Of a DNA stretch of 64,000 bases, positions 1 to 64,000 are shown one piece after another. The notes beneath the pieces are model-generated. The model made no database searches. It worked only from the letters and a program-made list of their open reading frames with translations, and was not told the DNA's origin. The position numbers were made by a program, and so were the translations under genes. The stretch covers positions 2,232,001-2,296,000 of the forward strand of contig NZ_CP021913.1 of the NCBI RefSeq assembly GCF_002814095.1, written 5' to 3'. The stretch is from Sagittula sp. P11 (lineage in GTDB: Bacteria; Pseudomonadota; Alphaproteobacteria; Rhodobacterales; Rhodobacteraceae). The first letter of the stretch is position 1. Every line of letters starts with the position of its first letter.

Positions 1-1457
1 CCCACGTCCACGCCTTCGGCCTTGTTCAGGATCATGCCCAGAAGCGGCGTTTCGGTGCCGAGCCGGCGTTCCACTTCCTTTATCTCGCGCTCGGTCGTCA
101 GGCCGCCGCCGACCACCAGCAGCACGCCGTCGAACAGCGGCTGGAAGGCGATGACGTCGTCGAAGGACAGCGCCGGCGGCAGGTCAAACAGCATCACGTC
201 GGGGCGCAGTTCCTCTTCGATCCGTTCGAGCGTGGAGCGGGTGCGCGGGTCCTGCAGCAGTTCGGAGGCATAGGGCTCCGTCACCGTGTTCAGGCCGAAG
301 GCGATGTTGTGCCCGGCGTTGAAGTCGTTTTCGCCCAGCCGGATCAGGTGATCCTCAGGCGCGATCCTGCCGCGCAGCATGTCGCCGATGGGGCCGGGGC
401 TGTCGACGCCCAGCACGCGGTGCAGGTTCGGGCGCCGCATGTCGAAGTCCATCACCAGCGTGCGGGTGTTTTCCTGCCGGGACAGCGAGATGGCGAGGTT
501 GGCGACGGTGAAGGTCTTGCCGCAGCCCTTGCCGGGCGAGGTGACAGCGACCCGTTTCCAGCCGCGTTCGGCCAGCGTGTGCATCAGCCGGGTCCGCAGC
601 ACGTCGAAGGTGGCATGAGCCGGGTCGAGCCGGTCCGCCGTGACGACCCGGTTGTGGTTGAGCTGGCCCAGCTCGAACCGCGCCACGGGCAGGTCGAGCC
701 ATGCTGTATCGGGCTGCGGGCGTCTGGCCTCCGGACGGGGCGCCGGTGCGGGTGCCGGGGCGGGTCCGGGGGCCGGGGCCGGGTGGCTGCGCTGTTCCGG
801 CGTGAGCGAAAGCGGCGGCATGGCCGGGACGGGCCGCGCGGGCGGGGTGTCCGCCTTCGCCTCGTCTGTGTCTGTGTCTGTGTCTGTGTCGTCTTCGTCG
901 GCCGCGGCTTCGCGGCGGGCCTCTTCGGCCAGACGTGCCTCTTCGGCGCGCCGAAGCTTTGCCGCCTGCCGCGCTTCCGCGAGCTTCCGGCGCCGTTCCT
1001 CGGCTTCCGCCTCGGCACGTTCCAGTTCTTCTGCCTGACGGCGGGCTTCGGCCTCCGCCTCGGCGCGGGTTTGTTCCTCTGCCTGACGGCGGGCTTCGGC
1101 TTCCGCGTCGGTACGGGCGTGTTCCTCGGCTTGGCGCTGCGCTTCGGCTTCCGCATCGGCGCTGGCCTGATCCTCGGCCTCGCGCCGGGCGTCCGCTTCT
1201 GCCTGTTCCTCTGCCCTGCGGCGGGCTTCGGCGGAGGCGAGGCGGGCGGCCTCGCGGGCGCGGGCGAGGCGGTTGGCTTCGGGGTCGGCCGGGTGCTGGG
1301 CTCCTTCCTCGCGGGCGCGGCGGGCCAGACGTTCCTCCCGCGTTTCCAGCGGGGGAACCGGGGCCATGTCCTTCGAGGTGTCCTCCTGCACGGAGGGCTC
1401 TCCGGGTGTCAGGGGCTTGCGCTTGCGGCGAAACTTGCGGCTGTCCATCATGTTCAT
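1..1457 (-). CDS. BY-kinase-like polysaccharide ATPase (CpsD/CapB type), 3' end outside window
   Basis: About 485 residues are visible and the C-terminus lies left of the window. Residues 50-230 are an Ala/Glu/Arg-rich, probably helical segment, followed by a Pro/Ala linker. The ATPase domain has Walker A SPGKGCGKT near 307-315, a Walker A' LVMDFDMRRP near 335 and Walker B VMLFDLPPA near 420, the arrangement of bacterial tyrosine kinases that control polysaccharide chain length. The Tyr-rich tail and the membrane partner (Wzc/ExoP N-domain) are not visible. Start ATG at 1457 has two further in-frame ATGs within four codons. Context is an exopolysaccharide locus. A MinD/ParA-like role without kinase activity cannot be excluded. 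Confidence 0.85.
   Translation of the reverse strand, partial: MNMMDSRKFRRKRKPLTPGEPSVQEDTSKDMAPVPPLETREERLARRAREEGAQHPADPEANRLARAREAARLASAEARRRAEEQAEADARREAEDQASADAEAEAQRQAEEHARTDAEAEARRQAEEQTRAEAEAEARRQAEELERAEAEAEERRRKLAEARQAAKLRRAEEARLAEEARREAAADEDDTDTDTDTDEAKADTPPARPVPAMPPLSLTPEQRSHPAPAPGPAPAPAPAPRPEARRPQPDTAWLDLPVARFELGQLNHNRVVTADRLDPAHATFDVLRTRLMHTLAERGWKRVAVTSPGKGCGKTFTVANLAISLSRQENTRTLVMDFDMRRPNLHRVLGVDSPGPIGDMLRGRIAPEDHLIRLGENDFNAGHNIAFGLNTVTEPYASELLQDPRTRSTLERIEEELRPDVMLFDLPPALSFDDVIAFQPLFDGVLLVVGGGLTTEREIKEVERRLGTETPLLGMILNKAEGVDV
864..887 (-). repeat. hexanucleotide microsatellite (GTCTGT)4
   Basis: Four perfect hexamers inside the BY-kinase coding region encode (Thr-Asp)4 in the acidic linker between the helical segment and the ATPase domain. 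Copy-number change would be in frame. Confidence 0.8.
1027..1170 (-). repeat. three 48-bp tandem repeats inside the BY-kinase gene
   Basis: The segment beginning TCTGCCTGAC recurs at exactly 48-bp spacing (1031, 1079, and a diverged copy at 1127). Each unit encodes 16 residues of an A/E/R/Q-rich helix (pattern RRQAEE-A-A-EAEA). Because 48 is a multiple of three, gain or loss of a unit would keep the frame. A degenerate fourth, shorter unit follows to about 1205. Confidence 0.75.
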
Positions 1458-1628
1458 GCCTTGTGCCCTCGGGCTCCTGCCCATCCGGCGCAGGCGGCGC
1501 GCGCGCCGGTTGATATCTCTGCGCCCCTCGGACGGGCGCAAATGCTCAGACCCGTTAGACCAGTTGAATCTGGCCATAATATGGTGATCCGAAGGGATTG
1601 TTTACCAAGCGGCACCATCACACCACCG
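1458..1628 (-). promoter_or_regulatory. intergenic region upstream of the BY-kinase gene
   Basis: This 171-bp gap separates the five-gene operon from the BY-kinase gene on the same strand. It is the only AT-richer patch nearby and contains CCATAATATGG (1574-1584), a palindrome with 5-bp arms, whose minus strand reads TATTAT and could serve as a -10 element. An IR CCAG-N6-CTGG lies just beside it. No good -35 is evident, so a promoter here is a guess. Confidence 0.3.
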
Positions 1629-3728
1629 TCAGAAGCCGAACAGCCCGGCGTCGCCGATGGCCCGGTCGACGAAACGCGCGCGGTCTGCCTCGGGTTGCCA
1701 GCCCAGCCGTGCCTTCGGCTTGGCGTTGTCGAAGGGCGAGAAATGCGCCCGGCTTTTCCAGTCGGCCAGCGAGGGACGCACCACGCCCTTGCGGCGCAGC
1801 GCGTGCTTCTTCAGCAGGTATTTCACCGCGTCGGAGGCGTAGAAGGCCGTGAGGTTGCCCGAGGACACGCGGATGCGCGCGCCGAGACGGTCGTTGATCG
1901 CGTCGAAGTAGTCGCGCGCGGTCAGCATCGGTTCGCCCGTCAGGTTGAAGCTTTCGCCCACCACCGGCGCGTCGATCATGGCGATCAGCCCGTCGGCGAT
2001 GTCGTCGTTCAGCACGAAGGGCAGGGTGTTGGTGCCCGGTCCCCAGATGCGCGCGGCCCCCGCGCCATGCCAGCGGGCGATGCCCCAGTGCTGGAGCGGA
2101 CCGCCGGGGCCGACGACGATGCCGGGGCGGGCGATGACCAGCGGCAGGCCGCGCTCCTTGTGGAGCTTCATGAGCTGGCGTTCGCATTCGGCCTTGGACC
2201 GGGCGTACATGTTGCGGTCGGTCATGTCGGCGGGGAAGGGCGTGACCTCCGTGATGGTCCGTGTCGGGTCGGACATGTCGTAGGAGGCGATGGTGCCGGT
2301 GTAGATCAGCCGCTTCACGCCGGCCTTTTCGCAGGCCATGCCGATGCGGGTGGCGACGCCGACATCGTGGATCAGCGCGTCGGACCATGTCCCTTCGAGC
2401 GAGCGGGCGAGGTTGAAGACCACCTCGATGCCCTGCATCGCCTCTGTCAGCGCGTCGAGGTCGTAGAGGCTGACGCCCACCGTCTCGACGCTGTTGGGCA
2501 GGTCTGGGAAGGGGCCGCTTTTGCCGCGGGACAGGACGCGCACGTCATAGCCGTTGTCGACGAGGCGGCGGGTCAGCGCGCGCCCGATGAAGCCGGTGCC
2601 GCCGATGACCATGGCGGTGGGCTGCGGCCTGCGGGAGGCGACGGGCGGCGTCGCCACCTGCTTGGCCGCGTCGGGCAGCAGCGTGATGGCGTCGTCGATG
2701 GCCTGCATGACGGCCACGGCGCTGTCGGCGGAGAAGGACGGGTCCTGCCTGCCCTGCGCCATGGCGCCATAGATCGCGGCGTCCATGCCCCGGAAGCTTT
2801 GCGCGTAGGGGTTCTTCGTGTTGAGCGACCTGCCCTGCGTCCAGGCGTTGCGCAGGCCGTTCTTCAGGTGCTGGCCGGAGAGGTCGAGCTGCCGGCGGAG
2901 CGGGTTCATCACGAGGTCGGCGGCGTTTTCCCGTTCGACGGTCAGCACGTCGGAGGCGTAGTCGAGCCGCGCCCGGGCGGAGGAGCCGCGCAGCGTGACG
3001 GAGCGGTCATCCACAGTCTCGACCATGGCGATCTGGAAGAGCAGGTTGACGTGGCCCGCGCGGGCGAGAATGCGGAAGGACTGCGGGCGCGGATCGTCGC
3101 CCGGGAGCATCACGGGGTGCCCTGCCTCCGCATGGGTGACGGTCACCGGGCCGAAGAGGTCGTGGGCGAAGGCAAAGAGGTGCGGCCCCAGTTCGAGGAG
3201 CAGGTTCTCTGGCTTCCTCAACAGCCACAGGTTGTACGGGCCGGAGCGCAGCGGGGCGAGCGGCAGGGCCCATGTGATCTCGGCGGTGTGAATCCGGCCG
3301 TAATCCCCTGCCTGCATCGCGTCTTTCAACCTGCGGTAAGACGGCAGCCCGAGGAAGTTGTGACCGGGTGCAAAGAAGCGGCCCGCCGCCTGCGCGGCTT
3401 CGGCGATTCGCCGGGTCGCGGCGCTTGATTCGGCAACAGGCTTTTCCACAAGCACATGAAGCCCCGCAGAGAGACATTCTGTCGCAATGGGCTCGTGCAG
3501 GTTGGGCGGGGTGAGTACGTGGACTGCCTCGCAAACATGCGCTTCGATCATTTTCTGCACAGATGTGAATACTTGCGCGCCATGTTGTTGCGCGAGGGCC
3601 TGCGCAGCCGATTCGCGGGGGTCGCAGACGGCGGCGATCCGCACCCCCGGCGTCGCCTTCAGGGCGTCCGCGTGCCAGTCTGCGATGTATCCGGCGCCGA
3701 TCAGGCCGATGGGAATGGTTTTCGACAT
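1629..3728 (-). CDS. fused Gfo/Idh/MocA oxidoreductase - NAD-dependent epimerase/dehydratase
   Basis: This 699-residue protein carries two enzymes in one chain. Residues 1-370 are a Gfo/Idh/MocA dehydrogenase with Rossmann motif GLIGAGYIADWH near the N-terminus and the catalytic-lysine motif VEKPVA near 95. Residues 373-699 form an extended-SDR sugar epimerase with GGTGFIG near 376 and a YxxxK (YARSK) near 507. Both domains probably bind NAD(P) and act on nucleotide or lipid-linked sugars. It abuts the GT2 gene (stop TAA directly followed by ATG) and is last in a five-gene operon. The same two families occur as separate genes at the head of this operon, in the same order. The substrate is unknown. 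Confidence 0.88.
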   Translation of the reverse strand: MSKTIPIGLIGAGYIADWHADALKATPGVRIAAVCDPRESAAQALAQQHGAQVFTSVQKMIEAHVCEAVHVLTPPNLHEPIATECLSAGLHVLVEKPVAESSAATRRIAEAAQAAGRFFAPGHNFLGLPSYRRLKDAMQAGDYGRIHTAEITWALPLAPLRSGPYNLWLLRKPENLLLELGPHLFAFAHDLFGPVTVTHAEAGHPVMLPGDDPRPQSFRILARAGHVNLLFQIAMVETVDDRSVTLRGSSARARLDYASDVLTVERENAADLVMNPLRRQLDLSGQHLKNGLRNAWTQGRSLNTKNPYAQSFRGMDAAIYGAMAQGRQDPSFSADSAVAVMQAIDDAITLLPDAAKQVATPPVASRRPQPTAMVIGGTGFIGRALTRRLVDNGYDVRVLSRGKSGPFPDLPNSVETVGVSLYDLDALTEAMQGIEVVFNLARSLEGTWSDALIHDVGVATRIGMACEKAGVKRLIYTGTIASYDMSDPTRTITEVTPFPADMTDRNMYARSKAECERQLMKLHKERGLPLVIARPGIVVGPGGPLQHWGIARWHGAGAARIWGPGTNTLPFVLNDDIADGLIAMIDAPVVGESFNLTGEPMLTARDYFDAINDRLGARIRVSSGNLTAFYASDAVKYLLKKHALRRKGVVRPSLADWKSRAHFSPFDNAKPKARLGWQPEADRARFVDRAIGDAGLFGF

Positions 3729-4688
3729 TTACTTGTACTCGATGATGCGCATGTCCGACCGCCGCACGCGTCGCGTGTGGAACCGGGCCATGCCGATGAG
3801 GTTTGGAATCTTGGACAGGGTGAGGAGGAGGCTGTGCCGCCATGCCTGCGCGGCGGGCAGCCCGTCGCGGATCAGCCCCTGAGCCGTCCGCACGTAGTTC
3901 AGCGCGTAGACGGCGAGGACGGCGGCGGACAGCCAGAGGGTCGTCAGCAGCCCCGCGAGGAACAGCAGCGGCAGCGCCAGGCCGTAGACCAGCACGCGGC
4001 GGCGTTCGCGGACGAAGTATTCGGGATGCAGGTGGCCGACCTGCGCAAATCCGTGGCCGGTGCGCACCGCGCGGGTCCACCACTGGCCGAAGCGGGTCAT
4101 GGCGGCGTCGTGGCGCGTCATCTCGTGCGGGATGCGGTGCAGCGTCCAGCCCGCCTTGCGGAAGCGCACGCAGACCTCGTCGTCCTCGGCGGCGATCACG
4201 TCGGGGTTCATGCCGCCCACGTCGCGCCAGAGCTGCGCCCGCACCATCATGTCACCGCCGCAGGCCGCGATTTCGCCCGCGGGACGGCGCCATTCCCAGT
4301 CGCAGAGCTGGTTGTAGAGCGTGGCGTCGCGGTGGATCTCCGACCGCCAGCCGGTGACCATGCCGGTGCCGGGGTTCAGGTCGAGAAAGGCGCGGGCGGC
4401 GTCAAGGTAGCCGGGCACCAGCGCGCAGTCGCCGTCGATGAACTGCACGTATTCCGGCGCGTCGAGCGCGTCGAACCCGGCGTTGCGGGCGCGGGCGGCG
4501 GTGAAGGGGCGGGTCATGTCGAGGTTGACGACCTTCGCACCGGCGCGTTCGGCGGCGGCCACGCTTTCGTCGGTCGATCCGGAATCGACATAGACGATCT
4601 GCCGCGCCTGCCCGGCGACGGAGGCCAGCGCGGCCTTCAGCCGGTCCCCTTCGTTGCGGCCGATCAGGACGACATCGACGGGGGTCAT
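3729..4688 (-). CDS. glycosyltransferase family 2
   Basis: A 319-residue GT-A fold enzyme. It starts VDVVLIGRNEGDR, with the nucleotide-sugar loop VDSGSTDES near 35 and the DxD-type motif FIDGDCALV near 85. Two hydrophobic helices near residues 225-265 suggest membrane attachment, as in many inner-membrane polysaccharide transferases. The open frame extends far upstream, but the ATG at 4688 is chosen because it overlaps the stop of the upstream GT4 gene (ATGA). The likely role is adding a sugar to a lipid-linked repeat unit. Confidence 0.88.
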   Translation of the reverse strand: MTPVDVVLIGRNEGDRLKAALASVAGQARQIVYVDSGSTDESVAAAERAGAKVVNLDMTRPFTAARARNAGFDALDAPEYVQFIDGDCALVPGYLDAARAFLDLNPGTGMVTGWRSEIHRDATLYNQLCDWEWRRPAGEIAACGGDMMVRAQLWRDVGGMNPDVIAAEDDEVCVRFRKAGWTLHRIPHEMTRHDAAMTRFGQWWTRAVRTGHGFAQVGHLHPEYFVRERRRVLVYGLALPLLFLAGLLTTLWLSAAVLAVYALNYVRTAQGLIRDGLPAAQAWRHSLLLTLSKIPNLIGMARFHTRRVRRSDMRIIEYK

Positions 4689-5926
4689 GGCCGCGGCTCC
4701 GGACGTTTCGGCGGCTGCTTGTCTTCCGCATAGGCGGTGAAGAGGGTGGAGAGGCGCGCGGCCTCCTGCGCCACGTCGAAGTCGGCGGCGACCTTCGCGG
4801 CGCCCTTTGCCCCCATGGCGCGGCGGCGGTCCGGGTCGTCCAGCAGCGTGGCGATGGCGGCGGCCAGCGCATCGGGATCGCCCGGCGGCACCAAGAGCCC
4901 GGTCTCGCCGTTCTCCACCAGTTCCGGCACGCCCGCGATCTGCGTGGTGACGACCGGCACGCCGGAGGCCAGCGCCTCCATCAGCACCACGGGCACGCCC
5001 TCGGCAAAGCTGGGCAGGGTGAAGATGTCGGCCTCTGCCAGTGCCTCTGCCACCTCCGCCTGGCTGCGGTAGCCCAGGAAGGTGACGCAGGTGTGCAGGT
5101 CGAGCTGGCGGGCCAGCGCGTCGATGCCCACCCGTTCCGGCCCGTCGCCGATCAGCGTGAGCCTGAGGTTGGGGTACTTCGGCTTCAGTTCGGCCATGGC
5201 CTGCAGCAACACCGGCACGCCCTTCACTGCCGCCATGCGCCCGGTGAACAGCAGGCTTTCGCCGTAATGCGGTGCGGCGGTGTATCGGGCCGGGTCGACG
5301 CCGCAATGGATGACGTGGAAGCGGTCCCAGTGCATCTGGTCGGCAAAGCACATGAGCTGCGAGCGGGCGAAGTCGCTGATGCAGGCGACGAAACGCGCGC
5401 GGGCGGCCTTTTCGTCGATCCGCCAGTGATGCGGTTCGAAGAAGATGTCCGGCCCGTGGATGGTGAAGCTGTAGGGGATGCCCGAGAGTTCGGACGCCAG
5501 CATCGCCACCGTGCAGGACGCCTTGGCGATGTGGTTGTGCAGGTGCGTGACGCCGTTGCGGGCCATGTGGTCGGCCAGCACGCCCGCCTCGGCGAAGTAG
5601 ATCAGGTTGTAGAGCCGGCCCTTCAGCCCCTTGGGCGCGGTCTGCCATGCCAGCCGGAGCGTCCGCAGGTAACGTTTCGGCCGGGCCATCCAGCGCAGGT
5701 GCGCGGACAGCAGGCGCGGCCCCTTGCAGGCGGCCAAGACCTTGAAGGTGCGCTTGTGCTCCTCGCGCTGTTCCGGCCCGACGAGGTGTTCGGCGCCGGT
5801 GGTGCGGATCGAGCAGGTCATGACCTCGTGCCCCAGCGCCCGCAGGCCCGCCACCTCGCGCTGGATGAAGGTGTCGGAGGCGCGGGGGTATTCGCCGGTC
5901 AGGTAGGCCAGTTTCGGCAGGGTCAT
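4685..5926 (-). CDS. glycosyltransferase family 4 (GT-B)
   Basis: A 413-residue retaining GT-B enzyme. The N-domain begins LAYLTGEYPRASDTFIQREV, a start typical of exopolysaccharide GT4 proteins. The C-domain has the E-x7-E signature FAEGVPVVLMEA near 295 that contacts the donor nucleotide. It overlaps its neighbours by 4 bp on each side (ATGA), so it is translationally coupled in the operon. The donor and acceptor sugars cannot be read from the sequence. Confidence 0.88.
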   Translation of the reverse strand: MTLPKLAYLTGEYPRASDTFIQREVAGLRALGHEVMTCSIRTTGAEHLVGPEQREEHKRTFKVLAACKGPRLLSAHLRWMARPKRYLRTLRLAWQTAPKGLKGRLYNLIYFAEAGVLADHMARNGVTHLHNHIAKASCTVAMLASELSGIPYSFTIHGPDIFFEPHHWRIDEKAARARFVACISDFARSQLMCFADQMHWDRFHVIHCGVDPARYTAAPHYGESLLFTGRMAAVKGVPVLLQAMAELKPKYPNLRLTLIGDGPERVGIDALARQLDLHTCVTFLGYRSQAEVAEALAEADIFTLPSFAEGVPVVLMEALASGVPVVTTQIAGVPELVENGETGLLVPPGDPDALAAAIATLLDDPDRRRAMGAKGAAKVAADFDVAQEAARLSTLFTAYAEDKQPPKRPEPRP

Positions 5927-7134
5927 GCGCGGCCCTCCCGCGTGGCGGTCATCAGATCCTCGAACCGGGGGCGCTTGCCGGGGAAGGCGCTGTGCAGCCG
6001 GTCCGTCGGATAGCGCAGCGGCATCATCCGGGCGCGCAGCACGGGCTCGCGGAAGAGCCCGGGCAGCCTGTGCGCAACGGGGCGCAGCAGGCGGACCATG
6101 GCGGACCAGAGGGTGTAGGGCACTGTCACGTTCAGCCGCGGCCAGCCGTGCACCTTGCGGTGCGCCTTCAGGAAGCGCGCGCGGGTCGGGCGGTCGTGGT
6201 CGAAGACGTTCAGCACGCCCGGGCCGGGGGTCGGGGTGCGGGCCGCCTCCACCGCGATGCGGGCGACGTGGTCGACATGGGCCAGCGGCAGCTCACCCTC
6301 CGACCCGATTGTGACGAAGAGCTTCGACGCCCAGAAACCCTGGAGCGCGTGCCATGACCGCCCCGGTCCCCAGATCGCGCCGGGGCGCAGGATCCAGTCG
6401 TCGTCGAGCGCGTCGTCGAAGAGGAACATCGCCTCCTGCAGGCGTTTCGCCCCGGCATAGGGATCGCGCGCGCCGCGCAGGGTGGCGTCGGGCAGGGGGA
6501 TCAGCGCGCTCGATTCCCTCAGCGAGTCGCCCGCGTGCAGGCGGTCGGTGTCGTAGACCGCGAGCGAGGAGATCAGCACAAGGCGCGGCGCTTTGGCCGT
6601 CCATGCGGCATGGACCGCACGGTTGGCCTGCAGCGTGTCGCGGGCCAGCGCCTGCGCATCGTCGCCAAGGTGGGCTGCGGCATGGATCAGGGCGCTGTCT
6701 TCGGTGAGCGCCCCGGTCAGCCGGTCGGCGGCCTCCGGCGCGGTGAGGTCCAGTTGCAGGGTCGCGATGCCCGCGTCGTCGGCCCAGCCGGGCAGGGGGC
6801 TGCCGCGGGTGACGGCGAGCACGGGCAGGTCGAGGCGCCGTGCCTCGGCCACGCAGGCACGCCCGAGGAAACCGCTGGCGCCGGTGACGACGATGCGCGG
6901 ACCGGGCGCTGCGGGCGCGAGCCGGGCCTCGTCCTCGCCCGGGCGGGCGGAGGCGTTGTCCTTTGCCGCTTTGCCTTGCTCCGGTGTCACTTCGGTTGCC
7001 TGCCTTTCCGGTTGGGCTTGTGTCTGTGTGCGGTCCGGTCTCACGTCGCCGGACCGTTCCTGCGGTTTCATTCCGCCGTCCTGAAGCTCCGGTTTCACTT
7101 CGGCTTTTTCTTGCTCCGGTCTCACTTCGCCCAT
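5923..7134 (-). CDS. NAD-dependent epimerase/dehydratase with repetitive N-terminal extension
   Basis: A 403-residue extended SDR. The Rossmann fold starts at about residue 89 (VVTGASGFLG) and the active site is YAGAK. The first ~88 residues are hydrophilic and repetitive, with variants of EVRPEQ (EVRPEQ, EVKPEL, MKPQER, DVRPDR, EVTPEQ). At the DNA level a ~15-bp motif CTCCGGTCTCACTTC recurs near 6979, 7032, 7087 and 7115. ATG 7134 overlaps the upstream oxidoreductase stop by 13 bp. An internal start close to residue 85 would remove the extension. Probably modifies a nucleotide sugar for the polysaccharide. Confidence 0.82.
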   Translation of the reverse strand: MGEVRPEQEKAEVKPELQDGGMKPQERSGDVRPDRTQTQAQPERQATEVTPEQGKAAKDNASARPGEDEARLAPAAPGPRIVVTGASGFLGRACVAEARRLDLPVLAVTRGSPLPGWADDAGIATLQLDLTAPEAADRLTGALTEDSALIHAAAHLGDDAQALARDTLQANRAVHAAWTAKAPRLVLISSLAVYDTDRLHAGDSLRESSALIPLPDATLRGARDPYAGAKRLQEAMFLFDDALDDDWILRPGAIWGPGRSWHALQGFWASKLFVTIGSEGELPLAHVDHVARIAVEAARTPTPGPGVLNVFDHDRPTRARFLKAHRKVHGWPRLNVTVPYTLWSAMVRLLRPVAHRLPGLFREPVLRARMMPLRYPTDRLHSAFPGKRPRFEDLMTATREGRA

Positions 7135-8246
7135 GGCATCGGCTCCATCGGCGCGCAGGTCGTCGTCATGCGTTGCGCGCCCGTCGTCTCGCCCGCGTTC
7201 TGGATCGCCAGCGTGACCTCCGTCAGGTGCAGGGCCATGTCGTTCGACAGGCGGCAGGGGCGCCCCTCGCGCAGCGCCTCCAGCACCTCGGCGGGTCCGA
7301 GCGCAAAGTTCATCGCGGCCGCCCCCCAGCGCGCCACCTTCGGATGGGTCGGCTGCTTCAGCCGGATGCGGCGCTTCACCGGCGATTCCATCAGGCGCCG
7401 CCGGATCGTCAGCCGCCGGGCAAAGCGCACCTTCGCGGCATTGTCCCACGCGGCGTCGCAGGACAACACCCCCTTGTCCCCCATGATGCGGATCGAATGG
7501 TCGTGCGGCGCCACGATGGAACAGGTCAGCCGCGTCACCGGCCCGTTCTCGAAATAGAGCACCGCGACCGACAGGTCCGGCGCCGAAGGGCCATGGCCGC
7601 CCTTGTCGGGGACCGTCTCGGCCGAGGCCGCGACCACCGTGCGCACCGGCCCGAACCACGAGATCAGCCAGGTCAGGTAGTAGCCCGCGTGTTCCAGCGT
7701 GCAGCCGACGCGGAACTCGTCCTCCGCGGGCCAGGGCGCGCCGGATTCCGACAGCCACTTGTCGTAGGCCGCCTGCGGGATGAAGCCGTCGTCGAGCTCC
7801 GCGTAGATCGCGCGCGGGCTCCCGGCCACGCCGTCGCGCAGCGCCCGGCCCAGCGTCTGCGCCGCCTCGCCCAGCGCCGAACAGGGGGCGGAGGCCAGCG
7901 CCAGCCCCTTCTCCGCCGCCAGCGCGTGCAGGGTTTTCGCGTCCTCCACCGTCATGGCGAGCGGCTTTTCGGAATAGACCGGGTGCCCGGCGTCAAGGCA
8001 GGCGCGCGAGGTCTCGAAATGCGCGCCGGGATTGGTGAGGTTCAGCACCAGTGCGCCGGGTGCCATGGCCAGCAGCGCCTCGAAGGACTCAGCGGCAGGC
8101 AGGGACCAGTGCGCGCAGAAAGCCCGCAGCCGGCCCGCGTCGATGTCGTAGACCCCGGCGACCTCGATCCCCGGGAACGTGGCGAGCGACCGCGCGTAAA
8201 GGTCGGCCACGAACCCGCAGCCGAGCAACAGAACCCTGTCCGTCAT
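7122..8246 (-). CDS. Gfo/Idh/MocA family oxidoreductase
   Basis: A 374-residue NAD(P)-dependent dehydrogenase. Rossmann motif LLLGCGFVADLYARS lies at the N-terminus, SEKPLA (catalytic Lys) near 95, and a C-terminal alpha/beta domain follows. It is the first gene of the five-gene polysaccharide operon running left from the divergent promoter region. Start ATG 8246 is chosen because homologous folds begin directly with the Rossmann strand; the open frame continues upstream without other support. Together with the next gene it reproduces the domain pair found fused at 1629-3728. Confidence 0.87.
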   Translation of the reverse strand: MTDRVLLLGCGFVADLYARSLATFPGIEVAGVYDIDAGRLRAFCAHWSLPAAESFEALLAMAPGALVLNLTNPGAHFETSRACLDAGHPVYSEKPLAMTVEDAKTLHALAAEKGLALASAPCSALGEAAQTLGRALRDGVAGSPRAIYAELDDGFIPQAAYDKWLSESGAPWPAEDEFRVGCTLEHAGYYLTWLISWFGPVRTVVAASAETVPDKGGHGPSAPDLSVAVLYFENGPVTRLTCSIVAPHDHSIRIMGDKGVLSCDAAWDNAAKVRFARRLTIRRRLMESPVKRRIRLKQPTHPKVARWGAAAMNFALGPAEVLEALREGRPCRLSNDMALHLTEVTLAIQNAGETTGAQRMTTTCAPMEPMPWAK

Positions 8247-8491
8247 GCCGCCACCCTTGCGGCGCCACGCACCCCGATTGTCCAATGTTCCGCAACCACC
8301 AGCGGACCCCCTTAACCATTGACCCTTCGCTTGCAGCCAAACATGGCCATAAGACGGCATCCGCACGTCAAACCCGCTGCGCTGCGGCGGCGCAGCATCA
8401 TTCGCACGTTTTTTGCGGCCCATGTTGCAGTTTCGGCACGGCATGTGCCGCCGATCCGGGCTATGGATCACGCGGGGACAAAGAGGCTGTC
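8247..8491. promoter_or_regulatory. divergent promoter region between the polysaccharide operon and wecG-like gene
   Basis: This 245-bp region serves two divergent genes. It contains two inverted repeats: GCTGCGC-N7-GCGCAGC at 8376-8396 and CGGCAC-N5-GTGCCG at 8434-8450. Either could be an operator or a leader hairpin of the rightward transcript. The rightward gene has a GAGG ribosome site at 8482-8485. No promoter hexamers are convincing. Confidence 0.4.
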
Positions 8492-9256
8492 ATGGAATTC
8501 CGGATCGAGGACCTTCCCATCCGCGTCAACGTGCCGACGTGGGCCGTGCTCGAAGCGCGGGTGCGGGAGAGATTCGCACAAAGACGCGGGTTCGCACTCG
8601 CCACGATCAACCTGGACCACCTGGTGAAGCTGCGCGCCTCGCCCGAATTCCGCGTGACCTATGCCGCGCAGGACTTCGTGGTGGCCGACGGCAATCCGAT
8701 CGTCTGGATGTCGAAGCTGGCCGGACGCCCGGTTTCGCTGATCCCGGGGTCCGAGGCGATCCTGCCGCTGGCGCGGATCGCCGCGCAGCAGGGTGTGCAG
8801 GTGGCGCTTTTCGGCGCGACCGACGCGGTGCTGAAGGCCGCGAAGGAATACCTCGAACGCGAGGTGCGCGACCTCACCGTGGCCTGCTGCATCGCTCCGC
8901 GCATGGGCTTCGACCCAAAGGGCGAGCTGGCGGAGGCCTACCTGGCCGAGATCGCAGACTCCGGCGCGCGGCTGTGCTTCGTGGCGCTGGGCGCGCCGAA
9001 GCAGGAGACCTTCGCCGCCTTCGGACGCACCCGGGCGCCGGAGGTGGGCTTCGCCTCCATCGGCGCCGGGCTCGACTTCTTCGCAGGCACCCAGAACCGC
9101 GCCCCGGCGCTGGTGCGCCGGTTTTCGATGGAATGGCTCTGGCGGGCGGCTTCGAACCCGCGCCGCCTCGGCCCGCGCTACCTGAAGTGCCTGGCCATCC
9201 TGCCCGTCGAGGCGGCCAAGGCCCTGGCCATGCGGCTGCGCGCCCGCAACGGCTGA
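8492..9256 (+). CDS. WecG/TagA/CpsF family glycosyltransferase (GT26)
   Basis: A 254-residue enzyme of the N-acetylmannosamine/glucosaminyl transferase family that acts on undecaprenyl-linked acceptors at the membrane. Visible family features are ATINLDHLVKL near 37-47, the catalytic-Asp motif VVADGNPIVW (Asp66) and the late segment ALGAPKQE. The longer upstream open frame is rejected because the domain begins at ATG 8492, preceded by GAGG. It is the only gene of its operon and diverges from the Gfo-led operon. The likely role is adding the second sugar of a repeat unit. Confidence 0.88.
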   Translation: MEFRIEDLPIRVNVPTWAVLEARVRERFAQRRGFALATINLDHLVKLRASPEFRVTYAAQDFVVADGNPIVWMSKLAGRPVSLIPGSEAILPLARIAAQQGVQVALFGATDAVLKAAKEYLEREVRDLTVACCIAPRMGFDPKGELAEAYLAEIADSGARLCFVALGAPKQETFAAFGRTRAPEVGFASIGAGLDFFAGTQNRAPALVRRFSMEWLWRAASNPRRLGPRYLKCLAILPVEAAKALAMRLRARNG

Positions 9257-9263
9257 CCCGCCT

Positions 9264-9319
9264 CCTTCATCTTGGCACAAATACCTTGGAGGGGGTCCGG
9301 GGGAGGCAAGGCCTCTCCC
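9264..9319. repeat. dispersed intergenic element (CAAATAC type) with terminator-like hairpin
   Basis: TTCATCTTGGCACAAATACC at 9266 recurs in reverse orientation at 56076-56103, and shorter relatives occur at 28599 and 53173. A hairpin follows (stem 9300-9307/9311-9318, GAGGC-type arms, 3-base loop, one G-T pair), placed to stop transcription of the wecG-like gene. There is no T-run, so the terminator role is inferred from position. Confidence 0.6.
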
Positions 9320-9353
9320 GGCGGGTCGGGCCGCCGCAGGCGGGCCGAAACCC

Positions 9354-9857
9354 CTATGCGTCCGTAGTGCCGCCGGAAATCACCCGCGCCGGGTTGCCGG
9401 CCACCGTCGCACCGGCGGGCACGTCGCGGGTCACCACCGCGTTGGCGCCGATCACCGCGTGGTCGCCCACGGTCAGGGGGCCCAGCAGCTTGGCACCGGC
9501 GCCCACGTCCACGTGACCGCCCAGAACCACCGGCCCGGCCAGGGTCACCTGGTGGAAGATCATGCAGTTCACGCCGATGCGCGCCCTCGGGTGCACGATG
9601 ATGCCGGTGGGATGGGTCAGGCGCAGGCCGCCGCCGATCTCGGTCGTCAGGTGCAGTTCGGACTGGGTCATCAGCGACCAGAACCAGTGGTTCGCCACCC
9701 AGTATTTCGACACCAGCCGGCCAAAGGCACCGCGTCCGCGCCAGTGCTGATAGCGGCGCACCGCCCGGATCAGCTTCTTGCCCGGCTCCCAGAAGGTGTC
9801 GATCCGCTCGCGCGACCAGTCGGGCACGTCGGCTGAAATCCGTGTGTCCTGCTGCAT
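9354..9857 (-). CDS. serine-O-acetyltransferase-like hexapeptide acetyltransferase
   Basis: A 167-residue left-handed beta-helix protein with hexapeptide repeats from about residue 75 to the end (IIVHPRARIGVN, VGAGAKLLGPL, IGANAVVTRDVPAGATVAGNPA). It resembles CysE/WcaB-type acetyl-CoA transferases that O-acetylate sugars in polysaccharide loci, and is shorter than true CysE because the N-terminal helical domain is reduced. ATG 9857 is preferred. A GTG at 9884 would add nine residues but has its AGGAG only one base away. It stands alone between two rightward genes. Confidence 0.8.
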   Translation of the reverse strand: MQQDTRISADVPDWSRERIDTFWEPGKKLIRAVRRYQHWRGRGAFGRLVSKYWVANHWFWSLMTQSELHLTTEIGGGLRLTHPTGIIVHPRARIGVNCMIFHQVTLAGPVVLGGHVDVGAGAKLLGPLTVGDHAVIGANAVVTRDVPAGATVAGNPARVISGGTTDA

Positions 9858-10001
9858 TCCGTCCCGGGGCCTTCGATCTGCCACACTCCTGCCCTGAAAT
9901 GGGTTATCCTGCTTTCAAACGCAACAGAGGACCGCAGAGGCCCGTCGCATTACAGTGTTTACCATTGTCCCGCAGCGCGGATTCCCGCAGGCGGAGGCAG
10001 G

Positions 10002-12086
10002 ATGTTTCGAGCAACCGGAGAAACCGGCAGGACAATGACTTCGCAGACCCGCCATCCGCCCTACCGCGGTGACATCGACGGCTTGCGGGCCATCGCTGTC
10101 CTGTCCGTCGTGCTCTACCATTTCGGCGTGCCGCTTGCCGGGGGCTTCACCGGGGTCGACATCTTCTTCGTCATCTCGGGCTTCCTGATCGGCGGCATCC
10201 TCTGGCGCGAATACGACGCCACGGGCCGGGTCTGGCTGAGGCACTTCTACCTGCGCCGGTTCCGCCGTCTTGCGCCCGCCTTCTTCACCATGCTGGCGGT
10301 CACCGCCGCCGCCGCCTGGGTGCTGATGCTGCCCTTCGAGTTCCGGGAGTTCGGCAAGACCGCCATCGCTTCCACCGTCTACCTGTCGAACGTGCTGTTC
10401 TTCCGGCAGACCGGCTATTTCGATGTGGCGGCCCACGACAAGCCCTTGCTGCACACATGGTCGCTGGCGGTGGAGGAGCAGTTCTACATCTTCCTGCCGC
10501 TGCTGATCCTCGTGCTGGCGCGCTGGCGCTGGGGCCTTCTGGGCGCGCTGGTGGCGATCTGGGCGGTCTCGCTGGCGGCCTGCGTCCTGCTGACCCCGGC
10601 CTATCCGACGGCGACCTTCTTCCTCTTCCCGTTCCGCGCGTGGGAGCTGCTGAGCGGCGTGCTGCTGGCGATCTGGGGCCACCGCAGGCAGTCCGGCTGG
10701 CAGGGCTGGACGCCCTTCGCGTGGATCGGCCTGTTGCTGGTGCTGGTCTCGGTGATTTTCATCCCCGCAGGTCCGCTGTTCCCGGGGCTGCTGGCGATCC
10801 TGCCGGTTGCGGGCACCCTGATGCTGCTGTCGACGGGCAACGGGACACATGGCGTCAGCGCCATGCTGCGCCTGCCGGTGCTGCGCTTCTTCGGCCTGAT
10901 CTCCTATTCGCTCTACCTCTGGCACTGGCCGGTCTTCGTGCTGTCGAGCTACCTGCGCGACGGCTATGCACACCCCGCCGAGGCGGTGGTCTGGATGGCC
11001 CTGTCGGTGGCGCTGGCCTGGCTGTCGTGGCGGTTCGTCGAACAGCCCGTGCGCCGGGCCGACCGCCTGCCCGGCTGGGCGGTGCTGTTCGGCACGCTGG
11101 GCGCCTCTGCAGCCGCGCTGGCGTTCGGCGCCTACGTCTACCTCAGGGACGGGCTGCCGCAGCGCTTCGGGCCAGAGGCGGCGGTGCATATCGCGGCCTC
11201 GGGGGACTTCCTGCAGGATTTCAGCCGGTGCTACGTGGCCGACCAGCTGCCGCTCGACGGGCTGGAAGTCTGCCCGATCGGCCCGGACGGCCCGCCGAAG
11301 GTGCTGGTCTGGGGCGACAGCCACCTGCGCGCCTTCAAGGAGGGGCTGGACATGGCGGCGCACGAGGCCGGGGTGCCGGGGATCATCCTGTGGCGGGCTG
11401 GCTGTCCGCCGCTGATCGACATCCGCAAGGTCGAGACCGCCGCGACCCCGGCGCAGAACACCGCCTGCACGCAGGCCAACACCCAGATCAAGCAGAGCTT
11501 CGCGCGGCTGGGCAGCGTCGAGGCGGTGCTGCTGGTCGGGCGCTGGGGGTACTACGCCGAGGGCACGGGCAGCGGGCTGGACGCCGGGAACCGCATCGCC
11601 ATCTACCCGACCACCGGCCCGGAAGAGGTGGGGGAGGCGCAGGCTTCGGTCGTGTCGCGCGCCGCCGAGGCCACGGTCGCGCATCTGGAGCGTTACTTCG
11701 ACCGCATCCTTGTCCTGCGGCAGCCGCCGGAGATCCCGCTTTACGACAGCCGCCGCGCAGCGCGGGAGGCGGCCCATGCCGGGCTGCCCTTCGCCGCCCC
11801 GCCGAGGACCGAGCCCGAGGTCGACCGTACCGCATTGGCGGATCGCGCGGCGCAGGCGGACCTGCCGTGGCAGGCGCTGGCGGCAGAGGGCCGGGTCGCG
11901 CTGATCGACCCCTGGCCGCGGTTTTGCGACGGCACGCGCTGTTCGGCGGTGGTGGACGGCGTGGGCCAGTTCTTCGACAACAACCATGTGACCAACGCGG
12001 CCGCGCTGCGGGTGCGCGATCTTTTCGCCCCGCTGTTCGAGGGCCTCGCGACGGAGGCGGCGCAGACCGGCGCCACCGAAGGATGA
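10002..12086 (+). CDS. acyltransferase-3 / SGNH surface-polysaccharide O-acylase (OafA type)
   Basis: A 694-residue integral membrane enzyme. The N-terminal acyltransferase-3 domain (about 15-370) starts YRGDIDGLRAIAVLSVVLYHF and has ~10 membrane segments. The periplasmic SGNH domain (about 410-690) has VLVWGDSHLRAF (nucleophile Ser) and the C-terminal His block FFDNNHVTNAAAL. Such proteins pass acyl groups across the membrane to extracellular polysaccharide. ATG 10002 follows a strong GGAGG; an ATG at 10035 is an alternative. Its stop overlaps the GMC gene (ATGA), so the two are coupled. Confidence 0.9.
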   Translation: MFRATGETGRTMTSQTRHPPYRGDIDGLRAIAVLSVVLYHFGVPLAGGFTGVDIFFVISGFLIGGILWREYDATGRVWLRHFYLRRFRRLAPAFFTMLAVTAAAAWVLMLPFEFREFGKTAIASTVYLSNVLFFRQTGYFDVAAHDKPLLHTWSLAVEEQFYIFLPLLILVLARWRWGLLGALVAIWAVSLAACVLLTPAYPTATFFLFPFRAWELLSGVLLAIWGHRRQSGWQGWTPFAWIGLLLVLVSVIFIPAGPLFPGLLAILPVAGTLMLLSTGNGTHGVSAMLRLPVLRFFGLISYSLYLWHWPVFVLSSYLRDGYAHPAEAVVWMALSVALAWLSWRFVEQPVRRADRLPGWAVLFGTLGASAAALAFGAYVYLRDGLPQRFGPEAAVHIAASGDFLQDFSRCYVADQLPLDGLEVCPIGPDGPPKVLVWGDSHLRAFKEGLDMAAHEAGVPGIILWRAGCPPLIDIRKVETAATPAQNTACTQANTQIKQSFARLGSVEAVLLVGRWGYYAEGTGSGLDAGNRIAIYPTTGPEEVGEAQASVVSRAAEATVAHLERYFDRILVLRQPPEIPLYDSRRAAREAAHAGLPFAAPPRTEPEVDRTALADRAAQADLPWQALAAEGRVALIDPWPRFCDGTRCSAVVDGVGQFFDNNHVTNAAALRVRDLFAPLFEGLATEAAQTGATEG

Positions 12087-13600
12087 CCCACTGGGAGGCT
12101 GAGTGGGACGCCGTGGTGATCGGCGCCGGCATCGGCGGCGGCACCATCGGCCGCGCGCTGGCGGAGGCCGGGCAGAAGGTGCTGTTCCTCGAAAAGGGGT
12201 TGGCCGACGTGCGCAGCGCCGAAAACGGCCTGTCGGAGATCTTCGTGCCGGAGGCGCGCGCCACCCGTGGCCTCTGGCCGGAGCCTCTGTCGGTCACGGT
12301 GGACGGCGTCGCGCAGGCGTTCTACGCGCCGCGGGGTGCGGGGCCGGGCGGGTCGTCGGTCTTTTACGCGGCGACGCTGGAACGGCCCGAACGCCATGAC
12401 CTCGAGGACGTGCCGGGACGTCCGCATCCCACCGGCGGCTGGCCGCTGGGTTTCGACGCGCTGGCGCCGTTCTACGCGAAGGCGGCCCAGATGTACCGCG
12501 TCTACGGCACGCCCGATCCGCTGTCGTCCGAGGCCCCCCTGCCGCTGCGCGCGGCGCCGGACCTCACGGGGGTGGAGGCGGCGATGATGGCGCGGTTCCG
12601 CAAGGCGGGGCTGCATCCCTACCACGCGCACACCGGGGTGGAGCGGCTGGAGGGCTGCGCCATGTGCCTTGGCCGCAAATGCCCGCGCGCCTGCAAGATG
12701 GACGGACGCTCTGCCGGGGTGGAACCGGCCCTGGCCGCCGGGGCGCAGCTTCTGACCGGGGCGGAGGTCACGCGGCTGGTGATGGACGGCGCCCGGGTTG
12801 CGGGGGTGGAGGCACGGGTGGACGGCGAAACACGGCGCTTCACCGCGCGGCGCTACGTGCTGGCGGCGGGGGCGCTCGGGTCGCCGGCTGTGCTGCTGCG
12901 CTCGGCCTGCGAGGGCTGGGCGGAGGGGGTCGCCAACCGCTCCGGCCTTGTGGGGCGCAACCTGATGTTCCACCTCAACGAGATGTTCGCGCTGTGGCCC
13001 GGGGTGGAAGGTGCTGCGACGAAGGCGATTTCGCTCCGCGATCTCTATCACCTCGAAGGGCAGCGGCTGGGCACGGTGCAGGCCATGGGCATCCGCGCGT
13101 CCTATGGCGAGACGGTGTTCTACCTGAACCGCATGCTGGCGGCGCGGGGCCTGTCCCGGCTGGCGCCGCTGTCCCGCCTGCCCGCTGCGGTGGCGCAGAA
13201 GCTGATGGGTTCGGCGCAGATCTTCGTCGGGCTGATGGAGGACCTGCCCTACCGGGAGAACCGGGTCGGCGCGGACGGGGCGGTGCATTACACCCTGCAC
13301 GACGAGCTGAAGGCGCGGCGGCAGGCGTTCCGCAAGGCGATCCGGCATGCCTTCCGCGGGCAGAGGCGGATGTTCCTCGGCTTTGCACCGGACCTGAACT
13401 GGGGGCATCCCTGCGGGACCTTGCGGTTCGGGACCGATCCGGCATCCTCCGTCCTGCGGCCCGACGGGCGGGCGCACGATGTCGACAACCTTTGGGTGGC
13501 GGATGCGTCCTTCATGCCGACGTCGATGGGGGTGAACCCCAGCCTGACAATCGCGGCCTTCGCGCTGCACGTGGCCGGGGGGATGGGTGCGGATGACTGA
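12083..13600 (+). CDS. GMC-type FAD-dependent oxidoreductase
   Basis: A 505-residue flavoprotein. FAD-binding VVIGAGIGGGTIGRAL at 10-25 is followed by GPGGSSVFYAAT near 90, and the C-terminal GMC_oxred_C block ends with ADASFMPTSMGVNPSLTIAAFAL. A cysteine cluster CAMCLGRKCPRACK near 193-206 (C-x2-C-x4-C-x3-C) recalls the Cys loop of some long-chain alcohol and sterol oxidases. It is coupled to the acylase upstream (ATGA) and to the SDR downstream (8-bp overlap). It probably oxidises a hydroxyl of a sugar or lipid-sugar; the substrate is unknown. Confidence 0.85.
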   Translation: MTHWEAEWDAVVIGAGIGGGTIGRALAEAGQKVLFLEKGLADVRSAENGLSEIFVPEARATRGLWPEPLSVTVDGVAQAFYAPRGAGPGGSSVFYAATLERPERHDLEDVPGRPHPTGGWPLGFDALAPFYAKAAQMYRVYGTPDPLSSEAPLPLRAAPDLTGVEAAMMARFRKAGLHPYHAHTGVERLEGCAMCLGRKCPRACKMDGRSAGVEPALAAGAQLLTGAEVTRLVMDGARVAGVEARVDGETRRFTARRYVLAAGALGSPAVLLRSACEGWAEGVANRSGLVGRNLMFHLNEMFALWPGVEGAATKAISLRDLYHLEGQRLGTVQAMGIRASYGETVFYLNRMLAARGLSRLAPLSRLPAAVAQKLMGSAQIFVGLMEDLPYRENRVGADGAVHYTLHDELKARRQAFRKAIRHAFRGQRRMFLGFAPDLNWGHPCGTLRFGTDPASSVLRPDGRAHDVDNLWVADASFMPTSMGVNPSLTIAAFALHVAGGMGADD

Positions 13601-14345
13601 CTTCACGCCAAAGGACGGATGCGTCGTGGTGACCGGCGCGGGCTCCGGCCTTGGCCGGGCGATGGCGGCAGCCTTCGCGGGCCGGGGCTTCCGCGTAGCC
13701 GGCACCGGGCGGCGGGCGGAGGCGCTGGAAGAGACGGCGGGCCTGTGCGGCCCGGAGTTCACCGCCCTGCCGATGGACGTGGCCGACTGGGGCGCCGTGC
13801 AGGCGGGATTTGCCACGCTCGGGCCGGTGGCGGTGCTGGTCAACAACGCCGCCGTCTATCCGCACCGGGACATCCTTGCCGAAAGCGGCGAGAGCTTTGC
13901 CGCGACCATGGGCGTGAACCTCGGCGGGGTGGTGAACTGCACCCGCGCGGTGCTGGAGGACATGGCGCCGCGCGGGCGGGGCCGCATCCTGAACGTGGCG
14001 ACCTTTGCCGACCTGAATCCGTTGCCCGCGTCCTCTGCCTATTCGGTGTCGAAGGGCGCGGCGCGGATCTTCACCCGCGCTTTGCTGGCCGATCTGGGCG
14101 ACCGGCTGCCGGGGATCGTGGTGTCGGACTGGATGCCGGGGATGCTGGCGACGACCATGGGCATACCGGATGGCGTGGCGCCCGAGGTTTCGGCCGAGTG
14201 GGGCGTGCGGCTGGCGCTGAAGGGGGATGTCTCCTACAGCGGATCGGTGTTCGAGATGGACCGGGAGATCCTGCCGTCCCGCGGGATGAAGGCGAAGGTC
14301 CGCGACATGATCCTGATGCGGCGGCGGAGGCCCCGGGTGCTCTGA
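13593..14345 (+). CDS. short-chain dehydrogenase/reductase
   Basis: A 250-residue classical SDR with cofactor motif VVTGAGSGLGRAM near 12, NNAAV near 85 and a catalytic YSVSK near 150. ATG 13593 is chosen over a GTG two codons earlier. It overlaps the GMC gene by 8 bp and is last in the acylase-GMC-SDR operon. A flavin oxidase followed by an SDR is the gene order expected for oxidation then reduction at one carbon (epimerisation), but that is inference. It converges on the MFS gene with a 3-bp gap. Confidence 0.87.
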   Translation: MTDFTPKDGCVVVTGAGSGLGRAMAAAFAGRGFRVAGTGRRAEALEETAGLCGPEFTALPMDVADWGAVQAGFATLGPVAVLVNNAAVYPHRDILAESGESFAATMGVNLGGVVNCTRAVLEDMAPRGRGRILNVATFADLNPLPASSAYSVSKGAARIFTRALLADLGDRLPGIVVSDWMPGMLATTMGIPDGVAPEVSAEWGVRLALKGDVSYSGSVFEMDREILPSRGMKAKVRDMILMRRRRPRVL

Positions 14346-14348
14346 CGC

Positions 14349-15611
14349 CTACTGCTGCGAAGGCAGCGGCGTTCCGGCGGGAACGCGCGGCGGGGCCTCT
14401 TCCGGGAAGCGGATGCGGTGTTCGCCCAGCCTCGGGTGCAGGTGGCCCGCGATGCGCCACGCGATGAGACTTGCGGCGCCGGCGGCGGCGAAGACGGCGG
14501 GCACCGGCGCGGCCAGCAGGATGACCCATGCGACGCCCGGCGTCAGGATGCCCGACACGTCGCGGAAGGACGAATAGATCGCCGACATTTCCGTGCGTTC
14601 GGAGGGCTTGACCGCCATGAGGAAGGGCAGGCCGCCGCAGATGTCGAGCAGGATCAGGAAGATGCTGGCCGAGAACAGCGCGGCGATGGCGATCCACGGC
14701 AGCGCGCCCGACAGGCCCGCGGCGAGGAACAGCAGCGTGCAGGCCATGAAGCCGGTGCGCACCGCGCCCCGGACCGACCGGGCCTGCACCCAGCGCAGCA
14801 TCAGCGGCGAGGCGAAGAGCGCCATGTTGGTGGTGGAGGCGAGAACGCCGCCCAGCCGGTCGCCCAGCCCGTTCTCCACCGCGAAGATCGGCAGGTAGAC
14901 GATGTAGACCCACCAGCCGCAGGAGCGGATCACCGCGAAGAGCCAGCCGGAGATCAGGCGCGGCTGCTGCAGGAACCGCCCGAGGTAGGCCAGCGGGTTC
15001 GGCGTGGCACGGCGGGCGCGGGTGATGAGCTTGCCGTTGCCGAGCCGCATGTAGAGGAAGACCGCCAGCATCGCCGCCGCCGCCAGCGCCGCGATGAGGA
15101 AGGGGGCGGGCCGCCAGACGGTCCAGAGGGTGACGCCGGTCACCGGCCCGATGGTCCAGCCGAGGGCGGAGTAGAAGAGGCGCAGCGTCTCGCACCGGCC
15201 GAGCTCGACCCGGGCGATGTAGTCCAGCACGTAGGCGTTGAAGCAGACGAAGCAGACCACCGTCGCGGAAGAGACGAGCACGAGCCCGGCGATCAGCGCC
15301 GCGGCGCCGCCGGTGGCCGCCAGCCCTGCGCCGGTGACGAAGGACAGCGCGCCCATGGCATAGACGACGCGGCGCGGGATGAAGCGGTTGACGAAGGGCA
15401 CGAGCAGCCCGACCAGAAGCGAGACGAGGCCGATGGCGAAGTAGATCGCGCTGACCTCGCCCGCGTCCTGCAGCGCGTCGTAGAGGGCCACGGGAAAGAC
15501 GGAGATCAGCATCCCCCGCGCCACCGCCTCGCACCCGGCGAGCGTGGCGAACCCCCTAACGGACGGGGCGGGGGCGTGGCGGAGCCATTCGGGGATGCGG
15601 CGTTCGAACAT
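14349..15611 (-). CDS. MFS transporter
   Basis: A 420-residue protein with about 12 hydrophobic segments arranged as two bundles separated by a basic loop near residues 200-215 (RLGNGKLITRARRATPNP). It looks like a major facilitator superfamily carrier. The motif-A region is weak (FVNRFIPRRVV after TM2), so the subfamily is not assigned. It lies between the SDR (convergent) and GT4 genes in the polysaccharide locus, and could export a metabolite or be unrelated to the sugar pathway. Confidence 0.82.
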   Translation of the reverse strand: MFERRIPEWLRHAPAPSVRGFATLAGCEAVARGMLISVFPVALYDALQDAGEVSAIYFAIGLVSLLVGLLVPFVNRFIPRRVVYAMGALSFVTGAGLAATGGAAALIAGLVLVSSATVVCFVCFNAYVLDYIARVELGRCETLRLFYSALGWTIGPVTGVTLWTVWRPAPFLIAALAAAAMLAVFLYMRLGNGKLITRARRATPNPLAYLGRFLQQPRLISGWLFAVIRSCGWWVYIVYLPIFAVENGLGDRLGGVLASTTNMALFASPLMLRWVQARSVRGAVRTGFMACTLLFLAAGLSGALPWIAIAALFSASIFLILLDICGGLPFLMAVKPSERTEMSAIYSSFRDVSGILTPGVAWVILLAAPVPAVFAAAGAASLIAWRIAGHLHPRLGEHRIRFPEEAPPRVPAGTPLPSQQ

Positions 15612-15858
15612 GGGGGCACTCGTCGTCTGGGCCTGCGGCGGGGCAGGGTCCTGTGCCGCGCACCATGGCGCAGCGGCGGGCGGCGCTCTGCCCCGGGCGC
15701 GACCTCATGGTCTGAACGCGACACGAGGCGGGGTTTTCGGTGTTCGGGGTGGACGGCGGGCCGCCATGTGGGTGCGGAGGGAGCGGGCCTGCGTGTCCGC
15801 CCTTTGTCGCGTGGGCTGAGGGAGATGTACGTCCCGGGGGGCGGCGACGGCGGCGCCT
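15612..15858. other. 247-bp intergenic region upstream of the MFS gene
   Basis: GC-rich non-coding spacer between the GT4 stop and the MFS start, both on the minus strand. It presumably carries the MFS promoter. I see no convincing hexamers, hairpin or repeat. Confidence 0.4.
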
Positions 15859-17145
15859 TCAGTCTCCGAACAGGTCGGGTTTCGGCGCGGGGCTTCCGGC
15901 GCGCACCCAGTCGTAGACCCGCGCCACCTGCCGCGCCTTGGCGGACCAGAGGAAATCGCGCTGCACGCGGGCGCGCGCTGCGGCGGCCATGGGGGCAAGC
16001 TGTTCCGGCGCCTCGGCCAGGCTGGCCAGTACGCGGGCGAACCCGTCGACGATCTGCTCGCGCGCGCCGCAGGGCACCTTGAGGCCGGTCGCGTCGTCCA
16101 CCAGCTCTCCCGGCCCGGCGTAGTCGACGATCAGCGGCACGACGCCCAGCGCCATCGCCTCCAGCACCACGCCGCCGCCGAATTCGCGGATCGAGGGGAA
16201 GGAGAGCAGGTGGCACGTGGCAAGGATGTCCTGCACCTGTTCGTGCGCCTGCCAGCCGTGGAAGGTGAGCGCCGCGCCGATGCCCAGCCGGTCGGCCTGT
16301 GCGCGCAGGTCGGGCATCATCGGGCCGTCGCCGATGATGTCGAGCGTCATGCGGTCGTCGCGCAGCAGCGGGGCCGCGGCCTCCAGCAGCATGTCCGGGC
16401 CCTTGTAGGGGACGAGCCGTCCGACGAAGGCGGCGCGCAGCTTGCCGGGTTGCGGCGCCGCGATGCGCGAGAAGCGCGTGGGGTCGATGCCGTTCTCCGG
16501 CAGCCAGATCACACGGTCCTGCAGGTGGTCGGGGACCTCCGAGGCGGTGTGGCGCGACCCGGCGAGAATGGCGCTGGCGTTGGTCAGCGTGGCGCGGCGG
16601 CCCGGCAGCAGCTTGTAGGCGCCGCGCACGTAGGAGAGCCATTCCTTCTCGGCCCGGCGTTCGGCGTCGAACGCCTTTGGCCAGGGCACGCCGCCGTTGA
16701 GCGGGCCGAGGACAAAGGGCACGCCCGCGTGGGCACATTTGGCCGCCAGCGGCGAGGGCGAGGTCGGCGAAAGCGGTGTGATGCGGTGCACGATGTCATA
16801 GGCGCCGCGCCGGATGTCGTCGCCGAAGCGCCTCCAGATCAGCCGTTCGAAGTAGGGATAGGACAGCGCGTTGACCGCTTGCAGCGTGGTCCAGCCCTTG
16901 CCGCTGTCGAGGCGCAGCTTTTCCGCCAGCTTCCACATGGGGCGGGCGATGGCCTCGGAGTCGATGGCGGTGAAATCGGTGCCCTCGCGCATCCCGGCAC
17001 GCAGGAAGGCGTCGCGGTTGCGGGTCTGGGTGACAATGTGGACATCGGCGACGTCGCGCAGGGCAGAGGCGAGCGACCAGCCGACAAGCGGTACGCTGAC
17101 CCATTCGGGGTTGGCCGCTTCGGCCACGGCTAGAACGCGGGTCAT
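15859..17145 (-). CDS. glycosyltransferase family 4
   Basis: A 428-residue GT-B enzyme. The N-domain is less typical (VLAVAEAANPEWVSVPLVGWS), with an acceptor-side GPLNGGVPWP near 165. The C-domain has AAFVGRLVPYKGPDMLLEA and the E-x7-E signature REFGGGVVLEA near 335. Start ATG 17145 overlaps the stop of the upstream polymerase-like gene by 4 bp, so the two form a two-gene operon. Donor and acceptor are unknown. Confidence 0.87.
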   Translation of the reverse strand: MTRVLAVAEAANPEWVSVPLVGWSLASALRDVADVHIVTQTRNRDAFLRAGMREGTDFTAIDSEAIARPMWKLAEKLRLDSGKGWTTLQAVNALSYPYFERLIWRRFGDDIRRGAYDIVHRITPLSPTSPSPLAAKCAHAGVPFVLGPLNGGVPWPKAFDAERRAEKEWLSYVRGAYKLLPGRRATLTNASAILAGSRHTASEVPDHLQDRVIWLPENGIDPTRFSRIAAPQPGKLRAAFVGRLVPYKGPDMLLEAAAPLLRDDRMTLDIIGDGPMMPDLRAQADRLGIGAALTFHGWQAHEQVQDILATCHLLSFPSIREFGGGVVLEAMALGVVPLIVDYAGPGELVDDATGLKVPCGAREQIVDGFARVLASLAEAPEQLAPMAAAARARVQRDFLWSAKARQVARVYDWVRAGSPAPKPDLFGD

Positions 17146-18599
17146 CGGCTTTCCTTCGGCGCGCCGATGACCGGGCGCCAGCCGGGGGCGGGCGCGCCGG
17201 TCTGTTCGGGGTCGGCGGTTGAGGTGTTCCGGCTGTCGACGGATGCGGGTCTGAGGCGCTCGGCCCGCAGGCTTTCGGCATAGCCGGTAAGCGCCCCGAC
17301 GATCAGCCATGTAAGCGGCGTCAGCGTGGCGTTGGGGATCATGTCGGCCAGGTTCGCCGCCAGCATCAGCGACAGCGGCCCGACAAGCGGAGATACCTGC
17401 GACCGGGCCAGCCGCACCTCGCGCCCGATCAGCAGGAGCGGCAGCAGGATCAGGCCGAACTCGGCGGCGAAGCCCACCCAGCCGTAGACGCCGATGGTGA
17501 TGATCCAGCGCCCGTCTGTGACGGTCAGGATGAAGCCGGTCACCGGGTCGAGGATGTGGTTTCGCCCCCAGCTTCCCCAGCCGAACAGCGGTTTCAGGTA
17601 GGCGCGGTCGAGCAACGTGTTCTCGTTCGTGAAGCGGAACCGGAGGGAGGCGGCACGGTCCGGGTCGATGGCGGCGGCGCGCGCCAGCAGCGTTTCCTCC
17701 GGGATCAGCGCCGCGCCCTTGAGCAGCGGGTAGGCCAGCGCCAGAACGCCGATCAGGATCGCGATGCGGACCTGCAGGCGCGCGGGCGCGAGGACGACCA
17801 GCGGCGCCAGCGCGATGAGGAAGATCATCGCGCCGAGGGACTTGGCAAGGACCAGCACCGTGGTCAGCCAGAGCGCGGCCAGCAGGAGCTTCGCCCCGTT
17901 CCGGCCCGCTGAAAATCGCCACAGCCCCCAGGCGGCGATCACCGCCATGAAGGTGTAAAACGCGACCCACAGCCCGTGGTACAGGAAGACCACGGGGCGG
18001 TATCCGCCGAAGCGCACGCTTTGCCCGAACTGGTGCTGGTAGAAGCCGTAGACCCAGAGGTTGAGCTGCGGCGAAAGCCGGATCTCGATCAGCATCAGGA
18101 ACGAATAGACCAGCCCGCCGATCATCAGCGCCTTCAGAAGCTCGCGCTGGGCGCCGCCGCTGGCAAGGAACTGGCGCGCCATGAGGAAGGGCAGCAGGAA
18201 CAGGAACTGCTGGATGGTCAGCGCCAGGATGTCCTTGAGGCCCAGCCCCGGCAGGCCGACCTGCCCCCAGAAGACCGGCTCGCCGTTCGTGAGGACGGTC
18301 ACGGCGGGCGACAGGATGAAGATCAGCACCAGCGCCTTGCCCAGCAGGGAGTGCGGCAGCAGCGATCCCTGCGGCCCGTGGCGCCACATGGCGAGGGCAA
18401 AGGCCATCAGCGCCGGGATGTTGTGTTTCGACAGCGGGGGCGCGGCGGGAAAGTCGAAGACGGCGGGCGGTTCGGGCAGGAAGAGATAGCCGGCGAGGAT
18501 CGACCAGATCAGCGCCCGGTCCGCGGGCAGCCGCCCGTAGAGCGCCGCAACCACCAGCGGAAAGCAGGCGAGGGCAAGGAAGGCGATCGGATTGGGCAT
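17142..18599 (-). CDS. O-antigen polymerase/ligase-like membrane protein (Wzy/WaaL type)
   Basis: A 485-residue protein with about 11-12 hydrophobic segments and a long periplasmic loop near residues 325-385 (PDRAASLRFRFTNENTLLDRAYLKPLFGWGSWGRN). The F-G-W-G-x-G motif in that loop is typical of Wzy/O-antigen ligase families. The tail after residue ~445 is hydrophilic and cytoplasmic. ATG 18599 is the first plausible start; the frame is open to 18800 but that segment is low-complexity. It probably polymerises the lipid-linked repeat unit whose transferases are encoded nearby. Coupled to the GT4 gene downstream. Confidence 0.8.
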   Translation of the reverse strand: MPNPIAFLALACFPLVVAALYGRLPADRALIWSILAGYLFLPEPPAVFDFPAAPPLSKHNIPALMAFALAMWRHGPQGSLLPHSLLGKALVLIFILSPAVTVLTNGEPVFWGQVGLPGLGLKDILALTIQQFLFLLPFLMARQFLASGGAQRELLKALMIGGLVYSFLMLIEIRLSPQLNLWVYGFYQHQFGQSVRFGGYRPVVFLYHGLWVAFYTFMAVIAAWGLWRFSAGRNGAKLLLAALWLTTVLVLAKSLGAMIFLIALAPLVVLAPARLQVRIAILIGVLALAYPLLKGAALIPEETLLARAAAIDPDRAASLRFRFTNENTLLDRAYLKPLFGWGSWGRNHILDPVTGFILTVTDGRWIITIGVYGWVGFAAEFGLILLPLLLIGREVRLARSQVSPLVGPLSLMLAANLADMIPNATLTPLTWLIVGALTGYAESLRAERLRPASVDSRNTSTADPEQTGAPAPGWRPVIGAPKESR

Positions 18600-18865
18600 C
18601 GGGGCGCTGCGGGCCTTCGTGCTGCGGAACGGGTGCGCGGGCGGGCCGGTGCCCGCCTGATGGACCCCGGTGCCCGCCTGATAGCAGCGGCGTCGGGCAA
18701 AGTCGCGTCGGCAATGCGCCGATTGTAAGGAAAGCGGGTCGGGTTGTGCGGAACCGGTCACGCCGTTGCACGGTTGGAAACATGGTCCGCGGGGTGCCAT
18801 ACTATCGCCGGATTGCCCGTGCAGGGCGGTTTCCTATCCCTTTTGGCATTTCCGGGAACAACACG
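18600..18865. promoter_or_regulatory. divergent promoter region with a 16-bp direct repeat
   Basis: The region separates the polymerase-like gene from a divergent GT4. CCGGTGCCCGCCTGAT occurs twice, at 18646-18661 and 18667-18682 (21-bp period), which suits a regulator binding on the same face of the helix or a chance duplication. No clear promoter hexamers. Confidence 0.35.
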
Positions 18866-20041
18866 TTGCGCATTGCCTACCTGACAGACATGCCGCCCGA
18901 GGACCGGAACATCTATTCCGGCGGCAACCGGCGAATCTTCGAGACGCTGGAACGCCATGTCGGCGAGGTTTCGGTCGTGCCGCAGGACTGGGGCCCTGCC
19001 GAGCCCGTGCGGCAGGCGATCCTGTCGACCTCGACCGGGATGAACATGCGGCTGCGCTGGCGCGCGCATTACGCGCTGCGCGGTGTCGTGGGACGGCGGG
19101 TGACGCGCTACCTCGAGGAGACCTCTCCCGACGTGGTCTTCGGTGCCTATGCGCTGCATGCGTTGTCGGGTGTGCGGGTGCCGGGGCAGGTGGTCAGCGC
19201 CTTTACCTCCGACGCGGTGCAGACGGTGTTCCGCTGTTCGGAGATCGGCGCGGCGCACGACCGGACGATGCCGCTGGCTAAGGTCATGGACGGCTGGGTC
19301 GAGCGGCGCGAAGCCGATGTGCTGAGGCAGCTGGACCTCGGGCTCTGGCCGTCGGAGTGGCTGCGGACGGCGGTGGACGAACGCTATGGCCTGGCGCCGG
19401 GCGTGGGCAAATGCGTCGAATGGGGCGCGGGGATCGAGGCGCCGGAGTGGTCGGGGCCGAAGGTGCTGGACACCAAGGGGACCGTGCGGCTGCTGGTGCT
19501 GGGCCGGGACTGGTTCACCAAGGGCGGGCCGCTGACCTTCGACACGCTGAACGTGCTGCGGGCGCAGGGCGTCGACGCGCATCTGACCGTGGTGGGCTGC
19601 GTCCCGCCCGACATGCACATCAACGAACACGTCACCGTGCGCGCCCACCTCGACAAGGCGGTGCCTTCGGAGCTTGCTCTGTTCGAAGCCGCGCTGCGGG
19701 AGGCGCACTTCATGGTGATGCCCTCCCACGAAAGCTATGGCTTTGCCTTCTGCGAGGCCTCGGCCTGGGGGATGCCCTCGCTCTGCCTGCGGGTCGGGGG
19801 CGTGCCGGTCCGGGACGGCGAGAATGGCTATGGCCTGCCGCCCGGTTCGGGGGCGGAGGATTTCGCCCGGCTCATCCGCGAACACCTTGCCGCGCCGGAG
19901 CGGTACACGGCGCTCAGCCGCACATCCCGCACGATCTACGAGACCCGGCTGAACTGGGACGCCTGGGGCAAACGCGTGAAAATTCTGCTGGAAGAGGCCG
20001 TCGCGATGAAACGCAGGGACCCTCAGCGGCGTTCGGCCTGA
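18866..20041 (+). CDS. glycosyltransferase family 4
   Basis: A 391-residue GT-B enzyme when started at TTG 18866, where the fold begins (LRIAYLTDMPPEDRNIYSGG). GTG 18746 and ATG 18782 would add 40 and 28 residues that do not look like protein; a GGGAAC sits upstream of the TTG. The C-domain has LLVLGRDWFTKGGPL and the E-x7-E motif HESYGFAFCEA near 290. It stands alone between divergent and downstream unrelated genes at the right edge of the polysaccharide locus. Confidence 0.8.
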   Translation: MRIAYLTDMPPEDRNIYSGGNRRIFETLERHVGEVSVVPQDWGPAEPVRQAILSTSTGMNMRLRWRAHYALRGVVGRRVTRYLEETSPDVVFGAYALHALSGVRVPGQVVSAFTSDAVQTVFRCSEIGAAHDRTMPLAKVMDGWVERREADVLRQLDLGLWPSEWLRTAVDERYGLAPGVGKCVEWGAGIEAPEWSGPKVLDTKGTVRLLVLGRDWFTKGGPLTFDTLNVLRAQGVDAHLTVVGCVPPDMHINEHVTVRAHLDKAVPSELALFEAALREAHFMVMPSHESYGFAFCEASAWGMPSLCLRVGGVPVRDGENGYGLPPGSGAEDFARLIREHLAAPERYTALSRTSRTIYETRLNWDAWGKRVKILLEEAVAMKRRDPQRRSA

Positions 20042-20120
20042 CACGACGGGCAACGCGGTGGAGACTCGGGTCGATCCGTGGTAGCGCCGGATTAACCCGA
20101 TACACGCAAGGGATTCGTTC

Positions 20121-21209
20121 ATGAGTGGCCTCACCGAAGCAGGCGCGCAACTGCGCGAAGACCTGAGCACGCAACACGGTGTTTCCCGCGAGGCGGTGCA
20201 GACGCTGATGGAGGCGGTCCTGCGCGGCGGCGGCACACAGGCGCAATTCGACATTCCCGAGCTGGGCGGCATGGGCCAGTGGTCCTGGGGCGGCATGACC
20301 ATGGTCGGCGACATGTTCAACAACGGTCTGAAGGCGCAGGTCGATGCGCTGTGCACGGAGATCGCGCAGGTCGCGTCGCGCACCCCGCTGTTCGAGCGCA
20401 GCGCGCCGAAGGGCGGCACACAGACCGGCGGCCAGTTCCAGTCGCAGGGGCTGGGCCGGTCCGGCGGCATGAGCATGGGCCTTGGCGGGGCGTCGGGCTG
20501 GTGGCCGGAAGGCTTGGGTCAGCCCGCAAGCCAAGGGTCGCAGAACGACCTGAGCTACGCGATCTTCCCCGACAAGCACCGGCTGGCGATCAACCTTGCC
20601 GGGCGGGTGACGGTCTATGACACCGGCAACCACGAGATCGGCGGCATCAGCCAGCAGCAGGGCAGTTCCGCAAGCTGGACCTTCACCAGCCAGTACGGCA
20701 CCGTCGACCTGCGCAGCCTGAAGGAGGTCCGCGAGGATCCGGAGGATGTGCCCGCTCCCGACGAGGACACCACGGAAACGGCGGACCGGGACGCACCGGA
20801 GGCCGCGGCCGACCTCGACGACGGTTCTTCGGGCGACAGCACATGGGGGCCGGTGGCGCTGGACGACCACGAGCCGTCCCTCGTGGCCGAATCCTCGCAG
20901 GTTCCGCAACTGCCGGAGGCCTCCCGCCCGCCGGAGTTCGCACCGCCCAGGCCGTCCCCGACAGCCGAGGAGCCGCAGGTGCGCGAACCGGCATGGTCGG
21001 CACCGGCTGCGCCCGAGCCGGAGAACGATCCCTTCGCGCAGTCCCGGCCGGAGCCGGAGGCGCCCTCGATCTACTCCGGGGCGCGGGTGCTGAATTCTGC
21101 CGACGAGATCTTTGCCGCGCTGGAAAAGCTGGGTGCCCTCCGGGACATCCACATCCTGTCCGACGAGGAATTCGAGGCGAAGAAGGCGGAGCTTCTGTCG
21201 CGGCTCTGA
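20121..21209 (+). CDS. SHOCT-domain protein of unknown function
   Basis: A 362-residue soluble protein. The last ~40 residues (SADEIFAALEKLGALRDIHI then LSDEEFEAKKAELLSRL) are a SHOCT oligomerisation domain. Residues 1-60 are helical. A Gly/Met/Gln-rich stretch at 80-140 leads into a small beta domain (YAIFPDKHRLAINLAGRVTVYD, near 150-190), then ~130 residues of acidic Pro-rich linker. There is no signal peptide or membrane segment. RBS AAGGGA precedes ATG 20121. No family function beyond SHOCT is recognised. It converges on the Clp-like gene with a 13-bp gap. Confidence 0.75.
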   Translation: MSGLTEAGAQLREDLSTQHGVSREAVQTLMEAVLRGGGTQAQFDIPELGGMGQWSWGGMTMVGDMFNNGLKAQVDALCTEIAQVASRTPLFERSAPKGGTQTGGQFQSQGLGRSGGMSMGLGGASGWWPEGLGQPASQGSQNDLSYAIFPDKHRLAINLAGRVTVYDTGNHEIGGISQQQGSSASWTFTSQYGTVDLRSLKEVREDPEDVPAPDEDTTETADRDAPEAAADLDDGSSGDSTWGPVALDDHEPSLVAESSQVPQLPEASRPPEFAPPRPSPTAEEPQVREPAWSAPAAPEPENDPFAQSRPEPEAPSIYSGARVLNSADEIFAALEKLGALRDIHILSDEEFEAKKAELLSRL

Positions 21210-21222
21210 CGCCGTCCCGCCT

Positions 21223-22620
21223 TCAGTCGAAGATCGCCCCTTCGCGTTCGGTGTCGAGCGCGCAGAACCTGTTGCCCGACGACGGGTTCAGCCAGCAGCG
21301 CCATGAATTGCCCTCGATCCCCTGCGCCGCCGCCACCCGCTCCATCGCATCGCGCGAGGCCCTGGTGGAGAACTTGGCGATGAACAGGCTTTCGGTGTTC
21401 GTCTCCGCGCCGTTCAGCTTTGGCCCGCTGCCGGTTTCTTCGACCACGGTGCGGGCGCCGGAAGGCCAGGTGAAGGTGAAGACCTCGGCGAGGCCCTGCT
21501 GGGTGCGGGTCAGCGTGCAGGGGTCCTGATCGCGCAGATCGCCGTCCCGCAGCACAAGGCAGAGCGCGCGGGCGGTGCTGCTGGCCGGTGCGCCGCCGCC
21601 GGTGTCCTCCGGCGTCCAGTCGTCGCGCCGGGCGAGGGCGGGCAGGGGCGTTTCCGGCGCGGCGAACCACGCGTAGGGCATGTTCATGAAGATATCGAGC
21701 GTCCCGTCCATGATCCGGGTGGGATGGTCGTCCACCGACAGCGGCTGCCATCCGAAGGAACAGGGCACCTCGCCGGGATAGCGGTAGGTGGCATCGACGC
21801 TCACATAGACGTAGGGCACGTCGGGGTCGGCCTTGTAGAGCTCGATATCGTCCGGCTTCAGCTCCGGCTCGACGGGGGCGGCGGCGCCGGCGGCCTTCGG
21901 CGCGGCGCGGTTCATGTTGTTGCACATGGTGGCGACGTGGTCGCGCGTCAGCTCGTCCGGCGCCTTCACCGGCGCGACCTGTATGTGCCAGGCGGCCGAC
22001 TGGCCGACCGTTTCGAGGTAGGTCATGCTGTCGGGCGGCGTGGTCAGGATGATGCTCATCAGCGCGTCGGTGATGTAGATCTTCTCCTTGAGCTGCTGCA
22101 ACTGGCCGATCCCGGCCAGCGCGACGCCGTAGGCGCGGCTGACCGTCTCGGCGGTGTAGTTGCCGTCCTCCACCGTCAGTGACGGCGAGTGGAAGCCGAG
22201 CCGCGCGGTCGGATGCAGGATGCGCATGGTCTGCCGGTCGGTGCCCGCGTCGGCGTAGTAGGTGTTCACCGCGCCGCCGAGGAAGGCCACCGCGCAGGCG
22301 CTTTCGCAGCGGGTGTCGCGCGGGACGGCGGTGATCGTCTTGCTGTCGGTAAAGAAATGCGCCAGCCGGATGCCCTCTGCCAGCGAGCCGCCGGGACTGT
22401 CGAGGCACATGGTCAGGGAATAGGACTCCTCTGGTTCGCCGTCCTCTGCGGCCAAGTCGCTGACCCGTGCGCGGATGACGGCGGAGGCCTCGTCGGTGTC
22501 GCCCGGCGCGATGATCCCCCGGAGGGTCACGTCGCAGCCCATCACCGGGTCGCCCCCGTCGATGATGTCGGCGGCAAGGGCGGGGGTGCCCAGAAGCATG
22601 AGGGCCAAGACAAGGCGCAT
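21223..22620 (-). CDS. secreted ClpP/crotonase-like periplasmic protein (COG3904-like)
   Basis: A 465-residue protein with a signal peptide (cleavage after ALA, residue 16). Residues 60-160 resemble periplasmic Clp-protease-fold proteins: MCLDSPGGSLAEGIRLAHFF, then CESACAVAFLGG with the candidate nucleophile Ser, and a later LGFHSPS with a candidate His. The C-terminal half (250-465) has no assignment and several Cys residues (SFGWQP, CTLTRTQ, RCWLNP regions). Proteolytic activity is not established. It is divergent from xsc with a 194-bp gap and has no operon partners. Confidence 0.72.
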   Translation of the reverse strand: MRLVLALMLLGTPALAADIIDGGDPVMGCDVTLRGIIAPGDTDEASAVIRARVSDLAAEDGEPEESYSLTMCLDSPGGSLAEGIRLAHFFTDSKTITAVPRDTRCESACAVAFLGGAVNTYYADAGTDRQTMRILHPTARLGFHSPSLTVEDGNYTAETVSRAYGVALAGIGQLQQLKEKIYITDALMSIILTTPPDSMTYLETVGQSAAWHIQVAPVKAPDELTRDHVATMCNNMNRAAPKAAGAAAPVEPELKPDDIELYKADPDVPYVYVSVDATYRYPGEVPCSFGWQPLSVDDHPTRIMDGTLDIFMNMPYAWFAAPETPLPALARRDDWTPEDTGGGAPASSTARALCLVLRDGDLRDQDPCTLTRTQQGLAEVFTFTWPSGARTVVEETGSGPKLNGAETNTESLFIAKFSTRASRDAMERVAAAQGIEGNSWRCWLNPSSGNRFCALDTEREGAIFD

Positions 22621-22814
22621 TCGGACGTCCTTTCAACGAGATAGGTAGAACCTTACCTGCGCGGTCGGGAACGTCAACTTGATCCGCGTGCGCTTTTCTG
22701 GCCTTAATCCGGTGCGCCAACTGGCCCTATCGCGGGCCGGGGTCGCTGGCTAGATTGGCGCGCAAAGCCCGGGCGGACCAGCCGCCGGGAACCGCATGTC
22801 CGGGGAGACACTCC

Positions 22815-24599
22815 ATGAAAATGACCACCGAAGAAGCCTTCGTGAAGGTACTGCAGCGCCACGGGATCGAGCATGCCTTCGGCATCATCGGCTCGGCCTT
22901 CATGCCGATTTCCGACCTCTTCCCGCAGGCGGGCATCATGTTCTGGGACTGCGCGCACGAAGGGTCGGGCGGGATGATGGCCGACGGCTACACCCGCGCC
23001 TCGGGAAAGATGTCGATGATGATCGCGCAGAACGGCCCCGGCATCACCAACTTCGTCACCGCGGTGAAGACCGCCTACTGGAACCACACGCCGCTGCTGC
23101 TGGTGACGCCGCAGGCCGCCAACAAGACCATCGGGCAGGGCGGTTTTCAGGAGGTGGAGCAGATGGCGCTGTTCCGGGACATGGTCGCCTACCAGGAAGA
23201 GGTGCGCGATCCTTCGCGCGTGGCAGAGGTGCTGACGCGCGTGATCTCGAAGGCGAAGCAGGCGAGCGCACCGGCGCAGATCAACATGCCGCGCGATTTC
23301 TGGACCCAGATCGTCGACATCGAGATCCCGGAACCGGTCGAGTTTGAACGCTCCTCGGGCGGGGAGACCTCTGTCGCGGCGGCGGCGGAGCTTCTGTCGA
23401 ACGCCAAGGCGCCGGTGATCCTAAACGGCGCGGGCGTGGTGCTGTCGAAGGGTGGCATCGAGGCGTCGATGGCGCTGGCGGAGCGGCTCGATGCGCCGGT
23501 CTGCGTGGGCTACCAGCACAACGACGCCTTCCCCGGATCGCACCCGCTGTTTGCCGGGCCGCTGGGGTACAACGGGTCGAAGGCCGGGATGGAGCTGATC
23601 CGCGACGCCGACGTGGTGCTGTGCCTCGGCACGCGGTTGAACCCGTTCTCGACCCTGCCGGGTTATGGCATGGACTACTGGCCCAAGGACGCGAAGATCA
23701 TCCAGGTGGACATCAACCCCGACCGCATCGGCCTGACCAAGAAGGTGTCGGTCGGCATCGTCGGGGATGCGGCCAAGGTGGCCACCGGCATCCTGCGGCA
23801 ACTGGCGCCGGACGCCGGGGACGAGGGCCGCGATGCCCGCAAGGCGAAGATCGCCGAGACGAAATCCAAGTGGGCGCAGCAGTTGTCTTCGATGGATCAC
23901 GAGGACGACGACCCGGGCACCACGTGGAACGAGCGCGCCCGCGCGGACAAGCCCGACTGGATGAGCCCCCGCATGGCGTGGCGCGCGATCCAGTCCGCGC
24001 TGCCCAAGGATGCGATCATTTCCAGCGACATCGGCAACAACTGCGCCATCGGCAACGCCTATCCGTCCTTCGACGAGGGGCGGAAGTACCTCGCGCCCGG
24101 CCTGTTCGGCCCCTGCGGCTACGGCCTGCCCGCGATCATCGGCGCCAAGATCGGCTGCCCGGACGTGCCGGTGGTGGGCTTTGCCGGGGACGGCGCCTTC
24201 GGCATCTCGGTCACGGAACTGACCGCCATCGGCCGCAAGGAATGGCCCGCCATCACGCATATCGTCTTCCGCAACTACCAGTGGGGCGCGGAAAAGCGGA
24301 ATTCGACGCTCTGGTACGACGACAACTTCGTCGGCACCGAACTGGACGAGAAGGTGAGCTATGCCGGGATCGCGCAGGCCTGCGGGCTGAAGGGTGTCGT
24401 GGCACGCAGCATGGACGAGCTGCGCGAGGCGCTGACCGAGGCCTGCCGCGCCCAGATGGAAGACGGCGTGACCACGCTGATCGAGGCGATGATCAACCAG
24501 GAGCTGGGCGAACCCTTCCGCCGTGATGCGATGAAGAAGCCCAATGTCGTGGCGGGCATCGACCCGGCAGACATGCGGCCCCAGCCGGGCCATGGCTGA
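22815..24599 (+). CDS. xsc: sulfoacetaldehyde acetyltransferase
   Basis: A 594-residue thiamine-diphosphate enzyme that converts sulfoacetaldehyde and phosphate to acetyl phosphate and sulfite, the desulfonation step of taurine, isethionate and sulfoacetate breakdown. The N-terminus MKMTTEEAFVKVL, the segment FGIIGSAFMPISDLF and QAANKTIGQGGFQEVEQMA are diagnostic of Xsc. The ThDP motif is GDGAFG ... NYQWGAEKRN near 475-510. ATG 22815 follows GGGGAGA at good distance; an upstream ATG at 22755 lacks one. Next door are pta (convergent) and soeABC, giving the full route to acetyl-CoA and sulfate. No tauR or taurine transporter is visible. Confidence 0.95.
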   Translation: MKMTTEEAFVKVLQRHGIEHAFGIIGSAFMPISDLFPQAGIMFWDCAHEGSGGMMADGYTRASGKMSMMIAQNGPGITNFVTAVKTAYWNHTPLLLVTPQAANKTIGQGGFQEVEQMALFRDMVAYQEEVRDPSRVAEVLTRVISKAKQASAPAQINMPRDFWTQIVDIEIPEPVEFERSSGGETSVAAAAELLSNAKAPVILNGAGVVLSKGGIEASMALAERLDAPVCVGYQHNDAFPGSHPLFAGPLGYNGSKAGMELIRDADVVLCLGTRLNPFSTLPGYGMDYWPKDAKIIQVDINPDRIGLTKKVSVGIVGDAAKVATGILRQLAPDAGDEGRDARKAKIAETKSKWAQQLSSMDHEDDDPGTTWNERARADKPDWMSPRMAWRAIQSALPKDAIISSDIGNNCAIGNAYPSFDEGRKYLAPGLFGPCGYGLPAIIGAKIGCPDVPVVGFAGDGAFGISVTELTAIGRKEWPAITHIVFRNYQWGAEKRNSTLWYDDNFVGTELDEKVSYAGIAQACGLKGVVARSMDELREALTEACRAQMEDGVTTLIEAMINQELGEPFRRDAMKKPNVVAGIDPADMRPQPGHG

Positions 24600-24610
24600 A
24601 CCGTCGGGAA

Positions 24611-24636
24611 GGGCGGCGTGCCGTGGCGTGCCGCCC
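24611..24636. terminator. possible shared terminator between xsc and pta
   Basis: GGGCGGC-N12-GCCGCCC lies in the 70-bp gap between the convergent xsc and pta genes and could stop transcription from both sides. There is no T-tract on either strand, so support is mostly positional. Confidence 0.4.
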
Positions 24637-24669
24637 GGTGTCGAAGGGCGTAAGGGCGCTGGCCTTCCG

Positions 24670-25524
24670 TTAGCCCATCGCGATGCAGAGCGCGGTGGCG
24701 GCGACGATGTCCTCCACCCGGGCGCCGCGGCTCAGGTCGCAGACCGGCCTGCGGAAGCCCTGAAGCATCGGCCCGATGGCCTGCGCCCCGGCCAGTTCCT
24801 GCGCCAGCTTGTAGGCGATGTTGCCCGCGTCGAGCGAGGGGAAGACCAGCGTGTTGGCATCGCCCGCGCCCATCCCCTTCTGCGCGGCGATGACCGGGTT
24901 CAGCGCGGCGTCGGCCTGGATCGGCCCGTCGAAGCCCGTCCGCTCGGCGGCGGCGCGCACCGCGTCGACGGACGGCCCGGCCCCGCTGGTCCCGGTGGAG
25001 AACGACAGAAGCGCCACCCGCGCTTCCCCCAGCAACGCCGTTGCGGAGCGGGCCGAGGCCTGCGCGATGGCGGCCAGCCCCTCGGCGTCGGGGGCCACGT
25101 TCACGGCGCAATCGGCAAAGATCACCTCCCGCCCGTCGGGAAAGACCATCAGGAAGAAACTGGACGGGATCGCCACGCCGTCGGCCAGCCCGATGGCGAT
25201 GGAGGCCGCCTCGATCACCCGGCGGGTCGGGTTGGCGACACCGGCGACCATGGCCTCGGCCTCGCCCGCGGCGACCATGGCGGCGGCGCGGAACAGCGGG
25301 CGCGCCAGCATCCTGCGCGCGATGGGCTCCGTCACCCCGCGCGTGCCGGTCAGGGCGGCCACCTGCGCCTCTGTCGGCGTGTCGGGCAGGGGCACCGGCA
25401 CCGCCAGCCCTTCGGCCTGAAGGCGGGCGCAGGCCGCGTCGATGCGCGGCTCTCCCGCCTCGGGAAAGACCACGCGGGCCTGCCGGGCGCGGGCCGTGTC
25501 AAATGCCTGTTCCAGAACCGCCAT
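24670..25524 (-). CDS. pta: phosphate acetyltransferase (compact form)
   Basis: A 284-residue enzyme of the PTA/PTB family that turns acetyl phosphate from Xsc into acetyl-CoA. Family segments visible include VVFPEAGEPRIDAA, AMVAGVANPT, ALLSFSTGTSG and the C-terminal NTLVFPSLDAGNIAYKL. It is ~40 residues shorter than ordinary class I Pta (~325), missing sequence between the first strand and residue 60. It faces xsc rather than following it. ATG 25524 begins the domain; the open frame upstream is unsupported. Confidence 0.9.
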   Translation of the reverse strand: MAVLEQAFDTARARQARVVFPEAGEPRIDAACARLQAEGLAVPVPLPDTPTEAQVAALTGTRGVTEPIARRMLARPLFRAAAMVAAGEAEAMVAGVANPTRRVIEAASIAIGLADGVAIPSSFFLMVFPDGREVIFADCAVNVAPDAEGLAAIAQASARSATALLGEARVALLSFSTGTSGAGPSVDAVRAAAERTGFDGPIQADAALNPVIAAQKGMGAGDANTLVFPSLDAGNIAYKLAQELAGAQAIGPMLQGFRRPVCDLSRGARVEDIVAATALCIAMG

Positions 25525-25773
25525 GCCACCCCCGCCATCGCTGCGCGGCAGACTTTGACCGCGCGGCGGGCGAAGATCAACCGGCCCGTGCCTGCCGCTG
25601 TCGCCCGCGAACGGCGTTCCGGAACCGGCGCGCAACTCGTCGCCTCTGTCCCCTCTTGGCCGAGTTTAGCGGAACCGCGGACCGAAAGCTTGCGGTCCGG
25701 CGGAATTGATCTACCAATGATGCAGACGTGCCCCCGGGTCCTCCGAGAAGCGGCACGGTGACAGGGAGGCCGG
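25525..25773 (+). promoter_or_regulatory. divergent region upstream of soeA with perfect inverted repeat
   Basis: This 249-bp region separates pta and soeA. CGGACCG-N8-CGGTCCG (25678-25699) is a perfect 7-bp inverted repeat centred on AAAGCTTG, about 75 bp before the soeA start, and could be a regulator site. The soeA ribosome site is GGGAGG at 25763-25768. Confidence 0.45.
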
Positions 25774-28590
25774 ATGGGAGAGCCACGGGTCGATACAGCG
25801 CCACGGATCTCGGACGAGGTCCGCAAGACGACGTGCTACATGTGCGCCTGCCGCTGCGGGATCAACGTGCACATGAAGTCCGGCAAGGTGGCCTATATCG
25901 AGGGCAACCGCGACCATCCCATAAACAAGGGCGTCCTCTGCGCGAAGGGCAGCGCCGGGATCATGCAGCACAATTCGCCTGCCCGGCTCAGGGCGCCCCT
26001 GCGGCGCACGGGCCCGCGCGGTTCGGGCGAATTCGAGGAGATCACCTGGGAAGAGGCGCTCGAAACGGCGGTCTCCTGGCTGAAACCCCTCCGCGAGACG
26101 ACGCCCGAAAAGCTCGCCTTCTTCACCGGGCGCGACCAGTCGCAAAGCTTCACCGGCTGGTGGGCGCAGCAATACGGCACCCCGAACTTCGCGGCGCACG
26201 GCGGCTTCTGCTCCGTCAACATGGCGGCGGCCGGCATCTACACCATGGGCGGCGCCTTCTGGGAATTCGGCACCCCCGACTGGGAGCACGCGAAGCTCTT
26301 CGTCCTGTTCGGCGTGGCCGAGGACCACGACAGCAACCCGATCAAGATGGGGATCGGCAGGCTGAAGGCGCGGGGCGCGAAGATCATCGGCGTGAACCCG
26401 GTGCGCTCCGGCTACAACGCGGTGGCGGACGACTGGGTGGGGATCACCCCGGGGACCGACGGCCTCCTGATCCTCAGCCTCGTGCACTGCCTGCTGAAGG
26501 CCGGGCGCATCGACCTCGACTACCTGTCGCGCTTCACCGATGCGCCGGTCCTGCTGGACGGCGATCCGAAGTCCGACACCCACGGGCTGTTCCTGCGCGA
26601 CGAGGACGGCAAGCCGCTGGTCGTCGACCGGCGGACCGGCAGGCCCGCTGCCTTCGACACGCCCGGCATCCGGCCCGACCTGGCCGGCCACATCCGCCGC
26701 GCCGGCGTCACCCATGTCACGGTGATGTCCGGGCTGGCGGAGACCTACCTGTCGGACGCCTACGCGCCGGAGGCCGTGGCCGACCGCTGCGGCCTGACAC
26801 CTGCCCGCATCCGCGCCCTGGCGGCAGAGATCGCCCGCGCCGCCTTCGACGATCCTGTGGTGCTGGACCGCCCCTGGACCGATTTCCGCGGCGAGCGGCA
26901 CGCGCAGATGGTGGGCCGCCCGGTGGCCTTCCACGCCATGCGCGGCATCTCTGCCCATTCCAACGGCTTCCAGACCTGCCGCGCCCTGCACCTGCTGCAG
27001 ATCCTGATCGGCGCGGTGGAAACCCCCGGCGGCATGCGGTTCAAGCCGCCCTATCCGAAGCCGGCCACCGCCCACCCGAAACCGCACGCCGAGGCGGTGC
27101 CGGGCCAGCCGCTGAAGGGGGCGCACCTCGGCTATCCGCAGGGGCCCGCGGACCTCGCGCTGGGGCCTGACGGCACGGCGCTCCGGATCGACAAGGCGTT
27201 CACCTGGGAGAACCCGCTGTCCGCCCACGGGCTGATGCACATGGTCATCTCCAACGCGGTCGCGGGCGATCCCTACCGCATCGACACGCTGTTCCTCTAC
27301 ATGGCGAACATGGCGTGGAACTCCTCCATGAACACGAAGGGCGTCATGGAGATGCTGACCCGCACCGACGACAGCGGTGACTACGTCATCCCGCGCATCA
27401 TCTACTCCGACGCCTATTCGTCCGAGATGGTGGCCTACGCCGACCTGGTCCTGCCCGACACCACCTACCTCGAACGGCACGACTGCATCTCGCTGCTCGA
27501 CCGCCCGATTTCGGAACCCGGCGCCGCCGCCGACGCGATCCGCTGGCCGGTGGTGGAGCCCGACCGCGACGTGCGCGGCTTCCAGTCGGTGCTGCTGGAC
27601 CTCGGCGCGCGGCTGGGCCTGCCGGGCATGGTGGACGGCGACGGCGCGCCGCTCTACGCCGATTACGCCGACTACATGATCAACCACGAACGCAAGCCCG
27701 GCATCGGCCCGCTCTCCGGCTGGCGGCTGGGCAAACACGGGCTGCAGCACGGGCGCGGCGACCCGAACGGCGGGCAGATCGAAAGCTACATCGCCAACGG
27801 CGGCTTTCACGCCATGCACATCCCCGCGGACGCGCAGTATTTCAAGCCGTGGAACATGGTCTATCAGGACTGGGCGGTGGAACACGGTCTGATGGACGCG
27901 CCCACGCCCTACCTCTTCACCCTCTACGCCGAACCGCTGCGCCGCTTTCAGATGGCGGCCGAGGGGAAGGGCAACCACCAGCCGCCCGACCACCTGCGCG
28001 ACCGGATCAGGGACTGCCTGACGCCGCTCCCCGTCTGGTACCCGCCCTCCGACGGCGCGACCGATGCGGACTTCCCGATCCACGCGCTGACCCAAAGACC
28101 CATGGCGATGTACCACTCATGGGGCAGCCAGAACGCATGGCTGCGCCAGATCCACGGCCACAACCCGCTCTACGTCCCGACCGCCCTCATGCAGGCGCAC
28201 GACCTGCGCGACGGCGACTGGGTGCGCGTCACCTCCCCGCACGGAGAGATCACCGTCCCGGTGCTGGAGATGGCCGCGCTCAACCCGCATACCGTCTGGA
28301 CGTGGAACGCCATCGGCAAGCGCAAGGGCGCCTGGGCGCTCGACCCGGACGCGCCCGAGGCGACAAGGGGCTACCTGCTCAACCACCTGATCCACGAACT
28401 GCTGCCCCCCAAAGGCGACGGCCTCCGCTGGTCGAACTCCGACCCGGTCACCGGTCAGGCTGCATGGTTCGACCTGCGCGTCCGCATCGCAAAGGCCACC
28501 CCCCCGCAGGAGGCCCGCCCGCAGACCGGCCGGCAGGCCAGCCCCGTTCCGCAGCCCCCGGACAGCCTCCGCTGGCAGGTAAGGGACTGA
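25774..28590 (+). CDS. soeA: molybdopterin catalytic subunit of membrane-bound sulfite dehydrogenase
   Basis: A 938-residue DMSO-reductase-family oxidoreductase. It has the N-terminal [4Fe-4S] motif with Cys21, Cys24, Cys28 and Cys56 (CYMCACRC ... GVLCAKG), then Mo-bis-MGD domains and a C-terminal molydop-binding domain (near 760-860, VRVTSPHGEITVPV). There is no Tat signal, so it should face the cytoplasm, as described for SoeABC. Subunit set, size, and the adjacent xsc and pta argue for sulfite oxidation to sulfate. Polysulfide or other DMSO-family substrates remain possible on sequence alone. Confidence 0.87.
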   Translation: MGEPRVDTAPRISDEVRKTTCYMCACRCGINVHMKSGKVAYIEGNRDHPINKGVLCAKGSAGIMQHNSPARLRAPLRRTGPRGSGEFEEITWEEALETAVSWLKPLRETTPEKLAFFTGRDQSQSFTGWWAQQYGTPNFAAHGGFCSVNMAAAGIYTMGGAFWEFGTPDWEHAKLFVLFGVAEDHDSNPIKMGIGRLKARGAKIIGVNPVRSGYNAVADDWVGITPGTDGLLILSLVHCLLKAGRIDLDYLSRFTDAPVLLDGDPKSDTHGLFLRDEDGKPLVVDRRTGRPAAFDTPGIRPDLAGHIRRAGVTHVTVMSGLAETYLSDAYAPEAVADRCGLTPARIRALAAEIARAAFDDPVVLDRPWTDFRGERHAQMVGRPVAFHAMRGISAHSNGFQTCRALHLLQILIGAVETPGGMRFKPPYPKPATAHPKPHAEAVPGQPLKGAHLGYPQGPADLALGPDGTALRIDKAFTWENPLSAHGLMHMVISNAVAGDPYRIDTLFLYMANMAWNSSMNTKGVMEMLTRTDDSGDYVIPRIIYSDAYSSEMVAYADLVLPDTTYLERHDCISLLDRPISEPGAAADAIRWPVVEPDRDVRGFQSVLLDLGARLGLPGMVDGDGAPLYADYADYMINHERKPGIGPLSGWRLGKHGLQHGRGDPNGGQIESYIANGGFHAMHIPADAQYFKPWNMVYQDWAVEHGLMDAPTPYLFTLYAEPLRRFQMAAEGKGNHQPPDHLRDRIRDCLTPLPVWYPPSDGATDADFPIHALTQRPMAMYHSWGSQNAWLRQIHGHNPLYVPTALMQAHDLRDGDWVRVTSPHGEITVPVLEMAALNPHTVWTWNAIGKRKGAWALDPDAPEATRGYLLNHLIHELLPPKGDGLRWSNSDPVTGQAAWFDLRVRIAKATPPQEARPQTGRQASPVPQPPDSLRWQVRD

Positions 28591-28598
28591 CCGCATGT

Positions 28599-28624
28599 TT
28601 CTCTGCTTCCCAAATACTCGCGGC
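28599..28624. repeat. short CAAATACTC-type intergenic element
   Basis: TTCTCTGCTTCCCAAATACT in the soeA-soeB gap matches TTCTTTGCTTTCCAAATACT at 53173. The longer relatives at 9266 and 56076 share CAAATAC. Here it lacks the hairpin seen in other copies. Confidence 0.5.
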
Positions 28625-28689
28625 ACGGACCCCGTCACCCGGCCGCAACGCCCGGCGAGCGCCGCCGCGAACCAGCGGGGGGCCACCAC

Positions 28690-29439
28690 ATGACACAGCT
28701 GCCCGGACAGACCGACAGGACCCTCGGCCTCGTCATCGACCTCGACACCTGCGTCGGCTGTCACGCCTGCGTGGTGGCCTGCAAGGGCTGGAACACCCAA
28801 AGCCAGCCCTCGCCGCTCTCGGACAGCGATCCCTACGGCGCCGACCCCTCGGGCACCTTCCTCAACCGCGTGCACAGCTACGAGGTCACGCCGGAACAGG
28901 GCACCGCCCAGCTGGTGCACTTCCCGAAAAGCTGCCTGCACTGCGAGGACGCGCCCTGCGTCACCGTCTGCCCCACCGGCGCCAGCTACAAGCGGACCGA
29001 GGACGGCATCGTGCTGGTGAACGAAAGCGACTGCATCGGCTGCGGTCTCTGCGCATGGGCCTGCCCCTATGGCGCACGCGAACTGGATGCGGCCGAGGGC
29101 GTGATGAAGAAATGCACCCTCTGCGTCGACCGGATCTACAACGACAATCTGCCCGAGGAAGACCGCGTGCCCGCCTGCGTCCGCACCTGCCCGGCGGGCG
29201 CGCGGCATTTCGGCGATCTCTCCGACCCCGACAGTCCCGTCAGCCTGCTGGTGGTCGAGCGCGGCGGGATCGACCTGATGCCCGAGCAGGGCACGAAACC
29301 CGTGAACAAGTACCTCCCGCCCCGCCCCCGGGACACATGGGAGGCGGAAACCGATGTCCTGGCCCCGTGGCTCGCGCCGGTGGCGGAGGAGCCGCGCGGC
29401 TTCCTCGGCTGGCTCGACAAGGCCCTCGACAAGCTCTGA
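28690..29439 (+). CDS. soeB: iron-sulfur electron-transfer subunit of sulfite dehydrogenase
   Basis: A 249-residue DmsB/PhsB-type ferredoxin with four Cys quartets for [4Fe-4S] clusters. They are CVGCHACVVAC near 19, CLHCEDAPCVTVCP near 80, CIGCGLCAWACP near 113, and KCTLCVDR paired with ACVRTCP near 140-165. It passes electrons from SoeA to the membrane subunit. No signal peptide. Separated from soeA by 99 bp carrying a repeat element, but otherwise in the expected A-B-C order. Confidence 0.9.
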   Translation: MTQLPGQTDRTLGLVIDLDTCVGCHACVVACKGWNTQSQPSPLSDSDPYGADPSGTFLNRVHSYEVTPEQGTAQLVHFPKSCLHCEDAPCVTVCPTGASYKRTEDGIVLVNESDCIGCGLCAWACPYGARELDAAEGVMKKCTLCVDRIYNDNLPEEDRVPACVRTCPAGARHFGDLSDPDSPVSLLVVERGGIDLMPEQGTKPVNKYLPPRPRDTWEAETDVLAPWLAPVAEEPRGFLGWLDKALDKL

Positions 29440-29446
29440 CCGCACC

Positions 29447-29483
29447 GCGCAACACCCTGTAGGGCGGGGCTTCGCGCCGCCCT
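29447..29483. repeat. REP-like palindromic element, copy A
   Basis: GCGCAACACCCTGTAGGGCGG leads into AGGGCGG ... CCGCCCT arms (29461-29467 and 29477-29483). It sits in the 60-bp soeB-soeC gap. The GCGC(A/G)ACA-N-GTAGGGCGG half is shared with the copies at 31385, 39052 and 55980. Confidence 0.7.
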
Positions 29484-29499
29484 CCCTCGAAGGACAAGA

Positions 29500-30378
29500 A
29501 TGCATCCGGCCCCGTCTCTCATCGCCTTCACCACGCTGTCCGGCCTGGGCTTCGGCCTGCTGTTCTGGCTGGGGATCGACCCGACGCCGCCCACCGGCTG
29601 GGTGGCCTTCGTCTTCTTCGCCCTGGCCTTCGTGCTGGCCCTTTGCGGGCTGGGCGCCAGCGCAAAGCACCTCGGACGGCCCGAGCGGGCGCTCAAGGCC
29701 TTCACCCAGTGGCGGTCGAGCTGGCTGTCGCGCGAGGCCTGGGCCTCTGCTGCCGCACTGACGCTTTGCGGGCTATACGCGGCCGCGCTGGTGTTCTTCG
29801 CGACGCCGGTCCTGCCGCTGGGATGGCTGGGCGCGCTCCTGGCGCTTGTCACCGTGGGGTCGACCGCGATGATCTACACCCAGCTCCGGACCGTGCCGCG
29901 CTGGCACGATCCGTCGACGCCCGCGGTCTTCCTGCTCTATGCGCTGGCCGGGGGCGCGCTGCTGTCGGGGCGGATCGTGGCCGCGATCCTCCTGCTGATC
30001 GCCTGCGGCGCGGCGCAAGGCTGGGCGTGGTGGGACGGCGACAGGCGCATGGCGCGCTCCGGCACGACGCTGGCCACCGCCACGGGCCTGACCGGCGGCA
30101 CCCCGCGCGCCTTCGAGCCGCCGCACACCGGGTCCAATTACCTGACGCGCGAGATGGTCTTTGTCGTGGGGCGCAAGCACGCGGCGAAACTGCGTGTGAT
30201 CGCCGCCGCGCTCGCCTTTGTCCTGCCCGTCCTGCTTCTGCTCCTGCCGTTCCACCATCTCTTTGCGCTTGTTGCAGCGGTGTCCCATGTGGCAGGGGTG
30301 GTGGTGGCCCGCTGGTTGTTCTTTGCCGAAGCCGAACACGTCGTGGGCCTCTATTACGGACGCGCGCCGTCCGGTTGA
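29500..30378 (+). CDS. soeC: membrane anchor subunit of sulfite dehydrogenase (DmsC type)
   Basis: A 292-residue integral membrane protein with 8 predicted helices, of the DmsC family that hands electrons to the quinone pool. The loop GASAKHLGRPERALKAFTQWRSSWLSREAW near residues 50-75 is characteristic of DmsC/SoeC. It has the RBS AAGGA before ATG 29500. It is the third gene of soeABC; position, size and order match the characterised complex. Confidence 0.88.
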   Translation: MHPAPSLIAFTTLSGLGFGLLFWLGIDPTPPTGWVAFVFFALAFVLALCGLGASAKHLGRPERALKAFTQWRSSWLSREAWASAAALTLCGLYAAALVFFATPVLPLGWLGALLALVTVGSTAMIYTQLRTVPRWHDPSTPAVFLLYALAGGALLSGRIVAAILLLIACGAAQGWAWWDGDRRMARSGTTLATATGLTGGTPRAFEPPHTGSNYLTREMVFVVGRKHAAKLRVIAAALAFVLPVLLLLLPFHHLFALVAAVSHVAGVVVARWLFFAEAEHVVGLYYGRAPSG

Positions 30379-30395
30379 ACGGGAGCGTCCGATCC

Positions 30396-31379
30396 ATGCC
30401 ATTCCTGCCGGGTTTCGACGAACGGTGGCGCGACGCGCCGGATTTCATCGACTGCACCCTGCGCGAGATCTGGACCGACCGGCGCCTCGACCGCATCGCC
30501 AAGGTCTACGCCGGGGACGCCGTCGTGCACGCCGGGCCGGGCCTCTTGCGGGGACGGGACGCGATCCGGGCGGAGGCGCAGTCCCGCCTGTCCGCCATGC
30601 CCGACATCGCCTTCTTTCCCGAGGAAACGATATGGGCGCAGTCGGGCTACAAGTCGGTGCTGGCCGCCCGGCGGCTCTGGTGCCGGGCCACGCATGACGG
30701 GCCGGGCCTTTACGGTGCGCCTACGGGCCGCGACATCAGCCACCGCGTGATGACCGACCTCTGGTGCCGCGGCAACGAGATCGCCGAGGAATGGCGCGTG
30801 GCCGACACGCTCGCCATCCTGAACGCGCTGGGGGAGCCGCCCGACGACTGGGCGCGCAGGTCCGTGGCCGCGCAGGGCGGGCCGGAGCGCTGTGCGCCGC
30901 CACTCTCACCCGAAACGGAGGTGCCGCCGCGGTTCGACGGCAAGGGCAACACCTCGCCCTGGGGTCAGACGCTGTCGGATATTATCACGCGCGTGATGGC
31001 GGGCGAGATCGCGGTCCTTGCCCGCCAGTACGACCCGGCGGCGGAAGTGACCTATCCCGGCGGTCAGCCCGACAGCGGCCCGGCGGCGGCGGAACGGTTC
31101 TGGGGCGCGCTGCGCGCCTCGCTCCCCTCCGCCCGGTTCGCGGTGCAGAGCGCCATGGGCGAGGAAGACGCTCCCGCCAGCCCGCGCGCCACGCTGCGCT
31201 GGACCCTCACGGGACGGCACGACGGCTGGGGCCTGTTCGGCGCGCCGAGCGGCGCGGAGCTGCTGGTGATGGGGATGACGCAGGCGGAGTTCGGGCCGGA
31301 CGGCTTGCGCCGCGAGTGGACGCTGGTGGACGTGCCGGCGGTCTGGATGCAGATCGTCCTGGCCCGCGGAGACGGCTGA
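30396..31379 (+). CDS. tandem SnoaL/NTF2-like protein, unknown function
   Basis: A 327-residue soluble protein made of two NTF2/SnoaL-like halves: residues 8-150 (LREIWTDRRLDRIAKVYAGDAVVHAGPG ... MTDLWCRGNEIAEEWRVAD) and 185-325 (IITRVMAGEIAVLARQYDPAAEVTYPGG ... LRREWTLVDVPAV). Both halves carry the GLxGAPxG and terminal xEW-xVD patterns, so it is an internal duplication. It lies 17 bp after soeC on the same strand and is probably cotranscribed. Its link to sulfite metabolism is unknown. ATG 30396 follows GGGAG. Confidence 0.78.
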   Translation: MPFLPGFDERWRDAPDFIDCTLREIWTDRRLDRIAKVYAGDAVVHAGPGLLRGRDAIRAEAQSRLSAMPDIAFFPEETIWAQSGYKSVLAARRLWCRATHDGPGLYGAPTGRDISHRVMTDLWCRGNEIAEEWRVADTLAILNALGEPPDDWARRSVAAQGGPERCAPPLSPETEVPPRFDGKGNTSPWGQTLSDIITRVMAGEIAVLARQYDPAAEVTYPGGQPDSGPAAAERFWGALRASLPSARFAVQSAMGEEDAPASPRATLRWTLTGRHDGWGLFGAPSGAELLVMGMTQAEFGPDGLRREWTLVDVPAVWMQIVLARGDG

Positions 31380-31384
31380 GGGGG

Positions 31385-31419
31385 AAGGCGGAGAATCTCC
31401 GCCCTACGCCCTGTCGCGC
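31385..31419. repeat. REP-like palindromic element, copy C (reverse)
   Basis: GGCGGAGAATCTCCGCC (31387-31403) is a near-perfect palindrome followed by CTACGCCCTGTCGCGC. Its reverse complement shares GCGCGACAGGGCGTAGGGCGG with copies at 29447 and 55980. It lies directly after the SnoaL-like gene. Confidence 0.7.
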
Positions 31420-31449
31420 CCGTGACATCCGCCACGGCCACGTCCGCAA

Positions 31450-31477
31450 CGTCCGGACAGGGCGCCCGCCCCGGACG
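31450..31477 (-). terminator. possible terminator for the DUF1523 operon
   Basis: CGTCCGG-N14-CCGGACG lies 18 bp downstream of the DUF1523 stop (minus strand). The GC-rich stem is clear, but no T-run follows. Confidence 0.35.
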
Positions 31478-31494
31478 CCCCGCAACGGCCCGCC

Positions 31495-32109
31495 CTATTT
31501 CGAGCTGAACATGCCCTTCATCCGGTGGCTGCCCTGGTCGAGCCGGTCGCCGGCCTCTTCCAGCATCGGGTCGACGCGGCTGCGCCAGAACCGCTTCCAC
31601 CGCACGCGGATCGCCCAGTAGACCGCTGCCAGGATCACGAGGATGACGATGGCGGTCCACGGGATGATCCTGACGTCCGGCCCCGCCACCTGCTTCAGGC
31701 CCACGGCGTTCGGGAAGATGGTCAGGAATTCGTTCCGCCATCCGTAGTGCCGCACCGCCACCCAGCGCGGGTTGTCGGCGGTGGACTTCATGTCGGCCGC
31801 CTCGGCTTGCAGGTTCGACGTGTCGAACTTGAAGTACGGCGGCCAGCCCCAGCCGGTGTCCTCGTTGCGGTAGACGATGATCTCGCCGTTGTCGCGCCGG
31901 GTCTGGATGAAGAACACGTCGCGGTTCGGCAGGGTGCCATCGGTGCCGGTGTCCGCCTGCGCCCAGAACAGGCTGTTCTCGCCCGGATCGACGCGCTTTT
32001 CATAGGTGTCCGTGATCCGCACCACGTCGTGCTGCGGCAGCGTGTAATGCAGGAAGGCCGCGACCAGCAGCCAGAACAGCACGATGAACGTCCATTTCAC
32101 AAATTTCAT
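31495..32109 (-). CDS. DUF1523 family protein
   Basis: A 204-residue inner-membrane protein with helices at 5-25 and ~147-165 and a ~120-residue domain, probably periplasmic, between them. The family hallmarks are visible: FWLLVAAFLHYTLPQHDVVRI, VYRNEDTGWGWPPYFKFDTSNLQ and HYGWRNEFLTIFPNAVG. The function of DUF1523 is unknown; it is common in Rhodobacteraceae. It lies 15 bp after a small membrane gene on the same strand. Confidence 0.85.
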   Translation of the reverse strand: MKFVKWTFIVLFWLLVAAFLHYTLPQHDVVRITDTYEKRVDPGENSLFWAQADTGTDGTLPNRDVFFIQTRRDNGEIIVYRNEDTGWGWPPYFKFDTSNLQAEAADMKSTADNPRWVAVRHYGWRNEFLTIFPNAVGLKQVAGPDVRIIPWTAIVILVILAAVYWAIRVRWKRFWRSRVDPMLEEAGDRLDQGSHRMKGMFSSK

Positions 32110-32124
32110 GGCGGAGCGGACCTT

Positions 32125-32391
32125 TCAGTGGAAATTCGTAAGGTAGATGATCGCGGTGACCGTGCACATGGGCAGGATATAGACCACAACGATCAGAGTT
32201 CGATGGCGGATGCGGTCCCAGCGCGACGTCTCGGCGTCGAGGTAGGCGTGAAGGGACATCTCCTCCGGGTTGGCCTTCCATTCCTCGAGGATCATGCGGC
32301 GGCGGCGCGCGCGCAGGCTGAGCCACAGCACGACGTAGGCGGCCGAGCAGATCACGAACGCGAGGATGAAGAAGCGCCCGAAGGCCAGCAT
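32125..32391 (-). CDS. small two-helix membrane protein
   Basis: An 88-residue protein with helices at ~5-25 and ~66-85 and a basic, charged middle (RARRRRMILEEWKANPEE). No family is recognised. It is 15 bp upstream of the DUF1523 gene, so they probably form a two-gene operon and may act together at the membrane. Confidence 0.65.
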   Translation of the reverse strand: MLAFGRFFILAFVICSAAYVVLWLSLRARRRRMILEEWKANPEEMSLHAYLDAETSRWDRIRHRTLIVVVYILPMCTVTAIIYLTNFH

Positions 32392-32782
32392 CGCAGTCTC
32401 CCTTTGTTCATGACCTGATACGGCCTGCGTGGAAAATCAACGACAAACCGCGTCGCAGGGGAGGTCCGGCGCAGGTGTCACGTAATGGGTTCAGCCTTGG
32501 CCTGTCCTTTCCGCGGCCTGAACCGGTCCGAAGCGGGCAGCGGTTCTGCTTGGTAGGCCGGGCGCGTCCGTCTTGCGCATGTGCAGGTTTCGAAGGGGAG
32601 GACGTGCGCCTTGGAGGCCGTTTCCGACGTTTCGGTGCGTCTGCTCGCTCGTATGTTCGCGGCGCCGGGGCGCGCCGAACGGGTCATGCTGACCGGCTTG
32701 GCCACCTTCGTGGTTGTCGTGCCGGCGGCGGTCCTGATCCCCTTGGCGCAGCCCCTTGAGGACCCGCTGGCCGTGGCCTGTC
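32392..32782. other. 391-bp region without a confident gene
   Basis: The region contains GGTTCAG ... CTGAACC arms (32488-32523) and a weak rightward open frame. From TTG 32611, preceded by GGGGAGG, it would encode ~69 residues with one hydrophobic segment (LTGLATFVVVVPAAVLIPL), ending at 32820 inside the opposite-strand gene. I do not call it a gene, but it is the best candidate here. Confidence 0.3.
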
Positions 32783-33109
32783 CTACCAAACGTTGGTGCG
32801 CCAGCGGCGTGGGGCAGTGACCGACACAAGGAGCACGATCGGTCCCCAGACCAGTCCCGCCTGAACGCCCAGCAGCAGGAAATGCAGAACGCCGCCGCGC
32901 TGGCCGATCAGGCGCGCGGCCGAGGGGGTTTCCAGCAGGTAGAGCACCGCGAAGAGGCAGGCGGACAGCCCGACCAGCGCCAGCGCCGACAGCAGCGCCG
33001 CGGCGGCGATGCCGGGGATGGTCTCCGGCATCAGCCGTTCCACCCCGCGGGTGACGAAGACGGCGAGGGCGATGAGGATCGCCGTGGGGATCAGGAGGCC
33101 GAGGATCAT
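32783..33109 (-). CDS. small membrane protein, unknown function
   Basis: A 108-residue protein with three hydrophobic segments (ILGLLIPTAILIALAVFV, AALLSALALVGLSACLFAVLYLL, GVQAGLVWGPIVLLVSV) joined by short charged loops. No family is recognised. ATG 33109 is chosen because it begins the first helix. It is divergent from the secreted protein at 33218 and stands alone. Confidence 0.55.
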   Translation of the reverse strand: MILGLLIPTAILIALAVFVTRGVERLMPETIPGIAAAALLSALALVGLSACLFAVLYLLETPSAARLIGQRGGVLHFLLLGVQAGLVWGPIVLLVSVTAPRRWRTNVW

Positions 33110-33217
33110 GGCACAGAAGATGGCGTCGCGGCACCCCGAAGGCAACGGGCCGGGGGTTGCGGCAACGCCCTTGCAGAGTCACAGTGGCGGCATTGTTTTG
33201 CACCCGAGGAGATTTCC

Positions 33218-33790
33218 ATGTTTCGTTTGACTACAGGCACCTTGCTTGCCCCCACCCTTGTTGCCCTGTCCCTGGCAGCCCTGCCCGCGCAGGCCGACGA
33301 GGTCACCGACCTTCTCGATTCGGCGCGCGAGGCCTATGACGCAGGCGATATCCAGTTCGCGCTCGACGACCTCGAAATGGCCCGGCAGCGGCTGGTGGAG
33401 ATGAAGACCGCCTCGCTTGGCGCCTTCCTGCCCGACGCGCCCGACGGCTGGACGCGCGAGGTGAACACCGAGATGAACACCGGCCTTGCCATGATGGGCG
33501 GCGGCGTCGGGGCAGAGGCGCGCTACATGTCGCAGGACGGGGAAGAGCTGAAGCTGACCCTGATGGCCGACAACCCGATGGTCGCCAGCATGTCGGCGAT
33601 GATCAACAACGCCGGCGCCATGGGGATGAAGACCGAACGCATCGGCCGCCAGCGCTTTGCCGTGCAGGACGGGCAGATGATGGCGCTGATCGGCAACCGC
33701 GTGCTGGTGCAGGCCGAGGGCGATGTGGAGACCGCGCGCGGCCTGCTCGACAAGATGGATTTCGAGGGCATGGCCGTCTTCGGCCAGTGA
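33218..33790 (+). CDS. secreted protein of unknown function
   Basis: A 190-residue protein with a clear signal peptide (TLLAPTLVALSLAALPAQADE, cleavage after QA-D). The mature part starts with a helical segment (VTDLLDSAREAYDAGDIQFALDDLEMARQRLVEM) resembling a single TPR-like hairpin, then a ~120-residue domain with many Met residues. ATG 33218 follows GAGGAG at good spacing. It stands alone. No function assigned. Confidence 0.75.
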   Translation: MFRLTTGTLLAPTLVALSLAALPAQADEVTDLLDSAREAYDAGDIQFALDDLEMARQRLVEMKTASLGAFLPDAPDGWTREVNTEMNTGLAMMGGGVGAEARYMSQDGEELKLTLMADNPMVASMSAMINNAGAMGMKTERIGRQRFAVQDGQMMALIGNRVLVQAEGDVETARGLLDKMDFEGMAVFGQ

Positions 33791-33848
33791 TACTTCGGTT
33801 CGGGGGCGGGCAGCCTTCGCCGCTGCCCGTCTTGCTGCGCGGCCCTTG

Positions 33849-33902
33849 TGTCACCGGGTGTCACCGGGCCGCGCAGATCGTAGGGTGCAGATTCTGCACC
33901 CT
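33849..33902. repeat. tandem 10-mer and REP-like palindrome, copy E
   Basis: TGTCACCGGG is repeated twice head to tail (33849-33868). Then GCGCAGATCGTAGGG introduces AGGGTGCAGA-T-TCTGCACCCT (33882-33902), perfect 10-bp arms. The 5' half matches the other GCGC ... GTAGGG copies, but the stem bases differ on both sides so pairing is kept. Confidence 0.6.
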
Positions 33903-33910
33903 TTCTGACG

Positions 33911-35143
33911 TCAGCCGACCACGTTGAAGCCGGGGCCGTAGGGGTAGCCGGTGATATTCTCGTTGCCGTCCCCGGTGATGACGAGGATGTCGTGCTCGCG
34001 GTAGCCGCCCGCGCCGGGCTGGCCTTCGGGGATGGTCAGCATCGGCTCCATCGAGATCACCATGCCGGGTTCCAGCACCGTGTCGATGTCCTCGCGCAGT
34101 TCCAGCCCGGCCTCGCGCCCGTAGTAGTGCGACAGCACCCCGAAGGAGTGGCCGTAGCCGAATGTGCGGTATTGCAGCATGTCGCGCTCGGCGAAGAAGT
34201 CGTTGATCTTCAGCGTGATTTCCGCGCAGGAGGCGCCGGGCTTCAGAAGGGACATGCCGTATTCATGTGCGGCGACGTTGGCCTCCCAGATCTTCAGAGA
34301 CGCCGGATCGGCCTCGCCCACGAACATCGTGCGTTCCAGCGCGGTGTAGTAGCCCGAGATCATCGGGAAGCAGTTCAGCGACAGGATGTCCCCGTGCTGC
34401 AACTGGCGCGCCGTCACCGGGTTGTGCGCGCCGTCGGTGTTGATGCCCGACTGGAACCAGACCCAGGTGTCGCGGTATTCCGCATCCGGGAAGCGGGCGG
34501 CGATCTCCAGTTCCATCGCGTCGCGGCCGGCCATGGCCACGTCGATTTCGCGGATGCCGGGACGGATCGCGTCGTGGATGGCGTAGCCGCCCACATCCGC
34601 CACTGCGGCCCCGGCGCGGATCAGCTCGATCTCGGCGGCGGATTTCATCATCCGCTGGCGCATGGTCGCGGGCGCGATGTCGGCGGAGGAGGCGGGTTTC
34701 AGGAAACTGTCCATCAGCCCCTTGGAGGCCAGCGTCATGTGGTCGGCCTCGTAGCCGATGGCCTTGCCCGCGCCGGTCACCGACAGGATCGCGCGCCAGT
34801 AGTTGTTCCGCTCCCAGTCGGTGTAGGTGATGTTGTCGCCGTGGCACCGCCGCCAGGGCTGGCCCGCGTCGATGCCCGCGCTGATCGTCACGCTTTCGGT
34901 CTGGGTCACGACAAGCCCGTAGGGCCGGCCGAACGAACAGTAGAGGAAGCCCGAGTAATACGCGATGTTGTGCATCGAGGTCAGCACGGCGGCGTCGAGC
35001 CCGGCGTCCCGCAGGATCGCGCGCAGCCCGGCAAGGCGGGCGTCGTATTCGGCGGGCGCGAAGGGCAGGACGCGGTCGCCCTGGTGGAAGCGATAGCTTT
35101 TCGGGCGGCTTTGGGCGGGCTTTTCGAGGGTCGTTGTGGTCAT
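33911..35143 (-). CDS. creatinase (creatine amidinohydrolase)
   Basis: A 410-residue pita-bread (M24) family enzyme that hydrolyses creatine to sarcosine and urea. It closely follows the known creatinase sequence: SFGRPY at 70-75, QPWRR at 95-99, DTWVWFQSGINTDGAHNPVT with active-site His240, LSLNCFPMISGYYTALERT, and a C-terminal block YGHSFGVLSHYYGREAGLEL and EPGMVISMEP. Creatinases lack the metal ligands of M24 peptidases. A signal peptide is absent. No creatininase or sarcosine oxidase gene lies nearby in this window. Confidence 0.92.
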   Translation of the reverse strand: MTTTTLEKPAQSRPKSYRFHQGDRVLPFAPAEYDARLAGLRAILRDAGLDAAVLTSMHNIAYYSGFLYCSFGRPYGLVVTQTESVTISAGIDAGQPWRRCHGDNITYTDWERNNYWRAILSVTGAGKAIGYEADHMTLASKGLMDSFLKPASSADIAPATMRQRMMKSAAEIELIRAGAAVADVGGYAIHDAIRPGIREIDVAMAGRDAMELEIAARFPDAEYRDTWVWFQSGINTDGAHNPVTARQLQHGDILSLNCFPMISGYYTALERTMFVGEADPASLKIWEANVAAHEYGMSLLKPGASCAEITLKINDFFAERDMLQYRTFGYGHSFGVLSHYYGREAGLELREDIDTVLEPGMVISMEPMLTIPEGQPGAGGYREHDILVITGDGNENITGYPYGPGFNVVG

Positions 35144-35303
35144 TCCGTGTCTCCTGTCGCGCGGCGGGCCTTCCCCTGCCGCGCTGGCAAACGAAGGTCC
35201 CGGCGTACAGGACGGAATCGGGGATGTGTTCGGCGACGCCATCGCCTCCCCTGACGATGTTCTGCGCCAACCGGGCACCGTCTGGCAAGAGGCGTGTTGC
35301 GGG

Positions 35304-36221
35304 TTAGTCGCCGACCGGCCAGCCGCCGCGCGTCAGCGCCTGCAGGATGCGCGTTCCAGCATCGGGGCGGCTGTCGTCGATGGCGTGGTCGCGGAAGAAC
35401 CACCAGAGATAGGCGGCGAAGTCCGGGGCCATGCCGGGCGCCTGCCGGATCGCCTCTTCCGGCCCGAGGTCATGCACCTTCGCCGCGATGTGGTGAAAGT
35501 CGATCCTGCCGAACAGCACGGCGGGCTTCCCGAGGAAATAGCCCGACACGACGACAGAGGAATTCTGTGTGGCCACGTAATCGCATGCGGGCAGCATGGC
35601 GCCCGTGCCGCCCAAGGTGACGGTCAGCCGGAGGAAGCGGCGCTGCAAGGCGTCCAGCGCATCGGTCTCTGCCGCTTCATAGTGCTCCTTGGGATGCAGG
35701 GTGGCGTGCACGCGGCGGGTGGTGTCGTGCTCCAGCACCGCCTCCAGCATGGCCAGCGGCGACATGCTCTGGAAGGAGCGTCGCTCCAGCAGGCGGCCCT
35801 GCAGCGGCACCAGCACCATGCCCTCCCGCGTCGTCTGCGCCCCGGCGAAGTGCCGGGCGCGCATGTTGGACAGGAAGCGCGCGGCCTTCTGCGGGTTCAC
35901 CGTGGCGGGGTCGAACTCCGCCAGAGCCACCGGCCAGGTCCAGCGTTCGGCGCTGCGTTCGATATGCCAGAAGGGGGCGAAGTAGGTGCGCCGGAAGGTC
36001 AGGCCGCGCGCGTTCGGCGGCTCGATCATCCGCACCAGCGCGTATCCGGGGCGGTCCCGGGCGGCGGCCAGTTCCTCCGGGCTGTCGTCGTGCAGGTGCA
36101 CCTCCCACCCGCGGGCCTGAAGGACGTCACGCACGGTGGACAGGAACGGCAGGCGCCCGGCCAGCAGTCGCGCGCGCAGGGCCGGGTAGAGGTAGAACCG
36201 CGCCAGTTCCGGTTCAGGCAC
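35304..36221 (-). CDS. conserved hypothetical, possibly surface-polysaccharide related
   Basis: A 305-residue soluble protein that I cannot place firmly. The stretch VTLGGTGAMLPACDYVATQN then SSVVVSGYFLGKPAVLFG near 215-255 looks like the donor-side region of capsule-type (KpsS/LipB or kdo-transferase-like) proteins: an N-S pair, then GKPAVLFG. GTG 36221 is chosen because it overlaps the upstream gene by 8 bp; ATG 36263 is less likely. It is third in a gabD-led operon, which is odd for a sugar-related protein. Confidence 0.55.
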   Translation of the reverse strand: MPEPELARFYLYPALRARLLAGRLPFLSTVRDVLQARGWEVHLHDDSPEELAAARDRPGYALVRMIEPPNARGLTFRRTYFAPFWHIERSAERWTWPVALAEFDPATVNPQKAARFLSNMRARHFAGAQTTREGMVLVPLQGRLLERRSFQSMSPLAMLEAVLEHDTTRRVHATLHPKEHYEAAETDALDALQRRFLRLTVTLGGTGAMLPACDYVATQNSSVVVSGYFLGKPAVLFGRIDFHHIAAKVHDLGPEEAIRQAPGMAPDFAAYLWWFFRDHAIDDSRPDAGTRILQALTRGGWPVGD

Positions 36222-36597
36222 CGCCCGGTTCCAGCCAGAGCTTGTAGAGCAGGGTGACACCATCCAGCCGGGCCTTCTTCAGCTTGGCCAGAAAGACGCG
36301 GTAGGCCAGCTTCGGATCGCGGTGGTCGGTCCAGTTGTAGCCGTCGCGGTCGTTGCCGAGGATCTCCCAGCCGATGTCGCTGGGCGGTTCGCGGAACATG
36401 CGGGCGGCGGCTTCCATCAGCGCGACACCTTCGCCGCGCTTCAGCCCGTAGCGGGCCAGTTCGTCGGCCTGCGCGGCAGGCAGCCATGGCGCGCCGTCGC
36501 CGGTGTGGGCGGCGGCGAACCATGCGGGCAGGTCGACGACGAGGTCGTCATCGTCGACCAGCAGGTCGAAGCGCTCCGGGCTTATACGCTGAGGCAA
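36214..36597 (-). CDS. conserved hypothetical protein
   Basis: A 127-residue soluble acidic protein without a recognised domain. The start appears to be TTG at 36597, overlapping the gabD stop by 16 bp, because no in-frame ATG or GTG occurs until residue ~60. Conserved-looking segment: DIGWEILGNDRDGYNWTDHRDPKLAYRVFLAKLKKARLDG. It overlaps the next gene by 8 bp, so gabD and these two genes form one transcript. Function unknown. Confidence 0.6.
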   Translation of the reverse strand: MPQRISPERFDLLVDDDDLVVDLPAWFAAAHTGDGAPWLPAAQADELARYGLKRGEGVALMEAAARMFREPPSDIGWEILGNDRDGYNWTDHRDPKLAYRVFLAKLKKARLDGVTLLYKLWLEPGGA

Positions 36598-38057
36598 ACG
36601 TATTTCATCTCCAGGTAGTCCTCGATCCCGTGGTGGGAGCCTTCGCGGCCAAGGCCGGACTGCTTGACGCCACCGAAGGGCGCGACCTCGGTCGAGATGA
36701 TGCCGGTGTTCACGCCGACGATGCCGTATTCCAGCGCCTCGGCCACCTTGTAGACGCGGCTCAGGTCCTTGGCGTAGAAGTAGGACGCAAGGCCGAAGAT
36801 GGTGTCGTTCGCCATCTCGATCACGTCGTCCACGTCGTCGAACTTGAACAGCGGTGCCAGCGGGCCGAAGGTCTCGTCCGTGGCGACCTGCATGTCCTGC
36901 GTGACGCCGGTCAGGATGGTCGGCGGCAGGAAGTGGCCTTCGCCGCTCAGCGGCTTGCCGTCGCCGTAGACCACCTTCGCGCCCTTGGAGGTTGCGTCGC
37001 TGATGTGCTCCTGCACCTTGTCGATGGCGTCGGAGTTGATCAGCGGGCCAAGGTCCGTGCCGTCCTCGAGCCCGTCGCCGACCTTCAGCTTGGCGGTGGC
37101 TTCCTTCAGCTTCTCGGCGAAGGCGTCATAGACACCCGACTGCACGTAGATCCGGTTGGCGCAGACGCAGGTCTGGCCGTTGTTGCGGAACTTGCACATG
37201 ATCGCGCCCTGCACGGCCGCGTCGAGGTCGGCGTCGTCGAACACGATGAACGGCGCGTTGCCGCCCAGCTCCATCGAGCACTTCATCACCTGGTCGGCGG
37301 CCTGCCGCAGAAGGATGCGGCCCACCTCGGTCGAGCCGGTGAAGGTCAGCTTGCGGACCTTCGGGTTCTCGCAGAACTCCTTGCCGATCTCCGAGGAGGA
37401 GGAGGAGGTCACGACGTTGAACACGCCCGCGGGCACGCCGGCACGCTCTGCCAGAACGGCGAGGGCGATGGCCGACAGCGGGGTTTCCTTGGCCGGGCGC
37501 GCGACGAAGGCACAGCCGGCGGCCAGCGCAGGACCCGCCTTGCGGGTGATCATCGCCGAGGGGAAGTTCCACGGCGTGATGGAGGCGGCGACGCCGATCG
37601 GCTGTTTCATCACCATGATGCGCTTGTCGCGCTGGTGGCCGGGGATGGTTTCGCCGTAGATGCGCTTGGCCTCTTCGCCGAAGAACTCGATGAAACCTGC
37701 GGCATAGGCGATCTCGCCCTTGGCCTCGGCCAGCGGCTTGCCCTGCTCGGCGGTCATGATGATGCCGAGGTCGTTCTGGTTCTCCATCATCAGGTCGAAC
37801 CACTTGCGCAGGACGGCGGCGCGTTCCTTGCCGGTCCACGTGGCCCATTCCTTCTGCGCGGTGTAGGCGGCGTCGATGGCCTTCGCCACCTGTTCGCGGC
37901 TCAGGTCGCAGACCTCGGCGATCACGTCGCCGCGGGCCGGGTTGGTGACGGAAAACGTCTTGTCGCCGGTGATCCACGCGCCGTCGACGTAGGCGCGACT
38001 CTCCAGCAGGGTCGGATCCTTCAGCAGGTTTTTGAGGTCGGTCGTCTGGTCGAGCAT
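36582..38057 (-). CDS. gabD: succinate-semialdehyde dehydrogenase (NADP+)
   Basis: A 491-residue aldehyde dehydrogenase that oxidises succinate semialdehyde to succinate in GABA catabolism. Catalytic residues are Glu263 (SMELGGNAPFIVF) and Cys297 (NNGQTCVCANRIYV); the GabD-type tail EVAPFGGVKQSGLGREG and GIEDYLEMKYVCL is present. The cofactor motif reads ARPAKETP with Arg in place of the usual Lys of KPA. A (GAG)5 tract at 37393-37407 encodes a Ser run after NVVT. Start ATG 38057. Glutarate semialdehyde is an alternative substrate. Confidence 0.9.
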   Translation of the reverse strand: MLDQTTDLKNLLKDPTLLESRAYVDGAWITGDKTFSVTNPARGDVIAEVCDLSREQVAKAIDAAYTAQKEWATWTGKERAAVLRKWFDLMMENQNDLGIIMTAEQGKPLAEAKGEIAYAAGFIEFFGEEAKRIYGETIPGHQRDKRIMVMKQPIGVAASITPWNFPSAMITRKAGPALAAGCAFVARPAKETPLSAIALAVLAERAGVPAGVFNVVTSSSSSEIGKEFCENPKVRKLTFTGSTEVGRILLRQAADQVMKCSMELGGNAPFIVFDDADLDAAVQGAIMCKFRNNGQTCVCANRIYVQSGVYDAFAEKLKEATAKLKVGDGLEDGTDLGPLINSDAIDKVQEHISDATSKGAKVVYGDGKPLSGEGHFLPPTILTGVTQDMQVATDETFGPLAPLFKFDDVDDVIEMANDTIFGLASYFYAKDLSRVYKVAEALEYGIVGVNTGIISTEVAPFGGVKQSGLGREGSHHGIEDYLEMKYVCLSV

Positions 38058-38097
38058 GGTTTCCTCTCCGCTTTTATGCGTTAGGCTCCACATCTAG

Positions 38098-38112
38098 TGC
38101 GTGCCGCACGCA
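38098..38112. promoter_or_regulatory. palindrome in the gabD / hydrolase divergent region
   Basis: TGCGTG-CCG-CACGCA is a perfect 6-bp inverted repeat with a 3-base centre, 41 bp upstream of gabD, in the 179-bp space between divergent genes. It could be an operator; the regulator is unknown. Confidence 0.4.
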
Positions 38113-38236
38113 AGTGTAATCGGGCTGCCGGTCCATCGAACGCGACAGGGCTGGCCCCTCTCTACTCCTTTCGCCCGCCGGGTTGAAACGGCATTTGCAG
38201 CGGCACGGCAAGGAACGGCAGGAACACAGGACCAAG

Positions 38237-39037
38237 ATGGATCAGAAAACAGACCTCTCCGACGCTTACGAGAACGGCGCCTACATTCCGGACGGGGCCA
38301 GCTATCCGCCCCGCTGGGCCGCCGAGGCGCAGGCCTACCGCAAGCGTCTTTCCCCGGCACAGAAGGCAGTGCTGGGGCTTCCCTATGGCGAGGGGGCGCG
38401 TCACCGGATGGACCTGTTCCTGCCCGACCGCACGCCCGAGGGGCTGGTCGTCTTCGTGCACGGCGGCTACTGGCAGCGCTTCGACCGGTCCGACTGGTCG
38501 CACCTCGCCGAAGGCGCGCGGGCGCGGGGCTGGGCGGTGGCGATGCCGTCCTACGACCTGTGTCCCTCGGTGCGCATCCGCGACATCACCGCCCAGGTGG
38601 TGCAGGCCGTGACCATCGCCGCCGAAGAGGTGCAGGGCCCGATCCGTCTGACCGGCCATTCCGCCGGCGGGCACCTCGCGGCACGCATGGGAACGGGCGT
38701 GCTGCCCGAGGATGTGGCGGCGCGGGTGCAGGCGATCCTGCCGATCTCGCCCCTGTCGGACCTGCGCCCGCTGATGGAAACCGCGATGAACGCCAACCTG
38801 AAGCTCGATTCGGAGGAGGCGCGGGCCGAAAGCCCGATCTTCCACTCCGCGCCGCGCGCCAAGGTCACGGTCTGGGTGGGCGGCGCCGAACGCCCGGCCT
38901 TCCTCGAACAGGCGGAATGGCTGGAGGAGGCCTGGGGCTGTTCCCGTGTCGTCGACGAAGGCAAGCACCACTTCGACGTGATCGACAGCCTCGCCGACCC
39001 GTCCGGCGCCCTGACCGAGCGGCTCCTGTCGATGTGA
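38237..39037 (+). CDS. alpha/beta hydrolase, kynurenine-formamidase-like
   Basis: A 266-residue alpha/beta hydrolase. The oxyanion motif FVHGGYW near 72-78 is typical of arylformamidases (KynB-like) and carboxylesterases. The nucleophile is in TGHSAGGHLAARM near 141-153, and the candidate His is in GKHHFDVID near the C-terminus. ATG 38237 is chosen; an upstream ATG at 38183 would add 18 basic residues. It is divergent from gabD. No tryptophan-pathway genes are nearby, so the substrate stays open. Confidence 0.8.
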   Translation: MDQKTDLSDAYENGAYIPDGASYPPRWAAEAQAYRKRLSPAQKAVLGLPYGEGARHRMDLFLPDRTPEGLVVFVHGGYWQRFDRSDWSHLAEGARARGWAVAMPSYDLCPSVRIRDITAQVVQAVTIAAEEVQGPIRLTGHSAGGHLAARMGTGVLPEDVAARVQAILPISPLSDLRPLMETAMNANLKLDSEEARAESPIFHSAPRAKVTVWVGGAERPAFLEQAEWLEEAWGCSRVVDEGKHHFDVIDSLADPSGALTERLLSM

Positions 39038-39051
39038 TCCTTCCGGGCCGC

Positions 39052-39088
39052 GCGTGACGGCAGGTAGGGCGGGGCTTTGCGCCGCCTT
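39052..39088. repeat. REP-like palindromic element, copy B
   Basis: GCGTGACGGCAGGTAGGGCGG with arms AGGGCGG (39066-39072) and CCGCCTT (39082-39088, one G-T pair). It lies between the hydrolase stop and the sigma-factor start. Confidence 0.65.
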
Positions 39089-39157
39089 CCGCGCGTGCGT
39101 GAAAAATCTGCTACCCTGCGCCAAGGAATGGCGCGCGGCGCGCGTCTCAGTCACAAG

Positions 39158-39709
39158 ATGCGCATGGATGTCAGTGACGAAGCCTTGGCCCGCGCGGCCG
39201 CAGACGGGGACCGGGAGGCGTTCGCCCTGCTGGTTGGCCGTGTCTACGACCGCGTCTACGCCTATGCCATCCGCCTGACCGGCAATCGGGCGGATGCAGA
39301 GGACCTGGCGCAGGATCTCTGCGCGGCGCTGCCCGCCAAGCTGCAGTCCTTCCGGGGCGAGGCGCGCCTGACCACCTGGCTCTACCGTATCACCGTGAAC
39401 GCCGCGCGGGACCGCTTTCGCCGCCGGGCCACCTACATGAAGGCGACCGAGGGCTGGGGCGACTGGGAACAGGCGCGGCAGGCCGAGATCGCCGAACAGG
39501 CGGAGCGGCGCGACTGGCTGACACGGGCGATGGGCGCCCTGTCGGTCGACCTGCGCGAGACGCTGGCGCTGGTGCTCGACGGCATAAGCCAGGCCGAGAC
39601 GGCAGAGATCCTCGGCATCCCCGAGGGCACCGTCGCATGGCGCGTCTCGGACGCGAAGAAACGCCTTCGGGCCTTGAAAGAGGCCGAAGCGCGGGAGGTG
39701 ACGAAATGA
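39158..39709 (+). CDS. ECF RNA polymerase sigma factor
   Basis: A 183-residue sigma-70 family ECF factor with region 2 at ~18-90 (RVYDRVYAYAIRLTGNRADAEDLAQDLCAAL, then RLTTWLYRITVNAARDRFRRR) and region 4 at ~125-178 (LRETLALVLDGISQAETAEI then LGIPEGTVAWRVSDAKKRL). ATG 39158 or 39164 both fit; longer starts add non-conserved residues. Its stop overlaps the start of the downstream membrane vWA gene (ATGA). The acidic cytoplasmic tail of that protein is the likely anti-sigma element. Confidence 0.88.
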   Translation: MRMDVSDEALARAAADGDREAFALLVGRVYDRVYAYAIRLTGNRADAEDLAQDLCAALPAKLQSFRGEARLTTWLYRITVNAARDRFRRRATYMKATEGWGDWEQARQAEIAEQAERRDWLTRAMGALSVDLRETLALVLDGISQAETAEILGIPEGTVAWRVSDAKKRLRALKEAEAREVTK

Positions 39710-41826
39710 ACGACGACGCCGACGATCTGAACGACCTGAAGGATCTCTTCGACACCGAGCTGCCGAAGCCCGACCCGGCGCGCCGGGCCGATGCCATCGC
39801 GCTGGCGATGAAAAATTACGACCGGACCCAAGAAACCGCGGATGCGGCGCGTCGGACCTCTGAATCACAGCCCAAGGGCATATTCAGAGGAGCCATTCAC
39901 ATGCTGTTTCAGATGAACACCCGCGCCGTTTTGACGGCCACGACCGCGCTCGCCGCCGTGGCGCTTGTCGCGGTCATCCCGGTCGTCACCCGGATGCCCG
40001 ACCGTCTGACCGGAGGCGGCACCGCCGGCCGGACCGAGGTGGCCGCGCCGGACCCCGCGCCGCAGCCGGAGGTCTTCTCGGCCGATGACGTTCAGGCGCT
40101 GGCCCCGGGCGAGGCGGATGCGGGCGACCTTTCAATCGCCGCCGAGGAGGAGATGGCAGAAGCGCCCCTGCCGCCGGTCGCCGTCACCGAAGCGCTGGAG
40201 GAATTTTCCGCCGATGCTCCCATGCCGCGGATATCCGGCCGCCCGGCCGGGGACGCCGTTCCGCAGGGGGCGCCCGCGCGGCAGTCCACGACCTCCCGGA
40301 CGATGGCGCCTGCCGGTGCCGCGCCGCAGCCGGGCGGCACCTTCGGCAATATCGTGTCGGGCCGGGTGAATGGCGGCATCGCCCCCGCCCCTGTCCCGCA
40401 GTTCGAGCCGGTCCCGGCCCCGATGCCGGACACGGAGGCGTTCCCCGAGGCCGAGCAGAACCCGATCAAGGTGACGGCAGAGGACCCGGTGTCGACCTTC
40501 TCCATCGACGTGGACACCGCGTCGTGGTCGATCATCCGCAATTCGCTGACCCGGGGCATGTTGCCGCCGGAGGACGCGGTGCGGATCGAGGAGATGGTGA
40601 ACTACTTCTCCTACGACTACCCGGCGCCGGAGGGGGACGCGCCCTTTGCCACCCACATCGGCGTGTCGGACAGCCCGTGGCGCGAGGGCACGCAGCTTGT
40701 GCAGATCGGTCTGCAGGGGATGCTGCCGGACGCCCGCCCGCCGATGAACCTCGTGTTCCTGATCGACACCTCCGGGTCGATGCAGGACGCCAACAAGCTG
40801 CCGCTCCTGAAGCAGAGCTTCCGCCTGATGCTGGGCCAGCTGGGCGAGGACGACATGGTCTCCATCGTGACCTACGCCGGGTCCGCGGGCCGGGTGCTCG
40901 ACCCCACGAAGGCCAGCGAACGACAGACCATCCTCGACGCGCTGGACAGGCTGGAGGCCGGGGGCAGCACTGCCGGGCAGGCGGGTCTGCAACAGGCCTA
41001 TGCCACCGCCACCGGGATGGCCCGCGAGGGCGCGGTCAGCCGGGTGATCCTCGCCACGGACGGTGACTTCAACGTCGGCATCAGCGATCCCGACGCGCTG
41101 AAGGACTACATCGAGACGCAGCGCGGGACGGGCACTTACCTGTCGGTGCTGGGCTTCGGGCGCGGCAACCTCGACGACGCGACGATGCAGGCACTGGCGC
41201 AGCACGGCAACGGCATGGCCGCCTACATCGACACGCTGTCGGAGGCGCAGAAGGTGCTGGTGGACCAGCTGACCGGCGCACTGGTGCCCATCGCCGACGA
41301 CGTGAAGATCCAGGTCGAATGGAACCCCGCGCAGGTCGCGGAGTACCGCCTGATCGGCTACGAGACCCGCGCCCTGCGCCGCCAGGACTTCAACAACGAC
41401 AAGGTCGACGCAGGCGAGATCGGCGCAGGGCATCAGGTCACCGCGCTGTACGAGATCACGCCGGTGGGCTCGGGCGCGCGGATGACCGACCCGCTGCGCT
41501 ATGCGCCGGAGCAGGTGGCGTCGGATCAGGCGGACACGGAGAGTGCCGAGCTGGGCTTCCTCCGCCTGCGCTACAAGGCGCCGGGCGAAAGCGAGAGCAG
41601 GCTGATCGAGACGCCGGTGCGGTCGGACGCCGGGGCGCTGCCGCAGGCCGACTGGGCCGCCGCCATCGCGGGCTTCGGCCAGATCCTGAAAGGCTCCGAC
41701 CTGATCGGCGACTGGTCGATGGGCGACGCCATCGCGCTGGCCACCGGCGCACGGGGCGCGGATCCCTTCGGCTACCGGCAGGAGGCGATCAACCTGATGC
41801 GCCTGGCCGAAAGCCTGCAGCGCTGA
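39706..41826 (+). CDS. membrane-anchored vWA-domain protein, probable anti-sigma partner (YfbK-like)
   Basis: A 706-residue protein. Residues 1-65 are cytoplasmic, acidic at the start, and a single helix follows at ~73-94. A Pro/Ala-rich linker runs to ~250. A vWF_A/YfbK-type domain (about 255-560) has the MIDAS motif Asp354-x-Ser356-x-Ser358 (LIDTSGSM), and a DUF3520-like C-terminal region ends at 706. Size and order match YfbK-type proteins, but the N-terminal segment in front of the helix and the coupled ECF sigma gene suggest an anti-sigma/sensor fusion. What the periplasmic vWA domain senses is unknown. Confidence 0.83.
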   Translation: MNDDADDLNDLKDLFDTELPKPDPARRADAIALAMKNYDRTQETADAARRTSESQPKGIFRGAIHMLFQMNTRAVLTATTALAAVALVAVIPVVTRMPDRLTGGGTAGRTEVAAPDPAPQPEVFSADDVQALAPGEADAGDLSIAAEEEMAEAPLPPVAVTEALEEFSADAPMPRISGRPAGDAVPQGAPARQSTTSRTMAPAGAAPQPGGTFGNIVSGRVNGGIAPAPVPQFEPVPAPMPDTEAFPEAEQNPIKVTAEDPVSTFSIDVDTASWSIIRNSLTRGMLPPEDAVRIEEMVNYFSYDYPAPEGDAPFATHIGVSDSPWREGTQLVQIGLQGMLPDARPPMNLVFLIDTSGSMQDANKLPLLKQSFRLMLGQLGEDDMVSIVTYAGSAGRVLDPTKASERQTILDALDRLEAGGSTAGQAGLQQAYATATGMAREGAVSRVILATDGDFNVGISDPDALKDYIETQRGTGTYLSVLGFGRGNLDDATMQALAQHGNGMAAYIDTLSEAQKVLVDQLTGALVPIADDVKIQVEWNPAQVAEYRLIGYETRALRRQDFNNDKVDAGEIGAGHQVTALYEITPVGSGARMTDPLRYAPEQVASDQADTESAELGFLRLRYKAPGESESRLIETPVRSDAGALPQADWAAAIAGFGQILKGSDLIGDWSMGDAIALATGARGADPFGYRQEAINLMRLAESLQR

Positions 41827-41915
41827 CCCGCGCACACGTCTGACGGGGACGCCGGGACGGACGCTCGCGCATAGCGCATCGCCCCGCCCGCCGTCCCGCC
41901 TGCCGAACTGCAAGA

Positions 41916-41948
41916 ACCCTGCCCCCGGACACCCCCGGAGGCAGGGTT
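41916..41948 (+). terminator. terminator after the vWA gene
   Basis: AACCCTGC (41916-41923) pairs with GCAGGGTT (41941-41948), an 8-bp stem with a 17-base GC-rich loop and a short T-run (GTTTC). It is placed 90 bp after the stop. Confidence 0.6.
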
Positions 41949-41967
41949 TCACCGCGCCTTAACAAAA

Positions 41968-41985
41968 CCGTCACGGCGCTGTTAC
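41968..41985 (+). promoter_or_regulatory. possible Pho box upstream of the phytase-like gene
   Basis: CCGTCAC-GGCG-CTGTTAC matches the paired 7-mer, 4-base-spacer layout of PhoB sites (CTGTCAT type) at 5 of 7 bases in each half. It lies 48 bp before the start of a secreted phytase-like protein, which fits phosphate-starvation control. Short motif, so chance is possible. Confidence 0.35.
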
Positions 41986-42033
41986 GTCCCGGGACCAATG
42001 CGGCACCTACGTCATTCTGACAGGAGCCATCAC

Positions 42034-44217
42034 ATGACCATCCGTTCGATCTGCCTGACCAGCGCACTGGCGCTGACGGCCGGCGCGGCCTTTGCCGACA
42101 GCCACGGCCAGATGAATTTCAACCGCATTGCCGCCTTTGCCACCCCGCTGAACATGGCCGAGGGCGAGGACACGCAACGCGAGACCTCCGCCGAGATCAT
42201 CGCCGCCTCCGACGACGGCATGACGCTGGTCTACACCGACAGCCCGCTGGGCGTGGTGGGCCGCATCGACATCACCGATCCCAGGGCGCCGAAGCCCATG
42301 GGCAACACCGAAGTGGGCGGGGAACCGACCTCCGTCACGGTGATCGGCAACACCGCCTACATCGGCGTGAACACCTCCGAATCCTACACGCAGCCGGGCG
42401 GCAAGCTGGTGTCGATGGACCTCGCCACCGGCGAGCTGACCGGCGAATGCGACCTGGGCGGCCAGCCCGATTCCACCGCGCATGACGATGCGGGCACCTT
42501 CGTCGTCGCCGCGATCGAGAACGAGCGCGACGAGGATGCAGGCGACGGCCGCGTGCCGCAGATGCCGGCAGGCTGGGTCTCGAAGGTGATGATCGAGAAC
42601 GGCGCGATGAACTGCGACGTGGTCAGGATCGACGTGACCGGCCTGGCCGGGATCGCGGGCGAGGACCCGGAGCCGGAATTCGTCGACGTGAACGGGCTGG
42701 GCGAGATCGTCGTCACCCTGCAGGAAAACAACCACATCGTGGTGATCGGCGCGGACAACGCGGTGATGGCGCACTTCCCCGCCGGTGCCGTGGACCTGAC
42801 CCGCATCGACACGGAGGACGACCGCGCCTCGCTGGTGTTCGACAGCGAGCAGCCGGGCCGCCTGCGCGAGCCCGACGGCGTGCAATGGCTGGACGACACT
42901 CACTTCATGCTGGCGAACGAGGGTGACATGGACGGCGGCTCCCGCTCCATTACCGTCTTCGCCAAGGACGGCACAGAGGTCTTCGAGAGCGGCTCCGACT
43001 TCGAGACGCCGATCATCCAGGCCGGGCACTACCCCGACAAGCGGTCCGACGCGAAGGGCGTGGAACCGGAAGGCATGGAATTCGCCACCTTCGGCGGCAC
43101 GCCCTACGCCTTCGTGCTGGGCGAGCGGTCCTCCACCGTCTCCGTTTACGACACCACCGACCCGGCGAACCCGGTGTTCAGGCAGCTCCTGCCCTCCGGC
43201 ATCGCGCCCGAAGGCGCCATAGCCATCCCGGAGCGCAACCTCTTCGTCACCGCCAACGAGGCGGACCTGATCGAGGACGGCGGCGTGCGGGCGCACGTGA
43301 TGATCTACGAATACCAGGATGCCCCGGCCGCCTATCCGCAGATCACCTCCGAAGGAGCGGACGAGCTGATCGGCTGGGGGGCGAACTCCGGCATGGTGGC
43401 AGGCGAGGACGGCATGATCTACGCCGTCAACGACAGCTTCTACGGCTACCAGCCGACGATCTTCACCATCGACCCGTCGCAGACCCCGGCGCGCATCACC
43501 CGTGCCCTGCCGGTCACCCGCAACGGCATGCCGGCGCAGAAGCTCGACATGGAAGGCATCACGCTGGACGGCGAGGGCGGCTTCTGGGTGGCTTCCGAGG
43601 GCCGCACCGACCGAGTCATCCCGCACGCGATCTACCACGTGAACGCCGAGGGCGAGATCGAGGACGAGATCGGCCTGCCCGCGGAGCTCTTGAACAACGA
43701 GGTCCGCTTCGGCTTCGAAGGGATCACGAAGATCGGCGACACCCTCTGGATGGCCGTCCAGCGGGAGTGGAAGGACGATCCGGAGAACACCGTGAAGCTG
43801 GTGGCCTACAACCTCGAGACCGAGGAATGGGGCGCCGTGCGTTACGAGAAGGCCGCGCCGGAAAAGGGCTGGGTCGGCCTGTCCGAGATCGTGGCCCATG
43901 GCGACTGGGTCTACGTCATCGAGCGTGACAACCAGATCGGCGCGGAGGCGGTGACCAAGAAGATCTACCGCATCCCCGCAGCCGAGATGGTCGCAGCGCC
44001 GCTGGGCGGCGATCTGCCGGTCGTCTCGAAGGAAGAGGTCGTCGACCTGATCCCGATGCTGCAGGCGCAGGGCGGCTACGTGGTCGACAAGATCGAGGGC
44101 CTTGCGATCACCGCCGACGGCACGATCTGGGCTTCCACCGACAACGACGGCGTGGACGACAGCTCGGGCGAGACGTTCTTCTGGAAGGCGGGCACGGCCA
44201 ACACCGCCGCCAACTGA
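42034..44217 (+). CDS. secreted esterase-like/phytase-family beta-propeller protein
   Basis: A 727-residue protein with a signal peptide (SICLTSALALTAGAAFADS, cleavage near residue 21). The N-terminal half is a beta-propeller of the choice-of-anchor-I type (TDPRAPKPMGNTEVGGEPTSV, YIGVNTSES). The C-terminal half (about 435-720) matches the esterase-like/phytase-like propeller, with LDMEGITLDGEGGFWVASEG and FGFEGITKIGDTLWMAVQRE. Acidic residues for Ca or metal binding are abundant. Start ATG 42034 follows CAGGAG. A possible Pho box is upstream and a strong terminator downstream. Substrate unproven. Confidence 0.8.
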   Translation: MTIRSICLTSALALTAGAAFADSHGQMNFNRIAAFATPLNMAEGEDTQRETSAEIIAASDDGMTLVYTDSPLGVVGRIDITDPRAPKPMGNTEVGGEPTSVTVIGNTAYIGVNTSESYTQPGGKLVSMDLATGELTGECDLGGQPDSTAHDDAGTFVVAAIENERDEDAGDGRVPQMPAGWVSKVMIENGAMNCDVVRIDVTGLAGIAGEDPEPEFVDVNGLGEIVVTLQENNHIVVIGADNAVMAHFPAGAVDLTRIDTEDDRASLVFDSEQPGRLREPDGVQWLDDTHFMLANEGDMDGGSRSITVFAKDGTEVFESGSDFETPIIQAGHYPDKRSDAKGVEPEGMEFATFGGTPYAFVLGERSSTVSVYDTTDPANPVFRQLLPSGIAPEGAIAIPERNLFVTANEADLIEDGGVRAHVMIYEYQDAPAAYPQITSEGADELIGWGANSGMVAGEDGMIYAVNDSFYGYQPTIFTIDPSQTPARITRALPVTRNGMPAQKLDMEGITLDGEGGFWVASEGRTDRVIPHAIYHVNAEGEIEDEIGLPAELLNNEVRFGFEGITKIGDTLWMAVQREWKDDPENTVKLVAYNLETEEWGAVRYEKAAPEKGWVGLSEIVAHGDWVYVIERDNQIGAEAVTKKIYRIPAAEMVAAPLGGDLPVVSKEEVVDLIPMLQAQGGYVVDKIEGLAITADGTIWASTDNDGVDDSSGETFFWKAGTANTAAN

Positions 44218-44241
44218 GCCGCATTTTGCGACAAACCCAAG

Positions 44242-44270
44242 GCGCCCCGCAGATCCCTGCGGGGCGCTTT
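44242..44270 (+). terminator. rho-independent terminator after the phytase-like gene
   Basis: GCGCCCCGCAG and CTGCGGGGCGC form a perfect 11-bp stem with a 4-base loop (ATCC), followed by TTTCCGTTT. It starts 25 bp after the stop codon. Confidence 0.85.
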
Positions 44271-44562
44271 CCGTTTGCGCGTCCGTTCCGGGCACGGCCT
44301 CTGGCCGGCGATCTACGGTCCGCCTCCCATCGTCATGCGAGTGGTCGCCTGATGGGAGCGAATGGGTGCCTTCGAAGGCCCCGCGCCCGGTGCGACTGGC
44401 CTATGGCCCGCAACTGGTTGGACATGGGCAACGCGATCTTCTCTGGTCTCCCGTCATGGTTGACCTACGTCTTTCACAGGTGCGTTTTTTCGCGCCGTCT
44501 GAAGACAACCGGGCCTTAAACCTTGTGTGCCAGACTTCGGCAGCATCCACGGGGAGGGTTCG
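44271..44562. other. 292-bp intergenic region with an inverted repeat
   Basis: Non-coding region before a small membrane gene. CTCCCATC (44324-44331) and GATGGGAG (44351-44358) form a perfect 8-bp inverted repeat with a 19-base spacer, possibly an operator. No other structure or gene is evident. Confidence 0.4.
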
Positions 44563-45111
44563 ATGCCGGAGGATCCTGAATTGTCTTTCGTTCTGTGCAT
44601 TGTGGCGGGCGCGCTGGCCGTGGCGGCAGGGGCGTTCGGTGCCCTCAGCCTCGCTCCGTCGGCAAGCGCGCTGCTGGCGGTGTTCGCCACGCTGCGGATC
44701 TGCTGGCTGGACGACAACATCGCCAACGACCTGCTCGACCGGGATCAGCTTCCCCCCAGCTACATCAACGCGCAACGCCGCCAGCGGTGGCTGGAGGCGC
44801 TTCTGCTGGGCCGCTCCAGGGCAGAGGAAACACCTACCCCCGCGCAGGTCGCCACCCGGATGCGGGCAGAGGTGCAGGTCTGGTCCGCCATCGTCGTCGC
44901 GGGCGTGGCGGCGATGCTGGCGCGGACCACGCCCTTCGGGATGCTGGTGTCCTTCGGGCTGGCGCTCTGGGCGTTCCTCTGGGCCTTCCGCTTTGCCGAC
45001 CGGCTGTCGGCGACGCTGTGGCTGGTGGAAACCGGCCGCGTGCTGCCGAGGGAGGACCTGCTGCGCCGTGTCAGCTGGGCTTACTCCGGCCGGAACGACC
45101 GCGACCGCTAA
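44563..45111 (+). CDS. small membrane protein, unknown function
   Basis: A 182-residue protein with four hydrophobic segments in two pairs (about 10-50 and 110-145), separated by a hydrophilic loop rich in Arg (INAQRRQRWLEALLLGRSRAEE). ATG 44563 has a strong GGGGAGGG; a GTG 12 codons earlier lacks one. Its TAA overlaps the stop of the convergent LysR gene. No family recognised. Confidence 0.65.
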   Translation: MPEDPELSFVLCIVAGALAVAAGAFGALSLAPSASALLAVFATLRICWLDDNIANDLLDRDQLPPSYINAQRRQRWLEALLLGRSRAEETPTPAQVATRMRAEVQVWSAIVVAGVAAMLARTTPFGMLVSFGLALWAFLWAFRFADRLSATLWLVETGRVLPREDLLRRVSWAYSGRNDRDR

Positions 45112-46004
45112 CCCTTCATCAGGCGCGGCAGCATCTCTGCCAGCAGGTCCCAGACGATGCGCACCCGCGGGCTTGTCTTAAGCTCCCGGTGCGCCACCAG
45201 CCACACGGGGTAGTCGAAGGTGATCTCCGGCAGGACCCGCACCAGCAACGGGTCGCCGCTGCCCAGCGTGACCGGCCCGACGCCGATCCCCAGCCCCTGC
45301 CGCGCGGCTTCCCAATGCACCGCGTGAGAGGTGGTGCGCAGGCCAAAGCTCGCCTCCGTCACAGTCACGCCGCGCTGCGTCAGCGCCGCGATGAAGGGGG
45401 CGTTTTCCTCGAAACCGATGAACCGCGCCGAGCTCAGGTCCTCCGGTCCGCGCACCGGGCCAAGGCTTGCGGCGTAATCCGCGCTGGCGAAGAACCCGGC
45501 GGTGTCGTCCGTCAGGCGCTTGCCGATCAGGTCGGGCTGGTCCGGCGCGGCGTTGCGCACGGCAATGTCCGCCTCGCGCCGCTTCAGGTCGCTCATGCGG
45601 TTGGAGGACACGACCTCCACCCGGATGCCGGGGGCGATCTCCGCCAGCCGCTTCAGGACCGGCGGCAGCAGCCACATGGAGTAGAGCTCCGGTGCGGCGA
45701 TGGCGACCGGGCCGGACACGTCCGTCGCCTGTCCGGTGGCGGCCAGCGACACGGCCACCGCCGCCTCGCCCATGGCGCGCACATGTTCGACCAGCCGCGT
45801 GCCCGAGTCCGTCAGCACCAGACCGCGCCCGACCCGTTCGAACAGCACGACGCCCAGCTCTTCCTCCAGCGCCGTGACCTGCCGCCCCAGCGTCGGCTGG
45901 GTCATGCCCAATGCCCGCGCCGCCGCCGAAAGTGATCCTTCCTCGGCGGTGACGAGGAACGCCCGCGCGCGGTTCCAGTCGAAAGTGACAGAGCGCCAGT
46001 CCAT
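45108..46004 (-). CDS. LysR-family transcriptional regulator
   Basis: A 298-residue regulator with the winged helix-turn-helix at ~14-60 (FLVTAEEGSLSAAARALGMT then QPTLGRQVTALEEELGVVLF) and a LysR substrate-binding domain to the end. It is closer to the GcvA/DsdC-like type with an R-E-ADIAVRN motif near 155. The gene lies after hsp20 on the same strand but behind its terminator, and no divergent target is present. It overlaps the convergent membrane gene by 4 bases at the stops. Target unknown. Confidence 0.87.
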   Translation of the reverse strand: MDWRSVTFDWNRARAFLVTAEEGSLSAAARALGMTQPTLGRQVTALEEELGVVLFERVGRGLVLTDSGTRLVEHVRAMGEAAVAVSLAATGQATDVSGPVAIAAPELYSMWLLPPVLKRLAEIAPGIRVEVVSSNRMSDLKRREADIAVRNAAPDQPDLIGKRLTDDTAGFFASADYAASLGPVRGPEDLSSARFIGFEENAPFIAALTQRGVTVTEASFGLRTTSHAVHWEAARQGLGIGVGPVTLGSGDPLLVRVLPEITFDYPVWLVAHRELKTSPRVRIVWDLLAEMLPRLMKG

Positions 46005-46039
46005 GCAATCCTGTATGGATGACACCCCCAAGGGCGTCA

Positions 46040-46069
46040 AAAGCAAAAGAGGGGGCACAAGGCCCCCTC
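46040..46069 (-). terminator. rho-independent terminator for hsp20
   Basis: Read on the minus strand, GAGGGGGC-CTTGT-GCCCCCTC (46069-46049) is an 8-bp stem with a 5-base loop, followed by TTTTGCTTTTGAC. It lies 24 bp after the hsp20 stop. Confidence 0.8.
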
Positions 46070-46092
46070 CCGGTCGTCGTATCGGTCAGATG

Positions 46093-46566
46093 TCAGTTGA
46101 CGGTTTCGGCGTCCACGACATCCTTCTCGACCGCCTTGACCTCCGGCTTCGCGATCTCGATCCGGCGCGGCTTCAGCGCCTCAGGGATCTCGCGCTTCAG
46201 GTCGATGTGCAGCATGCCGTTCTCATGGGTGGCGCCGGTGACGCGGACATGGTCGGCAAGGTGGAAGCGGCGCTCGAAGGCGCGGGTTGCGATGCCGCGG
46301 TGCAGGTAGGTGCGGCCCTCGTCCTCGTCCGCCTTGCGGGCCGAGACGACCAGCGCGTTTTCCTTCACCTCGACGCCGAGGTCGCTGTCGGCAAAGCCGG
46401 CCACCGCGATGGAGATGCGGTAGGCGTCGTCGGCGGTCTTCTCGATGTTGTACGGGGGATAGCCCGGCTGCGGCGCGTCGTTGGACAGGACGCGGTCCAT
46501 CATCTCGGCCAGCTGGTCAAAGCCGACGGATGCACGGTAGAGCGGAGCAAAATCGAAATGTCGCAT
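46093..46566 (-). CDS. small heat-shock protein Hsp20 (IbpA type)
   Basis: A 157-residue alpha-crystallin-type chaperone that holds unfolding proteins. The N-terminal arm begins MRHFDFAPLYRASVGFDQL, as in IbpA-like class A sHsps. The crystallin domain (about 37-125) holds the IbpA-type start YPPYNIEKTADDAYRISIAVAG, RGIATRAFERRFHLADHVRV and MLHIDLKREIPE. ATG 46566 is preceded by TGGAGGA. The leader shows a heat-type promoter and a ROSE-like thermometer fold. A terminator follows at 46040. Confidence 0.92.
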   Translation of the reverse strand: MRHFDFAPLYRASVGFDQLAEMMDRVLSNDAPQPGYPPYNIEKTADDAYRISIAVAGFADSDLGVEVKENALVVSARKADEDEGRTYLHRGIATRAFERRFHLADHVRVTGATHENGMLHIDLKREIPEALKPRRIEIAKPEVKAVEKDVVDAETVN

Positions 46567-46660
46567 GGAATCCTCCAGTTGAGCGATACCTGTGTCCGGC
46601 CTTCCCATCGGGGACAGGCCGTATTTCCAGTTCCCGGAACCCTGTCAGAGGCGTTCCGGT
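46567..46660 (-). promoter_or_regulatory. ROSE-like RNA thermometer leader of hsp20
   Basis: The ~94-nt leader can fold into three hairpins on the minus strand. First, CCGGAAC-N12-GTTCCGG (46659-46634). Second, CGGCCT-G-TCCC-loop-GGGA-AGGCCG (46621-46597). Third, GGUAUCGCU (46590-46582) paired with AGGAUUCC (46574-46567), which buries the AGGA ribosome site. The UCGCU matches the UYGCU motif of ROSE elements, with one bulged G opposite AGGA. This is the architecture of alphaproteobacterial ROSE thermometers. Folding was done by hand. Confidence 0.6.
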
Positions 46661-46666
46661 ACAGGA

Positions 46667-46696
46667 AAATTGGGAATGTCGCGCGCGCGTTTCAAG
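46667..46696 (-). promoter_or_regulatory. sigma-32-type heat-shock promoter for hsp20
   Basis: On the minus strand CTTGAA (46696-46691), 16 bp, then CCCAATTT (46674-46667) resembles the RpoH promoter (CTTGAA and CCCCATNT). Predicted transcription start near 46660, at the first base of the first leader hairpin. Confidence 0.6.
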
Positions 46697-46710
46697 AGCC
46701 GTCCGCACAC

Positions 46711-46745
46711 GAAAAAGCGCCCCGGAGACGGTTCTCCGGGGCGCT
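46711..46745 (-). terminator. rho-independent terminator of the autotransporter gene
   Basis: AGCGCCCCGGAGA-CGGT-TCTCCGGGGCGCT is a perfect 13-bp stem with a 4-base loop (46716-46745). On the minus strand it is followed by TTTTTC. It is 24 bp after the autotransporter stop and just before the hsp20 promoter. Confidence 0.9.
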
Positions 46746-46768
46746 CTCGCGAGGTTGTGATCGTTGGA

Positions 46769-48505
46769 TCAGAACTTCATTTCGTAGCCGAGGCCGACGG
46801 TGCCCATGCGGACGTTCTCGCTCTTGGAGCCGGCGAGGGTCATGATGACGCGGCCGCCCGCCTTGGTGTCGATACCGAAGTTCAGGGCGAGGTCGAAGCG
46901 GTCGTCGTCGGTGCTGCCCGGCGTCGCCGTGACGGTGCCGCCGCTGTTGACGTCGATGTCCTCGTTCATCACGCGGTTCCACGAGAAGTCGACATCGGTG
47001 TGCAGGGCGCCGAAGCTGACCGGCGTCGTCTTTTCCCAGCGCACGCCCAGCTTGCCGAAGGTCGTGGTCTGGTCGTAACCCGGGACGATGGCGCCGTTGC
47101 TTGCGGTGAAGCTGTCGACTTCCAGCATTTCGCGCGACACGCCGACATAGGGCATCAGGATGTTCGCGGCGTTGCCGCCGAGGGCAAAGCGCTGACCCAG
47201 CTCCAGAGAAGCGGCGCGGTAGTCGCTCTCGGTGGAGCCGGACGCGGTGCCGGTCGGGAACAGCATGGTGTAATCGTGGTCGGTGCGGCCGGCGGTGATG
47301 TCACCATACAGCTGCAGGCCGCTCGCCGCCTGGTACAGGCCGTAGATGTTCGCCGTCTTGGTGTCGCTGTCGGAGTCGAAGCCGCTGGCGTCGCTGGACG
47401 AGTTCAGGCCGCTGAACGCGATACCGGTGCGGAACAGGTACTGCTGCGTCTGGAAGGTGTAGTCGGCGCCGATGGTCAGGCCCTTGCCGCTGAGGTCGGT
47501 GCCGCCGGAGGCGGAGCCGGACGATGCGGTGGCAAAAGCGTAGCCGCGCAGGCCTTCGATCCCCAGCATGTCGTTGACGATGGCATTGCCCTGGGTCGAG
47601 TAGAAGCCGCCGGTGCCGATGTAGCTTTTCACCAGCGCCAGGATGCGGATCTGCGCGCGGATGTTCTGCGCGACGGTCATCGAGGAGTTGCGGAAGATGT
47701 CGGTGGTCAGGATGAACTTGATCCCGCCATCTGTGGCCGCGTTGATGACGCAGGTCTGGAAGGCCAGCGCGAAGGCCGCGGCGGCGTCGCCGCCAAGCCG
47801 CAGCTGGTTGAGGTCGGCGACACAGCCGCCGTTGGTGGCCAGCGCGAGGTCGGCGTAGTCCGCTTCGGTCGTGCCGAAGCCGCCGGTGAAGCTGCCGTGT
47901 GCGGTCGAGGTAAAGGTGGTGCCGGTCTGCACCAGCGTGGTGGTGCCGTCGGTGGAGATCGCGGTGTCGTTGTTGGCGTCGAGGATACCGATGTCGACCA
48001 TCGCGACGAGGTTCGCACCGGCGGTCTGGATCGCGCTCAGCACGTCTGCGAACAGGAGGCTGCCGCCGGTGGTGTCGTCACGGTCTTCGTCGGTGATAAG
48101 CACCAGCGTCGTGTTGCCGGCGGGGATCGTGTAGTTCTTGAGCACGTAGTCGATGGCGGCATAGCCGTCTTCGGTGCCGCCCGGCGTGGTCAGGTTGGTC
48201 GTCGCCGCCGAAAGGTCCGTGGCGTTGCCAAGCTGGCTGCCGCCGATGCTGAACTCGCGGATCAGGCCCGGATTGGTGGAACCCGCGGCAAAGCCCATCA
48301 GGCCGTAGTTGCGGCTGCCGAAGCCACCGACAGCCAGCGCGGCGTCGAGGTCGAGCACGAACTGAGTCAGGAAGTCCTGCTCGCCGGACATGGAGCCCGA
48401 CTCATCCATCATGAAGATGATGTTGGAGGTTGCGCTTTGCGCGTGCGCGGGCCCGGCCAGGGCGAGCGTCATCGCCGTGGAGGCTGCGAGAAAAGTCTTG
48501 AACAT
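46769..48505 (-). CDS. autotransporter with von Willebrand A passenger domain
   Basis: A 578-residue outer-membrane protein. The signal peptide ends at AHA-Q (residue 22). The passenger is a vWA domain (about 27-290) with a MIDAS-type motif NIIFMMDESGSMSG and LVLITDEDRDD. The C-terminal ~280 residues form an autotransporter beta-domain with alternating strands (GLTIGADYTFQT, RAASLELGQRFAL, LPYVGVS-type segments) and a terminal aromatic (GYEMKF). It probably exposes the vWA domain for adhesion. The vWA-to-barrel fusion is unusual. It has a strong terminator and an A8 tract upstream. Confidence 0.83.
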   Translation of the reverse strand: MFKTFLAASTAMTLALAGPAHAQSATSNIIFMMDESGSMSGEQDFLTQFVLDLDAALAVGGFGSRNYGLMGFAAGSTNPGLIREFSIGGSQLGNATDLSAATTNLTTPGGTEDGYAAIDYVLKNYTIPAGNTTLVLITDEDRDDTTGGSLLFADVLSAIQTAGANLVAMVDIGILDANNDTAISTDGTTTLVQTGTTFTSTAHGSFTGGFGTTEADYADLALATNGGCVADLNQLRLGGDAAAAFALAFQTCVINAATDGGIKFILTTDIFRNSSMTVAQNIRAQIRILALVKSYIGTGGFYSTQGNAIVNDMLGIEGLRGYAFATASSGSASGGTDLSGKGLTIGADYTFQTQQYLFRTGIAFSGLNSSSDASGFDSDSDTKTANIYGLYQAASGLQLYGDITAGRTDHDYTMLFPTGTASGSTESDYRAASLELGQRFALGGNAANILMPYVGVSREMLEVDSFTASNGAIVPGYDQTTTFGKLGVRWEKTTPVSFGALHTDVDFSWNRVMNEDIDVNSGGTVTATPGSTDDDRFDLALNFGIDTKAGGRVIMTLAGSKSENVRMGTVGLGYEMKF

Positions 48506-48520
48506 TATGTCCCCTCACCG

Positions 48521-48528
48521 AAAAAAAA
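48521..48528 (-). repeat. A8 homopolymer upstream of the autotransporter start
   Basis: Eight T on the transcribed sense strand of the leader, 16-23 bases before the ATG and directly upstream of the ribosome site GAGGGG. In a high-GC genome such a tract in front of a surface-protein gene may vary in length and alter expression. Confidence 0.6.
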
Positions 48529-48646
48529 GCTGGTGTCTGCTGCGGCCAAGTTGCCAAAACCCTACCCGTCCGCATAGGGGGCAAATTTACGATGCGTTAA
48601 CCTTGTTGCGCGGCGGAAACAGGTGTCCCCAAGCGGTTCGGAATGC

Positions 48647-49444
48647 TCAATCTTTTGGTGCAGCCTTACCCGGTGCACGCACGAAACGTGCGCCTCCGGA
48701 CCCCTTTGCGCCGCCTGACAGGACATTTGTCCGCGTCCGGGCGGGCGGGGCCGCGTGGCGTGTCAGCCGGTCCTTCAGGATGACCACATGGGTCGTCAGC
48801 TCCATCCCGAAGACACGCGCCGCGCCGTCCTCGTCGGTGCCGGTGGCGGAGACCAGCGACAGGATGCGCAGCCCGCCGCCCTGTTCCGCCAGGATCGGCG
48901 CGCCCGAAGCGCCGTAGCCCGCCTTGCAGTCGAACAGGAGGATGCCGCCCGCGTAGCGCGCCAGCAGCCCGCAGGACCGCGGCACCGACGCGCCACGGTG
49001 CAGTGCGTCGCCGTAGGGCGCGAGGTAGACGGTCTTTTCCGGTGCCTGTGCCGGGTGCAGCGCGATGGGGCGGGCGTCCTCGGGCGGGATGGCCTCGGAC
49101 AAACGCAGCAGGGCGACGTCGTTGGCGATCATCGCCTCGTCCAGCTCGATCCCGCCGATGTCGCTGTACCCGGGCGATATCACCCAGTCGGTCACGCCCC
49201 GACGCACCGCAGGGGCGCCGGAGCCGAAGCCGACCTCGAACCACACCCCTTGCGGCACAACCGGCCGCCCGTCGTCGTCATGCAGGCAATGGGCGGCGGT
49301 CAGGACGATGTCGGCCTCGATCAGCGTACCGGTGCAATACCCCTCGCCGCTGCGCAGCCGGCCCACCGCCTCCCATCCCGTCAATGCAGCCGCGCCGGTG
49401 GCCAGCCCCAGCCCGCCCAGGAGGCCGAGCGCGGCGTATCTCAG
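48647..49444 (-). CDS. secreted trypsin-like serine protease, apparently CTG start
   Basis: A 265-residue S1-family protease with a signal-like N-terminus (YAALGLLGGLGLATGAAA), His in VLTAAHCLH near 55, Asp in NDVALLRL near 105 and Ser in GASGAPIL near 193. A basic tail rich in Ala, Arg and Gly (~40 residues) follows the fold. No ATG or GTG lies at the natural start. CTG at 49444 shares bases with the stop of the upstream protease (CTGA), mirroring the ATGA overlaps seen in other operons here. A TTG 18 codons later would remove the signal peptide. Confidence 0.75.
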   Translation of the reverse strand: MRYAALGLLGGLGLATGAAALTGWEAVGRLRSGEGYCTGTLIEADIVLTAAHCLHDDDGRPVVPQGVWFEVGFGSGAPAVRRGVTDWVISPGYSDIGGIELDEAMIANDVALLRLSEAIPPEDARPIALHPAQAPEKTVYLAPYGDALHRGASVPRSCGLLARYAGGILLFDCKAGYGASGAPILAEQGGGLRILSLVSATGTDEDGAARVFGMELTTHVVILKDRLTRHAAPPARTRTNVLSGGAKGSGGARFVRAPGKAAPKD

Positions 49445-50232
49445 GGCTTCACGAATTTCGCACCTGTCTCGCGCCGGGCGCCCGCGGCCATCGGTTCCAG
49501 ACCGTTGCCGGGGTCCTGCGCCACCGCCAGCGCCGCGCGCAGCTCCTTCAGCGGCTTCAGCAGGTCGACGGCCAGCGACACCGCCTTCCCGTCCGCCTCG
49601 GCCTTGGCCGAGATGACCGACACGATCCGTGCCTCGCCATTCGTGTCGAAGGCAAAGACCGGCGACCCGGAGGCGCCGAAATCGACGCTGCAGGACAGGA
49701 CCAGCATGTCGAACTGATGCGCGATCACCGTGCAGAGATCCTGCATCGAGGGCGCCTCCGACCTGTTGTGGGCGTAGGAGACGACGCCCACCTCCGCGCC
49801 GGGACCGGGCAGGTCGCTGGTGCCGAAGGGCAGGACGGTCGTGTTGCGGATCGGATGCTGCAGCTCGATCAGGGCGATGTCGTGCCCCACCCGCGCCACG
49901 CTGTCGGACGAGGTGAAGTCGTACTCCGGATGCGGCATCGCCTTGCGGGTGCGCCGGTAGGCCGCCGCCCGCCCGTTGCGCCACCCGGCAAGGAACTGGA
50001 TGTCATCGATCGGCACCCGCGCCCCGGTCGCCGGATCGAACAGGCAATGCGCCGCCGTCAGCACAAGGCTCGGCGAAATGAGCGCGCCGGTGCAGAAGGC
50101 CTCTCCGGCGATCTCCAGCCGCCCGACCGCTTCCCACCGCCGCGCGCCCTCCGTGCTCTCCATCGAGAAAAGCCCCTGTGCAGGGGCATTGGTCGACAGC
50201 AGGATCAGGCAGATGGCGAAAATCGCGCGCAC
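49441..50232 (-). CDS. secreted trypsin-like serine protease
   Basis: A 263-residue S1-family protease with a signal peptide (FAICLILLSTNAPAQG, cleavage near residue 19). The triad is present: His in VLTAAHCLF near 62, Asp in GHDIALIEL near 115, and Ser in DFGASGSPVF near 190, the position of GDSGGP but with GASGSP. GTG start 50232 is preceded by AGAGGAAAG. It is the upstream member of a tandem protease pair with the next gene and shows the same layout, suggesting duplication. Targets are unknown. Confidence 0.87.
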   Translation of the reverse strand: MRAIFAICLILLSTNAPAQGLFSMESTEGARRWEAVGRLEIAGEAFCTGALISPSLVLTAAHCLFDPATGARVPIDDIQFLAGWRNGRAAAYRRTRKAMPHPEYDFTSSDSVARVGHDIALIELQHPIRNTTVLPFGTSDLPGPGAEVGVVSYAHNRSEAPSMQDLCTVIAHQFDMLVLSCSVDFGASGSPVFAFDTNGEARIVSVISAKAEADGKAVSLAVDLLKPLKELRAALAVAQDPGNGLEPMAAGARRETGAKFVKP

Positions 50233-50328
50233 GTGGTCTTTCCTCTTTGCGCGCGGTTTACCCGTTTTTCAGGGCGAAAATGCGGCGCATCAAAGCTAGA
50301 TCGCACGACTGACGAACGGTCAACAAGA

Positions 50329-51687
50329 TCAAACCTGCAGCGCCGGGGGCTTCGGTCCGCCGGTCGCCCAGTCCAGCAGTTCGACGGTGTGCACCACCGG
50401 CACCCCCGTGCCCGAGCCGATCTGCATCATGCAGCCGATGTTGCCCGCCGCGATCACGTCCGGCGCCTTCGCCTCCAGCGTCTGGACCTTCCGCGCCTTG
50501 AGCTGTTTCGAGATCTCCGGCTGCATCAGGTTGTAGGTCCCTGCCGAGCCACAGCACAGGTGGCTGTCGGCGGGTTCCACCACCTCGAAGCCCGCGCGTT
50601 TCAGCAGCGCCTTGGGCGTGCCCTTGATCTTCTGCCCGTGCTGGAGCGAACAGGCCGCGTGATAGGCAACCCGCAACGGCCCCGTCCCGCCGGGCGCGTC
50701 CGCGGTGTCCGGCCGGTCGATCCCGGCAATCCCCATGCGCGCCGGGCCGAGGTCTGCCTCTGCCGTTTCCGGCATCAGCTCGGCCAGCACCTCCGTCACG
50801 TCCCGCGCGATGGCCGCCACCCGCGCGGCGTCCGCGGCCAGCGGCGTCTCGCGGAACATGTGGCCATAGTCCTTCACCGTCGTGCCGCAGCCCGAGGTGT
50901 TGATCACCACCGCATCCAGCCCCGCGCCGTCCATCTCGCGCGCCCAGGCCCGGATGTTCTTGCCCGCGGTGCCATGCGCCTCTTCGGACTTGCCCATGTG
51001 GTGCGTCAGCGACCCGCAGCAGCCCGCGCCCTCGGCCACCACGACCTCGCACCCGAGCCGCGTCAGCAGCCGGATCGTCGCATCGTTGATGTCGGTGTTC
51101 AGCGCCCGCTGCGCGCAGCCGGTCATCAGCGCCACGCGCATCCGCTTGGGCGCCTCGGGCGCAAAGCTCTGCGGATCGTCGTTGCGCGACACCGGCGGCA
51201 CCTGCTTCGGCGCCATCTCCATCATCGCGCGCAGCCGCGCATCGGGGATCAGCCGGGCGAAGGGACGCCCGATCTTCGCCCCCAGCAGCGCCAGCCGGAA
51301 CCGGCCCGGATAGGGCAGGATGCGCGCCAGGAGCCAGCGCAGCGCACGCTCGGACCGGGGGCGCTCATAACGCTCCTCGATATAGGCGCGGGCATGGTCG
51401 ACGAGATGCATGTAGTGCACGCCGGAGGGGCAGGTGGTCATGCAGGCGAGGCAGGACAGGCAGCGGTCGATGTGTTTGACCGTATCCGCGTCCGGCACCC
51501 GCTCGTTCTCCAGCATGTCCTTGATCAGGTAGATGCGGCCCCGCGGGCTGTCCAGCTCGTCGCCCAGCACCTGGTAGGTGGGGCAGGTGGCGGTGCAGAA
51601 CCCGCAATGCACGCAGGCCCGCAGGATTTCGTTGGCGCGCGCGGTGCCCGCATCGGCAAGCTGCTCTTTGGTGAAATTGGTCTGCAT
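50329..51687 (-). CDS. glcF: glycolate oxidase iron-sulfur subunit
   Basis: A 452-residue subunit with two [4Fe-4S] motifs: Cys25, 28, 31, 35 (CVHCGFCTATCPTYQVL) and Cys76, 79, 82, 86 (CLSCLACMTTCPSGV). Two CCG domains follow with GAGCCGSLTHHMG near 230 and SHLCCGSAGTYN near 385. It transfers electrons from GlcD/E to the membrane in glycolate to glyoxylate oxidation. Last gene of a glcD-glcE-orf-glcF operon. ATG 51687 fits family length. Confidence 0.93.
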   Translation of the reverse strand: MQTNFTKEQLADAGTARANEILRACVHCGFCTATCPTYQVLGDELDSPRGRIYLIKDMLENERVPDADTVKHIDRCLSCLACMTTCPSGVHYMHLVDHARAYIEERYERPRSERALRWLLARILPYPGRFRLALLGAKIGRPFARLIPDARLRAMMEMAPKQVPPVSRNDDPQSFAPEAPKRMRVALMTGCAQRALNTDINDATIRLLTRLGCEVVVAEGAGCCGSLTHHMGKSEEAHGTAGKNIRAWAREMDGAGLDAVVINTSGCGTTVKDYGHMFRETPLAADAARVAAIARDVTEVLAELMPETAEADLGPARMGIAGIDRPDTADAPGGTGPLRVAYHAACSLQHGQKIKGTPKALLKRAGFEVVEPADSHLCCGSAGTYNLMQPEISKQLKARKVQTLEAKAPDVIAAGNIGCMMQIGSGTGVPVVHTVELLDWATGGPKPPALQV

Positions 51688-51703
51688 GTGTCTCTCTGGG
51701 TCT

Positions 51704-52042
51704 TCAGGCCATCAGCCGGGCGGTGGCCAGTCCGAACCACGGCAGGGTTGTGGCCAGTATGGCAATTACGGTGATCCAGCGGCGGGCGCGGCGGCCCTCC
51801 AGCCGGCGGTAAAGCGCGTGGCCCACCATCGCCACAGCCGTGACCCACCCGGCCCACAGCAGCAAAAGCGACGGCAGCGGCGCGCGCGGCTCGAGCCAGA
51901 GCGCGGCGCCCATGCCCGCCACCACCGCCATGGCCAGCCCGGCCAGAACGCGCAGGGTGGAGGGCAGGCGCAGCAGCCCGGCGCACAGCAGCGGGCCGGC
52001 CACGAAGGTCACGAGGAAGGCTCCGACGACCGGCCAGGTCAT
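51704..52042 (-). CDS. small four-helix membrane protein inside the glc operon
   Basis: A 112-residue, almost entirely hydrophobic protein with four segments (VVGAFLVTFVAGPLLCAGLL, VLAGLAMAVVAGMGAALWL, LPSLLLLWAGWVTAVAMVG, WITVIAILATTLPWFGLA). ATG 52042 overlaps the glcE stop by one base (TGATG). It sits between glcE and glcF, where standard glc operons have nothing. No family recognised; a membrane anchor for the soluble GlcDEF complex is a reasonable guess. Confidence 0.7.
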   Translation of the reverse strand: MTWPVVGAFLVTFVAGPLLCAGLLRLPSTLRVLAGLAMAVVAGMGAALWLEPRAPLPSLLLLWAGWVTAVAMVGHALYRRLEGRRARRWITVIAILATTLPWFGLATARLMA

Positions 52043-53154
52043 CAGTGCAACGTACCGGGGTCGAAGATGCCGCGCGGATCGAACCGCGCCCGGATCGCCC
52101 GCGACAGGGCCGCCACGGGCGCCGGCTCCGGCGGGAAGACCGGCGTGGGGCCGCGGCCCCGCACACGCGTCGCATGGCCGTCGAAGGCCCCGAGTCTGGC
52201 CCGCGCATCCGTGCCGGTGGGCGTCAAAGCCCAGATCAGGCCGCCGCCCCAGTCATACAGCACCGCGCGCGGCTCCAGCCGGGCGACCAGCCCCGGCGCA
52301 TCCGAGGGCTTGCAGTGGATGCGCCAGACGTCGCCCTCCCGGCCGTGCATCGGCGCCACGTCGCGCACGTCGGCCCAGGCCTCCGCCACCACCTCCGGAT
52401 CGCTCTCGACCCGCACCGCCTGTCCGCCGAACAGCGCCGCCAGCTGGCCCGCGCGATACGCGACCGACCCGGCAAAGCCTTCGATCCGCAGCAGGGTCAG
52501 CGGATCGCCGTCCGGCCCCACCGGCAGATGCGCCGCCCCGGTCAGGTCGTAGGGCGACCCCAGTGCGCGGGCCATAGCCGCAACCGCCGCCGCGTCGCCC
52601 AGCCCGTCGATCAGGACCGAGGCCGCGGCCTCGGGCTTCGGCAGCACCTTCAGGCTGACCTCAGTCAACACCCCCAGCGTGCCGCGCGACCCCGCCATCA
52701 GTTTCACGAGGTCGTAGCCCGTGACGTTCTTCATCACCCGCCCGCCGTTCTTCACCACCGTACCGGTGCCGTCGACGAAACGCACACCCAGCAGGAAATC
52801 CCGGCAGGCCCCGGCCTGCACACGTCGCGGGCCCGACACATTCGCCGCCACCACCCCGCCGATGGTCGAAACCCCCTCGGTGCCCAGCAGCCCGCGATGG
52901 TCCATCGGCTCGAACGCCAGACGCTGGCCCTCCGCATCCAGCACCGCCTCGATCTCCGACAGAGGCGTGCCCGCCGCTGCCACCAGCGTCAAGGCGCCCG
53001 GCTCGTAGAGCGACACGCCCGTGACGCCGCCGGTTTCCAGCACCGCCGCCGCGCCGCCGCCGCCGATGGCCCGCGTGCCGCCGCCGCACACCCGCAGGGG
53101 CGCCTGCGCCCCGCGCACCGCCTCGGCCAGTTCCGCCTCGCTCCCTGGTCTCAT
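52042..53154 (-). CDS. glcE: glycolate oxidase subunit GlcE (FAD-binding)
   Basis: A 370-residue FAD-binding protein of the FAD_binding_4/VAO family with the motif RVCGGGTRAIGGGG near 21-34 and the family signature GVVAANVSGPRR near 105. It is the smaller flavin subunit of glycolate oxidase. ATG 53154 is used; the frame is open upstream but without support. It is followed by a one-base overlap with a small membrane gene. A CAAATACTC-type repeat lies between glcD and glcE. Confidence 0.9.
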   Translation of the reverse strand: MRPGSEAELAEAVRGAQAPLRVCGGGTRAIGGGGAAAVLETGGVTGVSLYEPGALTLVAAAGTPLSEIEAVLDAEGQRLAFEPMDHRGLLGTEGVSTIGGVVAANVSGPRRVQAGACRDFLLGVRFVDGTGTVVKNGGRVMKNVTGYDLVKLMAGSRGTLGVLTEVSLKVLPKPEAAASVLIDGLGDAAAVAAMARALGSPYDLTGAAHLPVGPDGDPLTLLRIEGFAGSVAYRAGQLAALFGGQAVRVESDPEVVAEAWADVRDVAPMHGREGDVWRIHCKPSDAPGLVARLEPRAVLYDWGGGLIWALTPTGTDARARLGAFDGHATRVRGRGPTPVFPPEPAPVAALSRAIRARFDPRGIFDPGTLH

Positions 53155-53167
53155 CTCGCCTGCCCTT

Positions 53168-53216
53168 CGTGCTTCTTTGCTTTCCAAATACTCCGGGGTC
53201 CGGGGTGGAACCCCGG
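53168..53216. repeat. CAAATACTC-type element with perfect hairpin between glcD and glcE
   Basis: TTCTTTGCTTTCCAAATACT (53173) leads into CCGGGGT-GGA-ACCCCGG (53200-53216), a 7-bp perfect stem. It sits directly after the glcD stop region, in the same position relative to a gene end as the copies at 9264 and 56041. Confidence 0.6.
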
Positions 53217-54662
53217 CTACTCCGCCGCAAGGGCCACCACGCGCCGTCCCTCGGAGGACGCCAGCGGGAACACCTTCGCCGGGTTCAGCAGCCACTTCGG
53301 GTCGAAGACGTCCTTCACCGCCATCTGCGCCTCGAGGTCTTCGGGCGCGTACTGGTGGGTCATCAGGTCGCGCTTCTCGATGCCCACGCCGTGCTCGCCG
53401 GTCAGGCAGCCGCCGACCTCGACACAGAGCTTCAGGATCTCTGCCCCGAACCGCTCGCAGAGCTCCAGCTGCCCGGGCTCGTTGGCGTTGAACAGGATCA
53501 GCGGGTGCATGTTGCCGTCGCCAGCGTGAAAGACGTTGGCGACCTCCAGCCCGAATTCCGCCGACATCTCGCCGATGCGCTTCAGCACGAAGGGCAGCTC
53601 CGTCACCGGGATCGTCCCGTCGAGGCACATGTAGTCATTGATGTTGCCCATGGCGCCGAAGGCCGACTTGCGGCCCAGCCAGATGCGGGCGGCCTCGTCG
53701 GCGGACTTCGCCTCGCGCAGCTCCACCGGGTCGTGGCGCTGGGCGATCTCCTTGATCTTGGCAAGCTGCTCGGCGATCTCCGTTTCCGAGCCCTCGACCT
53801 CCACGATCAGCAGCGCCTCGCAGTCGGGGTAGCCCGCCTTGGCGAAATCCTCCGTCGCGCGGATGCAGGGCGCGTCCATGAACTCGATCGCCACCGGCAG
53901 CACGCCCGCCTTGATGATGTCGCTGACGCAGGCGCCCGCCACCTCGTTCGAGGCATAGCCGATCAGCACCGGGCGCGCGCCCTCCGGCTTGCGCAGGATG
54001 CGCAGGGTCGCCTCCGTCACCACGCCGAGCTGCCCTTCGGACCCGCAGACCACGCCCAGCAGGTCGAGCCCGCCGGCATCCAGATACGCGCCCCCCAGCT
54101 CCACCACCGTGCCGTCCATCAGCACCATGGTCACGCCCATCAGGTTGTTGGTGGTCACGCCGTACTTCAGGCAATGCGCCCCGCCGGAGTTCATCGCGAT
54201 GTTCCCGGCAATCGCGCAGGCCAGTTGCGAGGACGGGTCGGGCGCGTAGAAGAAATCCTCCTCCTCCACCGCGCCGGTGACGCTCAGGTTGGTGCGCCCG
54301 GTCTGCACCCGGATGAAGCGGTTCTCGTAATCGGTCTCAAGCACCGCGTTCATCCGCGACACCCCGAGGATCACCGAATCCGCGGTGGGCAGCGCCCCGC
54401 CCGCCAGCGAGGTGCCGGAGCCGCGCGGCACCACAGGCACGCCTTCCTCGTGGCAGACCTTCAGCACGGCCGCGACCTCCTCGGTCGAGGACGGCAGCAC
54501 CACCGCCAGCGGCGGGCAGCGGTACGCGGTCAGCGCGTCGCACTCGTAGGCGCGCACCTCGGAAGGTTCGGAGATCACGCCGCGCGGCGACACCGCGGCA
54601 AGCCGCTCCACGATGCGCGACTTGCGGGCAAGGATCGCGCCGTCCGGTTCCGGCATCTGCAT
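53217..54662 (-). CDS. glcD: glycolate oxidase subunit GlcD (FAD-linked)
   Basis: A 481-residue FAD-linked oxidase with the PP-loop motif VVPRGSGTSLAGGA near 80-93 and the C-terminal GCLTGEHGVGIEKR near 440, family markers of GlcD/D-lactate-type dehydrogenases. Oxidises glycolate to glyoxylate together with GlcE and GlcF. ATG 54662 follows GGGAGG; a longer frame to 54716 is unsupported. First gene of the operon. D-lactate as substrate is possible, but the GlcE/GlcF partners favour glycolate. Confidence 0.93.
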   Translation of the reverse strand: MQMPEPDGAILARKSRIVERLAAVSPRGVISEPSEVRAYECDALTAYRCPPLAVVLPSSTEEVAAVLKVCHEEGVPVVPRGSGTSLAGGALPTADSVILGVSRMNAVLETDYENRFIRVQTGRTNLSVTGAVEEEDFFYAPDPSSQLACAIAGNIAMNSGGAHCLKYGVTTNNLMGVTMVLMDGTVVELGGAYLDAGGLDLLGVVCGSEGQLGVVTEATLRILRKPEGARPVLIGYASNEVAGACVSDIIKAGVLPVAIEFMDAPCIRATEDFAKAGYPDCEALLIVEVEGSETEIAEQLAKIKEIAQRHDPVELREAKSADEAARIWLGRKSAFGAMGNINDYMCLDGTIPVTELPFVLKRIGEMSAEFGLEVANVFHAGDGNMHPLILFNANEPGQLELCERFGAEILKLCVEVGGCLTGEHGVGIEKRDLMTHQYAPEDLEAQMAVKDVFDPKWLLNPAKVFPLASSEGRRVVALAAE

Positions 54663-54727
54663 GGGTGGCACCTCCCTCGGGTCTGCAGCCTGTCCCGGCG
54701 CGCAGGTGGCGACCAAGAACGCGGCAA

Positions 54728-54748
54728 TTGGTCAAGTCATATAACCAA
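54728..54748. promoter_or_regulatory. TTGGT...ACCAA palindrome upstream of glcD
   Basis: TTGGT-N11-ACCAA in the 171-bp glcD/CopD-like divergent region. TTGGT/ACCAA half-sites are typical of FadR-subfamily GntR regulators such as PdhR and LldR, which often control hydroxyacid oxidases. The spacing is longer than in the classical sites. No regulator gene adjoins it. Confidence 0.35.
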
Positions 54749-54833
54749 AAACCCCTGCAGGCGAGTCAAATTCGCGCGCCCGGCTTGCACTTTCCGGGCC
54801 ATCGGAGTCAGGTGCCGAAAACGGAGCATGCCG

Positions 54834-55244
54834 ATGGCCTGGGTCAAGATCATACACATCCTGTGCGTCATGGGCTGGATGACGTCCATCTTCGCGGTGC
54901 CGCGCGCGCTGATCTACTGGAAGCGCGAACACGCCTGGCTGGGAGAGAACGGCCCGCTGGGCGACCTGACCTTCCGGCTCTACCGCTTTTCCTTCGGGCT
55001 GGGGGTGATCGCCATCGTCACCGGCGTCTGGTACGGCACCTGGCTCGGCTGGCCCGCATGGCTGCACCTGAAGGCCACGCTGGTGGCGCTGCTGGCGGTG
55101 CATTACCTGTGGACCGGCAGGCTGGTGCGCCGCGCGCAGAAGGGCGAGTTCCGCGAAAGCGACATGTTCCTGCGCATCTTCAACGAGGTCTCCGTCATCG
55201 GCACCATCGCGATCCTCTGGGTCGTGGTCGTGCAGCCGTTCTGA
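54834..55244 (+). CDS. CopD/HemJ-like membrane protein
   Basis: A 136-residue protein with about four helices. It begins AWVKIIHILCVMGWMTSIFAVPRALIYW, matching the H-x-x-x-V-x-x-W ... PR pattern of the UPF0093/HemJ-CopD family. HemJ is a protoporphyrinogen oxidase, but this copy is not assigned with certainty because the family contains many paralogues. ATG 54834 has GGAG at 7 bases; ATG 54828 is an alternative. One base separates its stop from the DUF599 gene, so they are an operon. Confidence 0.72.
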   Translation: MAWVKIIHILCVMGWMTSIFAVPRALIYWKREHAWLGENGPLGDLTFRLYRFSFGLGVIAIVTGVWYGTWLGWPAWLHLKATLVALLAVHYLWTGRLVRRAQKGEFRESDMFLRIFNEVSVIGTIAILWVVVVQPF

Positions 55245-55245
55245 G

Positions 55246-55956
55246 ATGGACTGGCAGGCGGTCATCGCCGGCTTCGCCATGATCGACGTGGTGGCGGTCG
55301 GCTTCCTGCTGGCGGCATGGGTCGCGGCGACCCTGGTGATCGAGCATCCGCCGGCGTGGCGCCCCTCCGTCTCGGCCCTGATGGCGCGTTACCGGCGGGA
55401 ATGGATGGAGGCCTTCGTCACCCGCAACCCGCGCATCTTCGACAGCCAGATCGTCGCGAGCCTGAGGCAGGGCACCTCGTTCTTCGCCTCCGCCTCGATG
55501 ATCGCCATAGGCGGCGGCTTTGCCCTGCTGGGCAATGCCGAGCGGCTGCAGGGCGTGGCGCAGGATCTGACCCCCTCCACCGACCCGGTGGTGGTGCTGG
55601 AGATCAAGCTGATCCTGATGCTGCTCTTCGCCTCCAACGCCTTCCTGAAGTTCGTCTGGTCGCACCGCCTGTTCGGCTACACCTCTGTCCTGATGGCGGC
55701 GGTGCCGAACGATCCCGAAGACCCGGCGACGCTGCCCCGCGCCCGCAAGGCGGCGGAGATCAACATCGCGGGCGCCCGCAGCTACAACCGCGGCCTGCGC
55801 TCCGTCTATTTCGGGATCGGCGCCTCGGCCTGGCTGATCGGCGCATGGGCACTGATCGCGGCGACCCTCGTGACCACTGCCGTGATCCTGCGGCGGGAGT
55901 TCTGGTCGCATTCCCGCGCGGTGCTTCTGGACCCGTCGGACATCACAGGGCGCTGA
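55246..55956 (+). CDS. DUF599 membrane protein
   Basis: A 236-residue protein with about four helices and a cytoplasmic loop containing MARYRREWMEAFVTRNPRIFDSQIV near 45-70, RQGTSFFASASMIAIGGG, and FLKFVWSHRLFGYTSVLMAAVP near 127-148, all features of DUF599. The function is unknown. It overlaps or abuts the CopD-like gene, indicating joint expression. Confidence 0.82.
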   Translation: MDWQAVIAGFAMIDVVAVGFLLAAWVAATLVIEHPPAWRPSVSALMARYRREWMEAFVTRNPRIFDSQIVASLRQGTSFFASASMIAIGGGFALLGNAERLQGVAQDLTPSTDPVVVLEIKLILMLLFASNAFLKFVWSHRLFGYTSVLMAAVPNDPEDPATLPRARKAAEINIAGARSYNRGLRSVYFGIGASAWLIGAWALIAATLVTTAVILRREFWSHSRAVLLDPSDITGR

Positions 55957-55979
55957 GGCGCGGGTTCTGGCTGCGGGGG

Positions 55980-56014
55980 GGCGGAGGAGACCTCCGCCCT
56001 ACGTCCTGTTGCGC
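55980..56014. repeat. REP-like palindromic element, copy D (reverse)
   Basis: GGCGGAGG-AGA-CCTCCGCC (55980-55998), perfect 8-bp arms, followed by CTACGTCCTGTTGCGC. The reverse complement starts GCGCAACAGGACGTAGGGCGG, shared with copies A and C. Located after the DUF599 gene. Confidence 0.75.
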
Positions 56015-56040
56015 TTCTGGCCGGTTGCCCGCGTCGTCCC

Positions 56041-56105
56041 GGCGGCGGAGGGGGCGCTGCCCCCGCCCTTCGGGCCTCCCGAGGTATTTGTTGCCAAGAT
56101 GAAGA
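56041..56105. repeat. CAAATAC-type element, reverse copy, with hairpins
   Basis: The reverse complement reads TTCATCTTGGCAACAAATACCTC, matching the copy at 9266. It is joined to GGGGGC-GCT-GCCCCC (56050-56064) and a GCCC-TTC-GGGC hairpin. It lies between the DUF599 gene and the convergent amidotransferase-like gene and could terminate both. Confidence 0.6.
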
Positions 56106-56135
56106 GGGGCCGGTTGAAGCCTTGAGGCGCGGTTG

Positions 56136-58178
56136 TCAGCTGCGGCCTTCGCGCAGCCAGGCGCCGACGATCATCGCGGCGGCGAGGATCAGCACCAGCC
56201 AGGGCGGCATCAGCGGGGTCTGGCGGATGTCCAGCGTCTCGAACGCGTCGCGCGGGGTCAGGCCGATCCAGCCGCGCCCGGCGGCGGGGCGGCCCTGCCG
56301 CACGTTGCGCACGGAGGGCACGCCCTCCTCGAGCCGGAGGATACCGCCGCGCAGCGAGTCGATGGCCGGTTCCAGCGCGGCGCCGCTGGCGATGGTCTGG
56401 ATGAATTCGCGCGGGGCGGCGGGGCCGAGGCCCACGACCGCTTCCAGATCGTCCTCCTTGAGGCGGTAGAGGCCGATTTCCGGGCCGTCGTAGATGCCTT
56501 CGAAGCGGCCGGGGCTGACCTCTTCGAGCGGGACGGTCACGGTTTCGCCGTCCGGACCGGTGACTTCCACGTCGCCCACGTCGTCGGTCAGCGAGCGGCG
56601 GATGATGCGCATGGTCTGGCCTGTGGGTTCGGCCCAGAGCGCCTCTTCCTCCAGCTCTGGTTCCTTCATCATCCAGTGGGCCAGCCTGCGCAGGAGTTCG
56701 AGCTGCGGGCCGCCGCCCTCGTAGCCGCGGTTCCAGAGCCAGGCGTGATCGGAGGCAAGCAGCGCCACGCGGCCTTCGCCGACGCGATCGAGCACGAGGA
56801 GCGGGCGGTCGTCGACGCCCTGCATCACCACCTCGCCGGAGACGGGTTCGACCTCCACCTGCCGCAGCCAGCGGCCCCAGGTGTCCGCCCCGGTCAGGCC
56901 CGCCGTGACGGGGTGGCGCTGGCCCAGTTCGGTCACCGCCGGGCGGTAGCCCTGTTCGATGACCCGCGCCGTGGGTTCGGCGGGCAGGATGTCGGCCAGG
57001 GGCGAGCGGTAGATCGAATCCGCCGAGGCGAAGTCCGGCCCGGCGGCGATCAGCACCGCGCCGCCCTTCTCGACGTAGTTGCGCACGTTGTCGAGGTAGA
57101 TGGCGGGCAGGATGCCGCGCCGCTTGTAGCGGTCGAAGATGATGAGATCGAAGTCGTCGATCTTCTCGAGGAACAGCTCGCGCGTCGGGAAGGCGATCAG
57201 CGAAAGCTCCGACACCGGCACGCCGTCCTGCTTTTCCGGCGGCCGCAGGATGGTGAAGTGCACCAGGTCGACGGAGCTGTCGGATTTCAGCAGGTTGCGC
57301 CAGGTCCGGCCCCCGGCGTGGGGTTCGCCCGACACCAGCAGCACGCGCAGACGGTCGCGGACGCCGTTGATCTGCACCAGCGCGCGGTTGTTGCGGTCGG
57401 TCAGCTCGCCCTCTGCCTCGGGCACGATGAACTCGATCACGTTCAGGCCGCCGTGAGGCAGGGTGATCGGCAGGGCGTGGTCCTCGCCGATGGCGACGCG
57501 GAAGGTCTGCGGTTCCGACCCGTCGATGGAGATCTGCAGGTCGGTCATGGCCTCGTCAGGGGCCGCGCCCTCGTCCTCGATCCGGAGCGTCAGCTCGACC
57601 TCCTCGCCGAGGATGGCGAAGGCCGGGGCGTTCTTCACGATCAGGCGGCGGTCCCAGTCGTCCTCCTGCCCGGTCAGCAGCAGGTGCATCGGCGCGGGCA
57701 GGTCGGGCAGGCGTTCGAGGTCGTGCAGCCGCCCGTCGGACAGCAGCACCACACCGGCGACGCGGCCGCGCGGTTCTTCTGCCAGGGCCTGCGACAGCGC
57801 GGTCATCAGCTGGCTGCCCGCGTCGCCCTCGCCATCGGGGACGGGGATGCGCCGGACCTCGGTGTTGGGGCGGGCGAGAAGCTGCGCCTCCATCGTGTCG
57901 GCGGCGTCGGAGGTCACGCCTGCACGCTCCGCCAGCCGTTGCGAGGCGGTCTCGTCCACCAGCATCAGCACGATGTCCGACAGCGGCGCGCGGTCCTCCA
58001 TCTGCCACGAGGGCTGCGCCAGCGCGGCCACCAGCACCAGCCCGGCGAGGAAGCGCAGCGGCCAGCCCTTCAGCCCGCGCCAGAGTGCCAGCACCACGCC
58101 CGCAAAGGCCAGTGCCGCCAGCGCGTAGATCACCACCCACGGCAGGAGCGGGTCGAAGACGATTTGTCCCGCGTTCAT
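56136..58178 (-). CDS. membrane protein with glutamine-amidotransferase-like domain
   Basis: A 680-residue protein with two N-terminal helices (about 12-60) and one C-terminal helix (about 658-675), so its large central region is probably extracytoplasmic. A class-I glutamine-amidotransferase/ThuA-like fold is indicated by LRVLLVSGEPHAGG near 280, EKIDDFDLIIFDRYKRRG near 335 and GAVLIAAGP near 370. The catalytic Cys is absent. It is fourth in the moxR-DUF58-DUF4159 operon, coupled by an ATGA overlap. Function unknown. Confidence 0.72.
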   Translation of the reverse strand: MNAGQIVFDPLLPWVVIYALAALAFAGVVLALWRGLKGWPLRFLAGLVLVAALAQPSWQMEDRAPLSDIVLMLVDETASQRLAERAGVTSDAADTMEAQLLARPNTEVRRIPVPDGEGDAGSQLMTALSQALAEEPRGRVAGVVLLSDGRLHDLERLPDLPAPMHLLLTGQEDDWDRRLIVKNAPAFAILGEEVELTLRIEDEGAAPDEAMTDLQISIDGSEPQTFRVAIGEDHALPITLPHGGLNVIEFIVPEAEGELTDRNNRALVQINGVRDRLRVLLVSGEPHAGGRTWRNLLKSDSSVDLVHFTILRPPEKQDGVPVSELSLIAFPTRELFLEKIDDFDLIIFDRYKRRGILPAIYLDNVRNYVEKGGAVLIAAGPDFASADSIYRSPLADILPAEPTARVIEQGYRPAVTELGQRHPVTAGLTGADTWGRWLRQVEVEPVSGEVVMQGVDDRPLLVLDRVGEGRVALLASDHAWLWNRGYEGGGPQLELLRRLAHWMMKEPELEEEALWAEPTGQTMRIIRRSLTDDVGDVEVTGPDGETVTVPLEEVSPGRFEGIYDGPEIGLYRLKEDDLEAVVGLGPAAPREFIQTIASGAALEPAIDSLRGGILRLEEGVPSVRNVRQGRPAAGRGWIGLTPRDAFETLDIRQTPLMPPWLVLILAAAMIVGAWLREGRS

Positions 58179-60955
58179 TGGCCCAGCCTGTCCAGCAACG
58201 CAGGCACGTGGACCTGGTCGCTTTTGTAATTGCCTGTCAGCACATGCATCACGAGGTTCACTCCGAACCGGTAGGCGATCTCGCGCTGGCGTTCGCCGGT
58301 AAAGCCGCGGCCGATGGGCACCAGCGGCATGCCGGTCTCATCCATCGCCCAGGCCGATGCCCAGTCGTTGCCGCCGATCACCACCGGGGTCACGTTGTCG
58401 TTGAGGTCGCGGAACGGCATCCCCTCGATCAGCGCCGCGTCGGGCGGGGCCGCCTCGACCCAGATGCCGCGGCCCTGGTATCGGCCGGGAAAGTCGTTCA
58501 GCAGGTAGAAGGTGCGGGTCAGCACGTGGTCCTGCGGGATCGGCTCAAGCGGCGGCACATCGAGCGGCGCCGCCAGTTCCTGCAGCTTGCGCCCCTCCGG
58601 CGTGCCTGCGCCGAAGCCCGCCACATCGGCGTCGCGCGTGTCGAACAGGATCATCCCGCCGGACCGCAGGTAGGTGTTGAGCTTGGCGTAGGCCTCGGCC
58701 GAGGGGGTCGGCTGACCGGGGGTGATCGGCCAGTAGAGCAGCGGGTAAAACGCCAGCTCGTCGGTTTCGAGGTTCACGCCGATGGGCTCCGCCGGTTCCA
58801 CCGACGTGCGGAAATACAGGGTGTCCGACAGCCCGCGCAGCCCCGCATGGGCCACCTCGTCCAGCCGGTCGTCTCCGGTCAGGACATGGGCCAGCACCAC
58901 TTCGGACGTGGCGGCGATGGCTTGTGCGTCATCCTCCGACTCGGCCTGTTCCACCACCTCCTGCGCGTGGCCGGGCAGGGGCATTCCGCCCATCATCGCC
59001 AGAACGAGACCCGCCGCCACGGCACCGCGCAGCCGCCCGGACAGCGCGAGCGAGGCGACCACGTCCACCAGCAGCATCAGGATCGAGGCGGCCAGCAGCC
59101 AGCCCGCCAGCGGCGTTTCCTGCGGGCGGTTCAGCCCCTCGACGGTGACGCCGTCCGGCCATGCGACCGGCAGCAGCTCCGTCTCGGCGGTGACGACGTT
59201 CCGGGCCAGGGCGCGGTCCTCCCCTTCGTACAGGCCCGGGCGCAGGTCCGGCCCGAGGGCCGCGGTCAGCAGCGCCGGTCCGTCCACGCCGGGCAGGGTG
59301 CCTGCCTCCTGCGGGACGCCGAACGCATCGAGCACAAGCGCAGGTTGCCAGATCGTGCCTTCCAGATCGTTAACATCCGGTTGCACCATGGCGGAGGACA
59401 CTGCCAGCCGTTCCAGCATCTGCACGAAGAGGCCCGACAGCGGCAGCGTCGACCACTCGGCGTTGGCCGTGACGTGGAACAGGATCACCTGTCCCTGGCC
59501 GATGGACTGCCGCGTCACCAGCGGCGTGCCGTCCGCAAGCTGGGCGATCACGCGGTCGGCCAGCGTCGGGTCCGGCTGCGCCATCACCTGGCTCTCGATG
59601 GTCACGTCGTCGGGAATCTCCAGCCCGAAGAACGGGCTGTCCTCGGTGAAGGGGGCCAGCGTCTTGGGCTCCCCCCAGCTCATGGCGCCGCCGACGCTGC
59701 GGCCCCCGGCGCGCAGCCGCACCGGCATCAGCGGGTCCTCGGTGTCGCGCGACACGTCCGACGCCGCCATGCGCGGCCCGCCAAAGCGCAACAGCGTGCC
59801 GCCGCTGTCGACCCAGTCCAGCACGTCCGCCGCCTCCTTGCCCGTCAGCCGGGCAATATCGGCCAGGACGATCACGTCCGGGTTCGCGGGCAGCACGGTG
59901 CCGAGGTCGGTCTCAAGCAGGTCCGCTGTCGGTTCCAGCGCCTTGCGCAGGTAGTGCAGCGGGTCGAGCAGTTGCAGCCCCTCGCGGTCCTCGCGAGCGG
60001 AAATCAGCGCCACCTCGCGCCGCCGCAGGCTGTCGTCGGGCAGCGTGACGGCCCCGGCGCTGTCGGCGCCCGCCACCTCGAACCGTTCGATCCGGGCGCG
60101 CAGTTCCGAAGGCAGGGACAGCTCCGTCTCTGCCGCCAGCGCGCCGCTTTCGAAGGTGACGGGCTGGCGCATCAGCACCGCGGGGTTGCCCGCCGGGTCC
60201 TTGCCGTGGCCTTCCAGCACGACCTCCACCTCCGGTCCCTCGCGCAGGCGGCGGAGGGTGAAGGCGAGGTTGCCGTCCTCCAGCGTCGCCGGTTCCAGAG
60301 CCAACAGGTTGCGCGGCGCCTCGAAGACGGTCAGCGCGCCGTGGGTTTCCAGCGCGTCGGCCAGCGTCTCGCGGCCCTCCCGCTCCAGCCCGTCGGACAT
60401 CCAGTAGGTGTCAAAGGCGCCGTCCGGCAGCATCTCTGCCGCCTCGGCCATGCGCGCGGCGTCGGGTTCCCACGGTTCCGGCAGGATGCCCGACAGGCGG
60501 CTGCGCAGCACGTCCGCCGACAGGAACTGCGGCGCTTCGGGCGCGGTCAGGCGCATCACGGCGACGGTGCGCCCGTCGCGCCCCGCCTCGGCCAGCAGGC
60601 CCTCCAGCGCGATCGTCCGCGACCGCCAGTCGGAGGCCGAGGCCCAGCTTGCGTCCATCACCACCAGAAGCGGACCGTTGCCCGCCGCCTCTGTCTCGTC
60701 GCGCGGGTTCAGGACCGGCCCGGCCAGGCCCACGATCACCGCGGCGACCGCGAGCATCCTGAGCAGAAGCAGCCACCACGGCGTCCGGTCGGTGACCTGC
60801 TCTTCGTCCTTCAGGCCCAGCAGCAGGACCACGGCAGGAAACATCCGCCGGATCGGCGCGGGCGGGACGGCGCGCAGGATGACCCAGAGGATCGGCAGCG
60901 CGAGCAGCCCGAGCAACAGCCAGGGCGCGGTAAAGCCCAGTCCGAACAATGTCAT
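58175..60955 (-). CDS. BatA-like / DUF4159 membrane protein
   Basis: A 926-residue protein. The N-terminus (FGLGFTAPWLLLGLLALPILWVILR) is BatA-like with a second helix near 66-85; a vWA-like region and an amidotransferase-like segment follow. Helices near 650-690 precede the C-terminal DUF4159 domain (about 720-920, YKLNT- and RSGGMILFDTRDAD-type segments). ATG 60955 overlaps the DUF58 gene by 4 bases. Such proteins accompany MoxR and DUF58 in alphaproteobacteria, thought to assist folding or envelope complexes. Function unproven. Confidence 0.83.
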   Translation of the reverse strand: MTLFGLGFTAPWLLLGLLALPILWVILRAVPPAPIRRMFPAVVLLLGLKDEEQVTDRTPWWLLLLRMLAVAAVIVGLAGPVLNPRDETEAAGNGPLLVVMDASWASASDWRSRTIALEGLLAEAGRDGRTVAVMRLTAPEAPQFLSADVLRSRLSGILPEPWEPDAARMAEAAEMLPDGAFDTYWMSDGLEREGRETLADALETHGALTVFEAPRNLLALEPATLEDGNLAFTLRRLREGPEVEVVLEGHGKDPAGNPAVLMRQPVTFESGALAAETELSLPSELRARIERFEVAGADSAGAVTLPDDSLRRREVALISAREDREGLQLLDPLHYLRKALEPTADLLETDLGTVLPANPDVIVLADIARLTGKEAADVLDWVDSGGTLLRFGGPRMAASDVSRDTEDPLMPVRLRAGGRSVGGAMSWGEPKTLAPFTEDSPFFGLEIPDDVTIESQVMAQPDPTLADRVIAQLADGTPLVTRQSIGQGQVILFHVTANAEWSTLPLSGLFVQMLERLAVSSAMVQPDVNDLEGTIWQPALVLDAFGVPQEAGTLPGVDGPALLTAALGPDLRPGLYEGEDRALARNVVTAETELLPVAWPDGVTVEGLNRPQETPLAGWLLAASILMLLVDVVASLALSGRLRGAVAAGLVLAMMGGMPLPGHAQEVVEQAESEDDAQAIAATSEVVLAHVLTGDDRLDEVAHAGLRGLSDTLYFRTSVEPAEPIGVNLETDELAFYPLLYWPITPGQPTPSAEAYAKLNTYLRSGGMILFDTRDADVAGFGAGTPEGRKLQELAAPLDVPPLEPIPQDHVLTRTFYLLNDFPGRYQGRGIWVEAAPPDAALIEGMPFRDLNDNVTPVVIGGNDWASAWAMDETGMPLVPIGRGFTGERQREIAYRFGVNLVMHVLTGNYKSDQVHVPALLDRLGQ

Positions 60956-61827
60956 CCCTGGCTCCCGTCCAGCGCACGATAGACCCACAGGAGGGCCGAT
61001 TGCGCCGTGTTGTTGGTGTGATGGGTGAAATGCTGCCAGCCGGTCAGGCGGCATAGATGATCCAGCCGCGCCTTGCGCTCGGCCAGCCGTTCGAGGTAAC
61101 GCTCCTTCAGCTCGCCGGCCTTCAGCGTCTCGTAGCGCAGCGTCCGGTTCACCGATTCGAAGATCGTCCGGCCGTTGAACGGGAACGCCTCTTCCGACGG
61201 GTCGAGCACCTGCAGAAGCACGCCGCGCACACCGCGGTCAGCCGCCTTGGTCAGCGCGGCCTCCACCGGCGCCACGTCGCCGAGGAAATCCGAAACGAAC
61301 AGCGCCTTGGCGTTCGGCAGCATCCCGCGCGATTCGGGTTCGGCATAGTCGTCCTCCCCCTCGTCGCTGAAATACTCGGCCAGCCGCAGCGTTTGCGCGT
61401 CGCCCCGGCGCGGCGGCAAGTCCCAGCCGGTCAGGCCGACACGCTCCCCACCCCGGATCAGCAGAACGGCGGCGGCCAGCGCCACCAGCCGCGCGCGGTC
61501 CGCCTTGGTAGGCAGGTCCTTGTGCGAGGAGAACCGCAGCGACGCGCCGGGATCGACCCACATCTGCACCGACTGGGCGATCTGCCACTCGCGCTCCCGC
61601 ACGAACTGCTCGTCGCCGCGGGCGGAGCGCCGCCAGTCGATCTGCCGGAACGAATCCCCCGCGCGCAGCGGACGGTACTGCCAGAAGTCGTCGCCCAGCC
61701 CCGCACGCCGCCGGCCGTGATCGCCCAGAAGGACGGTCCCGGCCAGATGCTCCGCGCGGGCAAGAAGGGCCGGAAACCGGCTCGCCTCGATCTGTGCGCG
61801 GGTGCGAAGGTGGGCGACCGAACTCAC
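60952..61827 (-). CDS. DUF58 protein
   Basis: A 291-residue protein with the DUF58 hallmark block GLGDDFWQYRPLRAGDSFRQIDWRRSARGDEQFVREREW near 45-80 and a vWA-like remainder. GTG 61827 overlaps the moxR stop by 4 bases (GTGA). DUF58 proteins pair with MoxR ATPases as the adaptor for target proteins. It is second in the operon. Confidence 0.88.
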   Translation of the reverse strand: MSSVAHLRTRAQIEASRFPALLARAEHLAGTVLLGDHGRRRAGLGDDFWQYRPLRAGDSFRQIDWRRSARGDEQFVREREWQIAQSVQMWVDPGASLRFSSHKDLPTKADRARLVALAAAVLLIRGGERVGLTGWDLPPRRGDAQTLRLAEYFSDEGEDDYAEPESRGMLPNAKALFVSDFLGDVAPVEAALTKAADRGVRGVLLQVLDPSEEAFPFNGRTIFESVNRTLRYETLKAGELKERYLERLAERKARLDHLCRLTGWQHFTHHTNNTAQSALLWVYRALDGSQG

Positions 61828-62831
61828 GCGGCGGCCTCACGCGGGGTCATCGCCCCGGCCACCTCGTCGATCAGCCTGCCAAGATCCTCGCCGCGCGCCC
61901 GGGCCGAGAAGGTCAGCGCCATGCGGTGCACCAGCACGGGTTTCGCCATGTCCAGCACGTCCTCCGGCGACGGCGCAAGGCGGCCCTGCAACAGCGCGCG
62001 GGCGCGCACCGTCAGCATCAGCGCCTGCGCGGCGCGCGGGCCGGGACCCCATGCCACGATCTCCTTCACCCGCTCCGGGGCGGACTCGTCGTCGGGGCGG
62101 AAGGCGCGCACGAGGTCGAGGATCATCTCGACCACCGCGTCGCCCACCGGCATCCGGCGCAGAAGGTGCTGCGCGGTGATCAGCTCCTCGGCGCTGAACA
62201 CCTGGTGCGACTGCGCCTCCTCGGTGCCGGTGGTCGCCAATAGGATGTCCTTCTCCGTCTTGCGGTCGGGGTAGGCCACGTCGATCTGCACGAGGAAACG
62301 GTCAAGCTGCGCCTCGGGCAGCGGATAGGTCCCTTCCTGTTCGATCGGGTTCTGCGTGGCGAGCACGTGGAACGGAGCCTCCAGCCCGCGCGTTTCCCCC
62401 GCAACGGTCACCTGCTTTTCCTGCATCGCCTGCAGCAGGGCCGACTGGGTACGGGGAGAAGCGCGGTTGATCTCGTCCGCCATCAGAAGCTGGCAGAAGA
62501 TCGGGCCTTCGATGAACTTGAAGGTGCGGGTGCCGTCGGCACCGGTCTCCAGCACCTCCGAACCCAGAATGTCGGCGGGCATCAGGTCCGGCGTGAACTG
62601 CACGCGGTTGCCCTTCAGGCCCATGACGGTCGACAGCGTCTCCACCAGGCGCGTCTTGCCGAGGCCGGGAAGGCCGATCAGCAGCGCGTGTCCGCCGCAA
62701 AGCATCGCCGACAGGGTGAGGTCGACGACCCGCTCCTGCCCGATGAACCGTGCGGTGATGGATCTCTTGGCCTCGGCCAGTTTCTCTTCCAGCGCCTCAA
62801 TGTCGGCAACCAGATCTTCGGCCTCTGCCAT
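61824..62831 (-). CDS. MoxR-family AAA+ ATPase
   Basis: A 335-residue AAA+ protein with Walker A GLPGLGKT (53-60), Walker [25 protein letters not shown] and a sensor/arginine-finger region after [22 protein letters not shown]. It is the MoxR type, with chaperone-like activity on metal-enzyme or envelope complexes. First gene of the four-gene operon with DUF58, DUF4159 and the amidotransferase-like gene, all overlapping. Divergent from the DUF1285 gene by 57 bp. Confidence 0.9.
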
Positions 62832-62888
62832 GGCGTCTCTCCGTTCAGGGACTATACTCTTGGTCAGAATGTATCCTCTGGCAGCTTA

Positions 62889-63485
62889 ATGGCAAAAGCA
62901 ATGAGCACACAAAATCTCGTGACTCCCTCCGCCGATGGCATCGCCGCCTCCGCCCGTGCCGCAAAAAAGGGCAAGGGTCTGCCGCCGGTCCACAAGTGGA
63001 ATCCGCCGTTCTGCGGCGATCTCGACATGCGCATCGCGCGGGACGGGACGTGGTTCTACCTGGGCACGCCCATCGGCCGCTTCGAACTTGTAAGGCTTTT
63101 CTCGTCGATCCTGCGCAAGGACGGCGACGACTACTTCCTTGTCACGCCTGTCGAAAAGGTCGGCATCACGGTGGACGACGCGCCCTTCGTGGCGGTCGAT
63201 TTCACCGCCGAGGGCAGCGGCGAAGCGCAGGTCCTCACGTTCCATACACATGTCGGTGACACCGCCGTGGCGGGGCCGGACCACCCGATCCGCGTGACCC
63301 GCGACCCGGAAACCGGCGAACCTTCGCCGTATGTCCTCGTGCGTGCGAATCTCGAAGCGCTGATCGACCGGAAAAGTTTCTACCGCCTTGTCGAGATCGG
63401 CGCGCATCACGACGGGTGGTTCGGCCTCTGGTCTTCCGGCGAATTCTTCCGGATCATCCCCTCGGACGAACTCCCCGAAGGCTGA
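62889..63485 (+). CDS. DUF1285 protein
   Basis: A 198-residue protein with the DUF1285 core: [29 protein letters not shown] near 36-64, [23 protein letters not shown], and a C-terminal [23 protein letters not shown]. The function is unknown; the gene is regularly beside moxR in alphaproteobacteria. ATG 62889 is used; ATG 62901 is possible. Confidence 0.85.
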
Positions 63486-63493
63486 TACTGCAG

Positions 63494-63718
63494 ATGATCC
63501 ACCCCAGACTGGCGCCCGTGATCTTCGGGTTCATGCTTTCCGGCCTGATGTCGCTGATCGTGTCGGGCGTGGCGACGCTGCGGGCCGTGGGCCTGCCCGC
63601 CGACTTCTTCTTCCTGTGGATGAGCGCCTGGGCCTCGTCCTGGATGATCGCCTTTCCCGCGGTCCTTCTGATCGCGCCGCGCGTGCGCCGCTTCGTGGAC
63701 CGCAACACCCGGCGCTGA
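63494..63718 (+). CDS. DUF2798 small membrane protein
   Basis: A 74-residue protein with two helices (VIFGFMLSGLMSLIVSGVATL and FFLWMSAWASSWMIAFPAVLLIAP) and a basic tail. The layout and RLAP ... VSGVATLR ... FPAVLLIAPRVRRFV pattern fit DUF2798. It starts 9 bp after the DUF1285 stop, so it may be cotranscribed. Confidence 0.8.
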   Translation: MIHPRLAPVIFGFMLSGLMSLIVSGVATLRAVGLPADFFFLWMSAWASSWMIAFPAVLLIAPRVRRFVDRNTRR

Positions 63719-63729
63719 TGGCGCGCGCG

Positions 63730-64000
63730 TCAGTCGCCCAGCTTGGCGTGCACCTCGTCGAGGTCGATCTCGCCCACCGGCATCTTGTTGCCGGGGTTCT
63801 CGAAATCGTATTTGAACAGGTCGAAGTCGCGCTTGTAGATCTCGTAGACCAGATGCATCGACAGGTCGTCGAAGTAGTCCTCGACCGGATGCGCCCGCTT
63901 CGGCCCGTGTCCCTCGCTCTCGTTGAAGCGGGGGATGTTGTTCAGGTCGATGGTATGCGGGGTGTCGATGTGGTTCAGCACCTCCTGCATTCCGTCGTTG
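63730..64000 (-). CDS. 3' end of a probable sulfotransferase-family gene
   Basis: The frame is open to the window edge, so this is the C-terminal ~89 residues of a larger protein. The segment DYFDDLSMHLVYEIYKRDFDLFKYDFENP resembles the C-terminal end of sulfotransferase-family proteins (Y-x-x-D ... L-F-x-Y). An internal ATG at 63990 would give an 86-residue protein, but it lacks a typical start context. Converges on DUF2798 with an 11-bp gap. Confidence 0.6.
   Translation of the reverse strand, partial: NDGMQEVLNHIDTPHTIDLNNIPRFNESEGHGPKRAHPVEDYFDDLSMHLVYEIYKRDFDLFKYDFENPGNKMPVGEIDLDEVHAKLGD

Follow-up and report, generated by a model that had tools for sequence, protein, structure and literature searches.

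The hsp20 locus

The window analysed here is a 64,000-nucleotide stretch of the 5.58-Mb genome of Sagittula sp. P11 (contig NZ_CP021913.1, positions 2,232,001 to 2,296,000). On its minus strand we found a gene for a small heat-shock chaperone, hsp20, preceded by a heat-shock-type promoter and by a leader with three hairpins that covers 94 nt from A46660, the predicted transcription start, to C46567 (Table 1). The start codon is the ATG at 46566-46564. The best NCBIfam match of the protein is IbpA, at 164.7 bits and under that model's cut-off of 212, and its closest titled relatives among the matches listed, from Mameliella, Cognatishimia and Citreimonas, are 83-86% identical.

The gene located 5' of hsp20 (46772-48505, minus strand) encodes a VWA-like domain together with an autotransporter beta-barrel in one protein, and the terminator-like hairpin lies between this autotransporter-type gene and the hsp20 promoter. 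An in-frame ATG at 46608, within hairpin II, would lengthen hsp20 to 171 aa (46608-46567 being the extension, minus strand); automatic gene callers could choose it, thereby masking the leader.

Two sets of hsp20 leaders were compared. Hsp20 matches were present in 51 of 61 genomes, and the best 30, own copy included, are the loci L003-L032, where L003 is the window's own leader and L004 comes from the same genus. The second set, fetched separately, holds the leaders of the best 80 of 586 titled candidates (79 distinct sequences); because only these best 80 were taken, it favours close relatives.

Table 1. Coordinates of the features at the hsp20 locus, in positions of the window.
Feature	Position	Strand	Basis
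Terminator-like hairpin and T run (12-bp arms 46744-46733 and 46728-46717; T run 46716-46712)	46712..46744	-	By eye
-35 element CTTGAAA of the heat-shock-sigma (RpoH/sigma-32 type) promoter	46690..46696	-	Sequence; conservation in leaders
-10 element CCCAATTT	46667..46674	-	Sequence; like layout before clpB and second hsp20
Predicted transcription start	46660	-	Inferred from position 7 nt downstream of the -10 element
Hairpin I, bulged G at 46652	46634..46659	-	Folding; covariation (helix 1)
Hairpin II, GGCCUGUCCC/GGGAAGGCC, bulged G at 46615	46598..46620	-	Covariation (helix 2); present in Rfam ROSE_2 consensus
Hairpin III, predicted thermosensor masking the ribosome site, bulged G at 46584	46567..46590	-	Helices 3 and 4; predicted opening
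Anti-Shine-Dalgarno UCGCU (ROSE motif UYGCU)	46582..46586	-	Sequence
AGGA of the Shine-Dalgarno sequence	46571..46574	-	Sequence
hsp20 (IbpA-like small heat-shock chaperone, 157 aa)	46093..46566	-	PF00011, 71.6 bits (cut-off 20.8)

A conserved heat-shock-type promoter

The promoter can be read as CTTGAAA-N15-CCCAATTT or, equally, with CTTGAA-N16 (CTTGAA at 46696-46691 and N16 at 46690-46675, minus strand). The latter is how the initial annotation had given it, together with a start at about 46660, a 94-nt leader, the UCGCU and AGGA motifs and flanking GG/CC pairs, and all of these coordinates hold in the sequence. A CTTG-type -35 and a CCCA-type -10 element at fixed spacing, as found upstream of hsp20, characterize RpoH (sigma-32) promoters according to the E. 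coli consensus. Within the window, CTTGAA-N15..17-CCCA occurs once against 0.13 expected. Across the whole genome, CTTGAAA-N14..17-CCCANNT has a single occurrence, at hsp20, and the reversed control pattern has two, so the promoter pattern alone shows no genome-wide enrichment.

Support for the proposed sigma-32-type promoter comes from its recurrence at the same place, from the RpoH genes and from like layouts elsewhere in the genome. The strict pattern is present in 26 of the 30 leaders L003-L032 and in 71 of the 80 titled relatives (best 80 of 586 candidates), and [CG]TTGA[AC] lies upstream in all 110 leaders of these two sets, own copy included. A CTTG-N18-CCCA layout recurs in the genome before clpB (CTTGAAGGGCTGCGCAAACACGCCCATTT) and before a second hsp20. 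One RpoH gene scores 371.4 bits, above the curated cut-off of 323.1, and another, RpoH-like gene falls short of this cut-off with 273.9 bits; we take a third match to this model, at 143.5 bits, for RpoD. In Rhodobacter sphaeroides, the -35 regions of RpoHI and RpoHII promoters share a conserved TTG, and the sequence preferences of the two factors are reported not to be mutually exclusive (PMC3441632). To judge from its sequence, the hsp20 promoter is probably of the RpoH type, and either RpoH candidate could serve it.

The RpoH-type pattern used gave no match upstream of the groES gene of the same genome (L103), which is preceded by an inverted repeat, TTAGCACTC..GAGTGCTAA, that we take to be CIRCE. 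Since clpB (L104) has the RpoH-type pattern and groES lacks it, two heat-shock branches seem to be split in this genome.

Conservation and covariation of the leader

We built a covariance model, R1, from the two same-genus leaders L003 and L004. In 104.5 kb of sequence it recovered 26 of the 30 leaders (24 of 28 without the seeds); weak antisense matches in L003 and L004 (plus strand, E 0.1 and 0.19) were dropped. The alignment A5 contains 25 of the 30 leaders and omits L016, L017, L021 and L026, which R1 did not reach, and L023, which carries a long insertion. The refined model R2 derives from 25 leaders and recovers the four that R1 missed. Pairs were counted on model-fitted alignments because in some rows of the MAFFT alignments A1 and A2 hairpin II was one base out of register. 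Model-fitted alignments lean towards the structure, and a control with partners slid by one column answers part of that: pairing in the 25 leaders then falls to 65.3% or 58.6%, from 96.1% of cells over the 25 pairs in register.

In these 25 leaders, 17 of the 25 pairs show double-sided changes, and the covariation score is 0.428 against 0.160 in shuffled alignments, a value reached by none of 500 shuffles. The 80 titled leaders (best 80 of 586) gave a similar picture: 95.6% of pair cells are paired, double-sided changes total 285 (86.5 in shuffles), and the covariation score is again 0.428, shuffles giving 0.166 and none of 500 reaching it; pairs with double-sided changes numbered 14 against 11.5, a count reached by 4 of 500 shuffles. 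Helix 1, which forms hairpin I, is paired in 97.7% of cells in the 25 leaders and 96.6% in the best 80 of 586, with changes on both sides in seven and six of its nine pairs, respectively. The corresponding values for helix 2 (hairpin II) are 94.1% and 93.0%, again with seven and six of nine pairs. A leader of three hairpins, as initially annotated, is thus borne out by covariation in two alignments. The pairs of the Shine-Dalgarno core barely vary, three of five never doing so in either alignment, and covariation therefore favours hairpins I and II above the sensing hairpin. The best single covariation in the core of hairpin III comes from L022, where UUGCU opposite AGAA represents one compensatory change.

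What the third hairpin lacks in covariation it shows in constancy. UYGCU with AGRA is kept in all 110 leaders (L003-L032, own copy included, and the best 80 of 586 titled), and among the latter 80 the anti-Shine-Dalgarno sequence is UCGCU in 79 and UUGCU in one. The motif alone proves little, since the window has a single UYGCU-N7-AGGA where 0.65 would be expected by chance. Its conservation places it above chance level: UYGCU stands in place at 35 of 36 AGGA..ATG sites of hsp20 leaders and at only 2 of 130 other such sites in the same 31 sequences (the window and L003-L032, so that the window's own leader is counted twice). That UYGCU opposite AGGA defines ROSE elements, as the initial annotation held, agrees with the description of ROSE-like elements in PMC3669281. 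Its flanking GG/CC pairs fared less uniformly. In the window, GG 46590-46589 can pair with CC 46568-46567 on the minus strand, and the two positions are G-C in 46 and 35 of the 79 distinct sequences (best 80 of 586 titled); many of the remaining sequences carry other standard pairs there, so these G-C pairs are common without being universal.

The same alignments bear on whether the leader might be coding, with translation beginning at ATG 46608 and the fold incidental. The 171-aa frame is indeed open from that codon, but the length of the region varies between relatives, the changes preserve RNA pairs, no purine-rich ribosome site is apparent by eye before 46608, and the Hsp20 match begins at residue 1, with ATG as the codon, in 30 of 30 loci L003-L032. 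We give this explanation almost no credence.

Relation to the Rfam ROSE families

R2 matched all 80 titled leaders (best 80 of 586) at the leader, and 79 of them are absent from training. One, L139, has exactly the sequence of a training row, and the remaining 79 are less than 0.8 alike to any; the median best likeness of these best 80 of 586 to training rows is 0.63, and shared ancestry remains in the comparison. In 18 further hsp20 leaders, 14 of which come from other families, 15 were matched at E <0.001, L065 at E 0.026, and L073 and L075 gave no match. Over 96 genomes of the class, own genome included, 23 have a match at E <=0.01. Twelve of these 23 (own included) were examined as loci and all twelve matches lie directly before hsp20; in four more, the matches in G039, G045 and G051 coincide with hsp20 positions and that in G048 does not. 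The second-best match in the own genome, at E 6.36, was set aside as being at chance level. R2 also has matches in Paracoccus denitrificans (L082, E 4.1e-7) and, weakly, in Shinella (L083, E 0.12).

Of special interest are two Rhizobium leaders, L080 and L081, which R2 matches modestly (E 0.0018 and 0.0024) and in which RF00435 (ROSE) matches at the same place with 48.2 and 49.0 bits, above its gathering score of 45. They precede hsp20 genes that match the protein of the window at 53.8% and 56.2%. On these sequence comparisons, in which the R2 matches are modest, the leader shares common descent with accepted ROSE elements. For SMb21295 of Sinorhizobium meliloti, a ROSE element was observed as a transcript of the leader (PMC2873474). 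R2 matches the hsp20 leader of pSymB from this species (L079) at E 1e-4, and this leader is probably that very element; L079 was not among the matches of RF00435 at E 0.1.

The initial annotation had suggested a covariance search with the Rfam ROSE families, which do not recognize the leader at their gathering scores. A gathering-level Rfam search of the whole window gave no match; RF01832 (ROSE_2) reaches 18.4 bits at the leader against a gathering score of 65, and RF00435 is not listed around the leader up to E 10 nor anywhere in the own genome up to E 0.01. Apart from ROSE_2 at the site, the strongest match below threshold was Scr1601 (plus strand, 18.4 of 100 bits), which we regard as chance. 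Among the 20 loci of L003-L032 that were scanned, neither ROSE family reached gathering level, and ROSE_2 appeared at E <=1 in two (L011, 31.3 bits; L013, 25.0 bits). Over the 96 class genomes, RF00435 at E <=0.01 has matches in six, none above the cut-off, and four of the six precede hsp20. RF01832 at E <=1 gives 15 matches in 11 of 61 genomes, of which six, including the top three and that of the window, are hsp20 leaders, and none of the 61 genomes has a match at the gathering score. In the own genome the leader ranks second for RF01832, after a site of 22.0 bits overlapping a 519-aa open frame. The same model gives a match in E. coli, whose ibpA is described as the founding gamma-type member of ROSE_2 (PMC3669281).

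Because the leader has the sequence and structure features of ROSE-like elements (PMC3669281), namely a place before a small heat-shock gene, three hairpins where two to four are usual, and an imperfect pairing of the Shine-Dalgarno sequence with UYGCU in the hairpin nearest the 3' end, we read the failed gathering scores as a detection limit. At these scores the Rfam ROSE models overlook these strongly covarying Rhodobacterales leaders, which R2 connects to rhizobial ROSE; RNA-thermometer annotation is for this reason incomplete in this abundant marine group.

A ROSE-like leader, L089 (~1498-1573), was matched in the alphaproteobacterium G102 by both RF00435 (32.6 bits, gathering score 45) and R2 (31.5 bits, E 1.7e-5). 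It precedes a short frame starting MIQLNEAYRP that has no Hsp20 match.

Predicted response to temperature

The folding energy of the leader is -41.2 kcal/mol, where shuffles average -32.26 (z -2.75, one of 200 shuffles being as good), in keeping with the structured leader initially proposed. For the last hairpin, the proposed pairing of UCGCU with AGGA around a bulged G stood at low temperature, where it is in the minimum-energy form of five out of five fragments at 20-30 C. It did not stand in the 101-nt fragment at 37 C, whose minimum-energy form is a competitor in which UCGC pairs with GCGA after the AUG and UGGA with UCCA, using codons 1-3. Among the five fragments, this competing hairpin prevails in two at 37 C and in three at both 42 and 47 C. 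According to the energy model, opening AGGA in a 121-nt fragment costs 3.79 kcal/mol at 25 C and 2.53 kcal/mol at 42 C, and the open fraction rises about tenfold. As evidence this is weak, since any hairpin would show such a direction, and the model makes no provision for the non-canonical pairs found in ROSE elements. Opening of hairpin III on heating is a prediction of modelling.

We propose that the hsp20 5' leader is a ROSE-type RNA thermometer driven by an RpoH-type heat-shock promoter, with a probability of about 0.92. At low temperature, hairpin III would pair UCGCU with AGGA around the unpaired G and so keep the ribosome off, and hairpins I and II, both stable and rich in G+C, may keep the leader in its masking fold. 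On heating, hairpin III would loosen and the hsp20 mRNA be translated, at a time when its synthesis would also be increased via RpoH.

Could heat control instead be entirely transcriptional, through RpoH, the leader being a stable folded 5' UTR whose role is limited to tuning mRNA lifetime or the basal level of translation? In favour of this, conservation of the RpoH-type promoter is good, and melting is only predicted, with a modest predicted change. Against this, no part of the leader is kept more strictly than the UYGCU/AGGA pairing with its bulged G (80 of 80, best 80 of 586), two relatives from Rhizobium count as ROSE elements in Rfam at the corresponding place, and in tested Pseudomonas ROSE elements the same hairpin melts and suffices for the temperature response (PMC3669281). 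We therefore consider such an arrangement very unlikely.

Bulged Gs and a possible Hsp20 feedback

In each hairpin the bulged G is unpaired, in the 5' arm and just after a pyrimidine. It is conserved in hairpin I of 80, hairpin II of 76 and hairpin III of 80 of the 80 titled leaders (best 80 of 586). A near-invariant bulged G in all three hairpins was less expected; the passage of PMC12857270 on ROSE elements treats the bulge opposite the ribosome site only. In addition, the two inner C-G pairs of hairpin I are invariant in the 79 distinct sequences (best 80 of 586), where the outer pairs vary widely. The leader might then be a repeated bulged-G module, for stepwise melting or as an Hsp20 binding site, so that control by a heat sigma factor, by melting of the RNA and by feedback from the protein would converge on one leader; we hold this combined scheme to be doubtful. 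The role of upstream hairpins in ROSE elements has been called not fully understood (PMC3669281), and a bulged G in every hairpin offers a concrete handle on their function.

A somewhat better prospect, which we still consider rather unlikely, is that the leader is also, or mainly, a feedback target: free Hsp20 would bind it and repress translation until titrated by aggregates, as has been reported of E. coli IbpA. Such a role is conceivable, given that IbpA of E. coli acts via its leader to repress its own translation and that the needed residues are said to be conserved in alpha-proteobacteria (PMC10474464). The invariant inner GCC/GG of hairpin I exceeds what pairing needs. We also count in its favour the residues of the window's Hsp20 that look like the matching ones, presumably R95 and Y36. 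On the other hand, the invariant parts could serve folding alone, and Hsp20 binding is putative. A feedback of this kind adds to the RNA thermometer and does not replace it.

The second hsp20 leader

The second hsp20 of the genome (G000:C1:1547246-1547635, leader L041) has its own CTTG-N18-CCCATAT promoter. Its leader and those of 19 relatives (L042-L060) are shorter and have UCGCU facing AGGA or AGGG. The four core pairs were found in 19 of the 20 by script and in the twentieth, L060, by eye, the script having taken a coding UCGCU. Sixteen of the 20 also have a YGCC/GGG-type hairpin with at least four outer pairs; the own copy has only three. In the own leader, the paired AAGGA sits upstream of a nearer AAAGGA. 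R2 gave no match in the 20 leaders L041-L060 at E <=0.01, and RNAalifold found no structure in their MAFFT alignment, which is poor and has several rows cut short. This leader may be a shorter ROSE-like element.

Comparison with known ROSE systems

Predictions of ROSE-like elements extend to over 40 small heat-shock genes from alpha- and gamma-proteobacteria (PMC3669281, PMC4166951, citing Waldminghaus 2005). The rhizobial ROSE family (RF00435) resembles the present leader in belonging to a related hsp20 leader and in having several hairpins and UYGCU facing the ribosome site, and R2 matches two of its accepted members. It differs in that B. japonicum ROSE1 has a hairpin IV (PMC3669281) where three hairpins are found here, and in that RF00435 does not list this leader. 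ROSE_2 (RF01832) shares the GGCCUGUCC/GGAAGGCC hairpin followed by the Shine-Dalgarno region; however, the score of 18.4 bits is far from 65, the extra 5' hairpin I lies outside the model and the Shine-Dalgarno hairpin aligns poorly.

The short ROSE-like thermometers of Pseudomonas ibpA combine sigma-32 transcription with ROSE-like control of translation and also have G-C pairs flanking the core, but they comprise two hairpins instead of three and rest on experiment, where our reading rests on sequence and modelling (PMC3669281). Closest in taxonomy is the Roseobacter-clade strain Nautella sp. R11, which has two small heat-shock genes, ibpA and hspD, both preceded by ROSE-like motifs; the passage concerned is a single sentence, without structure, covariation or promoter (PMC3230580). 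As ROSE-like motifs have thus been reported in a Roseobacter and the combined control by sigma-32 and ROSE is established in Pseudomonas putida (PMC3669281), the hsp20 leader of Sagittula sp. P11 is of a kind already known.
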